64,000 nucleotides of DNA. Origin: Yoonia maricola. GTDB lineage: Bacteria; Pseudomonadota; Alphaproteobacteria; Rhodobacterales; Rhodobacteraceae. Below, one piece after another: positions 1 to 64,000 of this stretch. The position numbers and the translations under genes are program-made. The notes below the pieces were generated by a model. That model did not search any database, was not told the origin of the DNA, and saw nothing but the letters and a program-made list of their open reading frames with translations. Numbering within the stretch: the first letter of the stretch is position 1; every line of letters begins with the position of its first letter. The stretch lies in assembly GCF_002797915.1 (NCBI RefSeq), contig NZ_PGTY01000001.1, positions 186,001-250,000 of the forward strand, read 5' to 3'.

Positions 1-309
1 ATTGACTTGCTGGCGATCGAACAAAATGCGTGGACCTTGGCTGCGCGTGATCGGCGCTGCATGGTTGTTGGGACGCGCACGGAATTGGATTGGGCGATGA
101 AGAATGGCCAGATTTGTATTTGGGCGCCTTCCAAAATTGTCTTAGACGCGGTGGATGGCCCATCCGCTAGCCCGCGCGATGCAGTGGCTTTGGTCGCCTG
201 GTTTGCAGGTGATATGTCGGCAAAGGAACTGCTGGTGATCGGCGCTGGCACACCTCAAGCAGCTGTGCCCGTACGCGCAATCTCGTCTGACGTCACAGAT
301 TTGACATGA
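1..309 (+). CDS. folB: Dihydroneopterin aldolase-type protein, C-terminal part (partial at left edge)
   Basis: An open frame runs in from the left edge and stops at 307-309, overlapping the folP start by four bases. The first codon in the window is not a start, so this is the tail of a longer gene; the TTG at 7 is probably internal. The visible 102 residues include DRRCMVVGTRTELDWAMKNG and APSKIVLDAVDG, which I associate with the C-terminal half of the long, two-part FolB proteins of Rhodobacterales. The folate gene folP directly downstream supports this. The catalytic aldolase domain is not visible, so the assignment rests on resemblance and context. Confidence 0.55.
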   Translation: MDLLAIEQNAWTLAARDRRCMVVGTRTELDWAMKNGQICIWAPSKIVLDAVDGPSASPRDAVALVAWFAGDMSAKELLVIGAGTPQAAVPVRAISSDVTDLT

Positions 310-1319
310 CCCGATACTATCGCCCCATCGTCCGTTTTGGCGATGTGCCTACGTCGCATGCTCTTTCGCTGGCCGGGGGTGCGTGCTGGTTTGACACTGT
401 CGCGGTGCACGAACGGGGTTGCGAGGTGCAGACTGTTCCTGCCGGTGACATAACCGCTGATATCCAAGACACATTGACCCGCCCCCGCGCATCAATTGCG
501 GGTATGACAATGAGCGGGCCGCGCATAATGGGCATATTGAATGTCACACCCGATAGTTTTTCGGATGGCGGTCAGTTCAATGCGCCGGACCGTGCACTTG
601 CCCATGCACAAGCCATGCAAACCGCTGGTGCTGACATCATTGATGTGGGCGGTGAAAGTACGCGTCCGGGTGCCAAGCAAGTGGAGATTGCAGAGGAAAT
701 CGAGAGGACGGTTCCAGTGATCAAAGCGATCCGCGCCCATAGTGACGTGCCTATCTCGATTGATACGCGCAAATCACAGGTTGGGGCCGCGGCACTAGAC
801 GCAGGTGCGACGCTGGTGAATGATGTGGCTGCGTTCACCTTTGATCCGGAACTGGCCAAGGTTGCTGCCAAGGTCGGCGCGCCCGTCTGTGTGATGCATG
901 CGCAGGGCGCGCCCGAGACGATGCAGGATGATCCCTGCTATGATGATGTTCTGCTAGATGTTTACGATTTCCTGAGTGAGCGGATTGAAGCCGCGGTTGC
1001 AGCTGGCATCCCCCGTGAGCAGATCGTCGTTGATCCCGGTATCGGTTTTGGCAAAACGCTCGCACACAATCTGACCCTTCTGCGCGGGATCGCTATTTTT
1101 CATGCACTTGGCTGTCCTATTCTTCTCGGTGCATCGCGCAAACGCTTTATCGGCACGATTGGCGGTGGGGCCGCAGCCAGCGACCGGGTAAGCGGTTCTG
1201 TGGCGGTTGCACTCAACGCTGCACGGCAGGGCGTGCAAATCCTGCGCGTTCACGATATATTAGCTACGAAACAAGCATTAGACTTGGAATGGGCAATCGG
1301 CGGGGCAGAAACACTATGA
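306..1319 (+). CDS. folP: Dihydropteroate synthase
   Basis: Condenses p-aminobenzoate with 6-hydroxymethyl-dihydropterin pyrophosphate to give dihydropteroate in cytosolic folate synthesis. Both family signatures are present: [15 protein letters not shown] near residues 74-88 and [15 protein letters not shown] near 108-122. The C-terminal part carries DPGIGFGKT and [10 protein letters not shown]. At 337 residues it is about 55 longer than the usual enzyme because of an N-terminal extension seen as a separate block before the TIM barrel. The ATG overlaps the upstream stop (ATGA) and the stop overlaps the glmM start the same way, so the three genes form one translationally coupled unit. Confidence 0.95.
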
Positions 1320-2659
1320 CACGCAAATTCTTTGGTACTGACGGTGTGCGCGGCAAAGCGAACACCTATCCGATGACGGCTGACATGGCGCTCAAGATCG
1401 GGGCGGCGGCGGGGCGGTACTTTCGCAACGATGGGTCCAATGTGCACCGCGTCGTGATTGGCAAGGATACGCGGCTATCCGGCTATATGTTTGAAAGCGC
1501 GTTAACGGCGGGGCTCACAAGCACGGGGATGAATGTCCTTTTGCTGGGGCCGGTGCCTACGCCCGCAGTTGGGTTGTTGACCACTTCGATGCGGGCCGAT
1601 GTCGGGATCATGATCTCGGCCAGTCACAACCCGCACTATGATAATGGGATCAAATTCTTTGGACCCGATGGTTTTAAACTGTCAGATGATGCCGAGGCCG
1701 AGATTGAAGCTTTGATTGCCAGTGATCTCGAACCCGCTCAGTCGCAGAACATTGGCCGTGCCAAGCGGATTGATGACGGTCGGTTCCGTTATGCCGAACG
1801 GGTGAAATCAACCTTTCCGGCCGGGATGCGCCTTGATGGGCTGAAAGTCGTGATCGATTGCGCCAATGGGGCTGCGCACCGTGTTGCCCCCGAAGTGCTA
1901 TGGGAATTGGGCGCAACCGTGATCCCCGTTGGTGTCAGCCCCGATGGCTTCAATATCAATGATGGCTGCGGATCGACCGATACATCAGCGGCGTCCAAGG
2001 CCATTATCGCCGAGGGTGCGCATATCGGCATTTGTCTGGACGGCGATGCGGACCGCGTGATGATACTTGATGAAAACGGACAGGTTGCTGATGGCGATCA
2101 ACTCATGGCCTTGATGGCCGGGCGGTGGGCAGATCAGGACCGTCTGCAAGGCGGCACGTTGGTCGCGACGGTCATGTCAAACCTTGGGTTGGAGCGATAT
2201 ATGGACGGGCGCGGTTTGCGTCTTGAGCGGACAGCCGTGGGCGACCGCTATGTGGTCGAGGCGATGCGGGCGAATGGTTGGAACCTTGGGGGTGAGCAGT
2301 CTGGCCATATTGTGATGACAGATTTTGCGACGACGGGTGATGGGCTATTGGCGGGGCTGCAATTTCTGGCCGCGATGATCGAAACCGGGCAACCTGCCAG
2401 CGCCTTGACCAAAAGCTTTGAGACCGTGCCGCAGATGCTCAAGAACGTGCGCTATGCGGCTGGACAGGACCCGTTGGGTGCTGAGCCCGTCAAGAAATCC
2501 ATCGCAGATGCTGAGACAAAGCTGGTCGGCAAAGGGCGTCTTCTGATCCGCAAATCAGGCACAGAGCCGCTGATCCGTGTAATGGCGGAATGCGAGGATG
2601 ACGCGCTGTTGAGCCAGGTTGTGGATGGGATCGTGGCCGAGGTTGAGGCGGCCGTTTAG
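1316..2659 (+). CDS. glmM: Phosphoglucosamine mutase
   Basis: Interconverts glucosamine-6-phosphate and glucosamine-1-phosphate, feeding UDP-GlcNAc for peptidoglycan and LPS. The 447-residue protein has the normal family length. It opens with FFGTDGVRG, carries the phosphoserine loop [12 protein letters not shown] near residue 100, the metal-binding loop DGDADR near 242, and the C-terminal phosphate-binding [12 protein letters not shown] chose the ATG at 1316, which overlaps the folP stop, over an in-frame ATG 27 bases upstream because it gives the standard N terminus. It converges with the next gene, whose stop overlaps by four bases. Confidence 0.97.
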
Positions 2660-3558
2660 CGCAGCAATAGCCGTTTGAGATTACCCCATTGGCTGAAAGC
2701 CAATCCAGATAGGATTAGCGCGATTGCAATGAAAAAGCGCAGCGGTAGCACTTCACTCAGGATCCACGCGCCAAAGATCATTGACCAAAGCGGCACTTGG
2801 TAATTGACCAATGTCATAAATATCGCGCCTGCTGACCGTATGGTTGCCACCCGGATAAGCGCGGCGAGCGCTGTTGGGATGACGCCCAAGACAATAATTG
2901 CGATTGTGGGGCGGGCAGCGCCCATGCTTGGGATGCCTTCGAAAATCAGCATTGCCGGGATCAATGCGGCGGTGCCGATGGCCAACAGCAACGCTGCCAT
3001 CGTGATGGGGTCAATTGGCGGACAGCGCCGGGTCATAATGCTGGAGACGGCATAGGATATGGACGCACCGATACAGGCAAGCTGGCCCAATGGCTCCCAA
3101 CCTGTGCCAAGGCGCAAGACACCAGGGCCGATCAGGACGGCGGCACCAATGAACCCCATGATGACGCCCAAGGTGTTGCGCGTATTCATCTTTTCATCGG
3201 TGAAAATATGCGCGAGTGGGAGAACAAACAGCGGCAGTGCCGCCATCGAAATCCCCGCAAAGGCTGACGGCACATATTGCTGGCCCCAGCTGAGCAAGGC
3301 AAAGGGTAGGGCGGTGTTCAGCAAGCCGATTGCAATCAGATAGCGCGACATTGTCGGGGTGAAGGCAGGCAACGGGCGCTTGAGCGCGATCATCAATGTC
3401 AGAAGGGCTATAGCCCCCAGCGTCGTGCGTGCGCAGGCGACCGTCAGCGGGCCATACCCCTCCAACGCGATTGCCACGACCATAAAGGTCGCCCCCCAGA
3501 TCACCCCGAGGGCGGCAATGGATAGCCAGTTCCAGATTGTGGGGGACTGCACGCTCAT
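2656..3558 (-). CDS. EamA-family (DMT) transporter
   Basis: A 300-residue integral membrane protein with about ten hydrophobic segments arranged as two EamA halves. The N-terminal half has [20 protein letters not shown], and the second half repeats the pattern with [13 protein letters not shown] and the ending [12 protein letters not shown]. Members of this superfamily export metabolites, often amino acids or their analogues, but the substrate cannot be read from sequence. The gene is convergent with glmM and divergent from the aldehyde dehydrogenase at 3674. No operon partner is visible. Confidence 0.88.
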
Positions 3559-3673
3559 GTCAGGTCTCTCATCGTCTCAGCCTATGCTGTCTGATCGCTT
3601 TGGCAGACCACGGCAAGCGTTTTGACGTAAAGTTAATATTGCATCTTGTATCAGCCGCGCCGGATAAGATGAC

Positions 3674-5083
3674 ATGACCCATTCGCAACCCTCCATCGCA
3701 CAGGTTTTCGCCGCACAGCATGATACTGTGGCGGCAAGGCGGACGACCTTCGACTATACCGCGCGCCGGGCCGCACTCGATCAGCTGCGCACCATGGTGC
3801 TGGCCCATGAGCAGGCGGTGTGTGAAGCGATTGGTGCTGATTTCGGCAAACACCCTGATGAGGTGCGGCTGACCGAAATCTTGCCGCTCTTGTTGGAAAT
3901 CGGGCACACACGGCGGCATTTGCGCAAATGGATGCGCCCCAGCCGCGCGCCATCGGGGTTAGTGTTTTTGGGAACAACCACACAGGTCCATCTCACGCCC
4001 AAGGGCACCGCATTGGTCATTGCGCCATGGAATTTCCCATTTTTTCTGGCCTTGGGCCCTGCGGTGTCTGCTTTGGCGGCAGGGTGTTCGGTGATCCTGA
4101 AGCCCTCAGAGCTGACACCCGCGACCAGTGCTTTGCTGAAAAGGATCGTGTCAGAAACCTTCGCACCAGAGCTTTTTACCGTTGTTGAGGGCGGGGTTGA
4201 TGCGGCGACGGAACTTTTGACCCTGCCTTTTGGTCATATCTTTTTCACCGGCAGTCCAGAGGTTGGGCAAATCGTTATGACGGCGGCGGCCAAAACCTTT
4301 GCCTCTGTCACGCTGGAACTGGGGGGCAAATCGCCTGTCATCGTGGGACCGGATGCAGATATCGCAAACGCGGCCCGCTGGATTGCTTGGGGGCGCTGTA
4401 TAAATGGCGGGCAGACCTGTGTGGCGCCGGACCATGTTTATGTGCATGAAAGTGTGAAGGCCGCGTTTGCCGATGCGCTGAGCGCGCAGATCACCAAGAT
4501 GTATGGCGCGGACCCGATGCAGTCACCCGATCTGGCCCAGATGGCCTATCCGCGACAATGGGCGCGGGTGGCCGGGTTGATCGATGATTCAAAGGCGAAA
4601 GGGGCGACGGTTCTGACGGGCGGCGATATGGATCAGGCTGCGCGCAAGATCGCCCCCACTATTTTGCTGGATGTCCATGATGATATGGGCGTGCAGCAGG
4701 AAGAAATTTTTGGCCCGGTCCTTCCGGTTATGACCTATCGTGACCTTGATCAGGTGATCGACAAGATTAATGATGGGTCACATCCGCTTGCACTTTATGT
4801 TTTTGAAAGCAATGCCTTCGCGGATGAAGTTATTATAAAAACAACCTCTGGTACCGTTGGTGTGAACATGAGCGTGATGGGTGCGTCGCATCCGACCGCG
4901 CCCTTTGGTGGTGTTGGCCGTTCGGGAAATGGTGGTGCGCATGGTTATGCCGGATTTGCCGCCTTCAGCCATATGCGTCAGGTGCTGCGGGCAAGGTTCT
5001 TTCCGTTCCACATCGTCTTTCCGCCCTACACCGGATTGACCCGCCGCTTGATTGCTGTCTTTCACTGGTACGTCCGGCGTTAA
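3674..5083 (+). CDS. NAD(P)-dependent aldehyde dehydrogenase, coniferyl-aldehyde/ALDH3 type
   Basis: Oxidises an aldehyde to the acid. The 469-residue protein has the compact ALDH3-like architecture. The general base lies in LELGGKSPV near residue 215, the catalytic cysteine in NGGQTCVAPDHV near 246, the cofactor region includes PWNFPFFLALGPAVSAL and LKPSELTP, and the C-terminal motif is EEIFGPVLPV. The basic tail after residue 440 fits the coniferyl-aldehyde dehydrogenase group, but the true substrate is unknown. The gene stands alone, starts at an ATG after a 115-base gap from the divergent transporter, and ends at a strong terminator. Confidence 0.9.
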   Translation: MTHSQPSIAQVFAAQHDTVAARRTTFDYTARRAALDQLRTMVLAHEQAVCEAIGADFGKHPDEVRLTEILPLLLEIGHTRRHLRKWMRPSRAPSGLVFLGTTTQVHLTPKGTALVIAPWNFPFFLALGPAVSALAAGCSVILKPSELTPATSALLKRIVSETFAPELFTVVEGGVDAATELLTLPFGHIFFTGSPEVGQIVMTAAAKTFASVTLELGGKSPVIVGPDADIANAARWIAWGRCINGGQTCVAPDHVYVHESVKAAFADALSAQITKMYGADPMQSPDLAQMAYPRQWARVAGLIDDSKAKGATVLTGGDMDQAARKIAPTILLDVHDDMGVQQEEIFGPVLPVMTYRDLDQVIDKINDGSHPLALYVFESNAFADEVIIKTTSGTVGVNMSVMGASHPTAPFGGVGRSGNGGAHGYAGFAAFSHMRQVLRARFFPFHIVFPPYTGLTRRLIAVFHWYVRR

Positions 5084-5130
5084 ACGTAAGAAGGCCGCGC
5101 AATGCTGCGCGGCCTTCTTACGTCTTTTTT
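5084..5130 (+). terminator. Strong intrinsic terminator
   Basis: A perfect 18-bp inverted repeat (5084-5101 with 5106-5123) around a four-base loop is followed by CTTTTTT at 5124-5130. It lies immediately after the aldehyde dehydrogenase stop. The convergent ilvC also ends 7 bases away, so the stem may serve both directions, although the minus side has no good U-run. Confidence 0.92.
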
Positions 5131-5137
5131 AGCACAT

Positions 5138-6172
<1,035 letters not shown>

Positions 6173-6291
6173 TTAGTTGGTTTCTGATCTGCGTTATAGC
6201 GACGTCTGATCCAAATGTGCGGTTTGTAATATGAGTTTTTTTACCAAGATGAAGGTTGTTATGCGTATTGTTGTACTATAGCAGTATTTTT

Positions 6292-6747
6292 ATGCTTGAT
6301 GACATTGATCGCCGGATTTTGCGCCTGCTACAGGCTGACCCTGCACGGGGTGTGCCTGATGTGGCGGGTGCCATGGGGCTGACTGTTGCAAAGGTGACGC
6401 GCCGGTTGGATCGGCTTCGCGAGGATCGGATCGTACAGGGCAGTCATGTGATCATCGATTGGGCGGCTCTGGGCTATGCTGTGTCGGTAAGTCTGCGGAT
6501 TACCTTGGATAAGACCGTATCGCGCGCCTTTGATGATTTTCTTGCGGCGGCGCGTCAGGTGCCTGAGGTGATCGAAATCCAGACGTTTCTGGGCCGGGTG
6601 GATGTGCGCCTGTCGCTGATCGCAAAGGACTTGGCCGATTATCAGGGCATATACCGTGAACAGGTGCTGACCTTGCCGCATATCGCCGATATCGAGGCGT
6701 TGATGACAATTGCGACAGTGAAATCCGATGAAAACCTGCCGCTATGA
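6292..6747 (+). CDS. Lrp/AsnC-family transcriptional regulator (first of a tandem pair)
   Basis: A 151-residue protein beginning MLDDIDRRILRLLQADP, the classic AsnC-type N-terminal helix-turn-helix, followed by a C-terminal RAM ligand-binding domain (VPEVIEIQTFLGRVDVRLSLIAKDL). I start it at the ATG at 6292; the longer frame needs a TTG at 6256 and adds an atypical leader. Its stop overlaps the next regulator start by four bases, so the pair is co-translated. The gene lies divergent to ilvC and may respond to an amino acid. Confidence 0.9.
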   Translation: MLDDIDRRILRLLQADPARGVPDVAGAMGLTVAKVTRRLDRLREDRIVQGSHVIIDWAALGYAVSVSLRITLDKTVSRAFDDFLAAARQVPEVIEIQTFLGRVDVRLSLIAKDLADYQGIYREQVLTLPHIADIEALMTIATVKSDENLPL

Positions 6748-7196
6748 CACTGGATGACCTAGATTATGCAATCTTGCGCGCCCTTTCAGCAAATGCGGAT
6801 CAATCGACAACGCAGTTGGCCCGGAAGCTGGATCTGAGCCAACCTGCCACATGGCGCCGGATCAAGCGATTACAGGATGCAGGTGTGATCGCAGGCCGCC
6901 GTTTGGTGTTGGATGCTGAAAAGCTGGGGTACGGTGTGACTGTGTTTCTGGGGGTCAAGCTGGCCACCAAGGGCCGCGTCAGCCTTGAGGATTTTGAGCG
7001 TGCGATTGGCGCGATCCCCGAGGTGCAGACGGTCGATCATGTGCTTGGGCTTTACGATTACCGGCTAAGGGTCGTGGCCCGTGATCTTGCAGATTTCGAA
7101 CGTGTCTTGCGTCGCCGTATCATGACGATGCCGGGGGTCGGTGATGTTGAAGCAAATGTTCTTTTGTCAGAAGAGCGCAGGCCGGGTCCATTATAA
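6744..7196 (+). CDS. Lrp/AsnC-family transcriptional regulator (second of a tandem pair)
   Basis: A 150-residue paralogue of the preceding gene. MTLDDLDYAILRALSANADQ starts the winged helix-turn-helix, and TWRRIKRLQDAGVI covers the recognition helix. The RAM domain follows with VQTVDHVLGLYDYRLRVVARDL. The ATG overlaps the upstream stop as ATGA. Two coupled Lrp proteins may form hetero-oligomers, as inferred for other tandem AsnC pairs, but this cannot be shown here. The effector is unknown. Confidence 0.9.
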   Translation: MTLDDLDYAILRALSANADQSTTQLARKLDLSQPATWRRIKRLQDAGVIAGRRLVLDAEKLGYGVTVFLGVKLATKGRVSLEDFERAIGAIPEVQTVDHVLGLYDYRLRVVARDLADFERVLRRRIMTMPGVGDVEANVLLSEERRPGPL

Positions 7197-7331
7197 AGAA
7201 CACGGTGTTAGCTATCGGAAATATTGCACCTCAGATCACCGGCGAAGTGGGCATTGTATACCGAGATAGGCTTTGCTTTCATGCTGTCAGAGCGTTAGCC
7301 AACCAAGCAAATGGCATAGAGGACTTTTGAT

Positions 7332-8459
7332 ATGGATGGTGCGCCAACGCTTGTAGACCCTGATGGGCTGATGGAATTTTCGGTCGTCTTTACCGACCGC
7401 TCTCTCAATCATATGTCAAAGGCCTTTCAAGAGGTTATGACAGATATCTCAACCATGTTGTGCGAGGTCTATCATGCCGATCACGTTGCGTTGGTCCCCG
7501 GTGGTGGTACCTATGGGATGGAAGCCGTGGCGCGACAGTTTGGTGCGGGTGCGCATGCTTTCATTGTGCGGAACGGGTGGTTTTCCTATCGCTGGAGCCA
7601 GATTTTTGAGGCTGGTGACTTTACCACTCAAACGACTGTCATAAAGGCACGGCAAGCAGGGAATGACACGCGCGCACCCTTTGCCCCTGCGCCCATCGAA
7701 GATGTCGTCGCAGCAATCGCGGAGGCCAAGCCCGACGTTGTTTTTGCTCCTCATGTTGAAACATCTGCCGGAATCATCCTACCTGATGATTATATCAAGG
7801 CACTGGCGGACGCGGCACATGAAATAGGGGCGCTGATGGTCCTTGACTGCATTGCATCGGGTTGTGCTTGGGTTGATATGAAGGCCACGGGCGTGGATGT
7901 CCTGATTTCGGCACCGCAAAAGGGGTGGTCATCGACACCCTGCGCGGGTCTTGTGATGATGTCAGAGCGTGCATTGGTACGGCTGGATCAGACAACATCG
8001 GACTCTTTCAGCGTCGATCTGAAGAAATGGCATAGTATCATGCAGGCTTACCTGAATGGTGGCCATGCCTACCACGCCACCATGCCAACTGACGGCCTGC
8101 GAGCCTTCCGTGATACCATGCTGGAAACACGCGCCTTTGGATTTGAAAAACTCAAAGCGGCGCAGTGGAACTTGGGCAATGGTGTGCGCAAGCTGCTGGC
8201 AGACAAGGGCATACGTTCAGTCGCTGCGGACGGTTTTGGTGCGCCCGGTGTTGTCGTCAGCTATACTGATGATCCTGCCATCCAGAATGGATCAAAGTTT
8301 GTTGCCGAGGGCATGCAGATTGCCGCAGGTGTACCGCTGCAATGTGATGAGCCTGACGATTTCCGCACATTCCGATTGGGTCTCTTTGGGTTAGACAAGC
8401 TTTATGATGTGGATGCGACACTCGCACGTTTGGTCCCGGTTTTGGACAAAGTGCTTTAG
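7332..8459 (+). CDS. Class V PLP-dependent aminotransferase
   Basis: A 375-residue fold-type I enzyme of the alanine-glyoxylate/serine-glyoxylate aminotransferase group. The PLP lysine is in SAPQKGWSSTPC near residue 196, preceded by the aspartate in MVLDCIASG that contacts the pyridine nitrogen. The phosphate-binding stretch VPGGGTYGMEAVARQFG lies near 55-71. The substrate pair is not predictable. The ATG at 7332 follows a 135-base gap after the regulators, so it probably has its own promoter. It converges with the hydroxylase gene, the stops overlapping by four bases. Confidence 0.88.
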   Translation: MDGAPTLVDPDGLMEFSVVFTDRSLNHMSKAFQEVMTDISTMLCEVYHADHVALVPGGGTYGMEAVARQFGAGAHAFIVRNGWFSYRWSQIFEAGDFTTQTTVIKARQAGNDTRAPFAPAPIEDVVAAIAEAKPDVVFAPHVETSAGIILPDDYIKALADAAHEIGALMVLDCIASGCAWVDMKATGVDVLISAPQKGWSSTPCAGLVMMSERALVRLDQTTSDSFSVDLKKWHSIMQAYLNGGHAYHATMPTDGLRAFRDTMLETRAFGFEKLKAAQWNLGNGVRKLLADKGIRSVAADGFGAPGVVVSYTDDPAIQNGSKFVAEGMQIAAGVPLQCDEPDDFRTFRLGLFGLDKLYDVDATLARLVPVLDKVL

Positions 8460-9646
8460 CCTGCACCCAGACCCATCTGCATAAGGGTCTTGCGCACAGG
8501 TGTGACGCCATAAAGGGCTTCAATACCTTTGCTGCGTAGCGCTTGCATCGTTGGGCTTCCTGCGATGGATGCGCGGTTCAGCGCGTCAATACCAGTCACC
8601 CGAAGCTTGATATCGGGGTGACGTTTGCGGGCATAGGTATCCAGCATTGCGGGTGCGCCAAGTTGATCAGGCTGTGCAGTCGCAAGGTCCAAGAGGCACG
8701 ACAGATCGCGCAGTGACATGTTCAAACCCTGCGCGCCGATGGGTGGCATCACATGGGCGGCCTCCGCCACCAACGCGGTGCGCGGGGCTGTGAGTGCATT
8801 GGCAACTTGGCTGATGATAGGCCAAAGGCTGCGGCGACTGGCGAGCTTGAGTGGCCCATACAGATAGGCAGACCGATCATTGGCCGCCGCCTCGAACGCG
8901 TTTTCGTCAAGTGTAGCGAGCCTGTTTGCCTCTGCCCCGTGCTCCATCCAAACAACGGCGGAGCAGGGTTTGCCGTCGTGATCGGGCAAGGGCACGAGTG
9001 TGAACGGCCCCCCTGCGCGGTGGATCTCGGTCGAGACATTCTGATGCGGCGCGTCATGGGTCACCGCAAAGGTCACCGCCTTTTGCCCGTAGCGCATTGT
9101 GCGCACATCGATCCGCGCATGTTGACGCACAGCAGAGTTACGCCCATCAGCACCAATAACCAGTTTCGTAGAGAGTTGGCTGCCGTCAGACAGCGTGACA
9201 ATCGCCGTATCGCTGCGGGCAAGCATCCGGGCGAAGCCGATACCGGGACGAAAATCAACGTTCGGCAGCTCGTCTAGTCTGGCCACCATCTCACGGCGCA
9301 AGAGCCAATTAGGCAAGTTCCATCCAAAGGGCAATTCCGAGATATCAGCGGCATTGAAATCGCGGGTGACATGCGCATCGGTCCCGATATCGACAATCCG
9401 CATCACCTGAAGAGGCGTTGCATGTGCGGCAAGGCGAGGCCATAGCCCCGCGGCTTCAAGGAACTTCTGGGCGGGTTGCAGAAATGCTGTGGTGCGCAGA
9501 TCCGCCCCGTCGGCGTCGCGGGCTGTCACGGGCGGCGTTGGATCGATGATAGTAACCTTGAAGCCGGCGGTCCCAAAGGCCGCAGCAGCGGTCAGCCCAG
9601 CGACACCGCCGCCTGCAATCACGATATCAGTCGAAATGCGTTCCAT
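8456..9646 (-). CDS. UbiH/UbiF/COQ6-family FAD-dependent hydroxylase
   Basis: A 396-residue flavoprotein monooxygenase, most likely hydroxylating the aromatic ring in ubiquinone synthesis. The N-terminal FAD-binding motif is IVIAGGGVAGLTAAAAFG (about residues 8-25), the central motif is GADGRNSAVRQHA, and the second FAD motif reads AAHVMPPIGAQGLNMSLRD with the usual preceding GD replaced by EA. Position-specific names (ubiH, ubiF, ubiL) cannot be assigned without comparison. The neighbour at 9685 is on the same strand 38 bases upstream, so the two may be co-transcribed. Confidence 0.88.
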   Translation of the reverse strand: MERISTDIVIAGGGVAGLTAAAAFGTAGFKVTIIDPTPPVTARDADGADLRTTAFLQPAQKFLEAAGLWPRLAAHATPLQVMRIVDIGTDAHVTRDFNAADISELPFGWNLPNWLLRREMVARLDELPNVDFRPGIGFARMLARSDTAIVTLSDGSQLSTKLVIGADGRNSAVRQHARIDVRTMRYGQKAVTFAVTHDAPHQNVSTEIHRAGGPFTLVPLPDHDGKPCSAVVWMEHGAEANRLATLDENAFEAAANDRSAYLYGPLKLASRRSLWPIISQVANALTAPRTALVAEAAHVMPPIGAQGLNMSLRDLSCLLDLATAQPDQLGAPAMLDTYARKRHPDIKLRVTGIDALNRASIAGSPTMQALRSKGIEALYGVTPVRKTLMQMGLGAG

Positions 9647-9684
9647 ACAGGTGACATATGCTTCCGGGCAGGGGGCGGAAAGGG

Positions 9685-10332
9685 TTAGCGCGCAAGCTGC
9701 GACAAGAAATCCGCCAGATGGTCTGTGTGATGATGAATATGTTCTGCGTCGTCAGGGGCTTCGTGCACATGCACCGTCCGCATCCCCAACGCATGTGGGA
9801 CGACAAGATTGCGCTTCTCATCTTCGAACATGGCGGCTTTCGTCGGTGTCATTCCATCCTTGGTAAAGACGGTCGAGAACGCATCTTGGGTTGGTTTCGG
9901 TTTGAAGTCAGCCTGTTCGACCCCATAAACAGCATCAAACTGGCTGGTCAGGCCGCGGGCTGCCAACACGCGCTTGGCGTGATTGTGTGATCCGTTGGTG
10001 TAGACAATCTTGCGCCCCGGCAGCGCTTTAATGGCGTTTGACAACATCTCATCCTCTTCCAGATGCGAGATGTCGATGTCGTGCACATCGGCCAGAAAAT
10101 GGTGTGGATCGACGTCGTGGTGTTCCATCAGCCCTGTCAGAGTGGAGCCATATGCATCCCAATAATCAGCACACAGCTTGAGTGCGCCCGCATGATCCAA
10201 CCCTGTCAGCCGCACCACATATGCCGAAAACCGTCCGTCCATCTGACCGAACAGATCCGCTGACGGCGGATAAAGCGTATTGTCGAGATCAAAGACCCAT
10301 GTGTCCACATGGGCAAAATGTTGGGCTACCAT
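9685..10332 (-). CDS. Pyrimidine 5'-nucleotidase-type HAD hydrolase
   Basis: A 215-residue HAD-superfamily phosphatase. Motif I is VFDLDNTLYPP near residues 13-23 with the nucleophile/acid pair in DLD, motif II is IVYTNGS, and the C-terminal motif IV is MFEDEKRNL. The DNTLYP variant of motif I is typical of the SDT1-like pyrimidine 5'-nucleotidase group found across alphaproteobacteria. It may lie in one transcript with the UbiH-type gene downstream, but there is no functional link I can defend. Confidence 0.85.
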   Translation of the reverse strand: MVAQHFAHVDTWVFDLDNTLYPPSADLFGQMDGRFSAYVVRLTGLDHAGALKLCADYWDAYGSTLTGLMEHHDVDPHHFLADVHDIDISHLEEDEMLSNAIKALPGRKIVYTNGSHNHAKRVLAARGLTSQFDAVYGVEQADFKPKPTQDAFSTVFTKDGMTPTKAAMFEDEKRNLVVPHALGMRTVHVHEAPDDAEHIHHHTDHLADFLSQLAR

Positions 10333-10433
10333 AGGCGTAATCTAAGCGCGGTGTCGGAGGTGCGCAATTGCTTTGGCTTGATTGCAGGGCGGGCAGGGGC
10401 GTATGATTGTTCCAGCACGAAAGGTACCATGCG

Positions 10434-11087
10434 ATGCAAGACCAACGCGCGTCCCAGAAAGACGCCTACGCCCTGATCCTCGAAGCGATTGACAGACATG
10501 TTTACAAACCTGGTGACAGGCTGGTTGAAAGTGAGCTGGCCGAAAGGTTTGGTGTGTCGCGCACACCGATCCGCGAGGCATTGCAACGGCTGGAAACACA
10601 GTCCTTGCTTACCCGCGACGGGCGGTCGCTGATCGTGGCCTCTCTGGATCATTCACAGTTGTCAGAGCTTTATGTCGTGCGCGGTGAGTTGGAGGGGCTG
10701 GCGGCCCGGCTTGCCGCCCGCCATGCTGCGCCAGAAGAGGTTAAGGTGCTGCGTGACATGTTGGACGCAGATCAGAAACTGGTTGGCGACCCCAAGGCGC
10801 TAAGCCGCGCGAACCGCCGTTTTCATAAGCAAATTCATCTTGCATCGCACAATCGCTTTCTGGTGCAGCAATTGGACTTGGTGCATCGTTCCATGGCGCT
10901 TTTGGCGACGACATCCATCGCGGTAGAGGGGCGGGGAGATGAAACCTTGCAAGAGCATGCAGCGATTGTTTCCGCGATTGAGGCCGGCGATGGCGATGCG
11001 GCGGACAAAGCACTGCGTGACCATATTTCAGAGGCGTTTGTGACCCGTTTGAAACTGGACGCTGAAGCTGTGGAAGCTGCAGAATAG
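10434..11087 (+). CDS. GntR-family regulator, FadR/FCD subfamily
   Basis: A 217-residue regulator with an N-terminal winged helix-turn-helix (KPGDRLVESELAERFGVSRT, then PIREALQRLETQSLL) and an all-helical FCD effector domain. The metal-binding acids and histidines of the FCD fold fit NRRFHKQIHLASHN and the later EHAAIVSAIEAGD. I start it at the ATG at 10434 preceded by AAAGG; the open frame extends upstream only through a TTG. It lies divergent to the HAD phosphatase and convergent with carA, so its targets may be elsewhere. Confidence 0.88.
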   Translation: MQDQRASQKDAYALILEAIDRHVYKPGDRLVESELAERFGVSRTPIREALQRLETQSLLTRDGRSLIVASLDHSQLSELYVVRGELEGLAARLAARHAAPEEVKVLRDMLDADQKLVGDPKALSRANRRFHKQIHLASHNRFLVQQLDLVHRSMALLATTSIAVEGRGDETLQEHAAIVSAIEAGDGDAADKALRDHISEAFVTRLKLDAEAVEAAE

Positions 11088-11193
11088 CCCTACTGCAGCC
11101 CACTTAGAAAAGTGCACGAAGCAAACCAAAACACGTTAACCCAGAACAAAACGCTTCGTAGGTACAATTTGACCTAAAAGAGTTAAGCGATGG

Positions 11194-12330
11194 TTAAGCG
11201 CTCATCGCTTCGGCAAATCTTTCAAACAAATAATAGCTATCTTGCGGGCCAGGGCTGGCCTCGGGGTGGTATTGCACGCTGAACACGGGCCGGTTGGCGA
11301 TACGAATCCCGCAATTGCTACCATCGAAGAGTGACACATGCGTCTCTTCCACACCGTCCGGCAGTGTCTGACTGTCTACGGTAAAGCCGTGATTCATCGA
11401 CGTGATCTCAACCTTGCCGGTTTCCATATCCTTGACCGGATGGTTAGCGCCGTGGTGGCCGTGGTTCATCTTGATCGTTTTCGCACCGACGGCGAGGGCC
11501 AGCATCTGGTGACCCAGACAAATACCAAAGACGGGTAGATCAGCATCAAGTACACCCTTGATCATGGGCACTGCATATGCGCCAGTGGCCGCCGGATCTC
11601 CGGGACCATTGGACAGGAATACACCGTCGGGATTAAGCGCGAGCACGTCTTCCGCAGTCGCTGTTGCTGGCAGCACAGTCACGTCACAGCCAGCGCTGGC
11701 AAGACAGCGCAGAATGTTGCGTTTTGCGCCAAAATCAATTGCAACGACTTTATGCTTTGGATCGTTTTGGGGTGTATACCCTTCTGGCCATGCCCAACGC
11801 ATTTCGTTCCAAGTGTAGGATTGCGCGCAGGTCACGTCCTTTGCCAGATCAAGACCCTCAAGCCCTTGGAAAGCGCGCGCTTTCTTGACCAGCGCCTCAA
11901 TGTCAAAGTTGCCGTCAGGATCATGTGCCAGCGCCACATGCGGGGCACCTTGCTGCCGAATGGCACGGGTCAGACGCCGGGTATCCACACCGCCCATGCC
12001 GATGCGGTTGCGCTTGGCCAGCCAGGCCGTCAGCTCTTGGGTCGCGCGCCAGTTTGATGATTGGGTAGGGTCCCATTTCACAACCATACCTTCGGCCACC
12101 GGGTCAGCGGTTTCATCGTCTTCGGGGTTCACGCCGGTGTTGCCGATATGGGGGAAGGTGAAGGTCACGACCTGACCTGCATAGGACGGGTCGGTCATAA
12201 TCTCCTGATAGCCGGTCATCGCGGTGTTAAAGCAAAGCTCGGCCACCGTTTCACCGGTGGCACCAAAGCCCATACCGTAAAAGATCGTTCCATCCGCAAG
12301 GGCCAGACAAGCCGTCGGTTTCTGTGCCAT
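11194..12330 (-). CDS. carA: Carbamoyl-phosphate synthase small (glutaminase) subunit
   Basis: Hydrolyses glutamine and channels ammonia to CarB for arginine and pyrimidine synthesis. The 378-residue protein starts MAQKPTACLALADG. The small-subunit N-terminal domain has FNTAMTGYQEIMTDPSYAGQ, and the class I amidotransferase domain has the nucleophile in FGICLGHQMLALA and the His-Glu of QYHPEASPGPQDS. The frame is open for a further 360 bases upstream, but that extension is arginine-rich and unlike any CarA, so the ATG at 12328-12330 is the start. carB is not in this window. Confidence 0.96.
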   Translation of the reverse strand: MAQKPTACLALADGTIFYGMGFGATGETVAELCFNTAMTGYQEIMTDPSYAGQVVTFTFPHIGNTGVNPEDDETADPVAEGMVVKWDPTQSSNWRATQELTAWLAKRNRIGMGGVDTRRLTRAIRQQGAPHVALAHDPDGNFDIEALVKKARAFQGLEGLDLAKDVTCAQSYTWNEMRWAWPEGYTPQNDPKHKVVAIDFGAKRNILRCLASAGCDVTVLPATATAEDVLALNPDGVFLSNGPGDPAATGAYAVPMIKGVLDADLPVFGICLGHQMLALAVGAKTIKMNHGHHGANHPVKDMETGKVEITSMNHGFTVDSQTLPDGVEETHVSLFDGSNCGIRIANRPVFSVQYHPEASPGPQDSYYLFERFAEAMSA

Positions 12331-12505
12331 AATCAATCTCCCCGGATGCCAAATTGTGCTGGGTGTACGCAGGGTGGGGGGCATGGTCAAGGGCGGATTG
12401 CGCCCTTGCAAACAAGGGTTGACGTTGCGACGCGGGCGCTTGTTACTTGGGCGTGGGCGCACTATGTTGCCCATTCGTTTGACAGCAAATGTACGGGATA
12501 CATTC

Positions 12506-12967
12506 ATGGACATGCGCGACCGGGTCAATGCGGCCCTCAAGGATGCAATGCGTTCGAAAGAGGCGGATCGCCTTTCAACGCTGCGGTTGATCAATGCCGC
12601 GATCAAAGACAAGGATATCGCCGCACGCGGGTCCGGCGATGAAGATGCCGGGGTCAGCAACGATGATATCCTCGCGATTATGGGCCGCATGGTGAAACAA
12701 CGGCAGGAAAGCGCGCGGGCCTACGAGGAAGGCGGGCGGCTGGAGCTGGCCGAGAAAGAACTGTCAGAGATCAAAATCATCGAAGAGTTCCTGCCCAAGC
12801 AATTGAACGCGGATGAGGCCGCCAATGCGATTGATGCGGCCATCACCGAAGTGGGTGCGACCAGTATTCGTGACATGGGCAAGGTGATGGGTGTGCTGAA
12901 AAGCAAATACACCGGTCGCATGGATTTCGGCAAAGCCGGTCCGATGGTAAAAGACCGCCTTGGGTAG
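12506..12967 (+). CDS. GatB/YqeY domain-containing protein
   Basis: A 153-residue cytosolic protein of the YqeY family, homologous to the tail domain of the amidotransferase subunit GatB, which binds tRNA. Characteristic stretches are LKDAMRSKEADRLSTLRLI, KQRQESARAYEEGGRLELAE and ELSEIKIIEEFLPKQL, ending in FGKAGPMVKDRLG. Its exact role is unsettled in the literature. The ATG at 12506 gives the standard length; the longer frame upstream has no family match. It is divergent from carA, and the pair carA/yqeY is a common alphaproteobacterial arrangement. Confidence 0.9.
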   Translation: MDMRDRVNAALKDAMRSKEADRLSTLRLINAAIKDKDIAARGSGDEDAGVSNDDILAIMGRMVKQRQESARAYEEGGRLELAEKELSEIKIIEEFLPKQLNADEAANAIDAAITEVGATSIRDMGKVMGVLKSKYTGRMDFGKAGPMVKDRLG

Positions 12968-12987
12968 GATGGGTGACATCACCCGTC

Positions 12988-13476
12988 TTAAGAACGCAAA
13001 GCCCGCTTAAGGTCATCATAAAGTGCTAACCGTTCCTCAACATCCAGGAACGCTCCGATCTCGACCTCCCGGTCTCCGCCGCGCAGCGTGATGTAGTTCT
13101 CTACCGGTCCGCCTTTGGGGTGCAGATGTACAGTCACCCAATAACGGTTGGCTTCCCACTCTTGTACGTCGCCCTTTGGGTTGTGGCGTGTCAGATGAGC
13201 CCGTGCTTCGTCTACGGTCAATTCTTCTAACACTTCGCCGCCCCGATAACTGACATGCAGTGCGTACCAGACACCTGCAATCATAAGGCCGCAGAACGGC
13301 AGGATACCCCAAAGGGCCGCCTGACCCAGAAGCGTTAAAAGCGGCAATGACACCAAGGCCGCGGTGCCACCGATAAACAAGACAAAATCTTTGCGCAGCA
13401 AAGACCTGTAGGGCCAAAGGCTAAGTTGCCATCGGGGTGTATCATGGGGCGGTTCAGGTGACCATTCATAAGGCAT
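12988..13476 (-). CDS. DUF2244-family membrane protein
   Basis: A 162-residue protein with two adjacent transmembrane segments near residues 30-75 (VLFIGGTAALVSLPLLTLLG and a second segment beginning WGILPFCGLMIAGV), flanked by a C-terminal cytosolic domain with ANRYWVTVHLHPKGGPVENY and REVEIGAFLDVEER. This layout is that of DUF2244, which often sits near cytochrome oxidase genes in alphaproteobacteria; its function is not known. I use the ATG at 13474-13476 rather than the 24-codon longer frame. It converges with the YqeY gene. Confidence 0.82.
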   Translation of the reverse strand: MPYEWSPEPPHDTPRWQLSLWPYRSLLRKDFVLFIGGTAALVSLPLLTLLGQAALWGILPFCGLMIAGVWYALHVSYRGGEVLEELTVDEARAHLTRHNPKGDVQEWEANRYWVTVHLHPKGGPVENYITLRGGDREVEIGAFLDVEERLALYDDLKRALRS

Positions 13477-13810
13477 GGGCTGGAAATAGTGCGCGGTACC
13501 GCAACGGTCAATTGGTACCCGTGCAAGGTGCCCATATGCTGTCAGCACCTCGCGTATTTCGATCCGCGATTAAGCGAGGTGGCGGCCGCCTGAGGGCACT
13601 GTTGCCCACAAAGCTGATCAAAAATTATGCAAAAATATTAATACTTGACCACAAATAAAAGTTTACTCGTGTAAAAATGTGACGCCTCATATCGCGTTTT
13701 GAAAACCAGCGATGATGTTTTGACCACCAAAATACGCCTATCTAAGCTAATTTAAGGGGTACAATTATTCATTAACGCCCCCTTGCATTAATCTAGGAGG
13801 AGTGAATTTC
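13477..13810. other. Intergenic region, AT-rich, 334 bp
   Basis: Lies between the divergent DUF2244 and PstS-OmpA genes. The half from about 13610 to 13790 is clearly more AT-rich than the flanks and has a TTGACC at 13645-13650, but no -10 at good spacing. A strong Shine-Dalgarno, CTAGGAGGA, ends at 13801 before the start at 13811. I see no convincing Pho box, small gene or terminator here. Confidence 0.6.
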
Positions 13811-15436
13811 ATGACAAAACAAAAGCAAAGTTTAAGCAGTCCGAGCGGATTGATTGGAACTGTTGTCGCCGCCATTCTTGCGTCTCAACCGTTGATTGCC
13901 GCGCCAGTTCTTTTGGAGTCCGGTGATGGTGTCATCTCGATCGACGGCGAACTTGTTTCATTCGAAGATGGATTTTACAGTGTAAATACAAGCTTGGGTA
14001 ACTTGCGGGTCTCTGCAGATCTGGTGACATGTTCTGGTGAAGGCTGCCCGACCGAAGTTGCGTCCGCTGATGCGCGGCCCGAACGGCGACCCGCACCGCG
14101 ACGCGATGACCTTGTCAACATTTCGGGGTCGGATGCGATTGGCAGTACGTTGATGCCATTGTTGGTTGAAGGTTACGCAGACAGCTTTGACGGTGCGGTT
14201 CAGGTTGAGCGGAACAATGATGTAGAAAAGATCCTGTTGGCTATCGAAGACGGTGGTTTTGGTGAAGAGCGCACGGGGTTCCGTATTATGTCATCGCTCT
14301 CATCTGATGCCTTTGCAAATCTGATTGGGCGTTCGACCGAAATTGGGATGTCGTCAGAGCGAATCCCACAGGCGTCTGCTGACATTCTTGCACGCAACGG
14401 TGCAGGTGATATGCGCAGTGCAGCCAACGAACATCTGCTGGCGTTGGATAACATCGTGGTGATTGCCCACCCTGATAACCCGCTAGACACTGTTTCCATG
14501 ACCCAGCTGGGTGACATTTATGCTGGCCGGATCAGCAATTGGTCTGAAATCGGCGGCCCGAACGCACCTATCAGGGTGGTGAACCGGATGGCAAACACGT
14601 CAACCCGCACGGTTTTCGAAGACAGGGTATTCCGTGATGTTGCACCTGGTTTACCTGTCAATCAGGTGGGCGCAGGTGACTTTGAAGACGTCGCTGATGA
14701 GGTCTTTGCCGATGAGACGTCAATCGCCTATGTGCCGCTTCCGTTCATACGTGGTACAAAGCCGATGAACATTATCAACGAATGCGGAATCGTCATGACG
14801 CCCGACGCGTTCTCGGCCCGCACTGAGGAATACAACCTCGGCCGCTTCCTCTACCTTTATACGCGTGGCGATATCCTTTCGCCTGAAGCTGCCGATTTTC
14901 TTGACTTTGCAAAGTCAAACGATGCCGACAGTGTTATCCTGAAGGCTGGCTATATTGACCTTGGTGTTGCCCGTCAGGCGCAGGATATGACGGGTTTTCG
15001 CGCGACCCAGTTGCGTAATAACTCTGCAACCGGCCTAGAGGCACAGGTTACCGGCGATATGCTGTCGGCCATGCGGCGGCATGATCGCTTGTCCGCGACC
15101 TTCCGCTTTCAAACCGGGAGCGCGCAATTGACCGACCGCGGTGAGCTGAACCTCGACCGTCTGGCTGACTATGCAGAAGATTTGCCTGCCGGGTCACGCC
15201 TCGTGTTTGTGGGTTTTGCTGACTCTGTCGGGCCGTTCGCAAATAACCTGCCGCTGTCAGAAGCACGTGCAGCACAGGTGCTACGTGCCTTCCGTGATCG
15301 CGCTGGCGCAAGTCTGGATGGCATTCAAACAACGTCGCTGGGCTTTAGCGAGCTTGCACCGGCATCTTGTAACACCACCGAAGAAGGGCGTGCGATCAAC
15401 CGCCGGGTGGAAGTCTGGATCGCTAACGAAAGCTGA
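13811..15436 (+). CDS. Exported PstS-like substrate-binding domain fused to an OmpA-like domain
   Basis: The 541-residue product has a signal peptide (VVAAILASQPLIAAPVLLES), then a short region of about 80 residues, a periplasmic phosphate-binding-like domain (about 100-400; ISGSDAIGSTLMPLLVEGYA and the ISNWSEIGG element typical of PstS-like proteins), and an OmpA peptidoglycan-binding domain (about 430-541; RFQTGSAQLTDRGELNLDRL and LPLSEARAAQVLRAFRDR). The ATG at 13811 has CTAGGAGGA nine bases upstream; the GTG at 13802 does not. The combination suggests a ligand-binding protein tethered to the cell wall. The ligand may be phosphate, but no pst permease genes are near. Confidence 0.85.
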   Translation: MTKQKQSLSSPSGLIGTVVAAILASQPLIAAPVLLESGDGVISIDGELVSFEDGFYSVNTSLGNLRVSADLVTCSGEGCPTEVASADARPERRPAPRRDDLVNISGSDAIGSTLMPLLVEGYADSFDGAVQVERNNDVEKILLAIEDGGFGEERTGFRIMSSLSSDAFANLIGRSTEIGMSSERIPQASADILARNGAGDMRSAANEHLLALDNIVVIAHPDNPLDTVSMTQLGDIYAGRISNWSEIGGPNAPIRVVNRMANTSTRTVFEDRVFRDVAPGLPVNQVGAGDFEDVADEVFADETSIAYVPLPFIRGTKPMNIINECGIVMTPDAFSARTEEYNLGRFLYLYTRGDILSPEAADFLDFAKSNDADSVILKAGYIDLGVARQAQDMTGFRATQLRNNSATGLEAQVTGDMLSAMRRHDRLSATFRFQTGSAQLTDRGELNLDRLADYAEDLPAGSRLVFVGFADSVGPFANNLPLSEARAAQVLRAFRDRAGASLDGIQTTSLGFSELAPASCNTTEEGRAINRRVEVWIANES

Positions 15437-15487
15437 TCACAGACAGGCGGTTTTGCAAGCAGTCTGACCGCCCATCAAAATGATAGC

Positions 15488-15513
15488 AAACCCGGCCTTA
15501 TGGCCGGGTTTTT
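15488..15513 (+). terminator. Intrinsic terminator after the PstS-OmpA gene
   Basis: A 10-bp perfect stem (15488-15497 and 15502-15511) closes on a TTAT loop and runs into a T-tract. It lies 50 bases after the stop at 15436, so it ends a monocistronic message. Confidence 0.9.
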
Positions 15514-15623
15514 CTATTTCAGGTTGCCTGTGCTGACCGGCCGGTATTTTCACGATTGTAGTTGACCTGCCAATCCCGCAAACTGGTACTGCAACAGATC
15601 GTTTGGTCAGGAAAGTGCGGAAT

Positions 15624-16412
15624 ATGACAAAGATCATCTGGATGTCAGATCCGCATTTGCAAGCGGAAGGAACGATTGATGGCCTCGACCCGCGCAAGCG
15701 CTTGGACGCTGCGATCGCCTTCATAAACGCACATCATGCCGATGCAGATTTTGCTGTTCTCACAGGTGATCTTGTCGGTGACGACATCGCTGGAGATTAT
15801 GCTGCGATTGCGCAGCATTTGGCGGTCTCTCATATCCCGATCCATCCATTGATGGGCAACAATGACGACCGCGCGGGGTTTCGTGCTTCTCTTGCGCTGC
15901 CGGAAACCGCTATGCCAGGTTTTGTTCAGTACAGGCTTGATATGGCGAACGCGACCTACCTCTTCCTTGATACACATAAGGTGGGATCACATGCGGGACA
16001 GTTCTGCGCGGCACGGCAAGCATGGCTGGATGACGCCTTGGGCAAGTCGCCGGGTAAGCCAGCCTATATCTTCATGCATCATCCGCCGCTGGCACTTGGG
16101 CTGCCCAAACAAGACGAAATCATGTTGGAAGACGCCGCAGCCTTTCTTGATTTGATGACGGCGCATAACAACGTCAAACACCTCTTTATGGGGCATGTTC
16201 ACCGACCGACAGCTGGCACAGTACGGGGTATCCCCTTTGCAACTTTGGGTGCTGTATCGTTTCAGGCGCCGGGGCCACGCCCCGCATGGGATTGGGACAG
16301 CTTCAAACCTGCGAAAGAGGCACCACAACTGGGCGTTTTGCTGATAGAGGACGAAACAGTCGTTCTGCAGTATACGCAGTTCTGTGAATATGCGGTTGGT
16401 GTCGAAGTATAA
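15624..16412 (+). CDS. Calcineurin-like metallophosphoesterase, CpdA/GpdQ type
   Basis: A 262-residue cytosolic phosphodiesterase. All five metal-site motifs are visible in order: SDPHLQ near residue 7, TGDLVGDD, GNNDDRAGF (Asn where many have His), FMHHPPLAL and MGHVHRP. This pattern fits the class III cyclic-nucleotide or glycerophosphodiester phosphodiesterases; the substrate cannot be settled by reading. The ATG at 15624 precedes the conserved strand MTKIIWMSDPHL; the longer frame starts seven codons earlier without support. No operon partner. Confidence 0.88.
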   Translation: MTKIIWMSDPHLQAEGTIDGLDPRKRLDAAIAFINAHHADADFAVLTGDLVGDDIAGDYAAIAQHLAVSHIPIHPLMGNNDDRAGFRASLALPETAMPGFVQYRLDMANATYLFLDTHKVGSHAGQFCAARQAWLDDALGKSPGKPAYIFMHHPPLALGLPKQDEIMLEDAAAFLDLMTAHNNVKHLFMGHVHRPTAGTVRGIPFATLGAVSFQAPGPRPAWDWDSFKPAKEAPQLGVLLIEDETVVLQYTQFCEYAVGVEV

Positions 16413-16456
16413 TCGCGCGAGCACGATGAACGAAAAGGGGCCTCTGTTTTGAGAGG

Positions 16457-17293
16457 TCAGTCATTGAAGTCGATTTCACGCCAAACGTAGTTTGGATGTA
16501 GCTTTCGATAAGAATGCAATAAAGCAGGTGGGAGCTTCAGAAACGGACGCTTGAATTCACGCCAGATCTTGCGCCACCCGAAAGGGAGCTTTGGCCTACG
16601 CGCGCGCTTAGGGTATCCAATTGTTGAATTTATGACATCGGCTGGTGCCGGCGCATCACCCTTGTGCAGATAATGCTGAATGCAGACTGCTGGATTAAGT
16701 TGTAGAAATTCCAAACCAAGAAAATCAGGGTCTGAGCAACAGAACATCTGAACATCCACAGGCGCTTTGATGACGTCTGTTTGCGCAAGCAGCGATCGTG
16801 CGGCGGATTTTGAAATGATGTACCCCGCCGTCCCCTTCAGGTCAGTCATTGGCCGTGCGATCGTAAAGTCTGTATCTGGTAGGGATTTTTCATTCGCGTA
16901 CCATGCGTCCACAACCGATGTATCAATCTTAATGCATTCGCAATCTTCGGGAATCCAGTCTATTTCGCAAAGTAGTGTAGCAAACCCTTTTGACATGTTT
17001 ACGTCATCTTCCAGAACAACCGCATATGGCTCTGGTCCCTCTGCCACTATCTTCCAGAATGCGCGATGGCTCAGAAAACAGCCAATTTGGCCTCCATTAA
17101 GGTTCCAGAAACTGCGCGCTCTCTCTGACAGGTTAGGTCTGTTTTCTTTATCCAGCAAACGCCCGTCTACTGCGGCAAGCCGCTTTGCCGATACACCGAT
17201 TGTCTTCAGCATTTCTTGCATATGCTCTCGTCGCGCGTGAGAGCGGTCGAGGTTGATGTAATAGCAGGGCAGTGGCGTAGAGCGGTTTCCCAA
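16457..17293 (-). CDS. Glycosyltransferase family 25 (LPS-type) protein
   Basis: The GT25 hallmarks are present: CYYINLDRSHARREHM at the N terminus, GGQIGCFLSHRAFWKIV, and the acidic motif AVVLEDDVNMS, which binds the metal and sugar nucleotide. The protein probably adds a sugar to LPS or another glycan. The frame is open to 17374, but that stretch covers the ctaD terminator, so I prefer the TTG at 17293, which has GAGG six bases upstream (278 residues); this start is uncertain. Base composition is more AT-rich than the neighbours, suggesting acquisition by transfer, as often seen for surface-glycan genes. Confidence 0.83.
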   Translation of the reverse strand: MGNRSTPLPCYYINLDRSHARREHMQEMLKTIGVSAKRLAAVDGRLLDKENRPNLSERARSFWNLNGGQIGCFLSHRAFWKIVAEGPEPYAVVLEDDVNMSKGFATLLCEIDWIPEDCECIKIDTSVVDAWYANEKSLPDTDFTIARPMTDLKGTAGYIISKSAARSLLAQTDVIKAPVDVQMFCCSDPDFLGLEFLQLNPAVCIQHYLHKGDAPAPADVINSTIGYPKRARRPKLPFGWRKIWREFKRPFLKLPPALLHSYRKLHPNYVWREIDFND

Positions 17294-17326
17294 ATGAGAC
17301 CTCGTTATTCGTATAACTTGTGTTTC

Positions 17327-17359
17327 AAAAAGTAATAGCCCCGCCGGGATCGGCGGGGC
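17327..17359 (-). terminator. Intrinsic terminator of ctaD
   Basis: On the minus strand, a GC-rich stem (17351-17359 with 17338-17346, loop of four) is followed by UAUUACUUUUU. It starts 27 bases after the ctaD stop. It overlaps the upstream extension of the glycosyltransferase frame. Confidence 0.75.
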
Positions 17360-17386
17360 CATGCCATAATTCAAAGATGTTTTGCG

Positions 17387-19060
17387 CTAATGCGCGTGCT
17401 GCTTGTCCCAGTCAGACTGCTTTGGCAGCGTCTCGAACGTGTGCTCTGGTGGTGGGCTTGGCAATGTCCACTCCAGCGTATCTGCATATTCGTTCCAAGG
17501 GTTGTTCTCGGTGACGCGCTTGCCCTTTGTCAGGGTCCAGACCATTACACCGATGAAGAACAGGAACGATGCGAATGACAGGAACGCACCCCAGCTTGAG
17601 ATATAGTTCCAGTACGCAAACGCCTCTGGGTAGTCGATGTAACGACGTGGCATACCCTGACGGCCCAGGAAGTGCTGTGGGAAGAATGTCAGGTTCGCGC
17701 CGATGAACATCGCCCAGAAGTGTAGCTTGCCGGCCCATTCAGGATACATACGGCCCGACATTTTCGGCAGATAAAAGTAGATACCCGCGAAGATCGAGAA
17801 GACCGCGCCAAGGCTCATCACATAGTGGAAGTGCGCCACGACATAGTAGGTATCGTGATACACACGGTCCACACCGGCCTGTGACAGAACGATGCCTGTC
17901 ACGCCGCCCAAGGTGAACAGGAACAGGAAGCCAAAGGCCCAAAGCATTGGCGTCTTAAACTCAACCGAACCGCCCCACATGGTGGCAATCCAGCTAAAGA
18001 TTTTCACACCTGTTGGTACGGCAATAACCATAGTCGCCAGCATGAAGTAGGACTGCTGCGTCAGCGACATGCCCACGGTGTACATGTGGTGCGCCCAAAC
18101 GACGAAGCCTAACACACCGATCGCGACCATCGCATAGACCATTGGCAGATAGCCAAAGATCGGCTTACGCGAGAATGTTGCGATGATGTGGCTGATGATA
18201 CCAAAGCCGGGGATGATAATGATGTAGACCTCTGGGTGACCAAAGAACCACAAAATGTGCTGATAGAGGATCGGGTCACCGCCCCCTTCAGGTTGGAAGA
18301 AGGTCGTGCCAAAGTTACGGTCGGTCAGCAGCATTGTGATCGCGCCAGCCAGAACGGGCAGGGCCAGAAGGATCAACCATGCTGTCACAAAGATTGACCA
18401 GGCAAAAAGTGGAACCTTATGCAAAGTCATACCGGGTGCACGCATATTCAGGAAAGTGGTGATCATATTGATTGCACCAAGGATCGAAGACGCACCTGAC
18501 AAGTGCACCGCAAAGATCGCCAAATCCATCGACATGCCGGTTTCCGATGTGGAAAGCGGCGCGTACATTACCCAGCCAACGCCGGAGCCCGCCTGCCCAT
18601 TGCCGCCCGGTGCCAGCATCGAAGCCACACCAAGAGACGCACCCGCCACGAACATCCAGTAAGACAGGTTGTTCAGGCGTGGGAACGCCATGTCCGGTGC
18701 ACCAATTTGCAGTGGCATAAAGTAGTTACCAAAGCCGCCAAATAGCGCTGGAATAACCACGAAGAACATCATCAAGACGCCGTGGTAGGTGATCAATACG
18801 TTCCAGAGGTGGCCGTTTGGCGTGCAATCGCCTGCGGCAGCGGCTGTCAGGCGTGCGCCCTCAAGGCACATGTATTGCACGCCAGGTTCCATCAGCTCCA
18901 TGCGCATGTAGACGGTGAAGGCGACCGAGATAAAGCCAAGGATACCTGCAGTAAACAGATACAAGATGCCGATATCTTTGTGGTTTGTGGACATAAACCA
19001 GCGGGTAAAGAAACCGCGCTCGTCTTCGTGTGCGTCGCCGTGGATGGCTGCGTCTGCCAT
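17387..19060 (-). CDS. ctaD: Cytochrome c oxidase subunit I (aa3 type)
   Basis: Catalytic subunit of the terminal oxidase in the cytoplasmic membrane, carrying haem a, haem a3 and CuB. The 557-residue protein has about twelve transmembrane helices. Diagnostic stretches are [20 protein letters not shown], the K/CuB helix [28 protein letters not shown], and the haem ligand region [15 protein letters not shown]. The start [16 protein letters not shown] at 19058-19060 has GAGGAGAG just upstream; the longer frame is rejected. Subunit II and assembly genes are not adjacent, which is usual for ctaD in Rhodobacteraceae. Confidence 0.97.
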
Positions 19061-19267
19061 TTGGCTCTCCTCGTATTGGCTACTTTGAGCGCCGCCGAGT
19101 CGTTGCAGGGCGAGCGTTTGGCACGGTTCTAATGCGTAGATGCTTAAGGAGCAACAAAGGATGCACCTGTTTGCATGGGTTAATTTGGCGCAGGGGCTTG
19201 TTTGATCTGAGGCACTGACGGGCTTTCCCATTGCCGATAGGCTAGCCTAAGGGAGAAAGGGTTCAGC

Positions 19268-20401
19268 ATGGGTCAAGACACGCCGCCATTCACTATTGGG
19301 ATCGAAGAAGAGTATCTGCTGGTTGATCTGGAGACCTACGCATTAGCACAGGCCCCTGACAGTCTGATTGACGCCTGCAAAGCCGATCTTGCGGGTAAAG
19401 TTAGCCCCGAATTTCTGCAATGTCAGATCGAGATTGGTACAGGGATCTGCGATACAATCGGTGAAGCACGCAACGACATTGCGCATTTGCGCCGCACTGT
19501 CGCGGGTCACGCGGCAGACTATGGTTTGGCCCCGATTGCCGCGTCTTGTCACCCGATTGCGGACTGGAAGGATCAGCATCACACTGACAAGGCGCGATAC
19601 AACAAATTGCGCCGTGATCTGGCGGGCGTTGCCCGGCGCATGTTGATCTGCGGGATGCATGTGCATGTGGGCATCCCTGACCAAGAGATGCGGATTAATT
19701 TAGTAAACCAACTCAAATACTTCCTGCCACATCTGCATGCGCTTTCGGCATCATCACCCTATTGGCAAGGGGTTGATACAGGCATGAGTTCGTACCGCCT
19801 GACAGTCTTTGACAACCTGCCGCGCACTGGCCTGCCGCCCTATATGAAAGACTGGGCGCAGTTTTCCTCGACCGTTGAAACGCTGATTGATCTCGGCCTG
19901 ATCGAGGATGCCTCTAAAATCTGGTGGGACCTGCGCCCTTCCTCCAAATTCCCCACAATCGAATCTCGCATCTGTGATGTCGCCCCACGTATGGAAGTGA
20001 CCCTAACACTGGCGGCCCTGACCCAATGTTTGACCCGCATGCTCTGGCGCAAGTCTATGGGTGGCGACGGTTGGCAGGTGGTGCATAACTTTATGGTTGG
20101 TGAAAACCGCTGGCGGGCGCAGCGCTATGGGATATCTGAAGGGCTGATCGACTTTGGACGCAAAAAACTGATCCCGTTCTCGCAGGCGGTGGACGAGATA
20201 CTAGAATTGATCGCTGAAGACGCCCTAGCGCTGGACTGTGTGCAAGAGGTCAACGCTGCGCGCGATATCTTGGCGCAAGGCACCAGTGCTGACCAGCAAC
20301 GCAAGGTCTATGCTGCATCTATTGGTGCAGGTGCGAGTGAGAAAGAGGCGCTGAACGCCGTCGTTGCATCACTGGTCGCAGATTTCGGGGCGGATTTGTA
20401 A
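19268..20401 (+). CDS. YbdK-type carboxylate-amine ligase (glutamate-cysteine ligase 2 family)
   Basis: A 377-residue ATP-dependent ligase of the GCS2 family. It begins with [19 protein letters not shown], whose acidic triplet binds metal-ATP, and carries [21 protein letters not shown] near residue 130, [19 protein letters not shown] near 220, and [17 protein letters not shown]. coli YbdK has weak gamma-glutamylcysteine synthetase activity in vitro; the physiological substrate is unclear. The ATG follows GGGAGAAAGGG. It converges with lipB with only two bases between the stops. Confidence 0.9.
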
Positions 20402-20403
20402 GA

Positions 20404-21054
20404 TCAATCTGCAAAAACCTTTGCAAAATTAGCTTTTAACGCCACATCCAGATCGTCCATTGTGACCGGCAGCCCCAGATCAACCAGTGATGTCACCCCA
20501 TGGTCGCGGATGCCGCAGGGCACGATGCCGTCGAAGTGACTCAGGTCTGGTTCGACGTTGATCGATAACCCGTGAAACGACACCCATTTGCGCAGGCGAA
20601 TACCAAGAGCCGCGATCTTGTCTTCCGCGACAGAGCCATCAGCGTGACGTGGTTTCTGGGGCTGTTGCACCCAGACACCGACGCGCCCGTCGCGGATTTC
20701 ACCTTTGACGTTGAAGCTGTCCAGCGTCGCGATCACCCAAGTCTCAAGGTCTTTGACAAACTGGCGCACGTCATGGCCACGTTTGCCCACATCCAACATG
20801 ACATAGGCCACCCGCTGTCCAGGGCCGTGATAAGTGTATTCGCCACCTCGGCGCGCTTCGTAGACTGGAAAGCGATCGGGATCGACCAGATCATCGGGCT
20901 TGGCCGATGTCCCTGCGGTGTAAAGGGGAGGGTGTTCAAGCAACCATATGCATTCTTCTGCGGTGCCATCGATGATCCCGGCGACACGGGTTTCCATAAA
21001 GGCCAGCGCATCCTCATAGTCAGTGAGCGCGTCGGTTGTGATCCATTTCACCAT
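20404..21054 (-). CDS. lipB: Octanoyl-[acyl-carrier protein] transferase
   Basis: Moves octanoate from ACP to the lipoyl domains of pyruvate and oxoglutarate dehydrogenases and the glycine-cleavage H protein. The 216-residue protein has the [20 protein letters not shown] signature, the lysine in [17 protein letters not shown], and the catalytic cysteine in [15 protein letters not shown]. The start at 21052-21054 (MVKWITTD) is the family start; 21 further codons upstream are not conserved in type. The tRNA-Leu gene lies upstream in the opposite orientation. Confidence 0.95.
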
Positions 21055-21161
21055 TGTGTTGGCGTAACCCCCGCGCGACGCGATGAAAAGGGGGTGATTT
21101 CCCTCTTGGCATCGCAAATCCGCTCGTCTATGAGTGCCGCACTTACCAAGCTAGTGGTCTT

Positions 21162-21248
21162 GCGGTCGTGGCGGAATTGGTAGACGCGCAGCGTTGAGGT
21201 CGCTGTGAGGTAACACTCGTGGGGGTTCGAGTCCCCCCGACCGCACCA
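21162..21248 (+). tRNA. tRNA-Leu (anticodon GAG)
   Basis: An 87-base class II tRNA with encoded CCA. The acceptor stem GCGGTCG pairs with CGACCGC, the anticodon stem CAGCG/CGCTG encloses the loop TTGAGGT with anticodon GAG, a long variable arm follows, and the T-arm has GGGGGTTCGAGTCCCCC. It reads CUC and CUU codons. Confidence 0.97.
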
Positions 21249-21347
21249 GAACCAAAACAGGTTATGGTTATGGCGGCAGATGATGCGACTACGCCAATTA
21301 ACCAAATGCCCTCGTTTGTTCCCCTCAACTGATGTCTGGCATTGCGA

Positions 21348-22994
21348 TTAAAGAATAAAATCGCTTTCACTTAGCCCGGTTACACCGTCGACGAAGATTT
21401 CCAGATCGGCGTTTCCGTCGCCGTTGCTATCCATCTGGATAATGGTGTCGCCACCGTTTTCGTTCAGGCGGACTTCTCCCGATGTACCGCTGAAACCAGC
21501 AGTACCGACAAAAGAAAGACCGTCGATATTTGACAAATCAATATCGTCGATGCCGGTCTGAAAATCATTGATTGTATCGCGGTTTCCGCTACCGGCCAGA
21601 CTGTCACTGACAAACTGGAAAACGAAATCATCGGCACCGGAGCCGCCGGTTAATGTATCACTACCAAGACCACCGATGATGATATCGGCGCCACCGTCAC
21701 CACTGATCGTATCATCGCCGCGCCCGCCATAAAGGGTGTCGCCGCTATCCCCACCGGAAATAACATCATCGCCGCTACCGCCAAAGATCGTGTCAACGCC
21801 GCTACCGCCGGTAATCGCGTCAAAACCGGAACTGCCAAAGATCGTGTTTGTCCCGCTAGTGGCGTTGATCTCATCAGAACCAGAGTTCCCGTCAGCATAG
21901 TCGTTCCCAGAGCCCGTATTGATTTCGTCATCACCTTGGCCGCCGTAGATATCATCGGAGCCGCCATTGCCGGTCAGTGTGTTGTCAGCGTCGTTCCCGA
22001 TCAGCAGGTCATCGCCTGACCCACCAGTGGCGTTTTCGATCACCACACCATTTGCGATGGTAAAACCGCCTGCCAGACCATCAGCGGTAGAGATAAAGCC
22101 GCCGCCGCCGTCGGCATATTGCAGCGTTGCGGCGCGCAGGTCGATCATCACATCTGCTGATCCGGTGTAGCGTATGGTATCTGTACCACCGGTATCCCAG
22201 ATTGAAACCCAGGCATCATCACCGATATCATAGATGTTGTTGCCAGAGTTGTAGGTCGTGTTAGCGCCGTAGAGATCTTGCAGGATCGCGATATCCAGTG
22301 CCATTGGCGTTGCGGCATGGCCGCTATTGTTCGATGACGGTGCGCCCAGCCAGCCGTCATTATACGACATAATGGTATAAACCTCTTGGTTCAGGTCAAA
22401 ATCACCATAGAACCCAAAAGGGTAATTTGAATTTGTGCTGTCTGCGTCTAGACCATTCAGTACATTATCGCCGTCATGCGGATGGCTTAGCCCCAGACCG
22501 TGCAAGATTTCGTGGATGATGGTTGAAAAACCCAAGCCCCCAGCTTCAAGTCCGCCTGATGTGTTCCAGCCAAAACCATTCGCGTTAAACGCACCCATAA
22601 CGTCGCGGTTGTCACCAGCGAAGGCTGGTAGATAAAAATACCCCAAGAAACCAGCACTTGGGAATTCATCATCATCAAGTACAACTTGGAAATCAGCGTT
22701 AGCGTCAGATGTCTCGGTGAATGTTACGTCAATGTAGTTCGAGATAGATGCAACTGCCGCCATGAAGCGTTGTATTTCATAGTCACTCCACCCATCCGAC
22801 TCAATCTCATCAGCGCCAGAAGGATCATTGATTTGGTCGGCAACATTTGCATCCTGCCCGTTGGACACAAAATAGATCGAAATGGCGTTGTCAGTACGAT
22901 AGCCACCACTGTCGAGCGCATTTGTCGGGCAATCCGCTGCGATACCAGAAACGCTGGCCGAGGTATTGGCCATAGCTTGACATACTTGACACAC
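21348..22994 (-). CDS. Secreted RTX metalloprotease (serralysin/M10-like)
   Basis: The 548-residue protein has a matrixin-like catalytic domain with the zinc site HEILHGLGLSHPHDG (histidines near residues 161, 165 and 171) and a Met-turn in YTIMSYNDG. The second half is a series of glycine-aspartate nonapeptides such as GGSGDDLL, GGQGDDEI and GGRGDDTIS that bind calcium and form a parallel beta-roll. There is no N-terminal signal peptide, as expected for type I secretion; no ABC exporter genes are near. I use the GTG at 22994, preceded by CAGGAG; a later ATG eight codons in is possible. The cysteines near the N terminus (C2, C5, C22) are unusual for the family. Confidence 0.88.
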   Translation of the reverse strand: MCQVCQAMANTSASVSGIAADCPTNALDSGGYRTDNAISIYFVSNGQDANVADQINDPSGADEIESDGWSDYEIQRFMAAVASISNYIDVTFTETSDANADFQVVLDDDEFPSAGFLGYFYLPAFAGDNRDVMGAFNANGFGWNTSGGLEAGGLGFSTIIHEILHGLGLSHPHDGDNVLNGLDADSTNSNYPFGFYGDFDLNQEVYTIMSYNDGWLGAPSSNNSGHAATPMALDIAILQDLYGANTTYNSGNNIYDIGDDAWVSIWDTGGTDTIRYTGSADVMIDLRAATLQYADGGGGFISTADGLAGGFTIANGVVIENATGGSGDDLLIGNDADNTLTGNGGSDDIYGGQGDDEINTGSGNDYADGNSGSDEINATSGTNTIFGSSGFDAITGGSGVDTIFGGSGDDVISGGDSGDTLYGGRGDDTISGDGGADIIIGGLGSDTLTGGSGADDFVFQFVSDSLAGSGNRDTINDFQTGIDDIDLSNIDGLSFVGTAGFSGTSGEVRLNENGGDTIIQMDSNGDGNADLEIFVDGVTGLSESDFIL

Positions 22995-23081
22995 GGGAAC
23001 TCTACTCCTGAAATACGATTTTCAACATTTATTTGACCATGGAATTATGGCGATAATTTGGGGATTTATTGCTTCATAGCA

Positions 23082-23957
23082 TTATGGGGTCACAATGAAG
23101 GAGCCGGCACCTTCGAAACTGTTGCCGCCGACCGATACATCGACACCCAGCACACCACCAACCTCGTCAGCATCAGGTCCGAAGAATGTGGCGTCAATTG
23201 ATGAACTTCCAACGCCATTGCATCCGCTCGTACATTCCAGACCACCGCTAAAGCCATTCCCGGACAAAGCGATACTGTCTGCATCCAGGTTAACTGTGGT
23301 TGAACCGTTAAGTGTACCATCAATATCGACACCAGCGCTGTCGCCGACAAAATCAACTGTGATCGTAATGTCGCCTTCATATTCCGTATCGACAGGCCCG
23401 CCGTCCAACGACCCGGTTGCTTGAAAATCACCGTTGTAAATCAGGCTGCCAGTTGTGCGCGCCGCAATGACAGTCGGGTCTGTTTCAAAGCCGAACACAT
23501 AGGCGCCCGCACCGGTTGTGCCGCTGCTGTCCACGACATCAATATCGAAAACAGCCGTATACGTACCGACGCGATTGGGTTCAAAGGTCAGAAGCACCTC
23601 ATCACCATTAAGGTTGCCACTGCCATTGCTGATTATCACAGTTTCACCAAAAATCTCGATGGTGCCATCAAGATCATTCAGTCCACCGTCAAAGAAGTCG
23701 CGGTTTACCGTTATCGTGACGTTTTCGATGTCTGGCGCGTTGCCTTGTTCGACAGTTGCTGCAAGCGATGTCGCAGCCACACCTTCCGCATCATCAAGGG
23801 ATTGGCCTTCTGCACCAAAGGGCAGGCCATTTGGACCAGGCGTGCCGCCGCCCCCACCGCTATCGGTGTTGCTTCCGCCGTCACCGCCACCGCCACCGCA
23901 GGCGGTCAGCGTCATCACCATGAGCAAAGGCAGCGTTGTCGCAAGACGCATTGTCAT
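23082..23957 (-). CDS. TbpB-like surface lipoprotein
   Basis: A 291-residue lipoprotein. The signal peptide ends in the lipobox LTAC (Cys about 20) and is followed by a flexible glycine-rich linker. The C-terminal 110 residues show the pattern of transferrin-binding-protein-B-like beta-barrels: a GNGFSGGLECTSG stretch, SSIDATFFGPDADEVGGVLG and a final AGSFIV strand. Such proteins are common in Roseobacter genomes, usually without a known ligand. The gene is upstream of the RTX protease on the same strand with an 87-base gap, so a shared transcript is possible. Confidence 0.72.
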   Translation of the reverse strand: MTMRLATTLPLLMVMTLTACGGGGGDGGSNTDSGGGGGTPGPNGLPFGAEGQSLDDAEGVAATSLAATVEQGNAPDIENVTITVNRDFFDGGLNDLDGTIEIFGETVIISNGSGNLNGDEVLLTFEPNRVGTYTAVFDIDVVDSSGTTGAGAYVFGFETDPTVIAARTTGSLIYNGDFQATGSLDGGPVDTEYEGDITITVDFVGDSAGVDIDGTLNGSTTVNLDADSIALSGNGFSGGLECTSGCNGVGSSSIDATFFGPDADEVGGVLGVDVSVGGNSFEGAGSFIVTP

Positions 23958-24081
23958 CTTTGTCCCCCATCAAGCAAAGTACCGTTTAATTTGATATGCT
24001 TGGCCTTTATGTCCAAATCATGTCAAGGAGCAGCAACAAAATAAGATGCCGACGTTCGAAGGGCTGACATATCCTTATAAG

Positions 24082-24097
24082 TGTCTGACGTCAGACA
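24082..24097. promoter_or_regulatory. 16-bp perfect palindrome, possible operator
   Basis: TGTCTGACGTCAGACA is a perfect palindrome 125 bases upstream of the TbpB-like lipoprotein start, in a 292-base non-coding gap. There is no following T-run, so it is not a terminator. A dimeric regulator site is a reasonable guess; no regulator can be named. Confidence 0.4.
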
Positions 24098-24249
24098 GGC
24101 CCCGTCGCCTTATCGTCTTGTGCGGTTGACCCTGTTTGAGTTCACCGATCACACGACGTCCCGCAATATCAATGTTGATTTGGAAAACAGACGATTGTTA
24201 ACGCCTGGCCAGTTTGGGGGGGCTTTCAGTTACTCTGACCGCACCTACG

Positions 24250-24792
24250 CTAACCATTGATCCATGTCCCCGTTTCAATCCCATCCAACGTCCAGCTTCC
24301 CACACGCCAGCGTATCAGCCTTAGTGTCGGGAACCCGATATGTGCTGTCATGCGACGCACCTGCCGGTTGCGCCCTTCGCTGATTGTGATCTCGATCCAT
24401 GTATCTGGTATAGATTTCCGAAAGCGCACAGGCGGGTCGCGATCCCAAAGTGGCGGTGGATCGATCAACCGCAGCTTTGCAGGCCGGGTTGGCCCGTCTT
24501 TGAGCGCGACGCCATCGCGCAGTGGGGCAAGGTCGCGGTCGGTTGGTGCACCTTCGACCTGCACCAGATAGGTCTTGCTCATCTTGTTTTTGGGATCTGC
24601 GATGCGGGCTTGCAGTTTTCCATCATTCGTCAGCACCAACAAACCCTCGCTATCTCGATCCAACCTGCCTGCTGGATAGACGCCGGGTACATCGACAAAG
24701 CCCGACAGCGTAGGACGCGGTGTGGGGCTTTTTGCATCTGTGAACTGTGACAAAACGCCGAAGGGTTTGTTGAATAGGATGAGCTTGGACAT
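24250..24792 (-). CDS. RsuA/RluE-family pseudouridine synthase
   Basis: A 180-residue enzyme that isomerises a uridine in rRNA. It lacks the N-terminal S4 domain and resembles Rlu[16 protein letters not shown] at the start, the catalytic aspartate in [31 protein letters not shown], and [20 protein letters not shown]. The ATG at 24790-24792 gives the usual N terminus; seven extra codons upstream are unlikely. It stands alone. RluE modifies 23S rRNA position 2457 in E. coli; the target here is inferred only. Confidence 0.88.
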
Positions 24793-24965
24793 GATCTTGC
24801 CTAGCGCGCGCATTGGGTGACGTCTAGGCCGCTTGCCTACGTGATGACATAAGCATCGGTATACTGTTGTATTCCATTAAGTATTTAATAATTAACGTAT
24901 TTTTTATTTACTCCCCACGAAATGACGTTAGTTTGCTTTGAGAATTGCGACAAAAGGTACAGGCG

Positions 24966-26246
24966 ATGCCGCCAATCGATGATCATCCCCTGCGCTATGC
25001 GATGGCGAATGAATTGCACGCCCGCCCGTTTCCTGTGGTTGATGCCCCCAGCCGTGCGGCCTATCTGGCGATCAAACCCTCCAGCAACGCAGCAGGCCGT
25101 GACCGGGCAGCTGATCGCGCGCATCTGATTGATTTGCTTGACCGTTTCGGCGCACAGCATCCGCAACCTGATGCGACCCACTATTTTGGCGAGATCGGCA
25201 AACATCGCCTTAAATGGGAAAGCCATACAGAGTTTGTGACCTACACCATCTTTGGCGAAGGGTTGGCCGATAGGCCTTTTGATGACGCCACTTTCGGGGT
25301 CTTCCCCGAAGACTGGCTGGCGGCGGCACCGGGGACGCGCGTCACATCCGCTTTGATCCGTATCGAAACCGCTGACGGTGATGAGGGCGTCATCGAAAAG
25401 GCGCGCGCGTGGTTTGTGCCTGAAAGCCTTGCCATCAGCCGTGTGATTGAAGACGATCTAGTTGTTGCCGCAGATTTCCGCATCGATCCTGCGGGGCACA
25501 TGCGTTTTGCCGTCTTTGCACGTCCGCATGTTGGTAACCGCCGCGTCGGGCGGGTTGTGCAGCGGCTGTGCGAGATAGAGACCTATAAAGCGATGTCGAT
25601 GCTGGGCCTCTACCGCGTCCGTGAACTGGGTCCGAAGATGGGAGAGTTCGACACCCGTTTAACGAGCTTGCTTGAGGATATGCGCGGTGCTGATGCGGAC
25701 CCGGCAGAGGTTTTGCAATCTCTGCTCGCGGTGTCCGCCGAGATTGAGAACACGATTGCCCAATCGTCATTTCGTTTTGGTGCGACAGGGGCTTACGAGA
25801 CGATCGTAAATCAACGTATCGCTGTTTTGCGCGAAGAACGCTTTACCGGACGTCAGACCTTTGGCGAATTTATGATGCGCCGCTTTGATCCTGCGATGCG
25901 CACCGTGAAATCAACTCAAGAGCGTTTGCAGGCCATGTCTGATCGTGCGTTGCGCGCTGGTGATCTTTTGCGGACAAGGGTGGATGTTGAACGTTCCGCG
26001 CAAAATCAGGAACTGCTCACCAGCATGGACAAGCGTGCCGATCTACAGCTGCGTTTGCAGCGCACGGTCGAGGGGCTCTCAGTTGTCGCAATCAGCTATT
26101 ACGCCGTCAATCTGGTGCTGAACTTAACCGGCCCGCTGGAAGAAAGCTTTGGGCTGAGCAAGGCAGTGATGGCTGCCGTGACCACGCCTATCGTGGTAAT
26201 GTTGGTTTGGGCTATGGTGAACCGGATCAGAAAGAGCATGGATTAA
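24966..26246 (+). CDS. DUF3422-family membrane-anchored protein
   Basis: A 426-residue protein of unknown function. The N terminus LRYAMANELHARPFPVVDAP is the DUF3422 signature. A long helical middle (about residues 200-370) is followed by two C-terminal transmembrane segments (VVAISYYAVNLVLNL and VMAAVTTPIVVMLVWAMVN), a topology like that of CorA-type proteins but without the GMN motif. Start at 24966 after AAAGG. It is followed 64 bases later by the peroxidase gene, possibly in one transcript. Confidence 0.82.
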   Translation: MPPIDDHPLRYAMANELHARPFPVVDAPSRAAYLAIKPSSNAAGRDRAADRAHLIDLLDRFGAQHPQPDATHYFGEIGKHRLKWESHTEFVTYTIFGEGLADRPFDDATFGVFPEDWLAAAPGTRVTSALIRIETADGDEGVIEKARAWFVPESLAISRVIEDDLVVAADFRIDPAGHMRFAVFARPHVGNRRVGRVVQRLCEIETYKAMSMLGLYRVRELGPKMGEFDTRLTSLLEDMRGADADPAEVLQSLLAVSAEIENTIAQSSFRFGATGAYETIVNQRIAVLREERFTGRQTFGEFMMRRFDPAMRTVKSTQERLQAMSDRALRAGDLLRTRVDVERSAQNQELLTSMDKRADLQLRLQRTVEGLSVVAISYYAVNLVLNLTGPLEESFGLSKAVMAAVTTPIVVMLVWAMVNRIRKSMD

Positions 26247-26310
26247 TCCGTCGCACTTGTACGTTGGCCCATCCATGCTAACCATAGCCCAAGGCAAGGG
26301 CAGGTAGGTG

Positions 26311-27624
26311 ATGCGGATAGTGATGAGTATGGCAATGGTGATGATCGCAGCTGCTGCATCTGCCGGTGAATTGCCCGCTCCACTAACCGACGCTGATTTC
26401 GCGCCCGTGGATGCCGCAGAGGCCCGTTTAGGCCAGCTTTTGTTTTATGATCCAATCTTGTCCGGGAACCGCAATGTATCTTGTGGGACCTGTCATCATC
26501 CGGCCTTTGGGACGGGTGATGGGTTATCGTTGGGTATGGGCGACGGCGGTATCGGCCTTGGGCCGCAACGTGTCGCCGATCCGGCCAATATGCCCGAACA
26601 GCGCATTCCGCGAAATTCGCCCGCTCTGTTTAACCTTGGCGCGCACGAGTTCACTGTTCTTTTCCATGACGGCCGGATTGAGGTGGACCCGGACCGCCCC
26701 GGCGGTCTGCGCACGCCGCTGGATGCCGATATGGTCACTGGCTTTGCCTCGCTTTTGTCAGCGCAAACCATGTTCCCGGTGCTTAGCCCCGATGAAATGG
26801 CAGGGCATTACAGCGAAAACGATGTCGCGCAAGCTGTGCGCCGGGGCGTGATTACGGGGCAGGGCGGGGCTTGGGATATCATTGCACGGCGGGTGGGTGA
26901 TGTTCCTGCCTATGCGGGGTCATTTACAGCGGTCTACGATCATATTGATGCGCCCGATCAGATCACATTCGCAGATATCTCAAACGCCATTGCGGCATTC
27001 ATGGCTTTCGAATGGCGCTCTGACACTGCACCCTTCGATGCAGTGCTGCGGGGTGAGGCGACCTTGCCGGAACCCGCCGCAACAGGGATGACCCTGTTTT
27101 ATGGCGATGCAGGATGCGCTAGTTGCCACAGCGGTCCGTTTCTGACGGACCATGCATTTCATGCGATGGCTGCGCCTCAGATCGGCCCCGGTAAGGCGGC
27201 ACGCTTTGAAAGCCATGCCCTTGATGAAGGGCGGTTCCGGGTTACAGGTGATCCCGCCGACCTCTACGCTTTTCGGACGCCGTCGTTGCGCAATATCGCA
27301 TTGACCGCGCCTTATGGGCACGCCGGTGCGCATGCGGATTTACGTAGCTTTGTTGCAGCGCATCTTGATCCGATAAACGGATTGCAAAACTACGATCTGA
27401 GCGCTGCTGTCTTGCCAGACCTGCCCGTGGATGATGCGCGGGGTTTGGCAGACGCAGAAGCGATTGCGGCAGCGGTGACCTATGAGGTGCGTGATATCAG
27501 TGAGGCAGATTTAACCGCTTTACTGGCCTTCCTTGATACGCTGACGGACCCGGCGGCGACACAGGACCGGTTGGGTGTTCCCACAACTGTTCCCAGTGGC
27601 TTGTCTGTGGACACCCCCGGCTAG
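26311..27624 (+). CDS. Di-haem cytochrome c peroxidase / MauG-family protein (copy 1)
   Basis: A 437-residue exported c-type cytochrome. After a signal peptide (MVMIAAAASAG) the high-potential and low-potential haem motifs are CGTCH near residue 59 and CASCH near 269, separated as in bacterial cytochrome c peroxidases. FYDPILSGNRNVSCGTCHHP and the GDGLSLG block that follows match the MauG/MbnH-like branch rather than classical CcpA. It may reduce peroxide or oxidise a protein partner in the periplasm. A related copy lies at 38747-40039. It converges with the FG-GAP gene, stops overlapping by four bases. Confidence 0.88.
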   Translation: MRIVMSMAMVMIAAAASAGELPAPLTDADFAPVDAAEARLGQLLFYDPILSGNRNVSCGTCHHPAFGTGDGLSLGMGDGGIGLGPQRVADPANMPEQRIPRNSPALFNLGAHEFTVLFHDGRIEVDPDRPGGLRTPLDADMVTGFASLLSAQTMFPVLSPDEMAGHYSENDVAQAVRRGVITGQGGAWDIIARRVGDVPAYAGSFTAVYDHIDAPDQITFADISNAIAAFMAFEWRSDTAPFDAVLRGEATLPEPAATGMTLFYGDAGCASCHSGPFLTDHAFHAMAAPQIGPGKAARFESHALDEGRFRVTGDPADLYAFRTPSLRNIALTAPYGHAGAHADLRSFVAAHLDPINGLQNYDLSAAVLPDLPVDDARGLADAEAIAAAVTYEVRDISEADLTALLAFLDTLTDPAATQDRLGVPTTVPSGLSVDTPG

Positions 27625-29087
27625 CGGTCGATGCGCAGCGTTTCGTTTGCAGGGCCTTGGTGCGTCGTTATTATGCCGTCAGGCCATGTCACATTGACCA
27701 GTACTTCTGACGCGGCACCCAACCCAAAATGCAAAGGCAGCGCCTTTCCACCCGCATGCCCGCCACCCACGGTCACTTGCTGGCTTTGGCTTTGATCGCC
27801 GTTCTCGACCACAACGGTTGCGCCTATTGCGTTCACATTATGGCCCGGTTGCCCCAGTGCGACGGCCAGCCAATCACCTGTATCCGGCGTTACATTGCGG
27901 TAAAGCTCCATGCGCGCGCGCCGGTTCATCACCACCAGATCCAATCGCCCGTCACTATCGAAATCGGCCAAAGCGGCGCCGCGTGACCGTTCCTTTGTTG
28001 CGACACCAGCAGTCGCGGCGGTTTCACGAAAGGTGCCATCAGAGTTCTGCATCAGCAGGTTGTTGGGGTCATTGATCGCCAAACCCGGCATCTGATCGAC
28101 ATTGCCCTTTGCAATAAACAAATCAGCGCGGCCATCGTTATCGATATCGGCGAATTCAGCGTGCCACCCGGTCGAAGGCCGCCCGTCATCGCCCGTATGG
28201 GGACGCTGGGCATAGGTCCCGATTGTGAAGGGGGCGGGGGCATAGGTGCCATCGGCACCTGCGATTTGCATCAGCTGATCGCCCATTGAGGTCAGCATGA
28301 CCTCGTCCCGGCCATCGCCGGTCAGATCACGGCTGGCAATGCCCATGCCCCAGAGAGAGATGTTTTGCCAGCCATCCTCTTCCCCTAGAAACCTCTGATC
28401 TGTGATGTCCCACATCTGTTCATAGCCCCCGCGGACATAATAGTGGCGGTCGTTAGAGATACGTAAGGTGGGTCGCCCACGGGCATCATTGGCCGCGAGT
28501 ATCGAAAGCGGGCAAAAACCGGGTGTCAGAGGGGTCGCGAAATAATCGCCTTGGCCTTGTCGCAGGATATAGTTGTCATCACACGCCCCAAACGGACCTT
28601 CGGGATCCGCGCGATCAACATAGTTGCCAACGGCCATGGTCAGGATGTCGTCGGCGTCCCACCATGCTGAAAAGGCTGTTGTCCAATCATCCGAAGGCGG
28701 CAAAAAGCTACCTTCGGCAAAGCCACAGGTGCCATCCCCCATCATCAACTGGTTCTGGCCCACGCGCATTACAAACAGATCCATCGCCCCATCGCCATTG
28801 ATGTCCAGCGGGTAAGCGCCAGTGACGCCGGTAATGTCATCAAGAGGGGCGGCATTGAACCGAAAGTCACCCTCATTGACCATCAGCTTGGCAGGGTTCG
28901 CACCCCCTGCGGCAAAAAGATCGGGCAGATCATCGCCGTTGCAGTCAAAGACGGCGATACCACCACCTACAAAATGTTCCCAGCCGCCATCATAGATATG
29001 CTCTGGCAGCCCATCCGAACGATCCTTGAATAGCGGGTCAGCGATAGCGGGGCTGGCTGCAAGAAGGGCTGCCAGAATGCGGATCAT
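27621..29087 (-). CDS. Exported FG-GAP/VCBS repeat protein with UnbV/ASPIC C terminus
   Basis: A 488-residue secreted protein with signal peptide MIRILAALLAASPAIA. It holds several calcium-loop beta-propeller repeats (AVFDCNGDDLPDLFAAGG, DINGDGAMDLFVMR, DIDNDGRADLFIAKG, DFDSDGRLDLVVMN) and ends in an ASPIC/UnbV domain (AIGATVVVE and VTWPDGIITTHQGPANETL). Bacterial CRTAC1-like proteins of this plan have no defined function. Its ATG overlaps the stop of the ROK regulator, so the two are co-translated, which is an odd pairing. Confidence 0.87.
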   Translation of the reverse strand: MIRILAALLAASPAIADPLFKDRSDGLPEHIYDGGWEHFVGGGIAVFDCNGDDLPDLFAAGGANPAKLMVNEGDFRFNAAPLDDITGVTGAYPLDINGDGAMDLFVMRVGQNQLMMGDGTCGFAEGSFLPPSDDWTTAFSAWWDADDILTMAVGNYVDRADPEGPFGACDDNYILRQGQGDYFATPLTPGFCPLSILAANDARGRPTLRISNDRHYYVRGGYEQMWDITDQRFLGEEDGWQNISLWGMGIASRDLTGDGRDEVMLTSMGDQLMQIAGADGTYAPAPFTIGTYAQRPHTGDDGRPSTGWHAEFADIDNDGRADLFIAKGNVDQMPGLAINDPNNLLMQNSDGTFRETAATAGVATKERSRGAALADFDSDGRLDLVVMNRRARMELYRNVTPDTGDWLAVALGQPGHNVNAIGATVVVENGDQSQSQQVTVGGGHAGGKALPLHFGLGAASEVLVNVTWPDGIITTHQGPANETLRIDR

Positions 29088-30349
29088 GCGCGCGCCTCGC
29101 CCAAGGCGGCGTCTGTCACGGCCTCAAGAGCAAGCGCAGTTGCACCGCGTGCCCAGATCATCCCGCCCCATGCGTGAATTTCGACCTTACAGGGCGTGCG
29201 CCCATCACTAAGGGTCAGTTTCTGCATCTCGGCAAGCACCTCTTCTGAATAGAGGAAGTCATATTGCATTCGTTCACCTGACAGGATGATCAGGCCGGGG
29301 TCAAACAGTTGGACCACGTTCGAAAGCCCGGCAGAAAGGTAGCGGCCCGCGCGGCGGAAAATCGTGCGCGCTGCCTCATTCCCGGATTTCGCCTGAGCGA
29401 ACAGCGCCTCAAGCATTTCACTGGGGCTCTGCAACATGCGTGGATCGCGGTGCAGGGCAGTTGCTGCCTCGCGGGCGAGGGCGTAGTCAGCCAGATAAGC
29501 CTCAAGGCAGCCGCGCTGGCCGCAACGGCAAAGCGCGCCATCCAGTTGCACTTTGGTATGGCCCAACTCCAACCCCATCCCGCGTGCGCCACGGAACAGG
29601 CGGTTGTCCAGCACCAGCCCCATGCCGACGCCGTTTTCGATTGTGACCACGGCAAAATCGGAAATCGACCGCCCCGCGCCAAACCAAAGCTCTGCAAGGC
29701 TTAGGACGTTGGTGTCGTTGTCCACATGCACCGGGACACCAAAGCGCGACAGAAAGGCGGAACGCAGATCAATATCCGGTACGGTCAGAAAGGGCGACCA
29801 GGACACGGTGCCAGTGTCATGATCAACGATGCCGGGCATCCCGATGCCCACGGCAGAGATATCTGACAGTGGTTTGCCAGCCTCTTTCAATGCCAGGTCC
29901 ATCAGCACATCGATCTCTTCCAACAGTGCATTCAGCGATTTGCGCCCCGGTGCCGATGGCAGGGTTGCATGGGCCACGATACGACCAGCAAAGTCTGTCA
30001 ACACCGCAGAGTGTGTTTCGTCAGAGAGTTTGATCCCGATGACATAGCGGGCCTCTGGCACCACTTCGAGCGCGACCGGGGGTCTGCCACGCCCTGCTTC
30101 GCGGGGCAATCCTTCGACCTCGCGCAACAAACCTGCGCTGATCAAATCAGCGGTCAGGGTGGTGGCAGAGCCTGCACTGATCCCTATGGCTCGCGTCATA
30201 TCCGTGCGCGCGGCGCGGCCGGCGGCGCGGACATGTTCAAAAACTTGTTGCCGCAGGGGCTTGGCGTCGGGGGTGTCTGTTGACAACAATGGGCCACAGC
30301 CAGCCGTCGCCTCCGATTCGTTGTCTTCTTCTGCTATGACATCATACAT
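29084..30349 (-). CDS. xylR: ROK-family transcriptional repressor, XylR type
   Basis: A 421-residue protein with an N-terminal winged helix-turn-helix (residues about 35-90: VFEHVRAAGRAARTDMTRAI, GSATTLTADLISAGLLREV) and a ROK sugar-kinase-like domain. The ROK zinc motif CRCGQRGCLEAYL is intact, and SAVGIGMPGIVDHDTG precedes it. It is divergent from xylFHGB, so it very probably represses that operon and is relieved by xylose. The stop overlaps the start of the FG-GAP gene downstream. Confidence 0.85.
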   Translation of the reverse strand: MYDVIAEEDNESEATAGCGPLLSTDTPDAKPLRQQVFEHVRAAGRAARTDMTRAIGISAGSATTLTADLISAGLLREVEGLPREAGRGRPPVALEVVPEARYVIGIKLSDETHSAVLTDFAGRIVAHATLPSAPGRKSLNALLEEIDVLMDLALKEAGKPLSDISAVGIGMPGIVDHDTGTVSWSPFLTVPDIDLRSAFLSRFGVPVHVDNDTNVLSLAELWFGAGRSISDFAVVTIENGVGMGLVLDNRLFRGARGMGLELGHTKVQLDGALCRCGQRGCLEAYLADYALAREAATALHRDPRMLQSPSEMLEALFAQAKSGNEAARTIFRRAGRYLSAGLSNVVQLFDPGLIILSGERMQYDFLYSEEVLAEMQKLTLSDGRTPCKVEIHAWGGMIWARGATALALEAVTDAALGEARA

Positions 30350-30557
30350 AGTTCAGACCTTGAATTAATTTTGTCAAAGAAACTCATAAAACACACCTAT
30401 TTTTCTAACTTGCCCAATAATTCGGCGAGTTCAAAGCCTTATTTTTGTATTTTGCGGCAAATTTTATTTTGACAACTGAATTTAATAAGTCATGCTGATT
30501 GACATGGGGTCAAAAGGCCCGCGCCCCAATGCATGGGGCACACTTAGGGAGGAAAAT
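30350..30557. promoter_or_regulatory. Divergent xylR/xylF control region
   Basis: A 208-base AT-rich spacer between the repressor and xylF. It has two exact inverted copies of an 8-mer, TTGTCAAA at 30371-30378 and TTTGACAA at 30468-30475, about 97 bases apart and each flanked by AATT-rich sequence; these are candidate XylR half-sites or -35 elements. A 6-bp hairpin, GCCCCA/TGGGGC with loop ATGCA (30523-30539), sits just before the xylF Shine-Dalgarno AGGGAGGAAAA. Site function is inferred. Confidence 0.5.
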
Positions 30558-31586
30558 ATGCATAAATCCGTTATTGCCGCGGCCATCGTCGCTGCTGGTG
30601 TCACCACCGCTGCATTTGCCGATGGTCACAGCGTCACCGTAGGCGTCAGCTGGTCGGACTTTCAGGAAGAGCGTTGGAAAACCGACGAAGCTGCCATGCT
30701 GGGCGCGCTCGAAGCTGCAGGTGCTGAGTATCTGTCTGCCGATGCGCAATCTTCTGCAACCAAGCAGTTGGCAGATGTTGAAAGCCTGATCACACAAGGC
30801 GTTGATGCGCTGATCATTCTTGCGCAAGACGGTGCGTCTATTGGTCCGGCACTTGATGCCGCAGAGGCCGCTGGCATCCCCGTTATCGGCTATGACCGTC
30901 TGATCGAGGACCCACGCGCATTCTATCTGACATTCGACAACGTTGAAGTGGGCCGGATGCAGGCCGCAGCGGTGTTTGAAGCACAGCCGGAAGGCAACTA
31001 TGTCTTCATCAAGGGCTCACCAACTGACCCGAACTCTGACTTCCTGCGTGGCGGCCAGCAAGAGGTGCTGCAAGCCGCCATCGACAGCGGTGCAATCACT
31101 GTTGTGGGTGAAGCCTATACTGATGGCTGGCAGCCATCGAATGCGCAGCGCAACATGGAGCAGATCCTGACGCAGACCAACAACGAAGTTGATGCGGTTG
31201 TAGCATCTAACGACGGTACCGCTGGTGGTGTTGTGGCGGCTCTTGCCTCGCAGGGTATGGACGGTCTGCCGGTGTCCGGTCAGGATGGTGACCATGCCGC
31301 GCTGAACCGTGTAGCGCTTGGCACGCAAACTGTATCCGTGTGGAAAGACAGCCGTGAGCTGGGCCGCAATGCAGGTGAGATCGCTGTCGCGCTGGCTGGT
31401 GGTACGTCTATGGCTGACGTCGCAGGCGCTGCTGAATTCACATCGCCAGGCGGTGTGACCGTTACCTCCATGCTGTTGGCCCCACAGCCGATCACACAAG
31501 ACAACCTGAACCTTGTTCTGGATGCAGGCTGGATCGAAAAAGACGTTCTTTGTCAGGGTGTCTCGGGCCTCGCAGTCTGCGAATAA
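30558..31586 (+). CDS. xylF: D-xylose ABC transporter, periplasmic binding protein
   Basis: A 342-residue exported sugar-binding protein: signal peptide MHKSVIAAAIVAAGVTTAAFA, then VTVGVSWSDFQEERWKTDEA, GVDALIILAQDGASIGPALD, IPVIGYDRLIED and VVASNDGTAGGVVAALA as in XylF/RbsB-type proteins. It captures xylose for the permease encoded next. I use the ATG at 30558 behind AGGGAGG rather than 22 codons upstream. It leads the operon xylFHGB, with a hairpin separating it from xylH. Confidence 0.9.
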   Translation: MHKSVIAAAIVAAGVTTAAFADGHSVTVGVSWSDFQEERWKTDEAAMLGALEAAGAEYLSADAQSSATKQLADVESLITQGVDALIILAQDGASIGPALDAAEAAGIPVIGYDRLIEDPRAFYLTFDNVEVGRMQAAAVFEAQPEGNYVFIKGSPTDPNSDFLRGGQQEVLQAAIDSGAITVVGEAYTDGWQPSNAQRNMEQILTQTNNEVDAVVASNDGTAGGVVAALASQGMDGLPVSGQDGDHAALNRVALGTQTVSVWKDSRELGRNAGEIAVALAGGTSMADVAGAAEFTSPGGVTVTSMLLAPQPITQDNLNLVLDAGWIEKDVLCQGVSGLAVCE

Positions 31587-31604
31587 GCGGGCGCCATACG
31601 ATAT

Positions 31605-31634
31605 AAGCCCTATCCGCCAAGGCGGGTGGGGCTT
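31605..31634 (+). other. Intercistronic hairpin between xylF and xylH
   Basis: AAGCCCTATCCGCC and GGCGGGTGGGGCTT can form a long RNA stem with G-U pairs around a tiny loop, 18 bases after the xylF stop. There is no T-run. Structures at this place in ABC operons usually protect the binding-protein message or lower downstream expression; that role is inferred. Confidence 0.5.
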
Positions 31635-31678
31635 GCTAACAAGACGGTCCTGCCAAAGGGCTGAAGGGGAGGGAGCCA

Positions 31679-32944
31679 ATGTCGGGCGGACTTGGGAATT
31701 TAATCAAAACACTGCAGATTGATACGCGATTGCTGGGCATGATAGGTGCCTTTATCGTCATCTCTTTGGTGTTTCACGTGGCAACCGGGGGTACATTCCT
31801 GACGCCGCGCAACCTGTTTACGCTCACGTTGCAGACTGCATCGGTTGCGGTGATGGCGACGGGGATGGTTTTTGTCATTGTGACCCGCAACATTGATCTG
31901 TCCATTGGGTCGTTGCTTGGTATCATCGGAATGTTGATGGGTGTCATTCAGGTGCAAATCCTGCCCGATATCGTTGGTTTCGGGAACCCATCGATCTGGA
32001 TCATTACTGTGATTATCGGCCTGCTGCTGGGGGCCGCAATCGGAGGGTTTCAAGGCTGGCTGATCGGCTATCTGACGATCCCATCCTTTATTGTTACTTT
32101 GGGCGGTCTCTTGATCTGGCGTGGTGGCGCTTGGTGGGTGTCCAAGGGGACCACGATTTCGCCGCTTGATCCGACCTTTATCAAGCTGGGTGGCGCATCC
32201 GGGACGATTGGTGTCACGGCAAGCTGGGCATTGGCGATTGTCGGCTCGATCCTGACGATCCTTTTCCTGATCAACACGCGGCGCAAGCACATCAGCCACG
32301 ACTTCGCGGTCAAACCGCTCTGGGCTGAATACGCGCTGGGCGCGATTCTTGTGGGTGCTATTTGTGGCGTAACGGCGATTATGAATGCCTATCTGGTACC
32401 AACGCGCATTCTGGAACGCCGCTTTGCTGCAGACGGCTTGGAGATGCCCGAAGGTTATACAGAAGCATACGGTTTCCCAATTTCGGTTCTTATCGTTCTT
32501 GCCGTTGCAATTGCGATGAGCATCATTGCCAAGAAAACCCGCTTTGGCCGATACGTTTTTGCCATGGGCGGCAACCCTGATGCAGCCGAACTCTCTGGCA
32601 TCAACACCCGCTGGCTGACGGTCAAGGTCTTTGCCTTGATGGGTGCGCTGACAGCCATCGCTGCGGTCATCGCCTCGGCCCGTCTTGGGTCCGCTGGGTC
32701 TTCGTTGGGTGAGCTGGACGAACTGCGCGTCATTGCAGCGGCCGTGATTGGTGGCACCGCATTGGCCGGTGGCGTCGGTACGATCTACGGGGCCATCCTT
32801 GGGGCGCTGATCATGCAGGCGCTCGTATCCGGCATGGGCATGGTGGGCGTCGACTCGCCGCTGCAAAACATGATCGTCGGTGGCGTGCTGATCCTTGCTG
32901 TCTGGATCGACATTGTCTACCGCCGCAAAACAGGAGACGCATGA
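31679..32944 (+). CDS. xylH: D-xylose ABC transporter, permease
   Basis: A 421-residue integral membrane protein of the BPD-transp-2 (AraH/RbsC/XylH) family with about ten to twelve hydrophobic segments. Diagnostic stretches are MVFVIVTRNIDLSIGSLLG, LTIPSFIVTLGGLLIWRGGA, FAMGGNPDAAELSGIN and the EAA-like end GVGTIYGAILGALIMQAL. Length and the extra loop near residues 195-260 are those of XylH. The stop overlaps the xylG start (ATGA). Confidence 0.92.
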   Translation: MSGGLGNLIKTLQIDTRLLGMIGAFIVISLVFHVATGGTFLTPRNLFTLTLQTASVAVMATGMVFVIVTRNIDLSIGSLLGIIGMLMGVIQVQILPDIVGFGNPSIWIITVIIGLLLGAAIGGFQGWLIGYLTIPSFIVTLGGLLIWRGGAWWVSKGTTISPLDPTFIKLGGASGTIGVTASWALAIVGSILTILFLINTRRKHISHDFAVKPLWAEYALGAILVGAICGVTAIMNAYLVPTRILERRFAADGLEMPEGYTEAYGFPISVLIVLAVAIAMSIIAKKTRFGRYVFAMGGNPDAAELSGINTRWLTVKVFALMGALTAIAAVIASARLGSAGSSLGELDELRVIAAAVIGGTALAGGVGTIYGAILGALIMQALVSGMGMVGVDSPLQNMIVGGVLILAVWIDIVYRRKTGDA

Positions 32945-33693
32945 TGAGCACCCCACTTTTGGAAATGCGCAACATCTCGATCCATTTTGGCGGGATCAAG
33001 GCGGTTGATGATGTGTCGATCGACGTGATGCCTGGCGAAGTCGTGGGCCTTCTGGGCCACAACGGGGCGGGTAAATCGACACTGATCAAAATTCTGTCCG
33101 GTGCCTATAAGAAAGACGCAGGCGAGATTTTCGTGGACGGTAAAAAGGTTGAGATCAACAGCCCGATTGATGCGCGAGAGCATAACATCGAAACGATTTA
33201 TCAGACGCTTGCGCTGTCCGATAATCTTGATGCTGCGTCGAACCTGTTCTTGGGTCGTGAGATCACCACAAAATTCGGTCTGGTCGATGATACGGCGATG
33301 GAAGCAGAGTCGCGTAAGATCATGGCGCGGCTGAACCCGAACTTCCAGCGTTTCTCGGAACCTGTGCGATCCTTGTCCGGCGGTCAGCGGCAGTCGGTGG
33401 CGATTGCGCGTGCGGTCTATTTCAACGCCCGCATTCTGATCATGGATGAGCCGACAGCGGCGCTCGGTGTGCATGAAACCGCGATGGTTGCGGACCTGAT
33501 TAAAGAGCTGAAGGCGCAAGGCCTCGGCATCTTTCTGATCAGCCACGACACGCGCGAGATGATGGACCTTTGTGACCGTGTGTCTGTGATGAAAAACGGT
33601 CAGTTGATCGGGACAGAGCGGGTTGAGGACGTCACTGAAGACGACATTCTGTCGATGATCATCATGGGTAAGAATCCTAAAAAGGCTGCGTGA
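32941..33693 (+). CDS. xylG: Sugar ABC transporter ATPase, single-domain XylG-type
   Basis: A 250-residue ATPase that powers xylose import. Walker A is GHNGAGKST, the signature is [14 protein letters not shown], and Walker B is [12 protein letters not shown]. Only one nucleotide-binding domain is present, whereas E. coli XylG and RbsA have two in tandem (about 500 residues), so this system must use a homodimer. This half-size form is known in Rhodobacterales and Rhizobiales sugar operons. The ATG at 32941 overlaps the xylH stop and there is a second ATG at 32944; its stop overlaps xylB. Confidence 0.88.
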
Positions 33694-35132
33694 TGTATAT
33701 CGGTCTTGATCTGGGAACCTCCGGTCTTAAGGCTGTTTTAGTCAATGATGCACAGGCGATTGTGGCCGAGGCGACAGCGCCTTTGAACGCCACACGTCCT
33801 GCACCCGGTTGGTCAGAACAAGCCCCCGCAGATTGGCTGGAAGCCGCAGACGCTGTGATGAAAGCGCTTGGCGCGCAGAGGTCGCTTTCGTCGGTGCGCG
33901 GCATTGGCCTATCGGGGCAGATGCACGGGGCCACTTTGCTGAATGCGGACGATCAGGTGTTGCGGCCTTGCATTTTGTGGAACGACACGCGGTCAGCAGC
34001 TGAAGCAGCCGCATTGGATGACGATCCACGATTTCGCACGCTGACAGGCAACATCGTTTTCCCCGGCTTCACCGCGCCGAAATTGATGTGGGTTGCAAAG
34101 CATGAACCGCAGGTGTTTGCCAAGGTTGCCCGTGTCTTGCTGCCCAAAGACTACCTGCGCCTTTGGCTTACGGGTGAGGCTGCGGCTGAAATGTCGGACG
34201 CTGCAGGCACCAGCTGGCTGGATGTTGGCAAGCGTGATTGGTCCGACGATCTGCTGGCCGCGACGGGTATGAGCCGCGTGCAGATGCCGCGCTTGGTTGA
34301 AGGATCCGAGGTTTCAGGGCAGGTCCGTGACGCTTTGGCCGAACGCTGGGGGCTGCCCAAAGGCGCTGTCGTTGCTGGCGGCGGTGGGGATAATGCGGCG
34401 AGCGCTGTTGGCGTGGGCGTCGTGAAAGCGGGCGATGCGTTTGTGTCGCTTGGCACGTCCGGCGTACTCTTTGCTGCCTGCGATGTCTATCAGCCCGACG
34501 CGGCGACAGCTGTGCATACGTTCTGCCACGCGCTCCCCGATACATGGCACCAGATGGGGGTGATTCTTGCCGCGGCTGATGCGCTGAATTGGTTTGCGCA
34601 GATCGCCGACAAACCCGCGGCCACCCTGACGCGTGTTCTCGGTCCGCTCCAAGCCCCTGAACGCACCTTGTTTTTGCCTTATCTGGGGGGCGAGCGGACA
34701 CCGCATAATGATGCCAGCATTCGCGGATCGTTCCTACATCTCGACCACAGCATAAACCAAGCGGCAATGACCCGTGCGGTACTGGAAGGCGTGACCCACG
34801 CCATGCGCGACTGCTTTGACGCCCTTTCGGCCACTGGCACCCAGATCAACCGTTTGATCGCCGTCGGTGGTGGATCGAAGTCCGACTACTGGATACAGGC
34901 CATGGCGACTTCGCTTGATATGCCCATTGCATTGCCTGTGGCAGGTGATTTTGGTGGCGCATTCGGTGCCGCGCGCCTTGGCATGATGGCCGCAACCGGC
35001 GCAGGGGTCGAGATTGCAACGCCGCCCCAGATTGCTCGCACGATTGACCCAGACACATCGCTTACCAGCGCCTTTAGCGAGGCGCACGCAAGATACCGCG
35101 CCAGCTATGCTGCGTTGCAAGGACTGACATGA
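33693..35132 (+). CDS. xylB: Xylulokinase
   Basis: A 479-residue FGGY-family kinase that phosphorylates D-xylulose to xylulose-5-phosphate for the pentose phosphate pathway. It has the ATP-site start [17 protein letters not shown], the sugar-binding GLSGQMHGATLL, DAAGTSWLDV, AGGGGDNAASAVG with the catalytic aspartate, and the C-terminal AVGGGSKSDYWIQ. Start at 33693 overlaps the xylG stop. Its stop overlaps an ATG that belongs to a xylA remnant. Confidence 0.93.
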   Translation: MYIGLDLGTSGLKAVLVNDAQAIVAEATAPLNATRPAPGWSEQAPADWLEAADAVMKALGAQRSLSSVRGIGLSGQMHGATLLNADDQVLRPCILWNDTRSAAEAAALDDDPRFRTLTGNIVFPGFTAPKLMWVAKHEPQVFAKVARVLLPKDYLRLWLTGEAAAEMSDAAGTSWLDVGKRDWSDDLLAATGMSRVQMPRLVEGSEVSGQVRDALAERWGLPKGAVVAGGGGDNAASAVGVGVVKAGDAFVSLGTSGVLFAACDVYQPDAATAVHTFCHALPDTWHQMGVILAAADALNWFAQIADKPAATLTRVLGPLQAPERTLFLPYLGGERTPHNDASIRGSFLHLDHSINQAAMTRAVLEGVTHAMRDCFDALSATGTQINRLIAVGGGSKSDYWIQAMATSLDMPIALPVAGDFGGAFGAARLGMMAATGAGVEIATPPQIARTIDPDTSLTSAFSEAHARYRASYAALQGLT

Positions 35133-35286
35133 CCGGTTTTTTGAAGGTGGTCCTGCCGTCACATAAAAGGGTTCATACAACGACCTTGATCACATTACCG
35201 CCAAGGTTTTGGCGGATGGCACGAACCCGGAACCGCGCTTTGGCCGTCAGGACCGGTTGGAGAATTTGGTGAACCGTTCCCTGTGA
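35129..35286 (+). pseudogene. xylA: Xylose isomerase remnant, internally deleted
   Basis: The ATG at 35129 overlaps the xylB stop exactly as a coupled gene would. The first codons read MTGF, then a run of six T's puts the following EG-PAVT and KGS, which match the XylA N terminus, in the +1 frame, where a TAA interrupts them. From about 35177 the same frame continues as YNDLDHITAKVLADG, then GRQDRLENLVNRSL and a TGA at 35284-35286. GRQ-x-x-LENLVN is the C-terminal signature of xylose isomerase. The intact enzyme is about 435 residues, so roughly 380 codons have been lost between the two ends. One frameshift and one nonsense codon confirm that it is dead. Confidence 0.85.
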
Positions 35287-35352
35287 TCAAGCAGCCTTGT
35301 ACCTGCGTCCCAGCATCCCTAACCTGTCGGTGGCAGGGATAGGCGTAGCACG

Positions 35353-36306
35353 GTGATCGGCACAGTTTTCAGGACATTCGGACGCACATATATGGATGTG
35401 ACCCTGCGTACCGGGGCAGACTATACCGTGCGTATCGTCGAGCGTCCTGGGCTGTGGATGGATGAGGCTGCGCTTGCGGCTCTGAGTGCTGATCTGCGGC
35501 GTATTGCAGCGCGCACGCTAGAGGCGGGCAGCCTGACCTATGGGGTATTTTCCGGCAAGAAAGAGGCGATGGAGGCGGTGATCATCACGCTGGTATCGCG
35601 CCGCGATGGTACGCCGGTGGCGTTCAATGCATTGGCGGTCATGAAACTTGATACAGCTCCGCATCCGACGGACATGCTGCACCTTGGGCTTGTTATGGTC
35701 GACGCCGATGAACGGTCCAAAAATCTGTCTTGGGTGCTTTATGGTCTGACCTGCTTTCTGATCTTCTTTCGCCGCCAGTTTCGCCCGGTCTGGGTCTCCA
35801 ATGTTACCCAAGTGCCTGCAGTCGTGGGCATGGTGACCGAGATGTTTTCCGACGTCTGGCCCAGCCCACATAACGGGCGGCGCACCTTGAACCACCTGCT
35901 GTTGGCACGTGAAATCATGGCCATGCAGCGGCATGTTTTTGGGGTAGGTGTTGAGGCTGGCTTTGATGAAGAACGCTTTGTGATCACGGATGCCTATACG
36001 GGTGGATCAGACGATCTGAAAAAGACATGGGAGGCCGCGCCCAAGCACCGTATCGAAAGCTACAACAGCTTTTGCCAAGAGGCGCTTAATTACGGTCGTG
36101 GTGATGATGTGCTGCAGTTGGGCCAGATGGATCTGGCTGCGATGCGCAGGTATCTGACGCGGGACGTGCCCAAATCCGCCGTTATTGGCCTGATGTTGAC
36201 CGCTGGATTGATCGCGTTGCAGCGGATTGTGCTGCCCGCGGTGCATTGGGCGGATAGCACCCAAACGTGGTCTATTCTGAGGCCTCATCGGACAGGCAAA
36301 AGATGA
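35353..36306 (+). CDS. Uncharacterised protein with C-terminal membrane anchor
   Basis: I do not recognise this 317-residue protein. The central part (residues about 85-175: PVAFNALAVMKLD, LHLGLVMVDADERSKNLSWV, PVWVSNVTQVPAVVGMVTE) has a hint of an acyltransferase (GNAT-like) fold, but no acetyl-CoA P-loop that I can point to. One hydrophobic segment near 277-297 (SAVIGLMLTAGLIALQRIVL) could anchor it in the membrane. The start is a GTG at 35353; an ATG at 35392 is an alternative. Its stop overlaps the next gene, so the two act together. Confidence 0.7.
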   Translation: MIGTVFRTFGRTYMDVTLRTGADYTVRIVERPGLWMDEAALAALSADLRRIAARTLEAGSLTYGVFSGKKEAMEAVIITLVSRRDGTPVAFNALAVMKLDTAPHPTDMLHLGLVMVDADERSKNLSWVLYGLTCFLIFFRRQFRPVWVSNVTQVPAVVGMVTEMFSDVWPSPHNGRRTLNHLLLAREIMAMQRHVFGVGVEAGFDEERFVITDAYTGGSDDLKKTWEAAPKHRIESYNSFCQEALNYGRGDDVLQLGQMDLAAMRRYLTRDVPKSAVIGLMLTAGLIALQRIVLPAVHWADSTQTWSILRPHRTGKR

Positions 36307-37523
36307 TTGCAGCCGCGACGATTATCACAGAGCTTTTTTTGTCTTGCGCAGCGCTCGTCGGGCTTTTCGTCTTGCAACGGGTATTGCTGCGTCGTGATCC
36401 GTGGGACCCGATCAACCGGCGTTTCCTCTTTGGGCTACGCATCACGATGATGCTTTTTGTAGGTCGGGTTTTGATGATCATGACCGGGATTGACGCTTTC
36501 CGTATCCTGATCTTGCTTGCAGCGGCGATCATTCCGCTGGCCGTTTTGATCCTGACCGAAGGGTTGCTGCGCCGCCATGCACCGCCCCTGATCAAAGCGG
36601 TGATCGGGGGCGGGGCTGTGATTTTTGCGGTATCATCACTGTGGTATACAGACACGATTGATCCTGCACGTTTGCTTGCGCTTCTTGGGTTTCAGCTGCT
36701 TGGATTTGTGCTGTCGGGCTGGTTGATTGTGGCACGCGACAGGACGTCATTATCATCCAATGAAAACGCGATGGTTGTGCGCTTGGGCTTGTCATTGATC
36801 TTGTTTATCCCCTTGGCTGCTGGTGATTTTTTGCTGCTTTACATCGGCCTGCCGGTTCAGTTTTCGGCACTTGGTGTGCTCATTTTATGCTGGTTAGCCA
36901 TTGGGCTGGGGCGTCCGCATCTGGGCCACCGGGCAACGTTGCTTAACCTGGGTGTGATGGTTGGGGCCGCGCTGCTGGTCGGCGCGATGATCGGTCTCTT
37001 TGCCGGGGCAGGGCGTGATGGATACCTGCTGACGATCGCCGTGATCATGGCGGCCTTGTTTGTTGTGGCTATCCTGACGGATGTACGTGTGTTGCAGCTC
37101 GAAGAGCAAAGCCTTGGGTTGCTGCGCCATCTCGCTACGGCAAAGACCGATGACCCGATGACATTCCTGCGTGATCTGCAAAACCATCCGCTGGTCGAAG
37201 GGGCAGTGGTTGTGAGCGAAGACAGCCTGAAGGATCTGCAAGACGAAGTGCTGGCGCAGATATTCGCGGCAGCGCCCGTGTTGCGCCGGGTTGATCCGCC
37301 GCAATTGGGGGCTGTTGCCGACGATCATATCGCTTATTTGTTTTCGCGCTACTCCGCGACACATGTGATGCTGGCAATGGCGCAGCCGCGGGTGCTGGTG
37401 GCGCTTTCGATGCCATCGCTCAACGCCTCACCATCGGCAGAGTTGGAGTTGCAGGTTGTGCAGCGAATGGCGGTTTTGATGGCGGGCGGGAAAGGGGACA
37501 GGCATGCAAGACCAACGCGCTGA
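36303..37523 (+). CDS. Uncharacterised polytopic membrane protein
   Basis: A 406-residue protein with about nine hydrophobic segments in its first 280 residues (for example IITELFLSCAALVGLFVLQ, GRVLMIMTGIDAFRILILLA and MVGAALLVGAMIGLFAGAG) and a soluble C-terminal domain of about 120 residues (LRHLATAKTDDPMTFLRDLQ onwards). No family is recognised. The ATG at 36303 overlaps the preceding stop, and its end overlaps the glycerate kinase gene by 20 bases, so all three may be one transcript. Confidence 0.75.
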   Translation: MIAAATIITELFLSCAALVGLFVLQRVLLRRDPWDPINRRFLFGLRITMMLFVGRVLMIMTGIDAFRILILLAAAIIPLAVLILTEGLLRRHAPPLIKAVIGGGAVIFAVSSLWYTDTIDPARLLALLGFQLLGFVLSGWLIVARDRTSLSSNENAMVVRLGLSLILFIPLAAGDFLLLYIGLPVQFSALGVLILCWLAIGLGRPHLGHRATLLNLGVMVGAALLVGAMIGLFAGAGRDGYLLTIAVIMAALFVVAILTDVRVLQLEEQSLGLLRHLATAKTDDPMTFLRDLQNHPLVEGAVVVSEDSLKDLQDEVLAQIFAAAPVLRRVDPPQLGAVADDHIAYLFSRYSATHVMLAMAQPRVLVALSMPSLNASPSAELELQVVQRMAVLMAGGKGDRHARPTR

Positions 37524-38691
37524 AGTATTGCGGATTTTCAATGCGGGTGTAGCGGCGGCTGATCCTTATGCGGCGGTGCTGGGGGCGTTGGATCAAGTGC
37601 CAGACCCGGCTTTGATTGTCGCCGTGGGCAAGGCCGCGCGTCTGATGGCCAAGGCCGCTCTGGAACGGTGCGTTGGGGTGCGATGTTTGGTCGTGACCAA
37701 CTATGAAAACGCGAAGCCACTCGACGGCGCTGAGGTGATGGCGGCGGGACATCCTGTGCCAGATCAAAACGGCGCAGATGCGGCCAGGGCTGTGATTGCA
37801 GCATTGCGGGCCGTCAACGGACCAGTGCTTGCGCTGATCTCTGGCGGGGGATCCGCGCTTTTGCCTGCACCGGCTGGGCGGATCACCCTTGCGGATAAGG
37901 CGCGGGTGAATGAACTGCTTTTGGGTTCAGGGCTTGATATCGTCGCGATGAACATGATCCGCCAGCAACTGTCTGACATTAAGGGTGGCGGGTTTTTGCG
38001 TCATGCTGCGCCGCAACATGTGACGGCCTTGATCCTGTCTGATGTGATTGGCGATGACCTGTCGGCGATTGCCAGCGGGCCGACGGTCCGGCCAATTGGG
38101 ACAGCGCAGGATGCAGTGAGCGTGCTGCGCAATGCGGGGCTTTGGGGGGATTTGCCACAGATTGTTCGCGGGCATCTGGAAACGGCGGATGCGCCGATGC
38201 CGCCCCCTGATGCGACGAACATTCTTGTCGGCTCAAACGGTAAAAGCGTTGCGGCGATGAAAACGGCAGCGGGTCAGGCGCATGTGATTGCACGGCCGAT
38301 TGTTGGCGATGTGGCGGATGCTGCGCGCCTGATCTGCAATCAGGCGGTAGTGGGCACGACCATCTGGGGCGGGGAGACCACGGTGAAGCTGCGCGGGACC
38401 GGGCGTGGCGGACGCAATCAGGAACTGGCGCTAAGGATTGCGCAGGAAGCAGCGCTACGCGGCTGGACGCAATGGACCTGCCTGCAAGGGGGCAGCGATG
38501 GGCGCGATGGGCCAACTGATGCGGCTGGCGGTTTGGTGGATCAGGATACGCTCGACAAGATTGATGACCTTGAAGGGTTATTGGCGAATAATGACAGTTA
38601 TGCCGCGCTTGAAAAAGCGGGGGATTTGCTGATGACAGAAGCCACAGGAACGAATGTGGCTGATCTTGGCGTGATGATCCGTACAGGTTGA
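37504..38691 (+). CDS. Glycerate 2-kinase, MOFRL/TtuD type
   Basis: A 395-residue kinase of the DUF4147-MOFRL family (GckA/TtuD), which phosphorylates D-glycerate in the serine-cycle, glyoxylate and tartrate routes. Key stretches are LIVAVGKAARLMAKAAL, LALISGGGSALLPAP, LSDVIGDDLSAIASGPT, TTIWGGETTVKLRGTGRGGR and the MOFRL-domain LQGGSDGRDGPTDAAGG. The ATG lies inside the preceding gene's last codons, behind GGGGACAGG. Confidence 0.92.
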   Translation: MQDQRAEVLRIFNAGVAAADPYAAVLGALDQVPDPALIVAVGKAARLMAKAALERCVGVRCLVVTNYENAKPLDGAEVMAAGHPVPDQNGADAARAVIAALRAVNGPVLALISGGGSALLPAPAGRITLADKARVNELLLGSGLDIVAMNMIRQQLSDIKGGGFLRHAAPQHVTALILSDVIGDDLSAIASGPTVRPIGTAQDAVSVLRNAGLWGDLPQIVRGHLETADAPMPPPDATNILVGSNGKSVAAMKTAAGQAHVIARPIVGDVADAARLICNQAVVGTTIWGGETTVKLRGTGRGGRNQELALRIAQEAALRGWTQWTCLQGGSDGRDGPTDAAGGLVDQDTLDKIDDLEGLLANNDSYAALEKAGDLLMTEATGTNVADLGVMIRTG

Positions 38692-38746
38692 TTGAGTTGC
38701 TGTTGTCGGAGCCTCTGGCGGGAATATTAAGGGACCAAAAAAAGCC

Positions 38747-40039
38747 CTAGTCGACAGGTAGCCCGCTGGGGACCGTGTCGGGGCGACCCATGGGACGGGT
38801 GTGTGCGGTCTCACCGGTCAACGCGTTGAGGAACGCGACCAGATCATCGATTTCAGCGTCCGTCAGCGCGATGGGCCGCAGGTCGATCGCGGCGGTTTGG
38901 CGGGCCATTTCAGTGGCATCCTGTCGGATCGCAAAATCCACCGCAGCAAGCCATGGCACATGTGGCAGATCTGCTTGTTCAACGGTCCATGCGCTGCGCT
39001 GCGCCATTGGGTCCGCATGATGGCGGATCATGGCGGCTAGGGTGGGGTAGGCCCCATTGTGGCCGTATGGCGCGGTCAGCGCCACATTGCGCAGTGAGGG
39101 TGTGCGAAACTTATAGGCGTCCTCTGCCAGATTTGTTTCGGCCATACGCCCGACATCGCGCGAGATTTGGTCCCATTGGCGTGTGCGTCCGGGGCCGAAT
39201 GCGGGCAAGCCAAGGGCGTGAAAGCTTTGGTCCGTGAACAGATCACCTGCGTGGCAGGATGCACAGCGACTATTGAAGAAAAGGTCTCGGCCCCGTTCGG
39301 CGTCCACCGGCAAGGGTGTGCCAGTCAGCCATTTGTCGTAAGGGCTGTCATATGATTGCCATTCGCTTATGATAAATGCACCCAGCGCATTACCGATTTC
39401 AACGATGGTGACGTCGCTGGGTTCTTCAATATGGTCAAAAGCTTGGACGAACATCGACCCATAGGCGGGGATCGTGCGCACCCGTTTAGCAATGATCGGC
39501 CATGCCACATCAATCCGGTCATGGGTGGCCCCTGCGATTTCGTTTTCGCGCGGGTTTCCGGCCATCTCAAATTGAGCGATCATCGGGAAAAGGGCTTGCG
39601 CCGCAACAAGGTTATCAAGGCCTTGGGGCAGCCATTCTTCGGCGGGTGAATCGAAGCCGTTCCCGTAGATATCAGAGCGCGTCAGCCGCCCGTCATGAAA
39701 CAGGGTCTCAATCTCATTATGCCCTAAATTCCAAAGGCTTGGCGCATTGCGCGGGATGCGTTTGCGGATCGCATCTGCACCGGTTCCTGCCGTGCGTTCA
39801 GGGCCGACGCCAACGCCACCTTCGCCGATGCCCAGTGATAGCCCATCGCCGCCTGCATGATCGTGATGATGGCATGTGCCGCAGGAGATATTCTTGTTTC
39901 CTGACAGGATCTTATCGTAGAACAACAGCTGCCCGATGCGGGCTTGATCCGGGTCTGTGGGGATGTAATCATCCGGGCTGATCCCCTGCGCTGTTGCAAG
40001 ACCCGCGCTGAAAAGAACCGCAAGGAGTGCCGTATGCAT
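38747..40039 (-). CDS. Di-haem cytochrome c peroxidase / MauG-family protein (copy 2)
   Basis: A 430-residue exported di-haem cytochrome closely related in plan to the protein at 26311-27624. It shares FYDKILSGNKNISCGTCHHH, GDGLSLGIGEGGVGVGP, a second haem motif CASCHAGDLFTDQSFHALGL and TPSLRNVALTAPYGHNGAYP, and the same PSGLPVD tail. Signal peptide: LLAVLFSAGLATAQ. The best start is the ATG at 40037-40039, which overlaps the divergent Sel1 gene by six bases; an ATG three codons upstream (40048) is possible. Both starts have poor Shine-Dalgarno sequences. Confidence 0.86.
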   Translation of the reverse strand: MHTALLAVLFSAGLATAQGISPDDYIPTDPDQARIGQLLFYDKILSGNKNISCGTCHHHDHAGGDGLSLGIGEGGVGVGPERTAGTGADAIRKRIPRNAPSLWNLGHNEIETLFHDGRLTRSDIYGNGFDSPAEEWLPQGLDNLVAAQALFPMIAQFEMAGNPRENEIAGATHDRIDVAWPIIAKRVRTIPAYGSMFVQAFDHIEEPSDVTIVEIGNALGAFIISEWQSYDSPYDKWLTGTPLPVDAERGRDLFFNSRCASCHAGDLFTDQSFHALGLPAFGPGRTRQWDQISRDVGRMAETNLAEDAYKFRTPSLRNVALTAPYGHNGAYPTLAAMIRHHADPMAQRSAWTVEQADLPHVPWLAAVDFAIRQDATEMARQTAAIDLRPIALTDAEIDDLVAFLNALTGETAHTRPMGRPDTVPSGLPVD

Positions 40040-40534
40040 CGCGTACATACAGCGTACAGAACCTGTACATACATCTGTGCGGTTCTGCTGCTTCTGGCGA
40101 CGCCAGCCCGTGCCGATATGGAGGTCGCACGTGATCTGATGGAGGCGGGCGACTACGCCGAGGCGCGCGCGCTTTTTGAGGTTTACGCGCGTTCCGGCAA
40201 TGCCGAAGCGGAAGAGCTGATTGGCGTGATGTACGCGCTTGGCCTTGGGGTTGACCGCGACGATGAGCGGGCCTTCGACTGGTATTTGCGGGCGTCGTTG
40301 AAAGGGCATGCAGGGGCGCAATCGGGGCTAGGGTGGTACTATGAAGTGGGACGCGGGATACCGGCCCCTGATATGGTCAGAGCCTACCTTTGGTATGCTT
40401 TATCGGCAATAGGTGGCGACCCGGATGCGCTGGATTCGCTTGAGTTGATTACGCCAAGGTTGACGGCAGAAGAACGGGCGCGGGCCGAGGTGTTGGTCGA
40501 TGATTATAGGGGGTGGATGTATCCGTTTCGATGA
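40034..40534 (+). CDS. Exported Sel1-repeat protein
   Basis: A 166-residue protein with signal peptide (MHRVHTAYRTCTYICAVLLLLATPARA) and two to three Sel1-like repeats of about 36 residues (AEAEELIGVMYALGLGVDRD, GAQSGLGWYYEVGRGIPAPD, RAYLWYALSAIGGDPDAL). These helical pairs mediate protein contacts. The ATG at 40034 follows AAGGAG at 40022-40027; the longer upstream frame lacks such a signal. It is divergent from and overlaps the start of the di-haem gene. Confidence 0.82.
   Translation: MHRVHTAYRTCTYICAVLLLLATPARADMEVARDLMEAGDYAEARALFEVYARSGNAEAEELIGVMYALGLGVDRDDERAFDWYLRASLKGHAGAQSGLGWYYEVGRGIPAPDMVRAYLWYALSAIGGDPDALDSLELITPRLTAEERARAEVLVDDYRGWMYPFR
40043..40073. promoter_or_regulatory. 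Palindrome and direct repeats at a divergent start overlap
   Basis: GTACAGAACCTGTAC (40054-40068) is a perfect inverted repeat with a 3-base spacer, flanked by two GTACATACA copies at 40043-40051 and 40065-40073 that are 22 bases apart, two helical turns. It lies within the Sel1 signal-peptide codons and just upstream of the di-haem gene on the other strand. The layout resembles an operator; no regulator is identified. Confidence 0.4.
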
Positions 40535-40620
40535 GGGGGCGGATTGCGGACGAATTGTGAATTCGCTGCGGTTGCGCCAATGGCGGCTTTCCGTTTTAAG
40601 ACGCGTTTACATTTCCAATT

Positions 40621-41331
40621 TCAAGGATTGCGCGGAGTGTCACTGTGTCGTGGAAAATCATTCAAGAAAGCCATGATTTCTTCATTTCTATGGCAAATAT
40701 GCGGTTGCAACGCGGTGACAACTCGTACGTCCGTATCACCAAAGAAGCCCATCTCCTGTTCGATGATTTTTTTCTCTTCGCCGTCCGCGAACATTTGAGC
40801 CGCTCGTGCAACACTCACACTACCTTCGAAGGCAGCGAAACCTTCCAGCGCGTACGCTGCTTTTGTCAAATCTTCATCAACAATGTTCAGGCAATCCACT
40901 GCCATTTTCGCGACATTGTCAGAGAACCATTCTTCCAGTTTCAGAAGCGTCGGAAGGTCGTCCTCTCGAAGCCGCTCACCTTCAGATAACCAGGCGTGAT
41001 GATGATCACTGATGTTTGTGGAGAGGCCTCGGTACTTACCTCGTGGGCTGGCTCCAAACTTTGCACATGCGCAGTAAATCACATGCGAAAAGAACAAATA
41101 AGCGTCTTCGAAAGATTCACCACTTTTAGGCGCGGCTCCCAATAACCAAGGTAAAGCAGCGAAGGTCGACGGATATATGTCATCTTGATGATGAAGCTCC
41201 TCCCAAAAGAGTTCTGCGGCAACGTCTGGGTCCCAGCGGGTTACCAGCTTTGCAATCAAGTCGTTTACGGACCGATTGCCGTAAGGTCCGTACAGTCGTG
41301 TCCACACATCAACATTTAGAGGCAGTTTCAT
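40621..41331 (-). CDS. Uncharacterised protein, orphan
   Basis: I do not recognise this 236-residue cytosolic protein. It starts MKLPLNVDVWTRLYGPYGNR after a short gap, and has WEELHHQDDIYPSTFAALPW near residues 40-60 and a C-terminal acidic, helix-rich part. The composition (HH/DD pairs, short WL turns) is somewhat like immunity or SUKH-type proteins but no motif proves that. It is more AT-rich than the neighbours and stands alone between the Sel1 gene and the TRAP operon, which hints at transfer. Confidence 0.65.
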   Translation of the reverse strand: MKLPLNVDVWTRLYGPYGNRSVNDLIAKLVTRWDPDVAAELFWEELHHQDDIYPSTFAALPWLLGAAPKSGESFEDAYLFFSHVIYCACAKFGASPRGKYRGLSTNISDHHHAWLSEGERLREDDLPTLLKLEEWFSDNVAKMAVDCLNIVDEDLTKAAYALEGFAAFEGSVSVARAAQMFADGEEKKIIEQEMGFFGDTDVRVVTALQPHICHRNEEIMAFLNDFPRHSDTPRNP

Positions 41332-41416
41332 AAGGGCTCCAATTGGTAGAGCGGACGTTCGCGCAGAATGCAGCATCCGTCAATGAGGGCTCGAAGTAGA
41401 CTTCCAACCTGTCAGC

Positions 41417-41442
41417 AAAAGGGCCGCCCTCGCGGGCGGCCC
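41417..41442 (-). terminator. Intrinsic terminator of the TRAP/monooxygenase operon
   Basis: A nine-bp GC-rich stem (41421-41429 with 41434-41442) with loop TCGC is followed on the minus strand by UUUUGC. It lies 22 bases after the stop of the TRAP binding protein and ends the six-gene operon. Confidence 0.88.
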
Positions 41443-41464
41443 TTCCTGTCATGTGTTCTGAACC

Positions 41465-42520
41465 CTAGTTCAAGTCGCTCGCATAAGCCTCGGCCATTTC
41501 GGCTTCAACGTCGGCCACGGCTGCTTGCAATGCATCCAGCATGTCGCCGCCGCCGTCCACGTTTTCGCGGAACCAGTCGTTCACCGGTGCTGCTGCTGCT
41601 GCGAAAGCGGCTTTCTCTTCTGGGCTTGGCACATAGATGTCGCCGCCGCCTGCAACGAAGGCCTCATAGGCTTCGATTGACTTGCGCTTGGGTGACGCGA
41701 ATGTCGCCTGTTGCAAGGCAGAGAAACCGTCAACAACAACGCGGCGCAGGTCTTCTGGCATGGCGAGGAAGTTGTCATTGTTCATCCACCACATCGCACC
41801 CATGTAGGAGTGACCATCAAGGGTCAGGTACTGCAGGCCCGCATCTGGGAATTTCATGCCCATGATGTCGGTGATGCCGTTTGCTGTGCCCTCAACAACG
41901 CCGGTTTGCAGTGATGTAAACAGCTCTGGCCACGGGATCGGTGTCGCGGATGCGCCCATGGCTTCAACCAGTTGCACGGGCAGATCAGCCACAACAGTGC
42001 GCAGTTTCAGGCCAGCCATATCGTCTGGGCCTGTCACGCGGCGTTGGGTGTTGGCAAAGTTGCGCCAGCCGCCGGTGTTGCCGATGGTCATCAGGCGGAT
42101 TGTGTTGCCGCTGTCTTCAAGCGCCTTGTCACGCATGGTGCGGACGAAATCACCCGATAGCACTTCTTCGGCCACACGGTCAGATGACATCAGGTAGGGC
42201 AGGTCAAGCACCTGCACATATGGGAAGATGCCTGCGGCACCGCCGGATGTGGAGATGTAGACGTCGATGGAGCCCTCGGAGACACCTTCGAGGCATTCTG
42301 CACCCGTTGCGCAAAGCTGTGTGCCGATGAACAGCTCAACCGCGATGCGTCCGTTGGAGGCTGCCTCTACGTAGTTTTTGAACACGACCAGACCGTCATA
42401 GTCTTCGTCGTTCTCGTTTGAGTTGGCTGTGGCGCGGATTGTGAAATCCTGTGCCCAGGCGGCCAGCGGTGTCGCCAGCAGTGCAGCGGTCGCCGCGATT
42501 TTGGTGAACTGTTTCAGCAT
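41465..42520 (-). CDS. dctP: TRAP transporter substrate-binding protein, DctP family
   Basis: A 351-residue exported receptor: signal peptide LKQFTKIAATAALLATPLAAWA, then FTIRATANSNENDEDYDGLV. The DctP arginine is in DMAGLKLRTVVADLP, and PIPWPELFTSLQTGVVEGTA is the family core. The ligand is a carboxylate or, by context, possibly a sulfonated sugar; see the monooxygenase genes upstream. It is the last gene of the operon, 23 bases after DctM. Confidence 0.9.
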   Translation of the reverse strand: MLKQFTKIAATAALLATPLAAWAQDFTIRATANSNENDEDYDGLVVFKNYVEAASNGRIAVELFIGTQLCATGAECLEGVSEGSIDVYISTSGGAAGIFPYVQVLDLPYLMSSDRVAEEVLSGDFVRTMRDKALEDSGNTIRLMTIGNTGGWRNFANTQRRVTGPDDMAGLKLRTVVADLPVQLVEAMGASATPIPWPELFTSLQTGVVEGTANGITDIMGMKFPDAGLQYLTLDGHSYMGAMWWMNNDNFLAMPEDLRRVVVDGFSALQQATFASPKRKSIEAYEAFVAGGGDIYVPSPEEKAAFAAAAAPVNDWFRENVDGGGDMLDALQAAVADVEAEMAEAYASDLN

Positions 42521-42543
42521 TATCTTCTCCCTTATTGATGCTG

Positions 42544-44115
42544 TTAGTTGATGCCCGGTGCCGGGCTGATGCAAGCGCTAAAGCCGACCTCTGGACCGCA
42601 GCCCAGGAAGCCAGCGAGGTAAGGCACTGTCATGGAAATGGCGGGGATATAGGTGATCAGGAAGATCACGAGGATTTCCACCGCGAGGAATGGCAGGATG
42701 GCTTTGGCGATGGTTTCGACCTTTTCGCCCGAAACCGTACTGGCCACGAATAACACAAGCCCCATGGGGGGCGTTGCCAACCCCACTGTCAGATTTACGC
42801 TCATGATGATCGCGAAATGCACAGGGTGCACGCCAAGGTCGACGAAGATTGGGCCAAGGATTGGCCCTAGGATGATGATCGCAGGGCCTGCATCAAGGAA
42901 CATGCCCACGATGAACAGCAGGATGTTGATGAGGAATAGCAGGATCAGCGGGTTTTCTGACAGCGACAGGATATAGTCGCTAAGGATTTGAGGTGCGTAG
43001 CTGAGGCTGACCACGGTCTTGAACGCCACGGCTGCACCGACCAGTAGCAACACCGCGGAGGTAGCAAGCGCGGATTTGGTCAGCACCTCGCCAAGGTCGC
43101 GCAGTTTCATGGAGCGCAGCACGAAGAAGCTGACAAGCAGGGCGTAAGCGACGGCAATGGCCGAGGCCTCGGTCGGGGTGAAGACGCCGACGAGGATACC
43201 GCCCAGGATGATGATCGGCGTTTGCAGGGGTGCGATGGCTTTCTTACAGATCATGCGGAAGTCATGACTGACACGCCCACGGTAGCCCATCAGCAGGAAA
43301 TGTGCCGCGACTAGCAAAGCGAGGAACACGATCCAGATATTGAGGTTGTGAACCTTGTCACCGGCCTCATTGATGGTGGCGAGGCCGACGCGGGCGGATA
43401 GGCCACTGTAGATCGCCAGCAGTAGGCCGCCGACATTGATGCGCAGCAACACGAAGCTGACCCAGTATTCCACTTGCGTGATGTCCTGATTCTTGGTGAC
43501 GATCCGTTCGGCCTTGGGCAGGTCATAGCGGTCAGCCATCAGGCGCACCATGACCATCAGACCAGCACCCACCATGATGCCGGGCACGATGCCGGCCAGA
43601 AACAAGGACGCTACGCTTTCGCCCATCACATAGGCGTAGATGATCATGATGCCCGAGGGCGGGATGATCGGGCCGATGACAGAGGAGGCGGCGGTGATGG
43701 CGGCTGCGAATTTGCGGGTGTAGCCGTTCTTTTCCATCGCGGGGATCAGGGTGGACCCCAGCGCGGAGGTATCCGCGACAGCGGAGCCGGACAGCCCCGC
43801 AAAGAGCATTGAGGACAGGATATTTACATGTGCCAGACCACCGCGCAGGTGGCCCATGAAGGCTTGGGAAAATTCAACGAGGCGCAGGGTGATACCACCG
43901 CGGTTCATAATCTCGCCTGCCAGCATGAAGAAGGGCAGCGCCATCAGCGGGAAGCTGTCCATGCCGTTGTAAAGGTTGCGGTAGAGGCCTGCGACGACAT
44001 TGCGGTTGTCGCCTTCGAGCATGATCAGCGCAAAGGGCGAGGCCAGCAGTGCAAAGACCACCGGCAGGCCGATCATGATGAGGATCAGGAAGAGAGGCAG
44101 GAACCATAAAAGCAT
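42544..44115 (-). CDS. dctM: TRAP transporter large permease, DctM family
   Basis: A 523-residue permease, about 95 longer than the usual 425-430. The extra segment, about residues 200-305 (YWVSFVLLRINVGGLLLAIY onwards), adds two or three hydrophobic helices between the two halves. Conserved blocks include PLMALPFFMLAGEIMNRGG, GLSGSAVADTSALGSTLIPAM and GPIIPPSGIMIIYAYVMGES. Start overlaps the DctQ stop. It uses the sodium gradient to move the ligand bound by DctP. Confidence 0.92.
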   Translation of the reverse strand: MLLWFLPLFLILIMIGLPVVFALLASPFALIMLEGDNRNVVAGLYRNLYNGMDSFPLMALPFFMLAGEIMNRGGITLRLVEFSQAFMGHLRGGLAHVNILSSMLFAGLSGSAVADTSALGSTLIPAMEKNGYTRKFAAAITAASSVIGPIIPPSGIMIIYAYVMGESVASLFLAGIVPGIMVGAGLMVMVRLMADRYDLPKAERIVTKNQDITQVEYWVSFVLLRINVGGLLLAIYSGLSARVGLATINEAGDKVHNLNIWIVFLALLVAAHFLLMGYRGRVSHDFRMICKKAIAPLQTPIIILGGILVGVFTPTEASAIAVAYALLVSFFVLRSMKLRDLGEVLTKSALATSAVLLLVGAAVAFKTVVSLSYAPQILSDYILSLSENPLILLFLINILLFIVGMFLDAGPAIIILGPILGPIFVDLGVHPVHFAIIMSVNLTVGLATPPMGLVLFVASTVSGEKVETIAKAILPFLAVEILVIFLITYIPAISMTVPYLAGFLGCGPEVGFSACISPAPGIN

Positions 44116-44711
44116 CAGTCGGCCCCCTGAAAATCATCGGCGCTGAGGGGGTTCAGCTCATCCCCGCGGCCCATCAGTTTGATGATTTGGCGGATGATCA
44201 GCTCAATATTCACAAGGATCAGCAGGTTCACCCCGACCCAAAGCGAGGCATATTGGAAATTGTTCTGAAACTTGTTGCCGCATTTGCCGTACTCAAACCC
44301 GAAGGGCCATTTCAACGAGGATGAGCAGCCGCGGCCCGAAAGTGTATCAACGTGGTTATTGAGCCCGCGATCCCAGGCCACGACCAAAACCCAAAGGGCG
44401 ATGCCCAGCAGGATCAGCGTCAGGATGCCAGAGATCATACGGGGCAGGGCGCGTTCGAGCATATCAATGGACACGAAACCGCCCATGCGGAACGCCAGCG
44501 GCGCCATGAGACCAGTCATCCAGAGCATCCCGAACCGTGCACCTTCTTCGGTCCAGTTCGGCGCGTCGCTCAGAATATATCGGAAGAAAACCTGGCCCAG
44601 GATCAGCGTCACCATGATGGCGAGCGCGATGACCGCGATGATCTTGCCGATGGCAAGCACCACGGTGTTGAACCGTTCAAGCGGCCATAAAAGGCCAAAC
44701 AGGACCGACAT
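44115..44711 (-). CDS. dctQ: TRAP transporter small permease, DctQ family
   Basis: A 198-residue membrane protein with four transmembrane segments (VVLAIGKIIAVIALAIMVTL, ILTLILLGIALWVLVVAWD and others) and the DctQ motif EEGARFGMLWMTGLMAPLAFR. It is somewhat long for the family because of an inserted loop near residues 115-145 containing a pair of cysteines. It lies 110 bases after the flavin reductase gene and overlaps DctM by one base. Confidence 0.88.
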   Translation of the reverse strand: MSVLFGLLWPLERFNTVVLAIGKIIAVIALAIMVTLILGQVFFRYILSDAPNWTEEGARFGMLWMTGLMAPLAFRMGGFVSIDMLERALPRMISGILTLILLGIALWVLVVAWDRGLNNHVDTLSGRGCSSSLKWPFGFEYGKCGNKFQNNFQYASLWVGVNLLILVNIELIIRQIIKLMGRGDELNPLSADDFQGAD

Positions 44712-44821
44712 CGGCTCCTCCCCTGTTTATGTTGCGGGACATTGCCCACTGTTTGTTATTTTGGGGGTTTTTGCCCCCGCCGCTGTGCGGCTTCCCCAGA
44801 GTTTTCCGGCCAAGATGAAGA

Positions 44822-45325
44822 TCAGGTGGCGTTGAATTCCCCGTATCTGCCGCCTTGGAACACCAGTGGATCACCGCCCTGGTGGTGTGCTTTGGTCACG
44901 CGGCCCACGATGATGACGTGGTCGCCTGCATCATGGGTGGCTTCGAGATTGCATTCAAATGTGGCCAGTGCCCCTTCGATGATCGGCATGCCACAATGAG
45001 ACAGATGTGTTGGCACATCACTGATAGCGGTTTTGGATTTGATGATGGCGGCACAGATATCGCGCTGATCGGCACCCAGCACATGGATGGCAAAGCGTCG
45101 TGAGCCTGCGAAATGTTCAAACCTTTTGGACGACTTTGCAGGTGACCAGAGCACCAAAGGCGGGTCAAGCGACACGCTGGCAAAACTGTTGGCCACTATG
45201 GCGACCGGGCCTTCGGGGCTATCGGTCGTGATGACGGTGACGCCAGTGACGAAGCTGCCCAATGCACCGCGAAAGCTGTCGGAATCCGTGCCGGGATCGA
45301 ATGTTGCGATGGTGCCTGCGTCCAT
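44822..45325 (-). CDS. NAD(P)H:flavin reductase, SmoA-like
   Basis: A 167-residue flavin reductase-like domain protein: ALGSFVTGVTVITTDSPEGP, ANSFASVSLDPPLVLWSPAK and RFAIHVLGADQRDICAAI. It should supply reduced FMN to the monooxygenase encoded two genes upstream. It overlaps the stop of the aldo-keto reductase as TAATG, so the three enzymes are co-translated. Compared with the sulfoquinovose monooxygenase (SMO) clusters it corresponds to SmoA, though any two-component flavin monooxygenase could have this partner. Confidence 0.88.
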   Translation of the reverse strand: MDAGTIATFDPGTDSDSFRGALGSFVTGVTVITTDSPEGPVAIVANSFASVSLDPPLVLWSPAKSSKRFEHFAGSRRFAIHVLGADQRDICAAIIKSKTAISDVPTHLSHCGMPIIEGALATFECNLEATHDAGDHVIIVGRVTKAHHQGGDPLVFQGGRYGEFNAT

Positions 45326-46215
45326 TATGGGACCTCCGTGCCAAGTGCGGCTGTATACAGTTCGAACCAGGTCTGGCGGTCCATACTTACCTTAAAAGCA
45401 TCCGATAGGGTATTGATACGGTTTAAATTATTTGTTCCCATAACCGGCATGATATTTGCCGGATGGGCCAACAACCAAGCAACCGCAACGGCGGCATTGT
45501 CAACGCCATGGTCTGCGGCCACCTTAGCCAGCGCATCTTGCGCAGCACCGGCGCTCGTCATCAAGCTGCCGCCGCCCAAAGGCGACCATGCCATGATGGG
45601 CACGCCCCGTTCTTGCAGATAGGCGACGTCACCGTTGGTGAACCCTTGATGCGCTGTCAGCGACAGTTCGATCTGATTGGTGATCAGCGGTGTCTTCATT
45701 GCAGATTGCAGCAGTGTCCAGTCATGCAGCTTGAAGTTAGACACGCCAACAGAGCGAACCTTGCCAGAGGCCACGACTTCGTCGAGGGTCGCGCCGGTTT
45801 CGTGGTGATCCATCATCGGATCGGGGCGGTGGATCAGTAGCGTGTCGATCTTGTCGATATCCATCAGGCGCAAGGAATGATCAACGGATGCAAGGATATG
45901 CGCGCGGCTGGTGTCGTAATATTTGACGCGGGCATCGGCATAGCGCCCCATGGGGGCCACGATATCGCATTTGGTCACGATCTCGATCTGATCTTTGAGG
46001 GCAGGCGCGGCCTTCAATGCGTTGCCCAACACTTCTTCTGCTTCGTAGCCGCCATAGATATCGGCCTGATCCATGGTTGTGATGCCTTGCGTGAGGCAGG
46101 CTTCGATCTTGGCTTGCACATGGCCGACAGAGGTATCCTCGTCATCGCCCAGCCGCCACATCCCATAGACGATGCGGCTGAAGGAAAGGTCGTTGGTGAT
46201 ATTGATCCGGTTCAT
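45325..46215 (-). CDS. Aldo-keto reductase, SmoB-like
   Basis: A 296-residue NADPH-dependent reductase of the YdhF-like group. The fold motifs are IVYGMWRLGDDEDTSVGHVQ, ITTMDQADIYGGYEAEEVLG (catalytic Asp and Tyr), IEIVTKCDI with the catalytic lysine, and LLIHRPDPMMDHHETG with the conserved histidine. In SMO clusters this family member (SmoB) reduces 6-oxo-glucose to glucose after desulfonation. Position between an FMN monooxygenase and a flavin reductase matches that gene set. It is co-translated with both by one-base overlaps. Confidence 0.88.
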   Translation of the reverse strand: MNRINITNDLSFSRIVYGMWRLGDDEDTSVGHVQAKIEACLTQGITTMDQADIYGGYEAEEVLGNALKAAPALKDQIEIVTKCDIVAPMGRYADARVKYYDTSRAHILASVDHSLRLMDIDKIDTLLIHRPDPMMDHHETGATLDEVVASGKVRSVGVSNFKLHDWTLLQSAMKTPLITNQIELSLTAHQGFTNGDVAYLQERGVPIMAWSPLGGGSLMTSAGAAQDALAKVAADHGVDNAAVAVAWLLAHPANIMPVMGTNNLNRINTLSDAFKVSMDRQTWFELYTAALGTEVP

Positions 46216-47372
46216 TAACGGCGGGGTCCTGTGCCAAGGGGTGTTGCGGGTGTTTCCGCTGGAACGCGGCCATAGTCATGCGGCAGCGAGCAGGTTTTCA
46301 GATGCGGCATGACGCGTGCGCCAAAATGTTCGGCCTCGTCGATATGCGGGTAGCCTGAGAAGATGAAAGCACGGATGCCCATCTTTTGATAGGCCTCGAT
46401 TTTGCTCATCACCTGATCGGTAGAGCCGACCAATGCAGCACCACAGCCGGAACGCGCGCGCCCGACGCCGGTCCAGAGGCCGGGTTCGACATAACCGAAT
46501 TTGTCCGCCAACTCGCGCGCCTTGGCTTGGTGGGCGACACCAAGCGAGATGCTGTCATGGGCGCGGTCGCGGATCAGCTTGCCGTATTCATCGTCGAGTT
46601 TTGAGGCGATGTAGTCGGCGTATTCCTTTGCCTCCTGTTCGCTGTCGCGCACGATCATATGCACACGCAAACCGTAATCGAGGGTGCGATTATGTGCTGC
46701 GGCCCGTTCGTTCACATCCTTCATGCGCTGTGCGAGCTGTGCCATCGGCTCTGGCCACATCAGATAGACGTCACATTGTGCACCGCAGAGTTCGAGCGCC
46801 GCCGGCGAATAGCCACCAAAGTAGAGAAGGGGACCGCCGTTTTGCTGGTACGGGCGTGCGGGATCTGTGGTCAGTTTTGATATCTGGTAGATGTCACCAT
46901 CATAGCTGACCTCATCCTGCGTCCAGCATTTGCGCAGAATTTCGACAACTTCGTGAGAGCGCTTATAGCGGAAGGCGCTTTCAGCGACTTCACCGGGGAA
47001 ATCAGAGCTGATCACGTTCAGCGTCAGACGGCCCTTGAGCATGTGATCAAGTGTCGCGATGGTGCGAGCCAGCATGATGGGTTGCACTTCGCCACAGCGG
47101 ATGGCGGCGAGGAAATTGATTTTTTCGGTTAGAGGCGCCATGCCTGCGACAAATGACAGTGTGTCTTGGCCGACCTGATAGGACGAGGGGGCAAGGATGT
47201 TGCGAAACCCCTGTTTTTCAGCAGTTAAAGCGATGTCGCGGCAGTGTTCCCATGACGACCGCAGATCGCCATCGGGTACGCCCAGAAATTGATAGTCATC
47301 AGAGCAGAGCGCGGAAAACCAGGATACCTCAGCCCGCTCAAGATCGGCGCTGGTGACCGGAACGATGGTCAT
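46215..47372 (-). CDS. FMN-dependent monooxygenase (LLM class), SmoC/SsuD-like
   Basis: A 385-residue luciferase-like monooxygenase. It begins in the SsuD style (EVSWFSALCSDDYQFLGVPD), has INFLAAIRCGEVQPIMLART, RLTLNVISSDFPGEVAESAF, and ends IRAFIFSGYPHIDEAEHFG. Such enzymes cleave C-S bonds of sulfonates with FMNH2 and oxygen, releasing sulfite. With the downstream reductase pair and sugar-type oxidoreductases, sulfoquinovose or a similar sulfonate sugar is the best guess for its substrate, but alkanesulfonates are not excluded. It heads the operon. Confidence 0.85.
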   Translation of the reverse strand: MTIVPVTSADLERAEVSWFSALCSDDYQFLGVPDGDLRSSWEHCRDIALTAEKQGFRNILAPSSYQVGQDTLSFVAGMAPLTEKINFLAAIRCGEVQPIMLARTIATLDHMLKGRLTLNVISSDFPGEVAESAFRYKRSHEVVEILRKCWTQDEVSYDGDIYQISKLTTDPARPYQQNGGPLLYFGGYSPAALELCGAQCDVYLMWPEPMAQLAQRMKDVNERAAAHNRTLDYGLRVHMIVRDSEQEAKEYADYIASKLDDEYGKLIRDRAHDSISLGVAHQAKARELADKFGYVEPGLWTGVGRARSGCGAALVGSTDQVMSKIEAYQKMGIRAFIFSGYPHIDEAEHFGARVMPHLKTCSLPHDYGRVPAETPATPLGTGPRR

Positions 47373-47476
47373 TGATTCTCCTCCCCAGAAGTCAGCCTTT
47401 CCACTTGCCTAGCATGCAAATTTATATGTAACAATAGTGTATCAATTTTCATGTGCTGGCGTTGGGAGGTGCCACC
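47373..47476. promoter_or_regulatory. Divergent control region of the monooxygenase cluster
   Basis: A 104-base spacer between the monooxygenase operon and the GntR gene, with an AT-rich core at about 47415-47455 where both promoters must lie. GCATG and CATGTGC elements bracket the core in roughly inverted order, but the match is too loose to call an operator. GGGAGGT sits before the GntR start. Confidence 0.45.
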
Positions 47477-48196
47477 ATGGCGAAAACCTCTGCTCAGTCA
47501 TCGGCGTTGCCAAAATTCATTCAGCTTAGCGAAATGTTGATCCGCGAGATTGCTGCAGGCCATCTGGCAGATGGCGCACGGCTGCCGCCAGAACGGGATA
47601 TGGCGGATGATTTGGGGGTCGCGGTTGGCACTTTGCGCAAGGCTTTGGCGGATGTGGAAGCAAAGGGCTTGCTGGACCGCGTGCAGGGATCGGGCAACTA
47701 TGTACGGCACAGGCCTGCAGTGGATTCGGTCTATGCTTTTTTTCGCTTGGAGTTGCTGAAAGGGGGCGGTTTGCCGACCGCAGAGGTCTTATCGGTGGAT
47801 CGCTTGGCCAAGCCTGACGGCTTTGCGCGCTTGGGTGGTGACGCAGAAGGGCATCGGATCAGGCGGGTACGATCTTTGGACGGCATTGTGATCGCGCTAG
47901 AGGAAATCTGGTTGGACGGCGCGTCCCGCGACATTGTTGCACCTCAGGATTTGTCGGATTCGCTTTACCACTTTTACCGGCATGAATTGGGTATCGTGAT
48001 CGCCTCGGTCGAGGATCAGATCGGGGTTGACGTAATGCCCGACTGGACACCGGATGCATTTCACCTCACAGCGGGCCAAACCGCAGGCTACATCGCGCGG
48101 GTCAGCTGGACCGCCGCCAAGGAACCGGCCGAATTTTCGCGCACTTGGTATGACGCCAAACGCGCCAACTACATCTCTCGTATGGGCAAAGGTTAG
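47477..48196 (+). CDS. GntR-family regulator, HutC/UTRA subfamily
   Basis: A 239-residue regulator with an N-terminal winged helix-turn-helix (DGARLPPERDMADDLGVAVG, TLRKALADVEAKGLLDRVQG) and a UTRA effector domain (VLSVDRLAKPDGFARLGGD to RVSWTAAKEPAEFSRTWYD). UTRA domains bind small molecules, commonly sugars or their phosphates. It lies divergent to the monooxygenase operon and seven bases before the Gfo/Idh/MocA gene, so it probably controls both. Start at 47477 behind GGGAGG; eight upstream codons in frame are not used. Confidence 0.9.
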   Translation: MAKTSAQSSALPKFIQLSEMLIREIAAGHLADGARLPPERDMADDLGVAVGTLRKALADVEAKGLLDRVQGSGNYVRHRPAVDSVYAFFRLELLKGGGLPTAEVLSVDRLAKPDGFARLGGDAEGHRIRRVRSLDGIVIALEEIWLDGASRDIVAPQDLSDSLYHFYRHELGIVIASVEDQIGVDVMPDWTPDAFHLTAGQTAGYIARVSWTAAKEPAEFSRTWYDAKRANYISRMGKG

Positions 48197-48202
48197 AACG
48201 AC

Positions 48203-49300
48203 GTGGATACTGTAAACTACGGCCTGATTGGCTGCGGCATGATGGGCCGCGAACATATTCAGAATATCAACCTTTTGCCGCAGGGGCGGGTGTCCGTTGT
48301 CTATGATCCAGTGGCCGAACTGGCAGAAGCGGCGGCGACTTTGGCTGAAGATGCGCATGTGGCCGGATCGTTGGAGGCGTTGTTGGCGTTTGACCAGTTG
48401 GACGCGGTGGTCATTGTCAGCCCCAATTACCTGCATGTCGCCCAGTTGCAGCAGATCGTGGCGACCCGCCCGCTGCCGATCCTGTGTGAAAAACCACTCT
48501 ACACCGATCCGGCTGATGCGGCGGTGCTGGATAAGCTATTTGACGGATACGCGCATCCGGTGTGGGTCGCGATGGAGTATCGCTATATGCCGCCTGTTGC
48601 CGCGTTGATTGCGCAGGCCGAGCAGGCGACCGGAGGCATCAAGATGCTGACGATCCGCGAACATCGCTTTCCGTTTCTGCCCAAGATTGGCGATTGGAAC
48701 CGCTTTAACGCCAAGACGGGTGGCACATTGGTTGAAAAATGCTGCCATTTCTTTGATCTGATGCGGCTGATCCTTGGCGATGAACCGGTGCGCGTCATGG
48801 CCAGTGCAGGCCAGTCGCTGAACCACATCGATGAGCGCTATGACGGGCAGGTGCCTGATATCTGGGACAATGGCTATGTCATTCTGGATTTTGCGAAAGG
48901 TGCGCGCGCGATGCTGGAACTGTGCATGTTCGCGGAAGGCTCAAAATACCAGGAAGAAATCAGCGCCGTCGGCCCAAAGGGCAAGATTGAGGCCTTGGTG
49001 CCGGGACCGGGCCGGTTCTGGCCGAAATTGCTGGGTGATCCGCCGGTGCCGCAGATGATCATCAGTCCGCGTGCGCCGAAGGGGCCTTATGTATCAGAGA
49101 TCCCGGTTGATCCTGCGCTTTTGGATGCGGGTGATCATAATGGGTCGACCTTCTATCAGCATCAGCGGTTCAATGCTGTGGTCCGCGGGCAGGGTGAGGT
49201 TGAAGTGACGTTGACCGATGGGGCGCGAGCGATTGCAATCGGGTTGGCTGCGCAGGAAAGTGCGCGAACCGGGCAGGCCGTGGGGCTTTCGCTGGCCTAG
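48203..49300 (+). CDS. Gfo/Idh/MocA-family oxidoreductase, candidate NAD-dependent sulfoquinovosidase
   Basis: A 365-residue NAD(P)-binding protein: Rossmann motif YGLIGCGMMGREHIQ near residues 6-20, the family signature ILCEKPLYTDPAD near 94-106, and a C-terminal alpha/beta domain with the probable catalytic stretch GGTLVEKCCHFFDLMRLIL. One branch of this family (GH188) cleaves sulfoquinovosyl glycosides by an NAD+-assisted mechanism. Co-location with an SMO-like gene set makes that role attractive, but a sugar dehydrogenase is just as possible on sequence alone. The GTG start lies seven bases after the regulator stop. The end overlaps the CheW gene by four bases. Confidence 0.82.
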   Translation: MDTVNYGLIGCGMMGREHIQNINLLPQGRVSVVYDPVAELAEAAATLAEDAHVAGSLEALLAFDQLDAVVIVSPNYLHVAQLQQIVATRPLPILCEKPLYTDPADAAVLDKLFDGYAHPVWVAMEYRYMPPVAALIAQAEQATGGIKMLTIREHRFPFLPKIGDWNRFNAKTGGTLVEKCCHFFDLMRLILGDEPVRVMASAGQSLNHIDERYDGQVPDIWDNGYVILDFAKGARAMLELCMFAEGSKYQEEISAVGPKGKIEALVPGPGRFWPKLLGDPPVPQMIISPRAPKGPYVSEIPVDPALLDAGDHNGSTFYQHQRFNAVVRGQGEVEVTLTDGARAIAIGLAAQESARTGQAVGLSLA

Positions 49301-50721
49301 AAGAGGCGTTCAGTGCCACCTTCAGTCATATCCGGCAAGCGGCACATGGGCAGTACAGTCGCCTTTGCCCCGGTGCCCAGTTGGACCAGTGGTTTGCTTT
49401 GCTTGGCGGGGTCTTTTGATGGGTTTTCGCACCATTCCGACATTTCAATGCTAACCACGCGGTCAACCAAATAACCCACTTGGTGTCCTGGCCCGCCTGT
49501 CAGCAAAATTTTGGCTTGCGGATTATCGATGGCAGATTGGCCCATGCATTCGGATAGATCAAAAAGCGCAATACTTTCGTCGGACCGCGAGAAATAACCG
49601 CGAAACCCCGGTTTGCTGACGTCCGTGGCGGTCAGCCGATCAGGTTGTTTCACAATGCAATTGACCTGCGAGAGTGGGATCGCGAGTTTTTCAGGTGCCG
49701 CAACAACAAGGTAGCGTTCCTTGGTGATCGTGACGTTCTGGTTTTCCGTCTGGCTGTCTTGGGCGGGGCTGTCTTCGGCAGGGGGCGTGTCTGGTTTTGA
49801 CAGGGTTGCGATTTCTTGCAGGTCTTTTGCGCCGTGAATTGTGGCAAGATCAACTGCATAGACCTGTGAGCCATCGTCACGGATGATGATTTTTGCAATG
49901 AAATTCCGGTCGGCCTGCCAGATAGGCAAGGTTGTTTCCTTGGCCGTGGCCAGAGTGTCTATTTCGTGAATGGCCTCAACCGCGAAGCCAAGGATGAGGT
50001 CGCCGGGAAACCGTAAAGCGACCACTTCGGTCATTTGTGCGGTCACCGGCGTGCCAAGGCCGAGAATGCGAACAGGGCAAAGCACGGGAATGCGCCGTCC
50101 ATGATAGCTGATTTCCCCCAGACAGGGGCCAACCGTAATGGCGGTTCGTTGAATTGTTTGTTTGTGGATGGCGGCATAAACTTCGACCGCGGGGACAGTG
50201 TAGAGGGCGCCGCCAGCCGCAAATGTCAGCATGGGGTCAAGGATGCGCCGTGTCTGATCGGATGTGCTGTGCTGGCGTGCGACCGCATAGATATCGGGCA
50301 GTGCAAAGATGGCGGCCACATCAAGCAGCGATACAAATTGCCCTTCATAGGTGAAGACATCTTGAAAAAGCGGCGGGGCTGTCGCGTTTTGGCCAGCGAT
50401 GCGTTGGATATCGGCTGGTGCAATTGTTGCAATTCCAACGATCTGATCCACGAAAATCGCCAAGATATGTCTGTCATTTTCGAGGATCACGCCAAAGCGC
50501 GATTGAGGATCAGTGGAGGGTAAATGACCGAGCTGCTGCAGATCAAGCACGGGAACCAGTTGCCCGCGCAGTTCGATACCGCCGCATAAAAGGGCAGATT
50601 TCTGTGGCAGTTGCAGTTCCTTATGGACATGAAGTACCTCTGACAGATGTTCTATCGGAACGCCAAGCAAAGTGTCCCCAATTTGCATGATGCCAAATTG
50701 CCGATGCGATGTTTCAGTCAT
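49297..50721 (-). CDS. Chemotaxis scaffold with three CheW domains
   Basis: A 474-residue cytosolic protein with three CheW-like domains, each of about 150 residues: first RQFGIMQIGDTLLGVPIEHL, second PMLTFAAGGALYTVPAVEVY, third ERYLVVAAPEKLAIPLSQVN. CheW normally has one domain of about 150 and couples receptors to CheA. Triple forms are rarer and could bridge several receptors or kinases. It lies eight bases downstream of the soluble receptor gene, so the two are co-transcribed. No CheA or CheY is in the window. Confidence 0.9.
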   Translation of the reverse strand: MTETSHRQFGIMQIGDTLLGVPIEHLSEVLHVHKELQLPQKSALLCGGIELRGQLVPVLDLQQLGHLPSTDPQSRFGVILENDRHILAIFVDQIVGIATIAPADIQRIAGQNATAPPLFQDVFTYEGQFVSLLDVAAIFALPDIYAVARQHSTSDQTRRILDPMLTFAAGGALYTVPAVEVYAAIHKQTIQRTAITVGPCLGEISYHGRRIPVLCPVRILGLGTPVTAQMTEVVALRFPGDLILGFAVEAIHEIDTLATAKETTLPIWQADRNFIAKIIIRDDGSQVYAVDLATIHGAKDLQEIATLSKPDTPPAEDSPAQDSQTENQNVTITKERYLVVAAPEKLAIPLSQVNCIVKQPDRLTATDVSKPGFRGYFSRSDESIALFDLSECMGQSAIDNPQAKILLTGGPGHQVGYLVDRVVSIEMSEWCENPSKDPAKQSKPLVQLGTGAKATVLPMCRLPDMTEGGTERLF

Positions 50722-50729
50722 TGCGCCCG

Positions 50730-53546
50730 CTATTCTTCAATTGCGGCACTGAGTTTGTCGGTGATTTGAACAACTTGCGACATTTTCTGTGTTTGCATGT
50801 CACTTTCGGTGATGATGGCTGAGATTGCGTCGGCGTTTTGGGCCAGTGTCGCGGCCTGTGTGCCAAGGTCGTCAAGCACGGCATTGGCGTTTGTAGTTCC
50901 TGCGGTCAACAAACCGCTGGCTTGTTCGACATGGCGGCTGATCCCGCGCGCGGCTTCGCCATTGCGCTCTGCAAGTTTGCGCACTTCGTCAGCGACGATT
51001 GAAAACCCGATCCCATGCTCGCCTGCGCGTGCAGCTTCAATTGCTGCGTTGAAAGCCAAGAGGTTCGTCTGCACGGCGATTTCGCCCACGACTTCAACAA
51101 TTTCGGCAAGTTCTGATATCTCGCCCGAGGCATTGTTGAGGTTCTGGAGCGTCTTTTCCACTTTGGCTTTGTTTTGCGCGGTCAGGTCTTGTGACGATTT
51201 TGTTGTGACGGACAGATCATCGGCTTCCCGTTTGATCTGTGCCGCTGATCCTGTGCCGCCCTGGATCATCGCCGCGATTTCATCGCTGCTGTCGCGCGCT
51301 TTGTTTTCAAGGGCGATGAGTGCAGAGATTTCAACACCGGATTTGATGACTTTGGTGACTTCACCATCAATGTTACGGACCGGGTGATAATTGGCCGCCA
51401 TATGGACATCGCGGTTAAATCGCGCAATGCGCCGCACACGCCCGGTGTAGCTTTCGCCTTTGCCCAAGTTGAACCAAAGGGTCCGGTATTCTTCAGTCTG
51501 GACGTAGTCGGGCGAGCAGAACATCGAATGATGCTGCCCGACAATCTCTCGCAGCGAATAGCCAAAGGTCTTTAGGAAGGTGTCATTGGCCCGCAGAACA
51601 TTTCCAGCGGTGTCATATTCCACGACAGATTGCAGCGCATTCAAGGCGTCAAGCTTGGAGCGTGTTTCCAGACGGGACAGTTTTTCCGTCGTGATATCGC
51701 TGGCAAACAGAATGACACTGGACACATTCTGCTTGGGGTCAAGGATGGGGCTGTAAGCGCCCAGCAACCAGATGTCTTCATCGTTTTGATTGCGATGTCT
51801 GAACTCGCCCGTTTCGCTTTCGCCGCTGGTCACACGATCCCACATTTTACGGTGATTGTCGCTTTCCTTGGTGTCATTGGCATAAAGTGTACTGACTTTC
51901 TGCCCTTTCACTTCCTGCTCGGTCACACCGAAAGCGGACATGAATTTTTCATTCACATCAATGACTGTACCGTCCGGTTTATATTCAATCATCATCTGGG
52001 TCAGATTGATGGCGCGCATGCGTTCATCCAGTTTCATCTCGCGGATATTGCTGGCGGTGACATCAACGAAAAATAGCGCGAGCTTCCAAAAATTGCCGTT
52101 TGGCGTGAAAAGTGGCACATAGATCGCTTTGATATAGACGGTCTCACCGTCTGTGGTTTGCATTTCGTCGGTTTTTTCGACCCGCGTGCCTTCGTGCATG
52201 CGGTCCCAGAAGTTGCGATAGATGGCGTCTCCTGCCATGCGACCCGAAAACAGGTCTTTCAGGCTCTTGCCGTTCATCTCTTCTGGTTCAATCTTAAAGA
52301 GCTTGCGGAATGTTTTGTTGCCCTTAAGCAGTGCGCCCGCACCGTCAAATTCGGCCCGCCCGATCATATCCTCAGAGGCAGCCAGCATCGCGCGGCTGTC
52401 GATATAGTCTTCGTGTTCTTCAGTAATGTCGTCACCAACTTTGATCACTTTTTCTAGCTGGCCTGCTTCGTTCATGACCGGGATCAGGGTCGTTGCAAGC
52501 CAAACCAGGCTTTGGTCCTTGGCCCGGTGCCTGATGCGCAGGTGCTGTGTGCGCCCATCCGCAAGATCTTCCCATGTCTTCTTGTAAAGGGTGCCTCGCG
52601 CAAACCCTTTGTCACAGAAATCATCGTCATGTTTGCCAATTGCATCATCCGGGTCCTGTCCCAGAATGTCGGCCATTTTCTTATTGATGGCCGAGATATG
52701 GCGATCCTTGTCAAAGGTGCACATTGCCAGGCCATCCCAGAGCGCATTGCTTTGCTCGATCGCTTTTTCAGCGGCATAGGTGCTTTCCGACACATCCATC
52801 AGGCATTGCAAGACCTGGCTTGCCTGCCCGCTGCTATCTTGGATGGGGGTGTAGATGCAGTGAAACCAAACCTCTGTGCCGACCGCTGTCAGATGCTTAT
52901 AACGTCCTTCCACCGTGCGCCCTTGACGCAACTTTTCCCAGAAGTCGAAATATATCTCAGACTCGCAGACCGCCTTGGGCCAGATTTTATCATGATTCTG
53001 GCCGACCAGTTCTTCGCCATAGTCTTCCATCGCGGTCATGGCGCGGTCGTTCAAGCTCAGGATATTGCCATCCAGATCAAAGGTGATCGTGCCAACGGCG
53101 GCATCCATACTGCGAAGAAGGGGCGTTTGTTCGTCCGTATCCGCTGATGTCGCGATCGGTGCAGCTTCGGTCAACTGGATCAGCGCGTGTGTGACCTGAT
53201 CATCCGTGCCGCAAGGCGTTGCGAGAATGTCACCCGAAACCGAAAGGCCCAATGCACCTTCAATCATGCCAGACCAATTGCAATCCATGCCGGATTGCAA
53301 GCTGTCCCAATAGCTATCCGTTTCCCCGCCCCCAGTCATTTCAGCAAATGTCGGCTGGATCGGGTTGCTGATATCGAGGCCAAGCTGCATTTGTGCCGTT
53401 TGATTGGTCGTACATAAGCTGCCGGTTTCGAAATCAAATAGCAGCAAAATTTTAGCGGCCAACAGCCTTTCAGCAACCGGGCCGATGACATGCTCTAACA
53501 GCAATGCAGGCGTATCGGGTTCAATACTCAAGGGTTCTTCTGTCAT
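50730..53546 (-). CDS. Soluble methyl-accepting chemotaxis protein with five PAS domains
   Basis: A 938-residue receptor without transmembrane segments. After an N-terminal domain of about 140 residues ([18 protein letters not shown]) come five PAS domains of about 120 residues each; their cores include [52 protein letters not shown] and [18 protein letters not shown], the last with a following GQHHSMFC. The C-terminal signalling hairpin is intact: [20 protein letters not shown] and [16 protein letters not shown]. It senses an internal cue such as redox, light or a ligand, but cofactors are not obvious. I start at 53546 (MTEEPL); eight codons upstream are in frame. Confidence 0.93.
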
Positions 53547-53717
53547 GACCGATCCTTCGTTTTCGATCACAGCCCTACACCCATACCTTTAAGGATTTCT
53601 TTTCATCGCATTGGCAATCACGCCGATGACAATAAAGCGTCCCGGCACATGCTGGCCTTAGGACTGCATTAACCAAGTCACCCTTAGTGTCACTGACAGC
53701 ACCAAGGGGGACTTTCT

Positions 53718-55304
53718 ATGCATCTGCGAGACTGCGCGCAAAAGAGCCATATTGTTCTGGACCGGCAAGTGAGCATCACCGATGCCGTTGCAATCATTGA
53801 TCATGGGATCAGTATTGAATTGCATCCGGATGCTGTCGCGCGCTGTGTCGCCGCGCACCAGCGGTTGCAGCAGGTGATCGCTGAGGATCGACATGTTTAT
53901 GGGCTGACGACAGGGTTTGGGCCGCTGGCCAACAGGCTGGTCGACACGTCATCGGGCGCGTTGTTACAGCAAAATTTGGTGCATCATTTGGCATCCGGTG
54001 TCGGGCCCGCGCTGGGCTGGCGGGCAGCAAGGGCGATGGTATTTGCGCGGCTGATGTCCATTTTGCAAGGCGCCTCTGGCGCTTCAGAATTGGCAATCAA
54101 TGCACTGATTAAATTGATAAATTCGGAACTCGCACCTGAGGTGCCCAGCCAGGGTACAGTTGGCGCATCAGGTGACCTGACACCGCTGGCGCATATGGTG
54201 CTTTGTTTTCAGGGCCGTGGGGCGTTCTTTGACAAGGCGGGGCGGTTTTATCACAGCCAAAATGGGCTGGATCAGCTGGGTATCGCGCCGCTGGATCTTG
54301 CACAACGTGACGGGCTGGCGCTGGTCAATGGGACCTCAGCCATGACCGGGATTGCGGTGTTGAATGCAGATTTGGCGGGACGTGCGGTGGGTTGGTCCAT
54401 CGCGCTGACCGCCGCCATGGCAGAGGTTCAAAACGCGAGGACCGAAGCCTGGCATCCGGCCTTTGGTACCTTGCGCCCCCACGCCCGGCAGATTGAAACG
54501 GCGGGGCTACTGCGTGCAGCTTTGGTTGGGAGCGAGCGGGTTGAACGCAGGTGCCTGGCAGATCGCATTTTGACCGATGTGCCCCGCCAGACCGAGGAAC
54601 GCGCCGGGCAGGACGCTTATACGCTGCGCTGCGCGCCTCAGGTCATTGGCGCTGTGTGGGATATGCTTGACTGGCATAATCAGGTGGTCACGACTGAGCT
54701 GAACGCCGTAACAGACAATCCAATTTTTCCGCTACCGCATGATGACGGGCCGCTGGTGCTGCATGGTGGCAATTTTATGGGGCAGCATGTCGGTTTGGCA
54801 TCCGACGCTTTGGCCACAGGGGTTTGCGTGCTGGCTGGTTTCGCCGAACGGCAAATGGCCCGGTTGACGGATGAAACGTTGAACCGTGGATTGCCCGCAT
54901 TTTTGCATCAAGGTGTGGGCGGGCTGAATTCCGGGTTGATGGGCGCACAAGTAACCGCAACGGCCTTGGTCGCTGAGATGCGCACGCAGGGTGCGGCATC
55001 GGCCCAGTCGATTTCAACGAACGGTGCCAATCAGGATGTGGTGTCGATGGGGACGATTGCAGCGCGTCATGTGCAACACAAGCTGGATATGCTGATGCGT
55101 GTGCAGGCCATACTCGCACTGAGTATGGCGCAAGCGATAGATATCCGGTCACAAGATCAGACCGGCCTGTCTTTCTCGCCCGTGGCGCTGAAATTACAGG
55201 CCTATGTCAGGGGGATCAGCGCGCCATTGACGCAGGACCGGCCATTGGGGCGGGACATTGAAGCAATCGCCAAAGCGTTTGCTCAGGATGCCCCGCCTTC
55301 ATGA
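53718..55304 (+). CDS. Aromatic amino acid ammonia-lyase, tyrosine-type (TAL)
   Basis: A 528-residue MIO enzyme. The cofactor forms from Ala150-Ser151-Gly152 in GASGDLTPLAHM, and the inner loop has VYGLTTGFGPLANRLV. The substrate-selectivity pair is His90-Leu91 in NLVHHLASGVG, as in Rhodobacter tyrosine ammonia-lyase; histidine ammonia-lyase has Ser-His and phenylalanine lyase Phe-Leu. Other near-identical blocks to Rhodobacter TAL are LNSELAP-like SELAPEVPSQGTVG, ELNAVTDNPIFP and LHGGNFMGQHV. It deaminates tyrosine to p-coumarate. No hut genes are near. It sits between a chemoreceptor and gvpA. Confidence 0.88.
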   Translation: MHLRDCAQKSHIVLDRQVSITDAVAIIDHGISIELHPDAVARCVAAHQRLQQVIAEDRHVYGLTTGFGPLANRLVDTSSGALLQQNLVHHLASGVGPALGWRAARAMVFARLMSILQGASGASELAINALIKLINSELAPEVPSQGTVGASGDLTPLAHMVLCFQGRGAFFDKAGRFYHSQNGLDQLGIAPLDLAQRDGLALVNGTSAMTGIAVLNADLAGRAVGWSIALTAAMAEVQNARTEAWHPAFGTLRPHARQIETAGLLRAALVGSERVERRCLADRILTDVPRQTEERAGQDAYTLRCAPQVIGAVWDMLDWHNQVVTTELNAVTDNPIFPLPHDDGPLVLHGGNFMGQHVGLASDALATGVCVLAGFAERQMARLTDETLNRGLPAFLHQGVGGLNSGLMGAQVTATALVAEMRTQGAASAQSISTNGANQDVVSMGTIAARHVQHKLDMLMRVQAILALSMAQAIDIRSQDQTGLSFSPVALKLQAYVRGISAPLTQDRPLGRDIEAIAKAFAQDAPPS

Positions 55305-55315
55305 CAGCGCACGCT

Positions 55316-55528
55316 TTATGCGGTGGCAGGGTCAACCGTGAGACCAACAGCCTCTGCGTATTTTAGCCAGGTTTCCACTGATGACACGACGGCACGTACC
55401 TCGATTGCGATCAGTTCGATCCCAACCAATGAAATCCTGACGAAGGCGTCAATGACGATGCCCTTGTCCAAGATACGGTCGACGACTTCCGCAATGGATG
55501 CGGATGCAATGTTCTTCTCGATTGCCAT
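55316..55528 (-). CDS. gvpA: Gas vesicle major structural protein
   Basis: A 70-residue protein that polymerises into the gas vesicle wall. [40 protein letters not shown] and [13 protein letters not shown] form the alpha-beta-beta-alpha core of GvpA. Shine-Dalgarno GGAG lies eight bases before the ATG. It is the last gene of the cluster, 122 bases after the repeat protein; a 6-bp hairpin (55558-55563 with 55573-55578) lies in that leader. A separate promoter would explain the high GvpA output needed. Confidence 0.95.
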
Positions 55529-55650
55529 TTATTTTCTCCATGATTGATAGCGCTCTCAGCCTTTTGACGTTCAAGGCTCAATCCTGATTAAATGGCAGTC
55601 GATAATATTGTGTTGATTGCTGCGGTTAGTTGGCAAAAGTTTTAATCGTT

Positions 55651-57939
55651 TTAACCGGGGTTGTGATCGACCAAGGGGGGGGATTGGTGCGTATGGTCCA
55701 TGATTTGTTTTGCGATCAGTTCGGCAAAATCCAGGCGCAATGCGTCCAATGAAATGCGATTGTCGGAAAAGCTTGGCGCTGTTTCGTCCTGATGAGGCTC
55801 GGCAGGGTTTGGCGGCAGTTGCACTTCTTGGGGTGCTTCAATTTGCGCGGCGATCCCTTCAAACCGTTCTAAAATACTGCGCAGTGCTGTTGCAAACTGC
55901 GCAAAGCTAGCCCTTTGTGCGGTCAGATCGATCGTCGGTAATGGCCGTTCGCAAAGGGTCGCGATATCGGCGCGTAATACGTTCAGGTCATCGCGCTGTG
56001 CCTGAAGAATTTCACCAACATCCGCTTGTGGCTGTGCGGCCACCGCAGAAAGGGATGCTTCAATCCGGGTCAGCAGCGGGGTCAGGTCTGGTTGCGCGTT
56101 ATCGTTACCCATGGCATCCGCCGTGGTTTCAATGCGCGCTATAATTGAACTGATGGCATTGGCAAAATATGCCATGCTGCGTCGCTGTGCTGTCTCATAT
56201 GTGGCTGGGTCAGCACGGAGGCTGAGTTCAGATAATTGACCAAGGATAGTATCACTTTGTTGCGGTAGCGGGGCAAGCGAGGCTGTCAGATCGGCAAATT
56301 GCGCAGGCAAGCCACTGACCGATGCAAAGGTGTCAGACAGCATATCAAGCTTGGCATGCAAATCCTGTGTATCCGTTTTCTGGCTGGTTTCATGAACCTC
56401 GGAAAGATTTGCCATCGCCAATTCCATCCGTTCCAAAACGGGCGCTATTGCCGTTTGGAACTGGAGCAAACCTTGCTGCTGTTCAGTCAGATCAGCCAAC
56501 TGCGCTGGTAGGCTTTCGACAGGCGCGAGCGTATCTGCCAGCGTGTCTAGTTTATCGTGCAGGTGCTGCGTTTCGGGCTTTTTGTTGGTGTCTTCGACCT
56601 TGGAAAGGTTTGTAATCGCCAGCTCAACCCGCCTCAAAATCGTTGCCATTGCCGTTTGGGACTGGAGCAACCCTTGCCGTTGTTCTGTCAGATCAGCAAA
56701 CTGGGCAGGCAGGCTTTCGACAGGCGATAGCGTATCTGCCAGTGTGTCTAGCTTGTTGTGCAGGTCTTGCGTTTCGGGCTTTTGGTTGGTTTGGCCAACG
56801 TCAGCAAGGTCCGCAATGGCCTGTTCCAAACGTCCAAGAACGGTATTCATGGCCGTTTGGAACCGTGCCAATCCTTGTCGCTGTTCGGTCAGATCAAGTG
56901 TCGGATCCGGGCGTTGCGACATCGCGGCGACATCGGTCACCAGCGTATTAATTTGCGCGCTCAGTTGATCTTGCGCAGGATCATGTGATTTTTTGTCCGT
57001 AAGGCCACCCAATTGCTCTGATATGGTTGCCAATTTGTCGCCTATAGCTGCGAGACCGGGCAGATTTTCGAGCGCGGTCTTGAGTTCCGACAACTGCGCC
57101 TCTGTCGTTGATGAGTCTTCGGTCGTATCGTGCATGGTAATCAGTGTTTTGACATCGTTGGACACTGTACTCAGCCCCTGCGTTAGGGCCTGTTCCATCG
57201 CGTTGATCGCTTCGGTCTGAGGTGTGAGATCGGGCGCAGGAGTGGCGGCTGTTTGCGCCGTCAAGCGGGTTTCCAAGTCGGCTATCAAAGTTTCAATGGC
57301 GTCGGCTGTGGGCAAGGCTTGCTGTGCCGCGATCAGAGGTAAAAGCTGCGCGATATCGCCGCGCAGTTGCGCAAGATCTTGCGATATGCGATCCGCATGG
57401 GGGGGCGATTGCATGGTTTCAGTCAACGTTTCAAGCTGCGTATGGAGCGCGTTAAGCGCGCTGTCTGTCGCGGCGTTGTTACTGTCCTGCGGTAGGTTTC
57501 CAACGGCTGTGGCGACACTGGTTAGCTGGTCTTGTAGGGTTTTGCCAAGTGTCATCTGTGCGTCAAGAACAGCCAGTAATTTTTCATCATCGCGCGGGGT
57601 AGGCTGACGTGCGTCCGCCGCGTCAACCTGTTCGAGCCGCGCAAGAATAGCGTCAAGCTTGGCATCGGTCTGATCGACCGTTTGGGTGTCGACCGGCACG
57701 ATGGGTTGCGCAAGGCCGATCAGGGGTTTGGGCAATGCACCTTTGCATCCCAACACAACTGTCCCATCTTCGAAAGCTGCGGCAAAGGTAACCTCCGGGA
57801 AGTCCTGAGTCTTTGATACGGCAAAAACCGGGTCAACGGCGGTATCGTTTTGCACAAAATGGGTGGCAATCCCTGCCTGCAAAAGCTGTTGAATGTGCGG
57901 CTGAAAGGACTGCCCCATTTTCGTTTGATCCTGTTGCAT
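55651..57939 (-). CDS. Large helical repeat protein in the gas vesicle cluster
   Basis: I do not recognise this 762-residue protein beyond its context. An N-terminal domain of about 90 residues (IQQLLQAGIATHFVQNDTAV, AFEDGTVVLGCKG) precedes a long, predicted alpha-helical, glutamine- and alanine-rich body. Near residues 349-549 are three almost exact 67-residue repeats beginning DLTEQ, and more degenerate copies follow (ETAQRRSMAYFANAISSIIA and DLTAQRASFAQFATALRSIL). The C terminus is proline- and acid-rich. The plan recalls the rod- or shell-binding proteins GvpC and GvpT but has no 33-residue GvpC repeat. I use the ATG at 57939, whose spacing to GAAAGAG is better than that of the ATG at 57948. 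Confidence 0.75.
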   Translation of the reverse strand: MQQDQTKMGQSFQPHIQQLLQAGIATHFVQNDTAVDPVFAVSKTQDFPEVTFAAAFEDGTVVLGCKGALPKPLIGLAQPIVPVDTQTVDQTDAKLDAILARLEQVDAADARQPTPRDDEKLLAVLDAQMTLGKTLQDQLTSVATAVGNLPQDSNNAATDSALNALHTQLETLTETMQSPPHADRISQDLAQLRGDIAQLLPLIAAQQALPTADAIETLIADLETRLTAQTAATPAPDLTPQTEAINAMEQALTQGLSTVSNDVKTLITMHDTTEDSSTTEAQLSELKTALENLPGLAAIGDKLATISEQLGGLTDKKSHDPAQDQLSAQINTLVTDVAAMSQRPDPTLDLTEQRQGLARFQTAMNTVLGRLEQAIADLADVGQTNQKPETQDLHNKLDTLADTLSPVESLPAQFADLTEQRQGLLQSQTAMATILRRVELAITNLSKVEDTNKKPETQHLHDKLDTLADTLAPVESLPAQLADLTEQQQGLLQFQTAIAPVLERMELAMANLSEVHETSQKTDTQDLHAKLDMLSDTFASVSGLPAQFADLTASLAPLPQQSDTILGQLSELSLRADPATYETAQRRSMAYFANAISSIIARIETTADAMGNDNAQPDLTPLLTRIEASLSAVAAQPQADVGEILQAQRDDLNVLRADIATLCERPLPTIDLTAQRASFAQFATALRSILERFEGIAAQIEAPQEVQLPPNPAEPHQDETAPSFSDNRISLDALRLDFAELIAKQIMDHTHQSPPLVDHNPG
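56293..56895 (-). repeat. Three tandem 201-bp coding repeats
   Basis: Units at 56695-56895, 56494-56694 and 56293-56493 (minus strand order) each encode 67 residues running from DLTEQ to LPAQ-F/L-A. The DNA is nearly identical for long stretches around the second half of each unit, which shows recent duplication within the gene. Confidence 0.9.
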
Positions 57940-58000
57940 ATGCCGCATCTCTTTCGCGATGACACTATTTGAAAATGGTTGATAGGACGTTACCGTATTC

Positions 58001-58330
58001 TCAGATTGTCTTACCCAAGGGCCCTAGGTCCAAGGCAAGGTCCTCCGGAGCGAGCCCGAACTTTGCGGCTAGATCGTGGATTGCCGCCTCTGCCTTCATC
58101 AGGGTTGTGCCTAGCTTTTCTTCTTGTGTTGCCGATAGCGCACCTGCGTCCATGCGGCGGATCGCCTGCAACTCCATCAATTGACGCAGAAATTCCATGA
58201 GGCCCAGAACGACGCGTGCCAAATCCTGTTCTACCGTTTCGGGATCAATCGTGATGCGGTCCGTCACAGCGGCAATGCGCGCGATCCTGTCCTGTACCTG
58301 TGCGGTGTCATTTGTACCAATCCGGGTCAT
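58001..58330 (-). CDS. gvpK: Gas vesicle protein GvpK
   Basis: A 109-residue accessory protein of gas vesicle assembly. RITIDPETVEQDLARVVLGL and MEFLRQLMELQAIRRMDAGA, with the downstream KLGTTLMKAEAAIHDLAAKF, are the GvpK signature. The start overlaps the stop of the preceding gene by four bases, and a 61-base gap separates it from the repeat-protein gene. Confidence 0.93.
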   Translation of the reverse strand: MTRIGTNDTAQVQDRIARIAAVTDRITIDPETVEQDLARVVLGLMEFLRQLMELQAIRRMDAGALSATQEEKLGTTLMKAEAAIHDLAAKFGLAPEDLALDLGPLGKTI

Positions 58331-58944
58331 TCTGCAGCCTCAGTTTTGCTGGTCAGATCTACAAACCCAAAAGGCGGCCATAGCCCGGTGACACAAAGCC
58401 GCATATCCGGCGGCCCCTGCATCAGACGCGCAAGATGCTGCATCGCATTGTGGACACGGTTTGTGTCGTCGCGTTGTACCAACACATCGCAGCTTGCGCT
58501 GTTTTCGGTATGGCGCGGTTGCGTTGTCGGTAACTTCAAATGCGCAACGATATCGGCCAGCATTGTTCCGCAGTGCCGCTGCCGTTGTCGTTGAGCCTGA
58601 CGCGTTTTGAGCCAACTGCGCCCATCTTGCGTGCGATGTTCTTGATCCGCCGCCATCCTGACCGCGACAGAGAATTGACCACGATCTGACAATTTGCGCC
58701 ATAGCGCATCAAGATCAGTCGTACGGGTGAAGCTTGTTGCATCATATATTGCGATGTTTTGTGCGGGCGCGGTGGGTAGAAAATCAAGACCTGCGTCAAA
58801 GCAACTGACCTGTGCTGCAAGCCGATGGCGTGCGGTTTGTATTGAAGGATCGTCAGACACCAATATGGTCCAGTCCCCACAATGTAATGACCGCACGCCA
58901 GAGGGCAGATTGGTGCGGTGACGTGTCCATCCCAGCACCGTCAT
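58327..58944 (-). CDS. GvpF/L-like protein, divergent and short
   Basis: A 205-residue protein whose C terminus, MRLCVTGLWPPFGFVDLTS, resembles the GPWPPYSF ending of GvpL/GvpF. The rest of the protein is only weakly like that family. It overlaps GvpK at one end and the GvpA-superfamily gene at the other by four bases, so it is in the same operon. GvpF/L proteins bind GvpA and help nucleate the vesicle; the role here is inferred. Confidence 0.75.
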   Translation of the reverse strand: MTVLGWTRHRTNLPSGVRSLHCGDWTILVSDDPSIQTARHRLAAQVSCFDAGLDFLPTAPAQNIAIYDATSFTRTTDLDALWRKLSDRGQFSVAVRMAADQEHRTQDGRSWLKTRQAQRQRQRHCGTMLADIVAHLKLPTTQPRHTENSASCDVLVQRDDTNRVHNAMQHLARLMQGPPDMRLCVTGLWPPFGFVDLTSKTEAAE

Positions 58945-59153
58945 CTTGTGATGCCTTCAGGTCGCATCTTGTCCGGTGAGGCCAACAGCAAATCCAACCC
59001 CAGAAAAACAAGATCAACATCTGCCACTGTCAACCAAAGCTCGCCCCTGATGACAACGCCGTGACGCAAAAGGCCATCGACAACATCAACCAATGCGGTG
59101 TCACTGGACCTGATCGCATCCTGCGGGGTCGCCATTTCAAGCGCGAGCGACAT
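58941..59153 (-). CDS. GvpA-superfamily minor protein, GvpS/GvpM-like
   Basis: A 70-residue member of the GvpA/J/M family. ALVDVVDGLLRHGVVIRGEL and WLTVADVDLVFLGLDLLLAS keep the core of the fold; the VADVDL variant points to GvpS or GvpM rather than the wall protein. These minor proteins seed or cap the vesicle. Start lies 17 bases inside the end of the next gene upstream. Confidence 0.85.
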   Translation of the reverse strand: MSLALEMATPQDAIRSSDTALVDVVDGLLRHGVVIRGELWLTVADVDLVFLGLDLLLASPDKMRPEGITR

Positions 59154-59862
59154 TTTGATCCTCTGGCAAAGTGGGGCGCAGCACCGCGCTGGAGTAGGGC
59201 GGCCATGGTCCTGTGATTACCAGATCGAGGCCCAGGTCCAATGCCATATCATGCATGTTGCGCGCCATATGCCGCAACTGTGTGATATCGGACTTGGCGA
59301 TCAGAACAATACAATTGAGCAGTTTATTCGGCTTGGAACAGGTGGACGGTGTAATCTGCAAGGTTGGGGTTTGAAGCTGATGCAGGATATCTTGCGCAAA
59401 TGCCTGACGATCCCTTTGCAGATTATGTCGCCTGTCGCGCCTGCCGCGTTGTCGGTGCAAGAAATCGCGCCCAGATGCGGCAGGAGCAGCCTCTGGCTTT
59501 GGCATGTCAGTGCCAGTCAGTTGAACCGTGAATTCTTGCACGTCTCGTAACACACGTAAGGCAGCGATATGCGCATCCATATCAGCGTTGAGTTCTGCCG
59601 CAATGGCAGACCTGTCAGAAAAAACCGCCCCAATCGCCATTGGGACAACCGTTGTGTCAGCGCAATAGGCGGTCAGGATGGCGTTGTGTTTTACGGCCCA
59701 GGTTGCCAGTACATCGGGTGAAAGTTCCTCATCCATGTCAAGATGTGCGATAGTGCTGATCAAGGCGCTGACCGGACCACAGGGTAGGATTTCGTGGTCC
59801 GCCGCTGATGGCTGCGGTTGCGTATGTGCCGGGACAAGCCCGTGTAATTGAAAGCGCTGCAT
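59137..59862 (-). CDS. Gas vesicle protein, GvpF/L family
   Basis: A 241-residue protein with the GvpF/L layout: N-terminal domain (FQLHGLVPAHTQ, HNAILTAYCADTTVVPMAIG, AVFSDRSAIAAEL) and a C-terminal domain ending in LDLVITGPWPPYSSAV. A basic, glutamine-rich linker (FLHRQRGRRDRRHNLQRDRQ) near residues 133-152 is unusual. The gene directly follows the 59863 gene. It could correspond to GvpL in the Bacillus order N-F-G-L-S-K. Confidence 0.85.
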   Translation of the reverse strand: MQRFQLHGLVPAHTQPQPSAADHEILPCGPVSALISTIAHLDMDEELSPDVLATWAVKHNAILTAYCADTTVVPMAIGAVFSDRSAIAAELNADMDAHIAALRVLRDVQEFTVQLTGTDMPKPEAAPAASGRDFLHRQRGRRDRRHNLQRDRQAFAQDILHQLQTPTLQITPSTCSKPNKLLNCIVLIAKSDITQLRHMARNMHDMALDLGLDLVITGPWPPYSSAVLRPTLPEDQNVARA

Positions 59863-60801
59863 TCAAGCCACCTTTCGTTGCGCGAGGAAGGCCGCTTGAT
59901 CATTGGATGTTGTGGTACAGAGGATAAAAGATTGCGGATCGGGGCCGACACGCGCCGCCGCCTCGAGAATGGCTGCGCTTCTTCTTATCTCATTTGCCTG
60001 TGCTGGTGATTGCAACAGCGCTGCGCGGCGCGCGGTTGCTATCGCTTGTGGTGCGTTATGCAAGTCGCAGCCCAGCATCCGCGCGGCCCTTTTTAGCGCG
60101 CCGGTCGTGATCTGCTGCGGGATGATGCTTGCGAAAGAAGTTGCAGGTGCGGGACCGACTTGTTTGATCTGCAAACCTTCCGTCCAGATTGCATCAATTC
60201 TTTCAAGCGCCGCATCAAGGGCTACGACTTGACTGGCGTTTTGCAAGACCGCCGCGTTGAACAGAATGTCAGGAACGACGGGCAATGGAAGAATATCGTC
60301 GGCAACATCTTCCAGCGTATCTGTCATGGTACGACACAATCTGGCTGAAAGTGAGGCAAGGCTGGTTGTTAATGCCTCTTGCGTCAGGGTGTCGGCTGAG
60401 AAGAGACCAGCCAGTTCAGGCGCATCGCGAAATTTGGTCAGAACGCCCTGTGCGTCCCAGCCGATCATGATCTGGAACTGTACCTTGCCCGCCAGTCGCA
60501 CTGCCAAATTGTCAAACAAAGGTTGATTGGCGGTGATCAGCGAAGGGATGTCCTCATCGCTCAGAAAGACATTTGGACATAAAGGCAAGACAGTGCCCAA
60601 GGGCATACACCCTTCCAGCCAAGCCTGTCTTTGCGCTGCGGATTGAAGCGCGTCTTTGCGCGACATCGGTAAGCTGATCAGCGGTTTGGGATGCGAGGAT
60701 AAGACGGCTGTGTACCCATGCGCCTGGACAAAGCGCAGCGGCAAATCTTTGGGCGGCGTGACCGGTTCCGGTACGACAGCGATGATTTCATAAGATGTCA
60801 T
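59863..60801 (-). CDS. GvpF/L-like protein with extended C-terminal region
   Basis: A 312-residue protein. The middle (MPLGTVLPLCPNVFLSDEDI and LAGKVQFQIMIGWD) and GLQIKQVGPAPATSFASI follow the pattern of GvpF/L, where the usual ending is GP-PPYSF. The last 100 residues add a helical segment (ALKRAARMLGCDLHNAPQAI onwards) of unknown role. I start it at the ATG at 60799-60801; the frame opens 15 codons earlier at a GTG. It lies 97 bases after gvpG. Confidence 0.75.
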   Translation of the reverse strand: MTSYEIIAVVPEPVTPPKDLPLRFVQAHGYTAVLSSHPKPLISLPMSRKDALQSAAQRQAWLEGCMPLGTVLPLCPNVFLSDEDIPSLITANQPLFDNLAVRLAGKVQFQIMIGWDAQGVLTKFRDAPELAGLFSADTLTQEALTTSLASLSARLCRTMTDTLEDVADDILPLPVVPDILFNAAVLQNASQVVALDAALERIDAIWTEGLQIKQVGPAPATSFASIIPQQITTGALKRAARMLGCDLHNAPQAIATARRAALLQSPAQANEIRRSAAILEAAARVGPDPQSFILCTTTSNDQAAFLAQRKVA

Positions 60802-60898
60802 AGGGCGTCCGCCCGCAATGATAGTTGGATCAGGCGCTGCAGACACAGCAACGACGCCTTAAGGTTTCCGATATTCATCAAAGTCATGTCTATTTTTC

Positions 60899-61129
60899 TC
60901 ATTCCAGGCCTCTGATCCGCAATAAAATCTTGGTTTCTGCCTCGTCATAGGCCTCTTCACTGATCTCGCCCGACAGCAGCTGACGTTCGAGATTTGCAAG
61001 TGCTTTGCGCAGCGTGCCAGGGGCGTTTTGCTCTTTGGTTGCGGCCTCTTCGACTTTGCGCGCCACCCACAATGTACCGTTGACGGGGCCTTTGACCGGC
61101 AAGGTCAGCAAGGATCGCAGCACACCCAT
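60899..61129 (-). CDS. gvpG: Gas vesicle protein GvpG
   Basis: A 76-residue helical protein: MGVLRSLLTLPVKGPVNGTL and ALANLERQLLSGEISEEAYD are the GvpG pattern. Needed for vesicle assembly with GvpF/L. The start overlaps the stop of the GvpF-like gene as TAATG. Confidence 0.92.
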   Translation of the reverse strand: MGVLRSLLTLPVKGPVNGTLWVARKVEEAATKEQNAPGTLRKALANLERQLLSGEISEEAYDEAETKILLRIRGLE

Positions 61130-61899
61130 TAGGCTGCTGCCTGATCAAGGTCGAGCCCAAGGTTCAGGCGCACGAAATGGTACATCGGTACCGGGCCGAT
61201 CATCTGGATCAAAGGTTCTGCACCGGGCGCAAAATCGAGCTTGGCTGCGGTCGCGGCGACAGCATCCTGAAAGCTATCTTGTGCATTGGCGTCCACTAGA
61301 AATTCGGCGCGCAGTACTTCGGTGTCTTCTTCGGGTTTGCGCAGCACATGGTCTCGCGTCAATGGACGAAGCGCTGCCAAGGTGGCGCGTTGGGCCACAC
61401 CGCGGCGCTGGTCAAGAAGGTCGGCCAATCGCCCCCCGAACTCTGCGATGGCAAAATGTGCCTCTGGCCCGCGTTTGCGCAAGGCGACCTGCTGGGCATA
61501 GAGTTGGGTGTCACTTTGCAGTGCGGCATCCAGTGCGACCTGTCGGGGAAAAGAGATACGAACGCCGAGTTCGATAGCGCCCGTCACCTTCGCGAATTGT
61601 GCGGTGATTTCAGTAGCGTTTTCTTCTACTAGGGCTGAGACTTGCGCCAGATCCTGTGCGACCAGACCAAACCGTGCCGGTAGTATCGTGCAGATTGGCA
61701 GGACCGTTTCCAGAACCCTGGTATGTGCCAAAAGCAAACGCCGTTTGGGCAGTATTTCCTGATCATCATGATCCGAATAGATAAGGCACCACGGTCCGAT
61801 GTGCGCCAACTTGAGCGGGCCTTGCAGGCCTTGCGCATGCGTCAGCATCCCCGAAAGCACGGTCTCTTCGGCGGCGGCGAGACCATAAAGATAAATCAT
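61129..61899 (-). CDS. gvpF: Gas vesicle protein GvpF/L family, GvpF position
   Basis: A 256-residue GvpF/L protein with the usual pair of domains: ILPARFGLVAQDLAQVSALV with ELGVRISFP, and FAPGAEPLIQMIGPVPMYHF at the C terminus. It is located directly before gvpG, as GvpF is in the Bacillus cluster. GvpF contacts GvpA on the inner face of nascent vesicles. It is co-translated with gvpH and gvpG. Confidence 0.9.
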   Translation of the reverse strand: MIYLYGLAAAEETVLSGMLTHAQGLQGPLKLAHIGPWCLIYSDHDDQEILPKRRLLLAHTRVLETVLPICTILPARFGLVAQDLAQVSALVEENATEITAQFAKVTGAIELGVRISFPRQVALDAALQSDTQLYAQQVALRKRGPEAHFAIAEFGGRLADLLDQRRGVAQRATLAALRPLTRDHVLRKPEEDTEVLRAEFLVDANAQDSFQDAVAATAAKLDFAPGAEPLIQMIGPVPMYHFVRLNLGLDLDQAAA

Positions 61900-62435
61900 G
61901 TCTGAGAGCCTTTCGCAATCTCAACGGTCAGGACACCATGCGCTAGGGTCATGGCAATATCATCCAGTTGAAATGAGGCGCCGATATTGATGCGTGCGTT
62001 GTAGTTTCGCGCGCCGCCGGTTGTGATGCAGAGGACAGTTTCATCCCGTTCAAGGTTCAGGTCCTGATGCGACACGCCAGGGATATCTGCCATGATGGTC
62101 CAGACGGCATCACTCTCTGTCAGCGTATAGGTGAGGGGGTGGGATGACAATGCGTCTGGCTCTGCGGTGGTATCCTCCTCCTGCTTTGTCGCCGCGGGCG
62201 CCTGTGGTACCGTCACGTCCATGCCACCCACGCGAAATTGTACGCCTGCATAGGCCCGCACAGGCCCACGTGTTGTTTCAATGACATGGTCACGCGCAAC
62301 TTCTCCTTCGGGGCGATCTTTCAGCGCGTCTATGATGTCGCCGATCGCGTCACCTAGCGCTGTGGCTAAGTTGCTGAGCCCATCATCGATGCGTTTGGCA
62401 TCGTCTGCGCGTTTGGATTTCTTACGGTCCGTCAT
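61896..62435 (-). CDS. gvpH: Gas vesicle protein GvpH, Hsp20-like
   Basis: A 179-residue protein. The N terminus (DDGLSNLATALGDAIGDIID) and middle low-complexity part precede a small-heat-shock-like beta-sandwich (WTIMADIPGVSHQDLNLERD and AMTLAHGVLTVEIAKGSQ). GvpH is a chaperone-like accessory protein. The start overlaps the GvpJ stop by four bases. Confidence 0.88.
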   Translation of the reverse strand: MTDRKKSKRADDAKRIDDGLSNLATALGDAIGDIIDALKDRPEGEVARDHVIETTRGPVRAYAGVQFRVGGMDVTVPQAPAATKQEEDTTAEPDALSSHPLTYTLTESDAVWTIMADIPGVSHQDLNLERDETVLCITTGGARNYNARINIGASFQLDDIAMTLAHGVLTVEIAKGSQT

Positions 62436-62752
62436 GAAAGCGTGGCCTCTTTGGTTGTTTGAGCGGTCAATGCGGCTTCCAGCTTATCGATACGCTCCAG
62501 CAAGGCGGCGTTCTGGGTGGCCAAGGTATCGGCCTGCGCCGAAAGACGCGGGTCATTTTCCCACCAGTTAATGCCCATTTCCTTGGCTTTATCGACGGTC
62601 GCGATCAAAAGGCGCAGTCGGATGGTCAGCAGTTCAATCCCGACCAGTGAGATCGAAACATCGCCGGCGATCACCACCCCTTTGTCAAGGATACGTTCCA
62701 GCACATCGGCAAGCCCATCGCCTTGCGCGGGACCCTGAATGTCATAGGCCAT
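62432..62752 (-). CDS. gvpJ: Gas vesicle protein GvpJ
   Basis: A 106-residue GvpA-superfamily protein. [40 protein letters not shown] and the GINWWENDPRLSA extension are typical of GvpJ; a C-terminal coiled coil (NAALLERIDKLEAAL) follows. It is a minor wall component involved in vesicle nucleation. Its start shares one base with the gvpO stop. Confidence 0.9.
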   Translation of the reverse strand: MAYDIQGPAQGDGLADVLERILDKGVVIAGDVSISLVGIELLTIRLRLLIATVDKAKEMGINWWENDPRLSAQADTLATQNAALLERIDKLEAALTAQTTKEATLS

Positions 62753-63060
62753 TAGTTTTCCTGATCCTCGCGGTGATAACGCCGCAATCGGTTGAAATTG
62801 ACCAGATCGGCGTGCGCATTGATTTGCACCGCATATGTGGTCAGAAGATCATTGTCGCCCATACGCGCAAAGCTTTCGATCACATCAATGGCGACTGTCC
62901 AATCCCCGTCATCCGCGCGTGTACACTGCACAATTGCGTCAACCTGCTGGCCGGTCATTGAGCCGATGGCCGCTTTGGCGGCATTGATCGCGCCCAGCAT
63001 TGTCAGTGCCTCTTTGTCCTTTTGGCCTGACTTGAATTGGACCGCTGTGTTATGTGTCAT
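62752..63060 (-). CDS. gvpO: Gas vesicle protein GvpO
   Basis: A 102-residue protein. AKAAIGSMTGQQVDAIVQCT, WTVAIDVIESFARMGDNDLL and YAVQINAHADLVNFNRLRRY match GvpO. The start at 63058-63060 is preferred over a 30-codon longer frame. Haloarchaeal GvpO is an essential accessory and regulatory protein; the bacterial role is less clear. Confidence 0.88.
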   Translation of the reverse strand: MTHNTAVQFKSGQKDKEALTMLGAINAAKAAIGSMTGQQVDAIVQCTRADDGDWTVAIDVIESFARMGDNDLLTTYAVQINAHADLVNFNRLRRYHREDQEN

Positions 63061-63080
63061 CAGTTGTTCTTTCGCTGGGA

Positions 63081-63305
63081 CTAACCATTTAGGATATCCA
63101 TCACCGTCTTGCGTTGCTTTTGATTGTGATCCAGTTCCGCGCGATAGCAATCAGCGCGTCCCTCGGCTTGATCAATGCCCATTTGCAGGCGTGCCGCGTC
63201 AAATTCCAACCGCACCAGTTTAATCGCTGCATCCTTTGGCGTGCGCGCAACAGCACTGCCGGCCATGCGCGGGCGCTTGGGCATTTGGGTTTTGGGGCGC
63301 TTCAT
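63081..63305 (-). CDS. Small basic helical protein of the gvp operon, unrecognised
   Basis: A 74-residue protein with a basic N terminus (MKRPKTQMPKRPRMAG) and a predicted coiled coil (IKLVRLEFDAARLQMGID). Its ATG overlaps the GvpN stop by four bases and gvpO follows after 20 bases, so it is surely part of the operon. I see no similarity to the named Gvp proteins; GvpP or GvpQ homology cannot be excluded. Confidence 0.7.
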   Translation of the reverse strand: MKRPKTQMPKRPRMAGSAVARTPKDAAIKLVRLEFDAARLQMGIDQAEGRADCYRAELDHNQKQRKTVMDILNG

Positions 63306-64000
63306 AAGGCCGGCTCCTCTTGTGGGTTCTGTTCAAGATATTTTGCGATTTGTCCGGTGGTCACCACGATGCCCCGGCCAACCAAGACATCAGCCGCAAT
63401 TTGCGCCAAAAGCGCGTCAGATAATACGGATGTGCGCAACCGCATCGCAGCAATTTGTGCGATCAATATGCAGGCGCGCATGGAACAGGACGTGTCGTCG
63501 CGCGCGAGGGTATTGACCAAATGAACGATCCGTTTTGCCAGCGCAGGCGGCGTGCCGGTCCTTGCCGCAACGATGCCGCTTTCGGTTTCGGTGGCATAGC
63601 GTGACATTTGAAATGTCACCATCCGGTCAAGCAAGGCGTCGGGGGATGCATTTACCCCCGCATAATCATGTGGATTGGACGTCAGGATGATGCGGAAATC
63701 GGGATGGGCATGAATGTATTCGGCGGTGGCCAATGGATCTGCAGCAACCAGAATGCCCTCTTCCAGCACGCTGAGCAGTATGCCATTCGCCTTGGGGCTT
63801 GAGCGCGTAAATTCATCGTAAACTAGCGTATGGCCTTGTAACATTGCCTCTGCCAGCATGGCATTTTCCCAATCGTAACGGGTGGTTGCCTCGCTTCGCC
63901 GGACCCGTTGAATGTATTTATCGACAACTGAACGGGTTGATTGCCCGACCTGCTTTCCCACCATATCTTCGATGTTAAGCCAGTCGTTGCCGGTCATGAC
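63302..64000 (-). CDS. gvpN: Gas vesicle AAA+ ATPase GvpN (partial, N terminus beyond right edge)
   Basis: The visible 232 residues hold Walker B and flanking (GHTLVYDEFTRSSPKANGIL), sensor 1 (FRIILTSNPHDYAGVN), and DALLDRMVTFQMSRYATETE; the Walker A loop must lie beyond 64000. The frame is open to the edge and the ATG at 63997 is internal to the family. GvpN is a MoxR-like ATPase that promotes vesicle growth, activated by GvpF/L-type partners. The whole operon is transcribed leftwards from outside the window. Confidence 0.93.
   Translation of the reverse strand, partial: VMTGNDWLNIEDMVGKQVGQSTRSVVDKYIQRVRRSEATTRYDWENAMLAEAMLQGHTLVYDEFTRSSPKANGILLSVLEEGILVAADPLATAEYIHAHPDFRIILTSNPHDYAGVNASPDALLDRMVTFQMSRYATETESGIVAARTGTPPALAKRIVHLVNTLARDDTSCSMRACILIAQIAAMRLRTSVLSDALLAQIAADVLVGRGIVVTTGQIAKYLEQNPQEEPAL

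Follow-up and report, generated by a model that had tools for sequence, protein, structure and literature searches.

A sulfo-SMO gene cluster of Yoonia maricola with a TRAP transporter as candidate importer of sulfoquinovose

Sulfoquinovose is a sulfur-bearing sugar found in the membranes of plants and algae. The genes of the Agrobacterium sulfo-SMO cluster are named smoA–I. Large amounts of sulfur cycle through sulfoquinovose, with Roseobacter-type bacteria among its marine users (PMC10755693 and PMC13372026). The enzyme steps of the sulfo-SMO pathway used below are taken from work on relatives (PMC9594981 and PMC10755693). A sulfo-SMO cluster can be recognized by SmoC and SmoB lying within a window of 10 ORFs (PMC13372026), and a flavin reductase in the cluster is required as well. 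Kaur et al. (2023; PMC10755693) describe GH188 as near-universal in the sulfo-SMO clusters of the Roseobacter clade; Dinoroseobacter shibae is named in the legend of the cluster figure.

We analyzed a window of 64,000 nucleotides from Yoonia maricola (contig NZ_PGTY01000001.1, positions 186,001–250,000), to which all coordinates refer. The predicted ORFs and a Pfam profile search agreed with the gene families and layout of a preliminary description (monooxygenase, aldo/keto reductase, flavin reductase, DctQ/M/P, GntR with UTRA, and Gfo/Idh/MocA). The minus strand encodes, in order, a Bac_luciferase monooxygenase of 385 aa (SmoC, 46215–47372), an aldo/keto reductase (SmoB, 45325–46215), a SmoA-type flavin reductase (Flavin_Reduct, PF01613, 44822–45325) and, encoded together and all above the profile cut-offs, the TRAP small permease DctQ (PF04290, 44115–44711), the large permease DctM (523 aa, PF06808 in two matched stretches, 42544–44115) and the solute-binding protein DctP (PF03480, 41465–42520). 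The one-base overlaps that had been reported between the enzyme genes are present at 46215 (monooxygenase and aldo/keto reductase) and 45325 (aldo/keto reductase and flavin reductase), and DctQ and DctM share base 44115; gaps of 110 and 23 bases separate the flavin reductase from DctQ and DctM from DctP. SmoC and SmoB are thus adjacent, and the flavin reductase of the cluster overlaps smoB. A GntR/UTRA regulator (PF00392 and PF07702, 47477–48196) and a GFO_IDH_MocA gene (48203–49300) lie on the plus strand. The start of DctP is probably better placed at the ATG at 42520 than at the listed TTG at 42574, and that of GntR at the ATG at 47477, preceded by GGGAGG, than at the listed GTG at 47453. 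Among 80 genome-contig loci, 44 are of TRAP type with no ABC gene in range; in all 44, neighboring genes from SmoC to DctP keep their pairwise order and strand, and GntR and GH188 are divergent in all 43 of them that carry both. Thus, the gene order does not reflect chance.

In a phmmer search against the PDB, SmoC matched 7olf (1.4e-219) and 7oh2 (5.6e-212), both of which we take to be SmoC, followed by 7jv3 (6.9e-61) and SsuD (1m41/1nqk, 1.8e-54). SmoB matched 7bby (5.3e-126) and 7bbz (6.2e-126), presumably SmoB structures, with the next entry at 3.9e-61, and the nearest PDB entry to the flavin reductase was 4xhy (3.9e-41). Against the SsuD equivalog TIGR03565, SmoC scored 246.4 bits, below the cut-off of 518.2. 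In the SmoC tree a Pantoea SsuD and a Deinococcus relative separate at 100/100; the 22-row SmoC set (97/96) includes a long Spirosoma branch, and the edge of this set is unsure. As the matches to solved SMO enzymes lie far above those to SsuD or other aldo/keto reductases, we conclude from sequence that the enzymes are a sulfo-SMO set and not SsuD. This is what the preliminary description had proposed; clustering of the monooxygenase with SsuD, which it had named as evidence to the contrary, was seen neither in the scores nor in the tree.

The protein encoded by the GFO_IDH_MocA gene matched 8zn9 (8.7e-157), 8qc3 (ArSqgA, 2.5e-112) and 8qc2 (FlSqgA, 2.6e-112), with the next entry at 2.9e-18. 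ArSqgA Lys107, Tyr136, Glu189, His193 and His321 correspond to K97, Y126, E178, H182 and H312 (PDB chain numbering of ArSqgA is the paper's numbering +13), and the sulfonate-binding Arg166, Leu170 (backbone) and Lys172 to R155, L159 and K161. All eight residues, whose roles are described in PMC10755693, are invariant across the 14 proteins aligned. Judged by these alignments, the gene encodes a GH188 NAD+-dependent sulfoquinovosidase (SqgA). The earlier view that a sulfoquinovosidase is absent therefore holds for GH31, of which none was found in the whole genome, but not for the cluster, since the Gfo/Idh/MocA gene is itself one.

Identity alone cannot give a substrate range and SmoC belongs to a wider SsuD-like family, so the cluster might degrade another 6-sulfosugar (e.g., sulfofucose) or a range of alkanesulfonates. 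We consider this very unlikely: SmoC, SmoB and GH188 closely match solved enzymes of the sulfoquinovose pathway, and the SsuD cut-off is clearly missed. That the genes form an ssu-like system scavenging sulfur under sulfate limitation would agree with the relation of SmoC to SsuD and the sulfite release expected of it, but is highly improbable, as SmoC fails the SsuD equivalog and the sugar reductase, the glycosidase and the local GntR/UTRA regulator point to carbon use.

Upstream of SmoC lies the operator ATTGATACACTATTGTT (47430–47446, minus strand), an 11-base tandem repeat of ATTG(A/T)T and the sole exact site in the genome. Of 228 distinct loci, 216 have the motif ATTGATRCANNATTGNT in front of SmoC; the set is not an even sample because plasmids, the 80 nearest genome-contig loci and 149 family loci are mixed. 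The latter come from 165 SmoC-positive genomes; the other 16 are Y. maricola itself and 15 without listed positions. The motif is conserved in TRAP (133/140) and ABC (32/35) types as well as in the classes “other” (38/40) and short contig (13/13), these classes being set by our own identity thresholds and distance rules, with “other” denoting no more than the absence of this TRAP and of the queried ABC types within range. All eight GH31 loci have a second site upstream of the ABC/GH31 operon. When one mismatch was allowed, 238 loci contained 14 sites away from the SmoC start, and the nearest genes encode an ABC ATPase (8), GntR (3), an ABC binding protein (2) and DctM (1). Exact sites were searched for in 22 of the 29 “other” genomes; 19 were found, and the two located away from SmoC, in two genomes, both precede a GH188 gene. 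Column conservation over 215 upstream regions predicts a promoter at 47406–47434 (minus strand), with the −35 box TTGTTA (47434–47429), a 17-base spacer ending in TGC and the −10 box TAGGCA (47411–47406). We infer that the GntR/UTRA protein binds the tandem ATTGAT operator, which overlaps the −35 box, and that the sugar itself or a compound derived from it probably causes release; the sign of control is likewise a prediction.

TRAP genes are adjacent in 95 of the 149 family loci fetched and in 45 of the 80 genome-contig loci. The proposed replacement of an ABC importer by a TRAP transporter is supported, by Pfam here and by adjacency across the family, but it is no rare variant, being the commonest arrangement among the family loci fetched. 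Forty of the 228 distinct loci had neither this TRAP nor the queried ABC types within range, and thus other importers exist. Among 394 genomes, 142 have a DctP orthologue, 110 with and 32 without SmoC (odds ratio of co-occurrence 12.3); it is missing from all 16 ABC-type genomes and from 27 of 29 genomes with neither importer type adjacent. These counts, like the others given here, include no correction for shared ancestry. GH188 is present in 28 of the 32 genomes having DctP without SmoC and lies within 10 kb of DctP in 25; we count against our reading the seven in which no GH188 lies within 10 kb on the same contig. The one SmoC-less DctP/GH188 cluster examined has a sulfoglycolytic gene set. 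Its isomerase fell short of the cut-off (279 bits; cut-off 700) and had no PDB match, and the smo operator was not found in its 5.9 kb stretch. The TRAP is thus linked to two kinds of sulfoquinovose cluster. As the DctP orthologue occurs with SmoC, and without it near GH188, the TRAP most likely brings in sulfoquinovose or its glyceryl glycoside and would serve two pathways.

The DctP protein is 64–95% identical to 20 DctPs from other smo loci (blastp), and the best significant other DctP in the genome is 29% identical (tblastn on DNA). In the DctP tree, rows L277, L278 and L285 are ORFs other than DctP, that of L277 being the DctM of the window. An AlphaFold model of DctP (19 smo-linked sequences) had a mean pLDDT of 53.5, too poor for a fold search. 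Most of the listed solved relatives carry generic names, and third among them is IseP (8t9t), the isethionate TRAP binding protein, whose ligand is a sulfonate. IseP Arg156, Arg177 and Asn217 align with DctP R153, R174 and N214. This Arg/Arg/Asn set usually holds a carboxylate in TRAP binders (PMC11668362, also for the roles in IseP); as IseP retains it, the set does not discriminate between carboxylate and sulfonate. IseP Asp77, Asn98, Tyr153 and His244 are replaced by G73, G94, G150 and A242, and Ser95 by T91, all five invariant in 28 smo-linked DctPs. At this low identity, we suggest that the replacements would leave space for a bigger ligand. The generic names, the third rank of the sulfonate binder, the carboxylate-type anchor and the 40 loci noted above would also fit sulfo-SMO enzymes beside a TRAP that imports a sugar acid or another organosulfonate, sulfoquinovose entering via a different importer. 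We find this unlikely, since the TRAP genes lie downstream of the smo operator and of the enzyme genes in the same orientation, are missing from the genomes with ABC genes (16/16), and recur next to GH188 in SmoC-less genomes.

Taken together, we favor, with a probability of roughly 0.86, a sulfo-SMO cluster under GntR/UTRA control with import of sulfoquinovosyl glycerol or sulfoquinovose by DctPQM. DctP would bind the glycoside, or free sulfoquinovose, in the periplasm, and DctQM, an ion-driven TRAP importer, would carry it inward. The cytoplasmic GH188, using NAD+ as catalytic cofactor, would yield sulfoquinovose and glycerol. With reduced flavin from the SmoA-type reductase and O2, SmoC would cut the C–S bond to give sulfite and 6-dehydroglucose, which SmoB would convert to glucose. 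A PF03601 exporter was not found in the genome, which we count against this explanation with regard to sulfite disposal. The enzymes are already known. The importer assignment may be new: no sulfoquinovose TRAP importer was found among the matches listed in a search of titles and abstract openings. Word searches of PMC13372026 and PMC12890257 did not find “TRAP”, nor that of PMC11668362 “sulfoquinovose”.

Beyond DctP lie a gene for a MauG-like di-haem protein (PF03150, 38747–40060, minus strand; start uncertain, ORF from 40321) and, adjoining it, one for a Sel1/TPR-like protein (39944–40534, plus strand, ORF limits; true start probably later). The DctP orthologue occurs in 106 of the 114 genomes with the MauG-like gene, whose distribution tracks the TRAP rather than SmoC; we therefore rejected a part in the SMO route. 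Control by the smo operator was rejected as well, as the MauG-like gene is nearest to none of the 14 sites away from SmoC (238 loci, up to one mismatch). Sel1/TPR relatives stand next to MauG in the same loci and are present in 54 of the 95 TRAP-type family loci. Tentatively, and with rather less than even odds, this TRAP could represent the founding branch of sulfosugar-importing TRAPs, forming one module with the periplasmic MauG-like enzyme and the Sel1/TPR protein that is fitted to both the O2-dependent sulfolytic SMO and the sulfoglycolytic (kinase/aldolase) routes; the MauG-like enzyme would then act on uptake in the periplasm or protect it.

A named importer would provide a gene marker for uptake, beyond breakdown alone, and, if true, would add a sulfonated hexose to carboxylates and isethionate as substrates of TRAP transporters. 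The operator allows the regulon to be found and has already picked two GH188 genes away from SmoC. The enzymes are a known set, and the new element is this unusual kind of importer, which seems to be used in another route of sulfoquinovose breakdown too.

With respect to known systems, the SqgA proteins of Arthrobacter (8qc3) and Flavobacterium (8qc2) belong to the same sequence family as the GH188 here and share all eight residues, whereas the Arthrobacter gene sits in a sulfo-EMP cluster (PMC10755693) and the present one in a sulfo-SMO cluster. The sulfo-SMO cluster of Agrobacterium leguminum L095 encodes SmoC, SmoB and flavin reductase 80, 66 and 56% identical to those described here and has a divergent GntR and the same operator, but it combines an ABC importer with GH31, the Agrobacterium-type smo operon, where Y. 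maricola has TRAP and GH188. The locus of D. shibae DFL12 (assigned by a 100% match over 1000 bases of its plasmid) carries SmoC, SmoB, flavin reductase, DctQ, DctM, DctP, GntR, GH188, MauG-like and TPR genes in matching order and diverges in sequence (SmoC 74%, DctP 76% identical); D. shibae reportedly grows on sulfoquinovose.

The genes for a luciferase-like monooxygenase, an aldo/keto reductase, a flavin reductase, DctQ, DctM and DctP run from 47372 down to 41465 on the minus strand, and a GntR/UTRA regulator and a Gfo/Idh/MocA protein are encoded on the plus strand. One-base overlaps are found at three gene junctions of this smo cluster. The monooxygenase, which is the sole PF00296 match at E up to 0.001 in the genome (3.80 Mb, 7 contigs), scored 732 bits against PDB entry 7olf and 707 bits against 7oh2, compared to 189–210 bits for SsuD-type entries. 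These two entries are titled methanesulfonate sulfonatase and alkanesulfonate monooxygenase; we take both to be SmoC structures. The aldo/keto reductase scored 423 bits against 7bby/7bbz, presumably SmoB structures, and 210 bits against the next entry. In a SmoC tree of 26 rows, in which 10 of 23 inner branches are weak, the monooxygenase sits beside Roseobacter sp. CCS2 and two Yoonia loci, and SsuD is separate. Together with a score below half the SsuD equivalog cut-off, these results bear out the preliminary description of the monooxygenase as SMO-type and set it apart from SsuD.

A TRAP transporter had also been proposed to replace the ABC importer, and this was confirmed as a recurrent arrangement. 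Of the 394 genomes available for the family, 165 have SmoC (E at most 1e-100), and 149 loci taken from these were classed as TRAP (95), ABC (16), neither (29) or on a contig too short to tell (9). The 80 nearest genome_contigs loci gave 45 TRAP (in one of them an ABC gene is in range as well), 18 ABC, 12 neither and 5 short. Ten annotated plasmid loci with a SmoC match above 70% identity were taken, and the nine examined comprise eight TRAP and one ABC. TRAP-type loci were found in Rhizobium, Pannonibacter and Martelella as well. The intermingling of TRAP-type and ABC-type loci in the SmoC tree, weak branches included, suggests that the importer has been swapped. Near some TRAP-type clusters (L003, L004, L008, L010) a “putative sulfate exporter family transporter” is annotated, possibly a sulfite exporter; PF03601 has no match in the Y. 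maricola genome. In range of the smo genes of the Cognatishimia activa locus there is no GH188 or GH31 and none of the TRAP and ABC importer types used in the search; available text of PMC13372026 gives this genus as an active sulfoquinovose user.

The sulfoquinovosidase was thought to be missing. GH31 is indeed not found in the genome, but a glycosidase is present, as the Gfo/Idh/MocA protein is a GH188 enzyme: its top PDB matches are 8zn9 (8.7e-157) and two solved members of GH188, ArSqgA (2.5e-112) and FlSqgA (2.6e-112), with the next entry at 2.9e-18. It keeps residues that the available text of PMC10755693 reports for ArSqgA with NAD+ and sulfoquinovose (K97, Y126, E178, H182, H312), as well as the sulfonate residues R155, L159 and K161, and all eight are invariant across 14 aligned proteins. 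GH188 lies near SmoC in 211 of 228 distinct loci, GH31 in 8, both in none and neither in 9; among the TRAP-type family loci, 92 of 95 have GH188. No signal peptide is evident by eye at its N-terminus, from which we infer that the glycoside is probably taken into the cell intact.

The DctP is 64–95% identical to that of 20 other smo loci, and its best significant match among the genome's 13 other DctPs is 29%. Orthologues (E at most 1e-120) occur in 142 of the 394 genomes, 110 of which have SmoC (odds ratio 12.3, p 1.9e-27, shared ancestry not corrected for). They are absent from all 16 ABC-type genomes and from 27 of 29 with neither importer adjacent, the other two carrying DctP on another contig; where the SmoC contig is short, four of nine genomes have one. 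GH188 was found in 28 of the 32 SmoC-less genomes with DctP, within 10 kb of it in 25 and on another contig in three, and the remaining four gave no GH188 match. One such cluster (L317, G001:C6:196500-202400), from a genome without a SmoC match, has the TRAP and MauG-like genes beside a sulfoglycolytic-looking set: a PfkB kinase (best PDB match sulfofructose kinase 7ag6, 3.7e-59), a LacD/DeoC-type aldolase (8tnf, 2.2e-91; sulfofructosephosphate aldolases, 4e-17 to 9e-17), a protein with no PDB match that in NCBIfam hits sulfoquinovose isomerase SftI alone (279 bits, cut-off 700), and a GH188 in which the residues listed for the window's enzyme are conserved. The substrate shared by a sulfolytic cluster and a sulfoglycolytic one, each with GH188, is sulfoquinovose or its glycoside, the putative TRAP cargo. 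This linkage, based on one cluster read and coordinates in 24 more, provides the strongest evidence for the importer. In Photobacterium sp. DA100 (L319, 2095-9936) a TRAP with a 44% identical DctP adjoins a class II aldolase, an AGE-family isomerase, a TauE-type exporter and an aldose epimerase, possibly another sulfosugar cluster.

IseP, the isethionate-binding protein termed the first sulfonate-specific TRAP binding protein, binds the sulfonate by Arg156, Arg177 and Asn217, with Ser95, Asn98 and Tyr153, and the hydroxyl by Asp77 (Asn77 in one passage) and His244 (available text of PMC11668362). In a low-identity alignment the first three correspond to DctP R153, R174 and N214, whereas Ser95, Asn98, Tyr153, Asp77 and His244 correspond to T91, G94, G150, G73 and A242; all are invariant in 28 smo-linked DctPs. 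DctP thus appears to keep the anchoring set, with side chains for a small ligand replaced by small ones, which would fit a larger ligand. DctM (42544-44115) has 523 aa, compared to 428–491 aa in annotated relatives from plasmid loci, and its Pfam match is split into two stretches, suggesting an insertion with possible extra membrane helices.

A MauG-like di-haem protein (38747-40060) and an adjoining Sel1/TPR gene (together 38747-40534) recur in TRAP-type loci. In loci extending only 8–10 kb, the MauG-like gene was found in 65/140 TRAP, 0/35 ABC, 4/40 other and 0/13 short. Of 114 genomes carrying it, out of 394, 106 have this DctP (odds ratio 90, shared ancestry not corrected for). As this holds for both SmoC-less (27/30) and SmoC-positive (79/84) genomes, the gene follows the importer rather than the desulfonation route. 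Between it and DctP lies a 251-aa protein (40621-41376) that matches neither Pfam nor NCBIfam families and, by tblastn at 1e-8, none of 92 comparison loci.

Of 228 distinct loci, 216 carry ATTGATRCANNATTGNT, a tandem repeat with an 11-base period, in the 300 bases upstream of SmoC when one mismatch is allowed. Column conservation in 215 regions extends into TTGATN, 17 bases and TANGCA preceded by TG, consistent with a −35 and an extended −10 element and a predicted operator overlying the −35 box. The sole exact site in the genome is that of smo, with six more at one mismatch and none for the reversed operator; L317 has none at up to 2 mismatches. All eight GH31 loci have a second site upstream of the ABC/GH31 genes. 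A longer exact pattern was run on 22 genomes in which none of the importer types sought adjoins SmoC; 18 of them have a site, 19 in total, and two of the 19 are away from SmoC. One precedes a GntR-GH188 pair on another contig (G271, L304) and the other lies about 100 bases upstream of GH188 (G112, L315), both in genomes whose SmoC locus is without GH188. The operator derived from SmoC promoters thus twice located a detached glycosidase; this search located no detached importer.

Among the literature matches listed, whose coverage is incomplete, none describes a TRAP importer for sulfoquinovose, the use of one such importer by two pathways, this operator or a connection with MauG. The Agrobacterium leguminum locus encodes a monooxygenase, aldo/keto reductase and flavin reductase 80, 66 and 56% identical to those of the window, and has an ABC importer and GH31 as well. 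A genome that is Dinoroseobacter shibae DFL12 or a very near relative, as judged from 100% identity to pDSHI01 over 1000 bases (G035), has the same gene set as the window, MauG-like and TPR genes included. Taken together, the enzymes described here form an ordinary sulfo-SMO/GH188 cluster, a type that the available text of PMC10755693 already reports from Roseobacter-clade bacteria, with prevalence also covered in that of PMC13372026.
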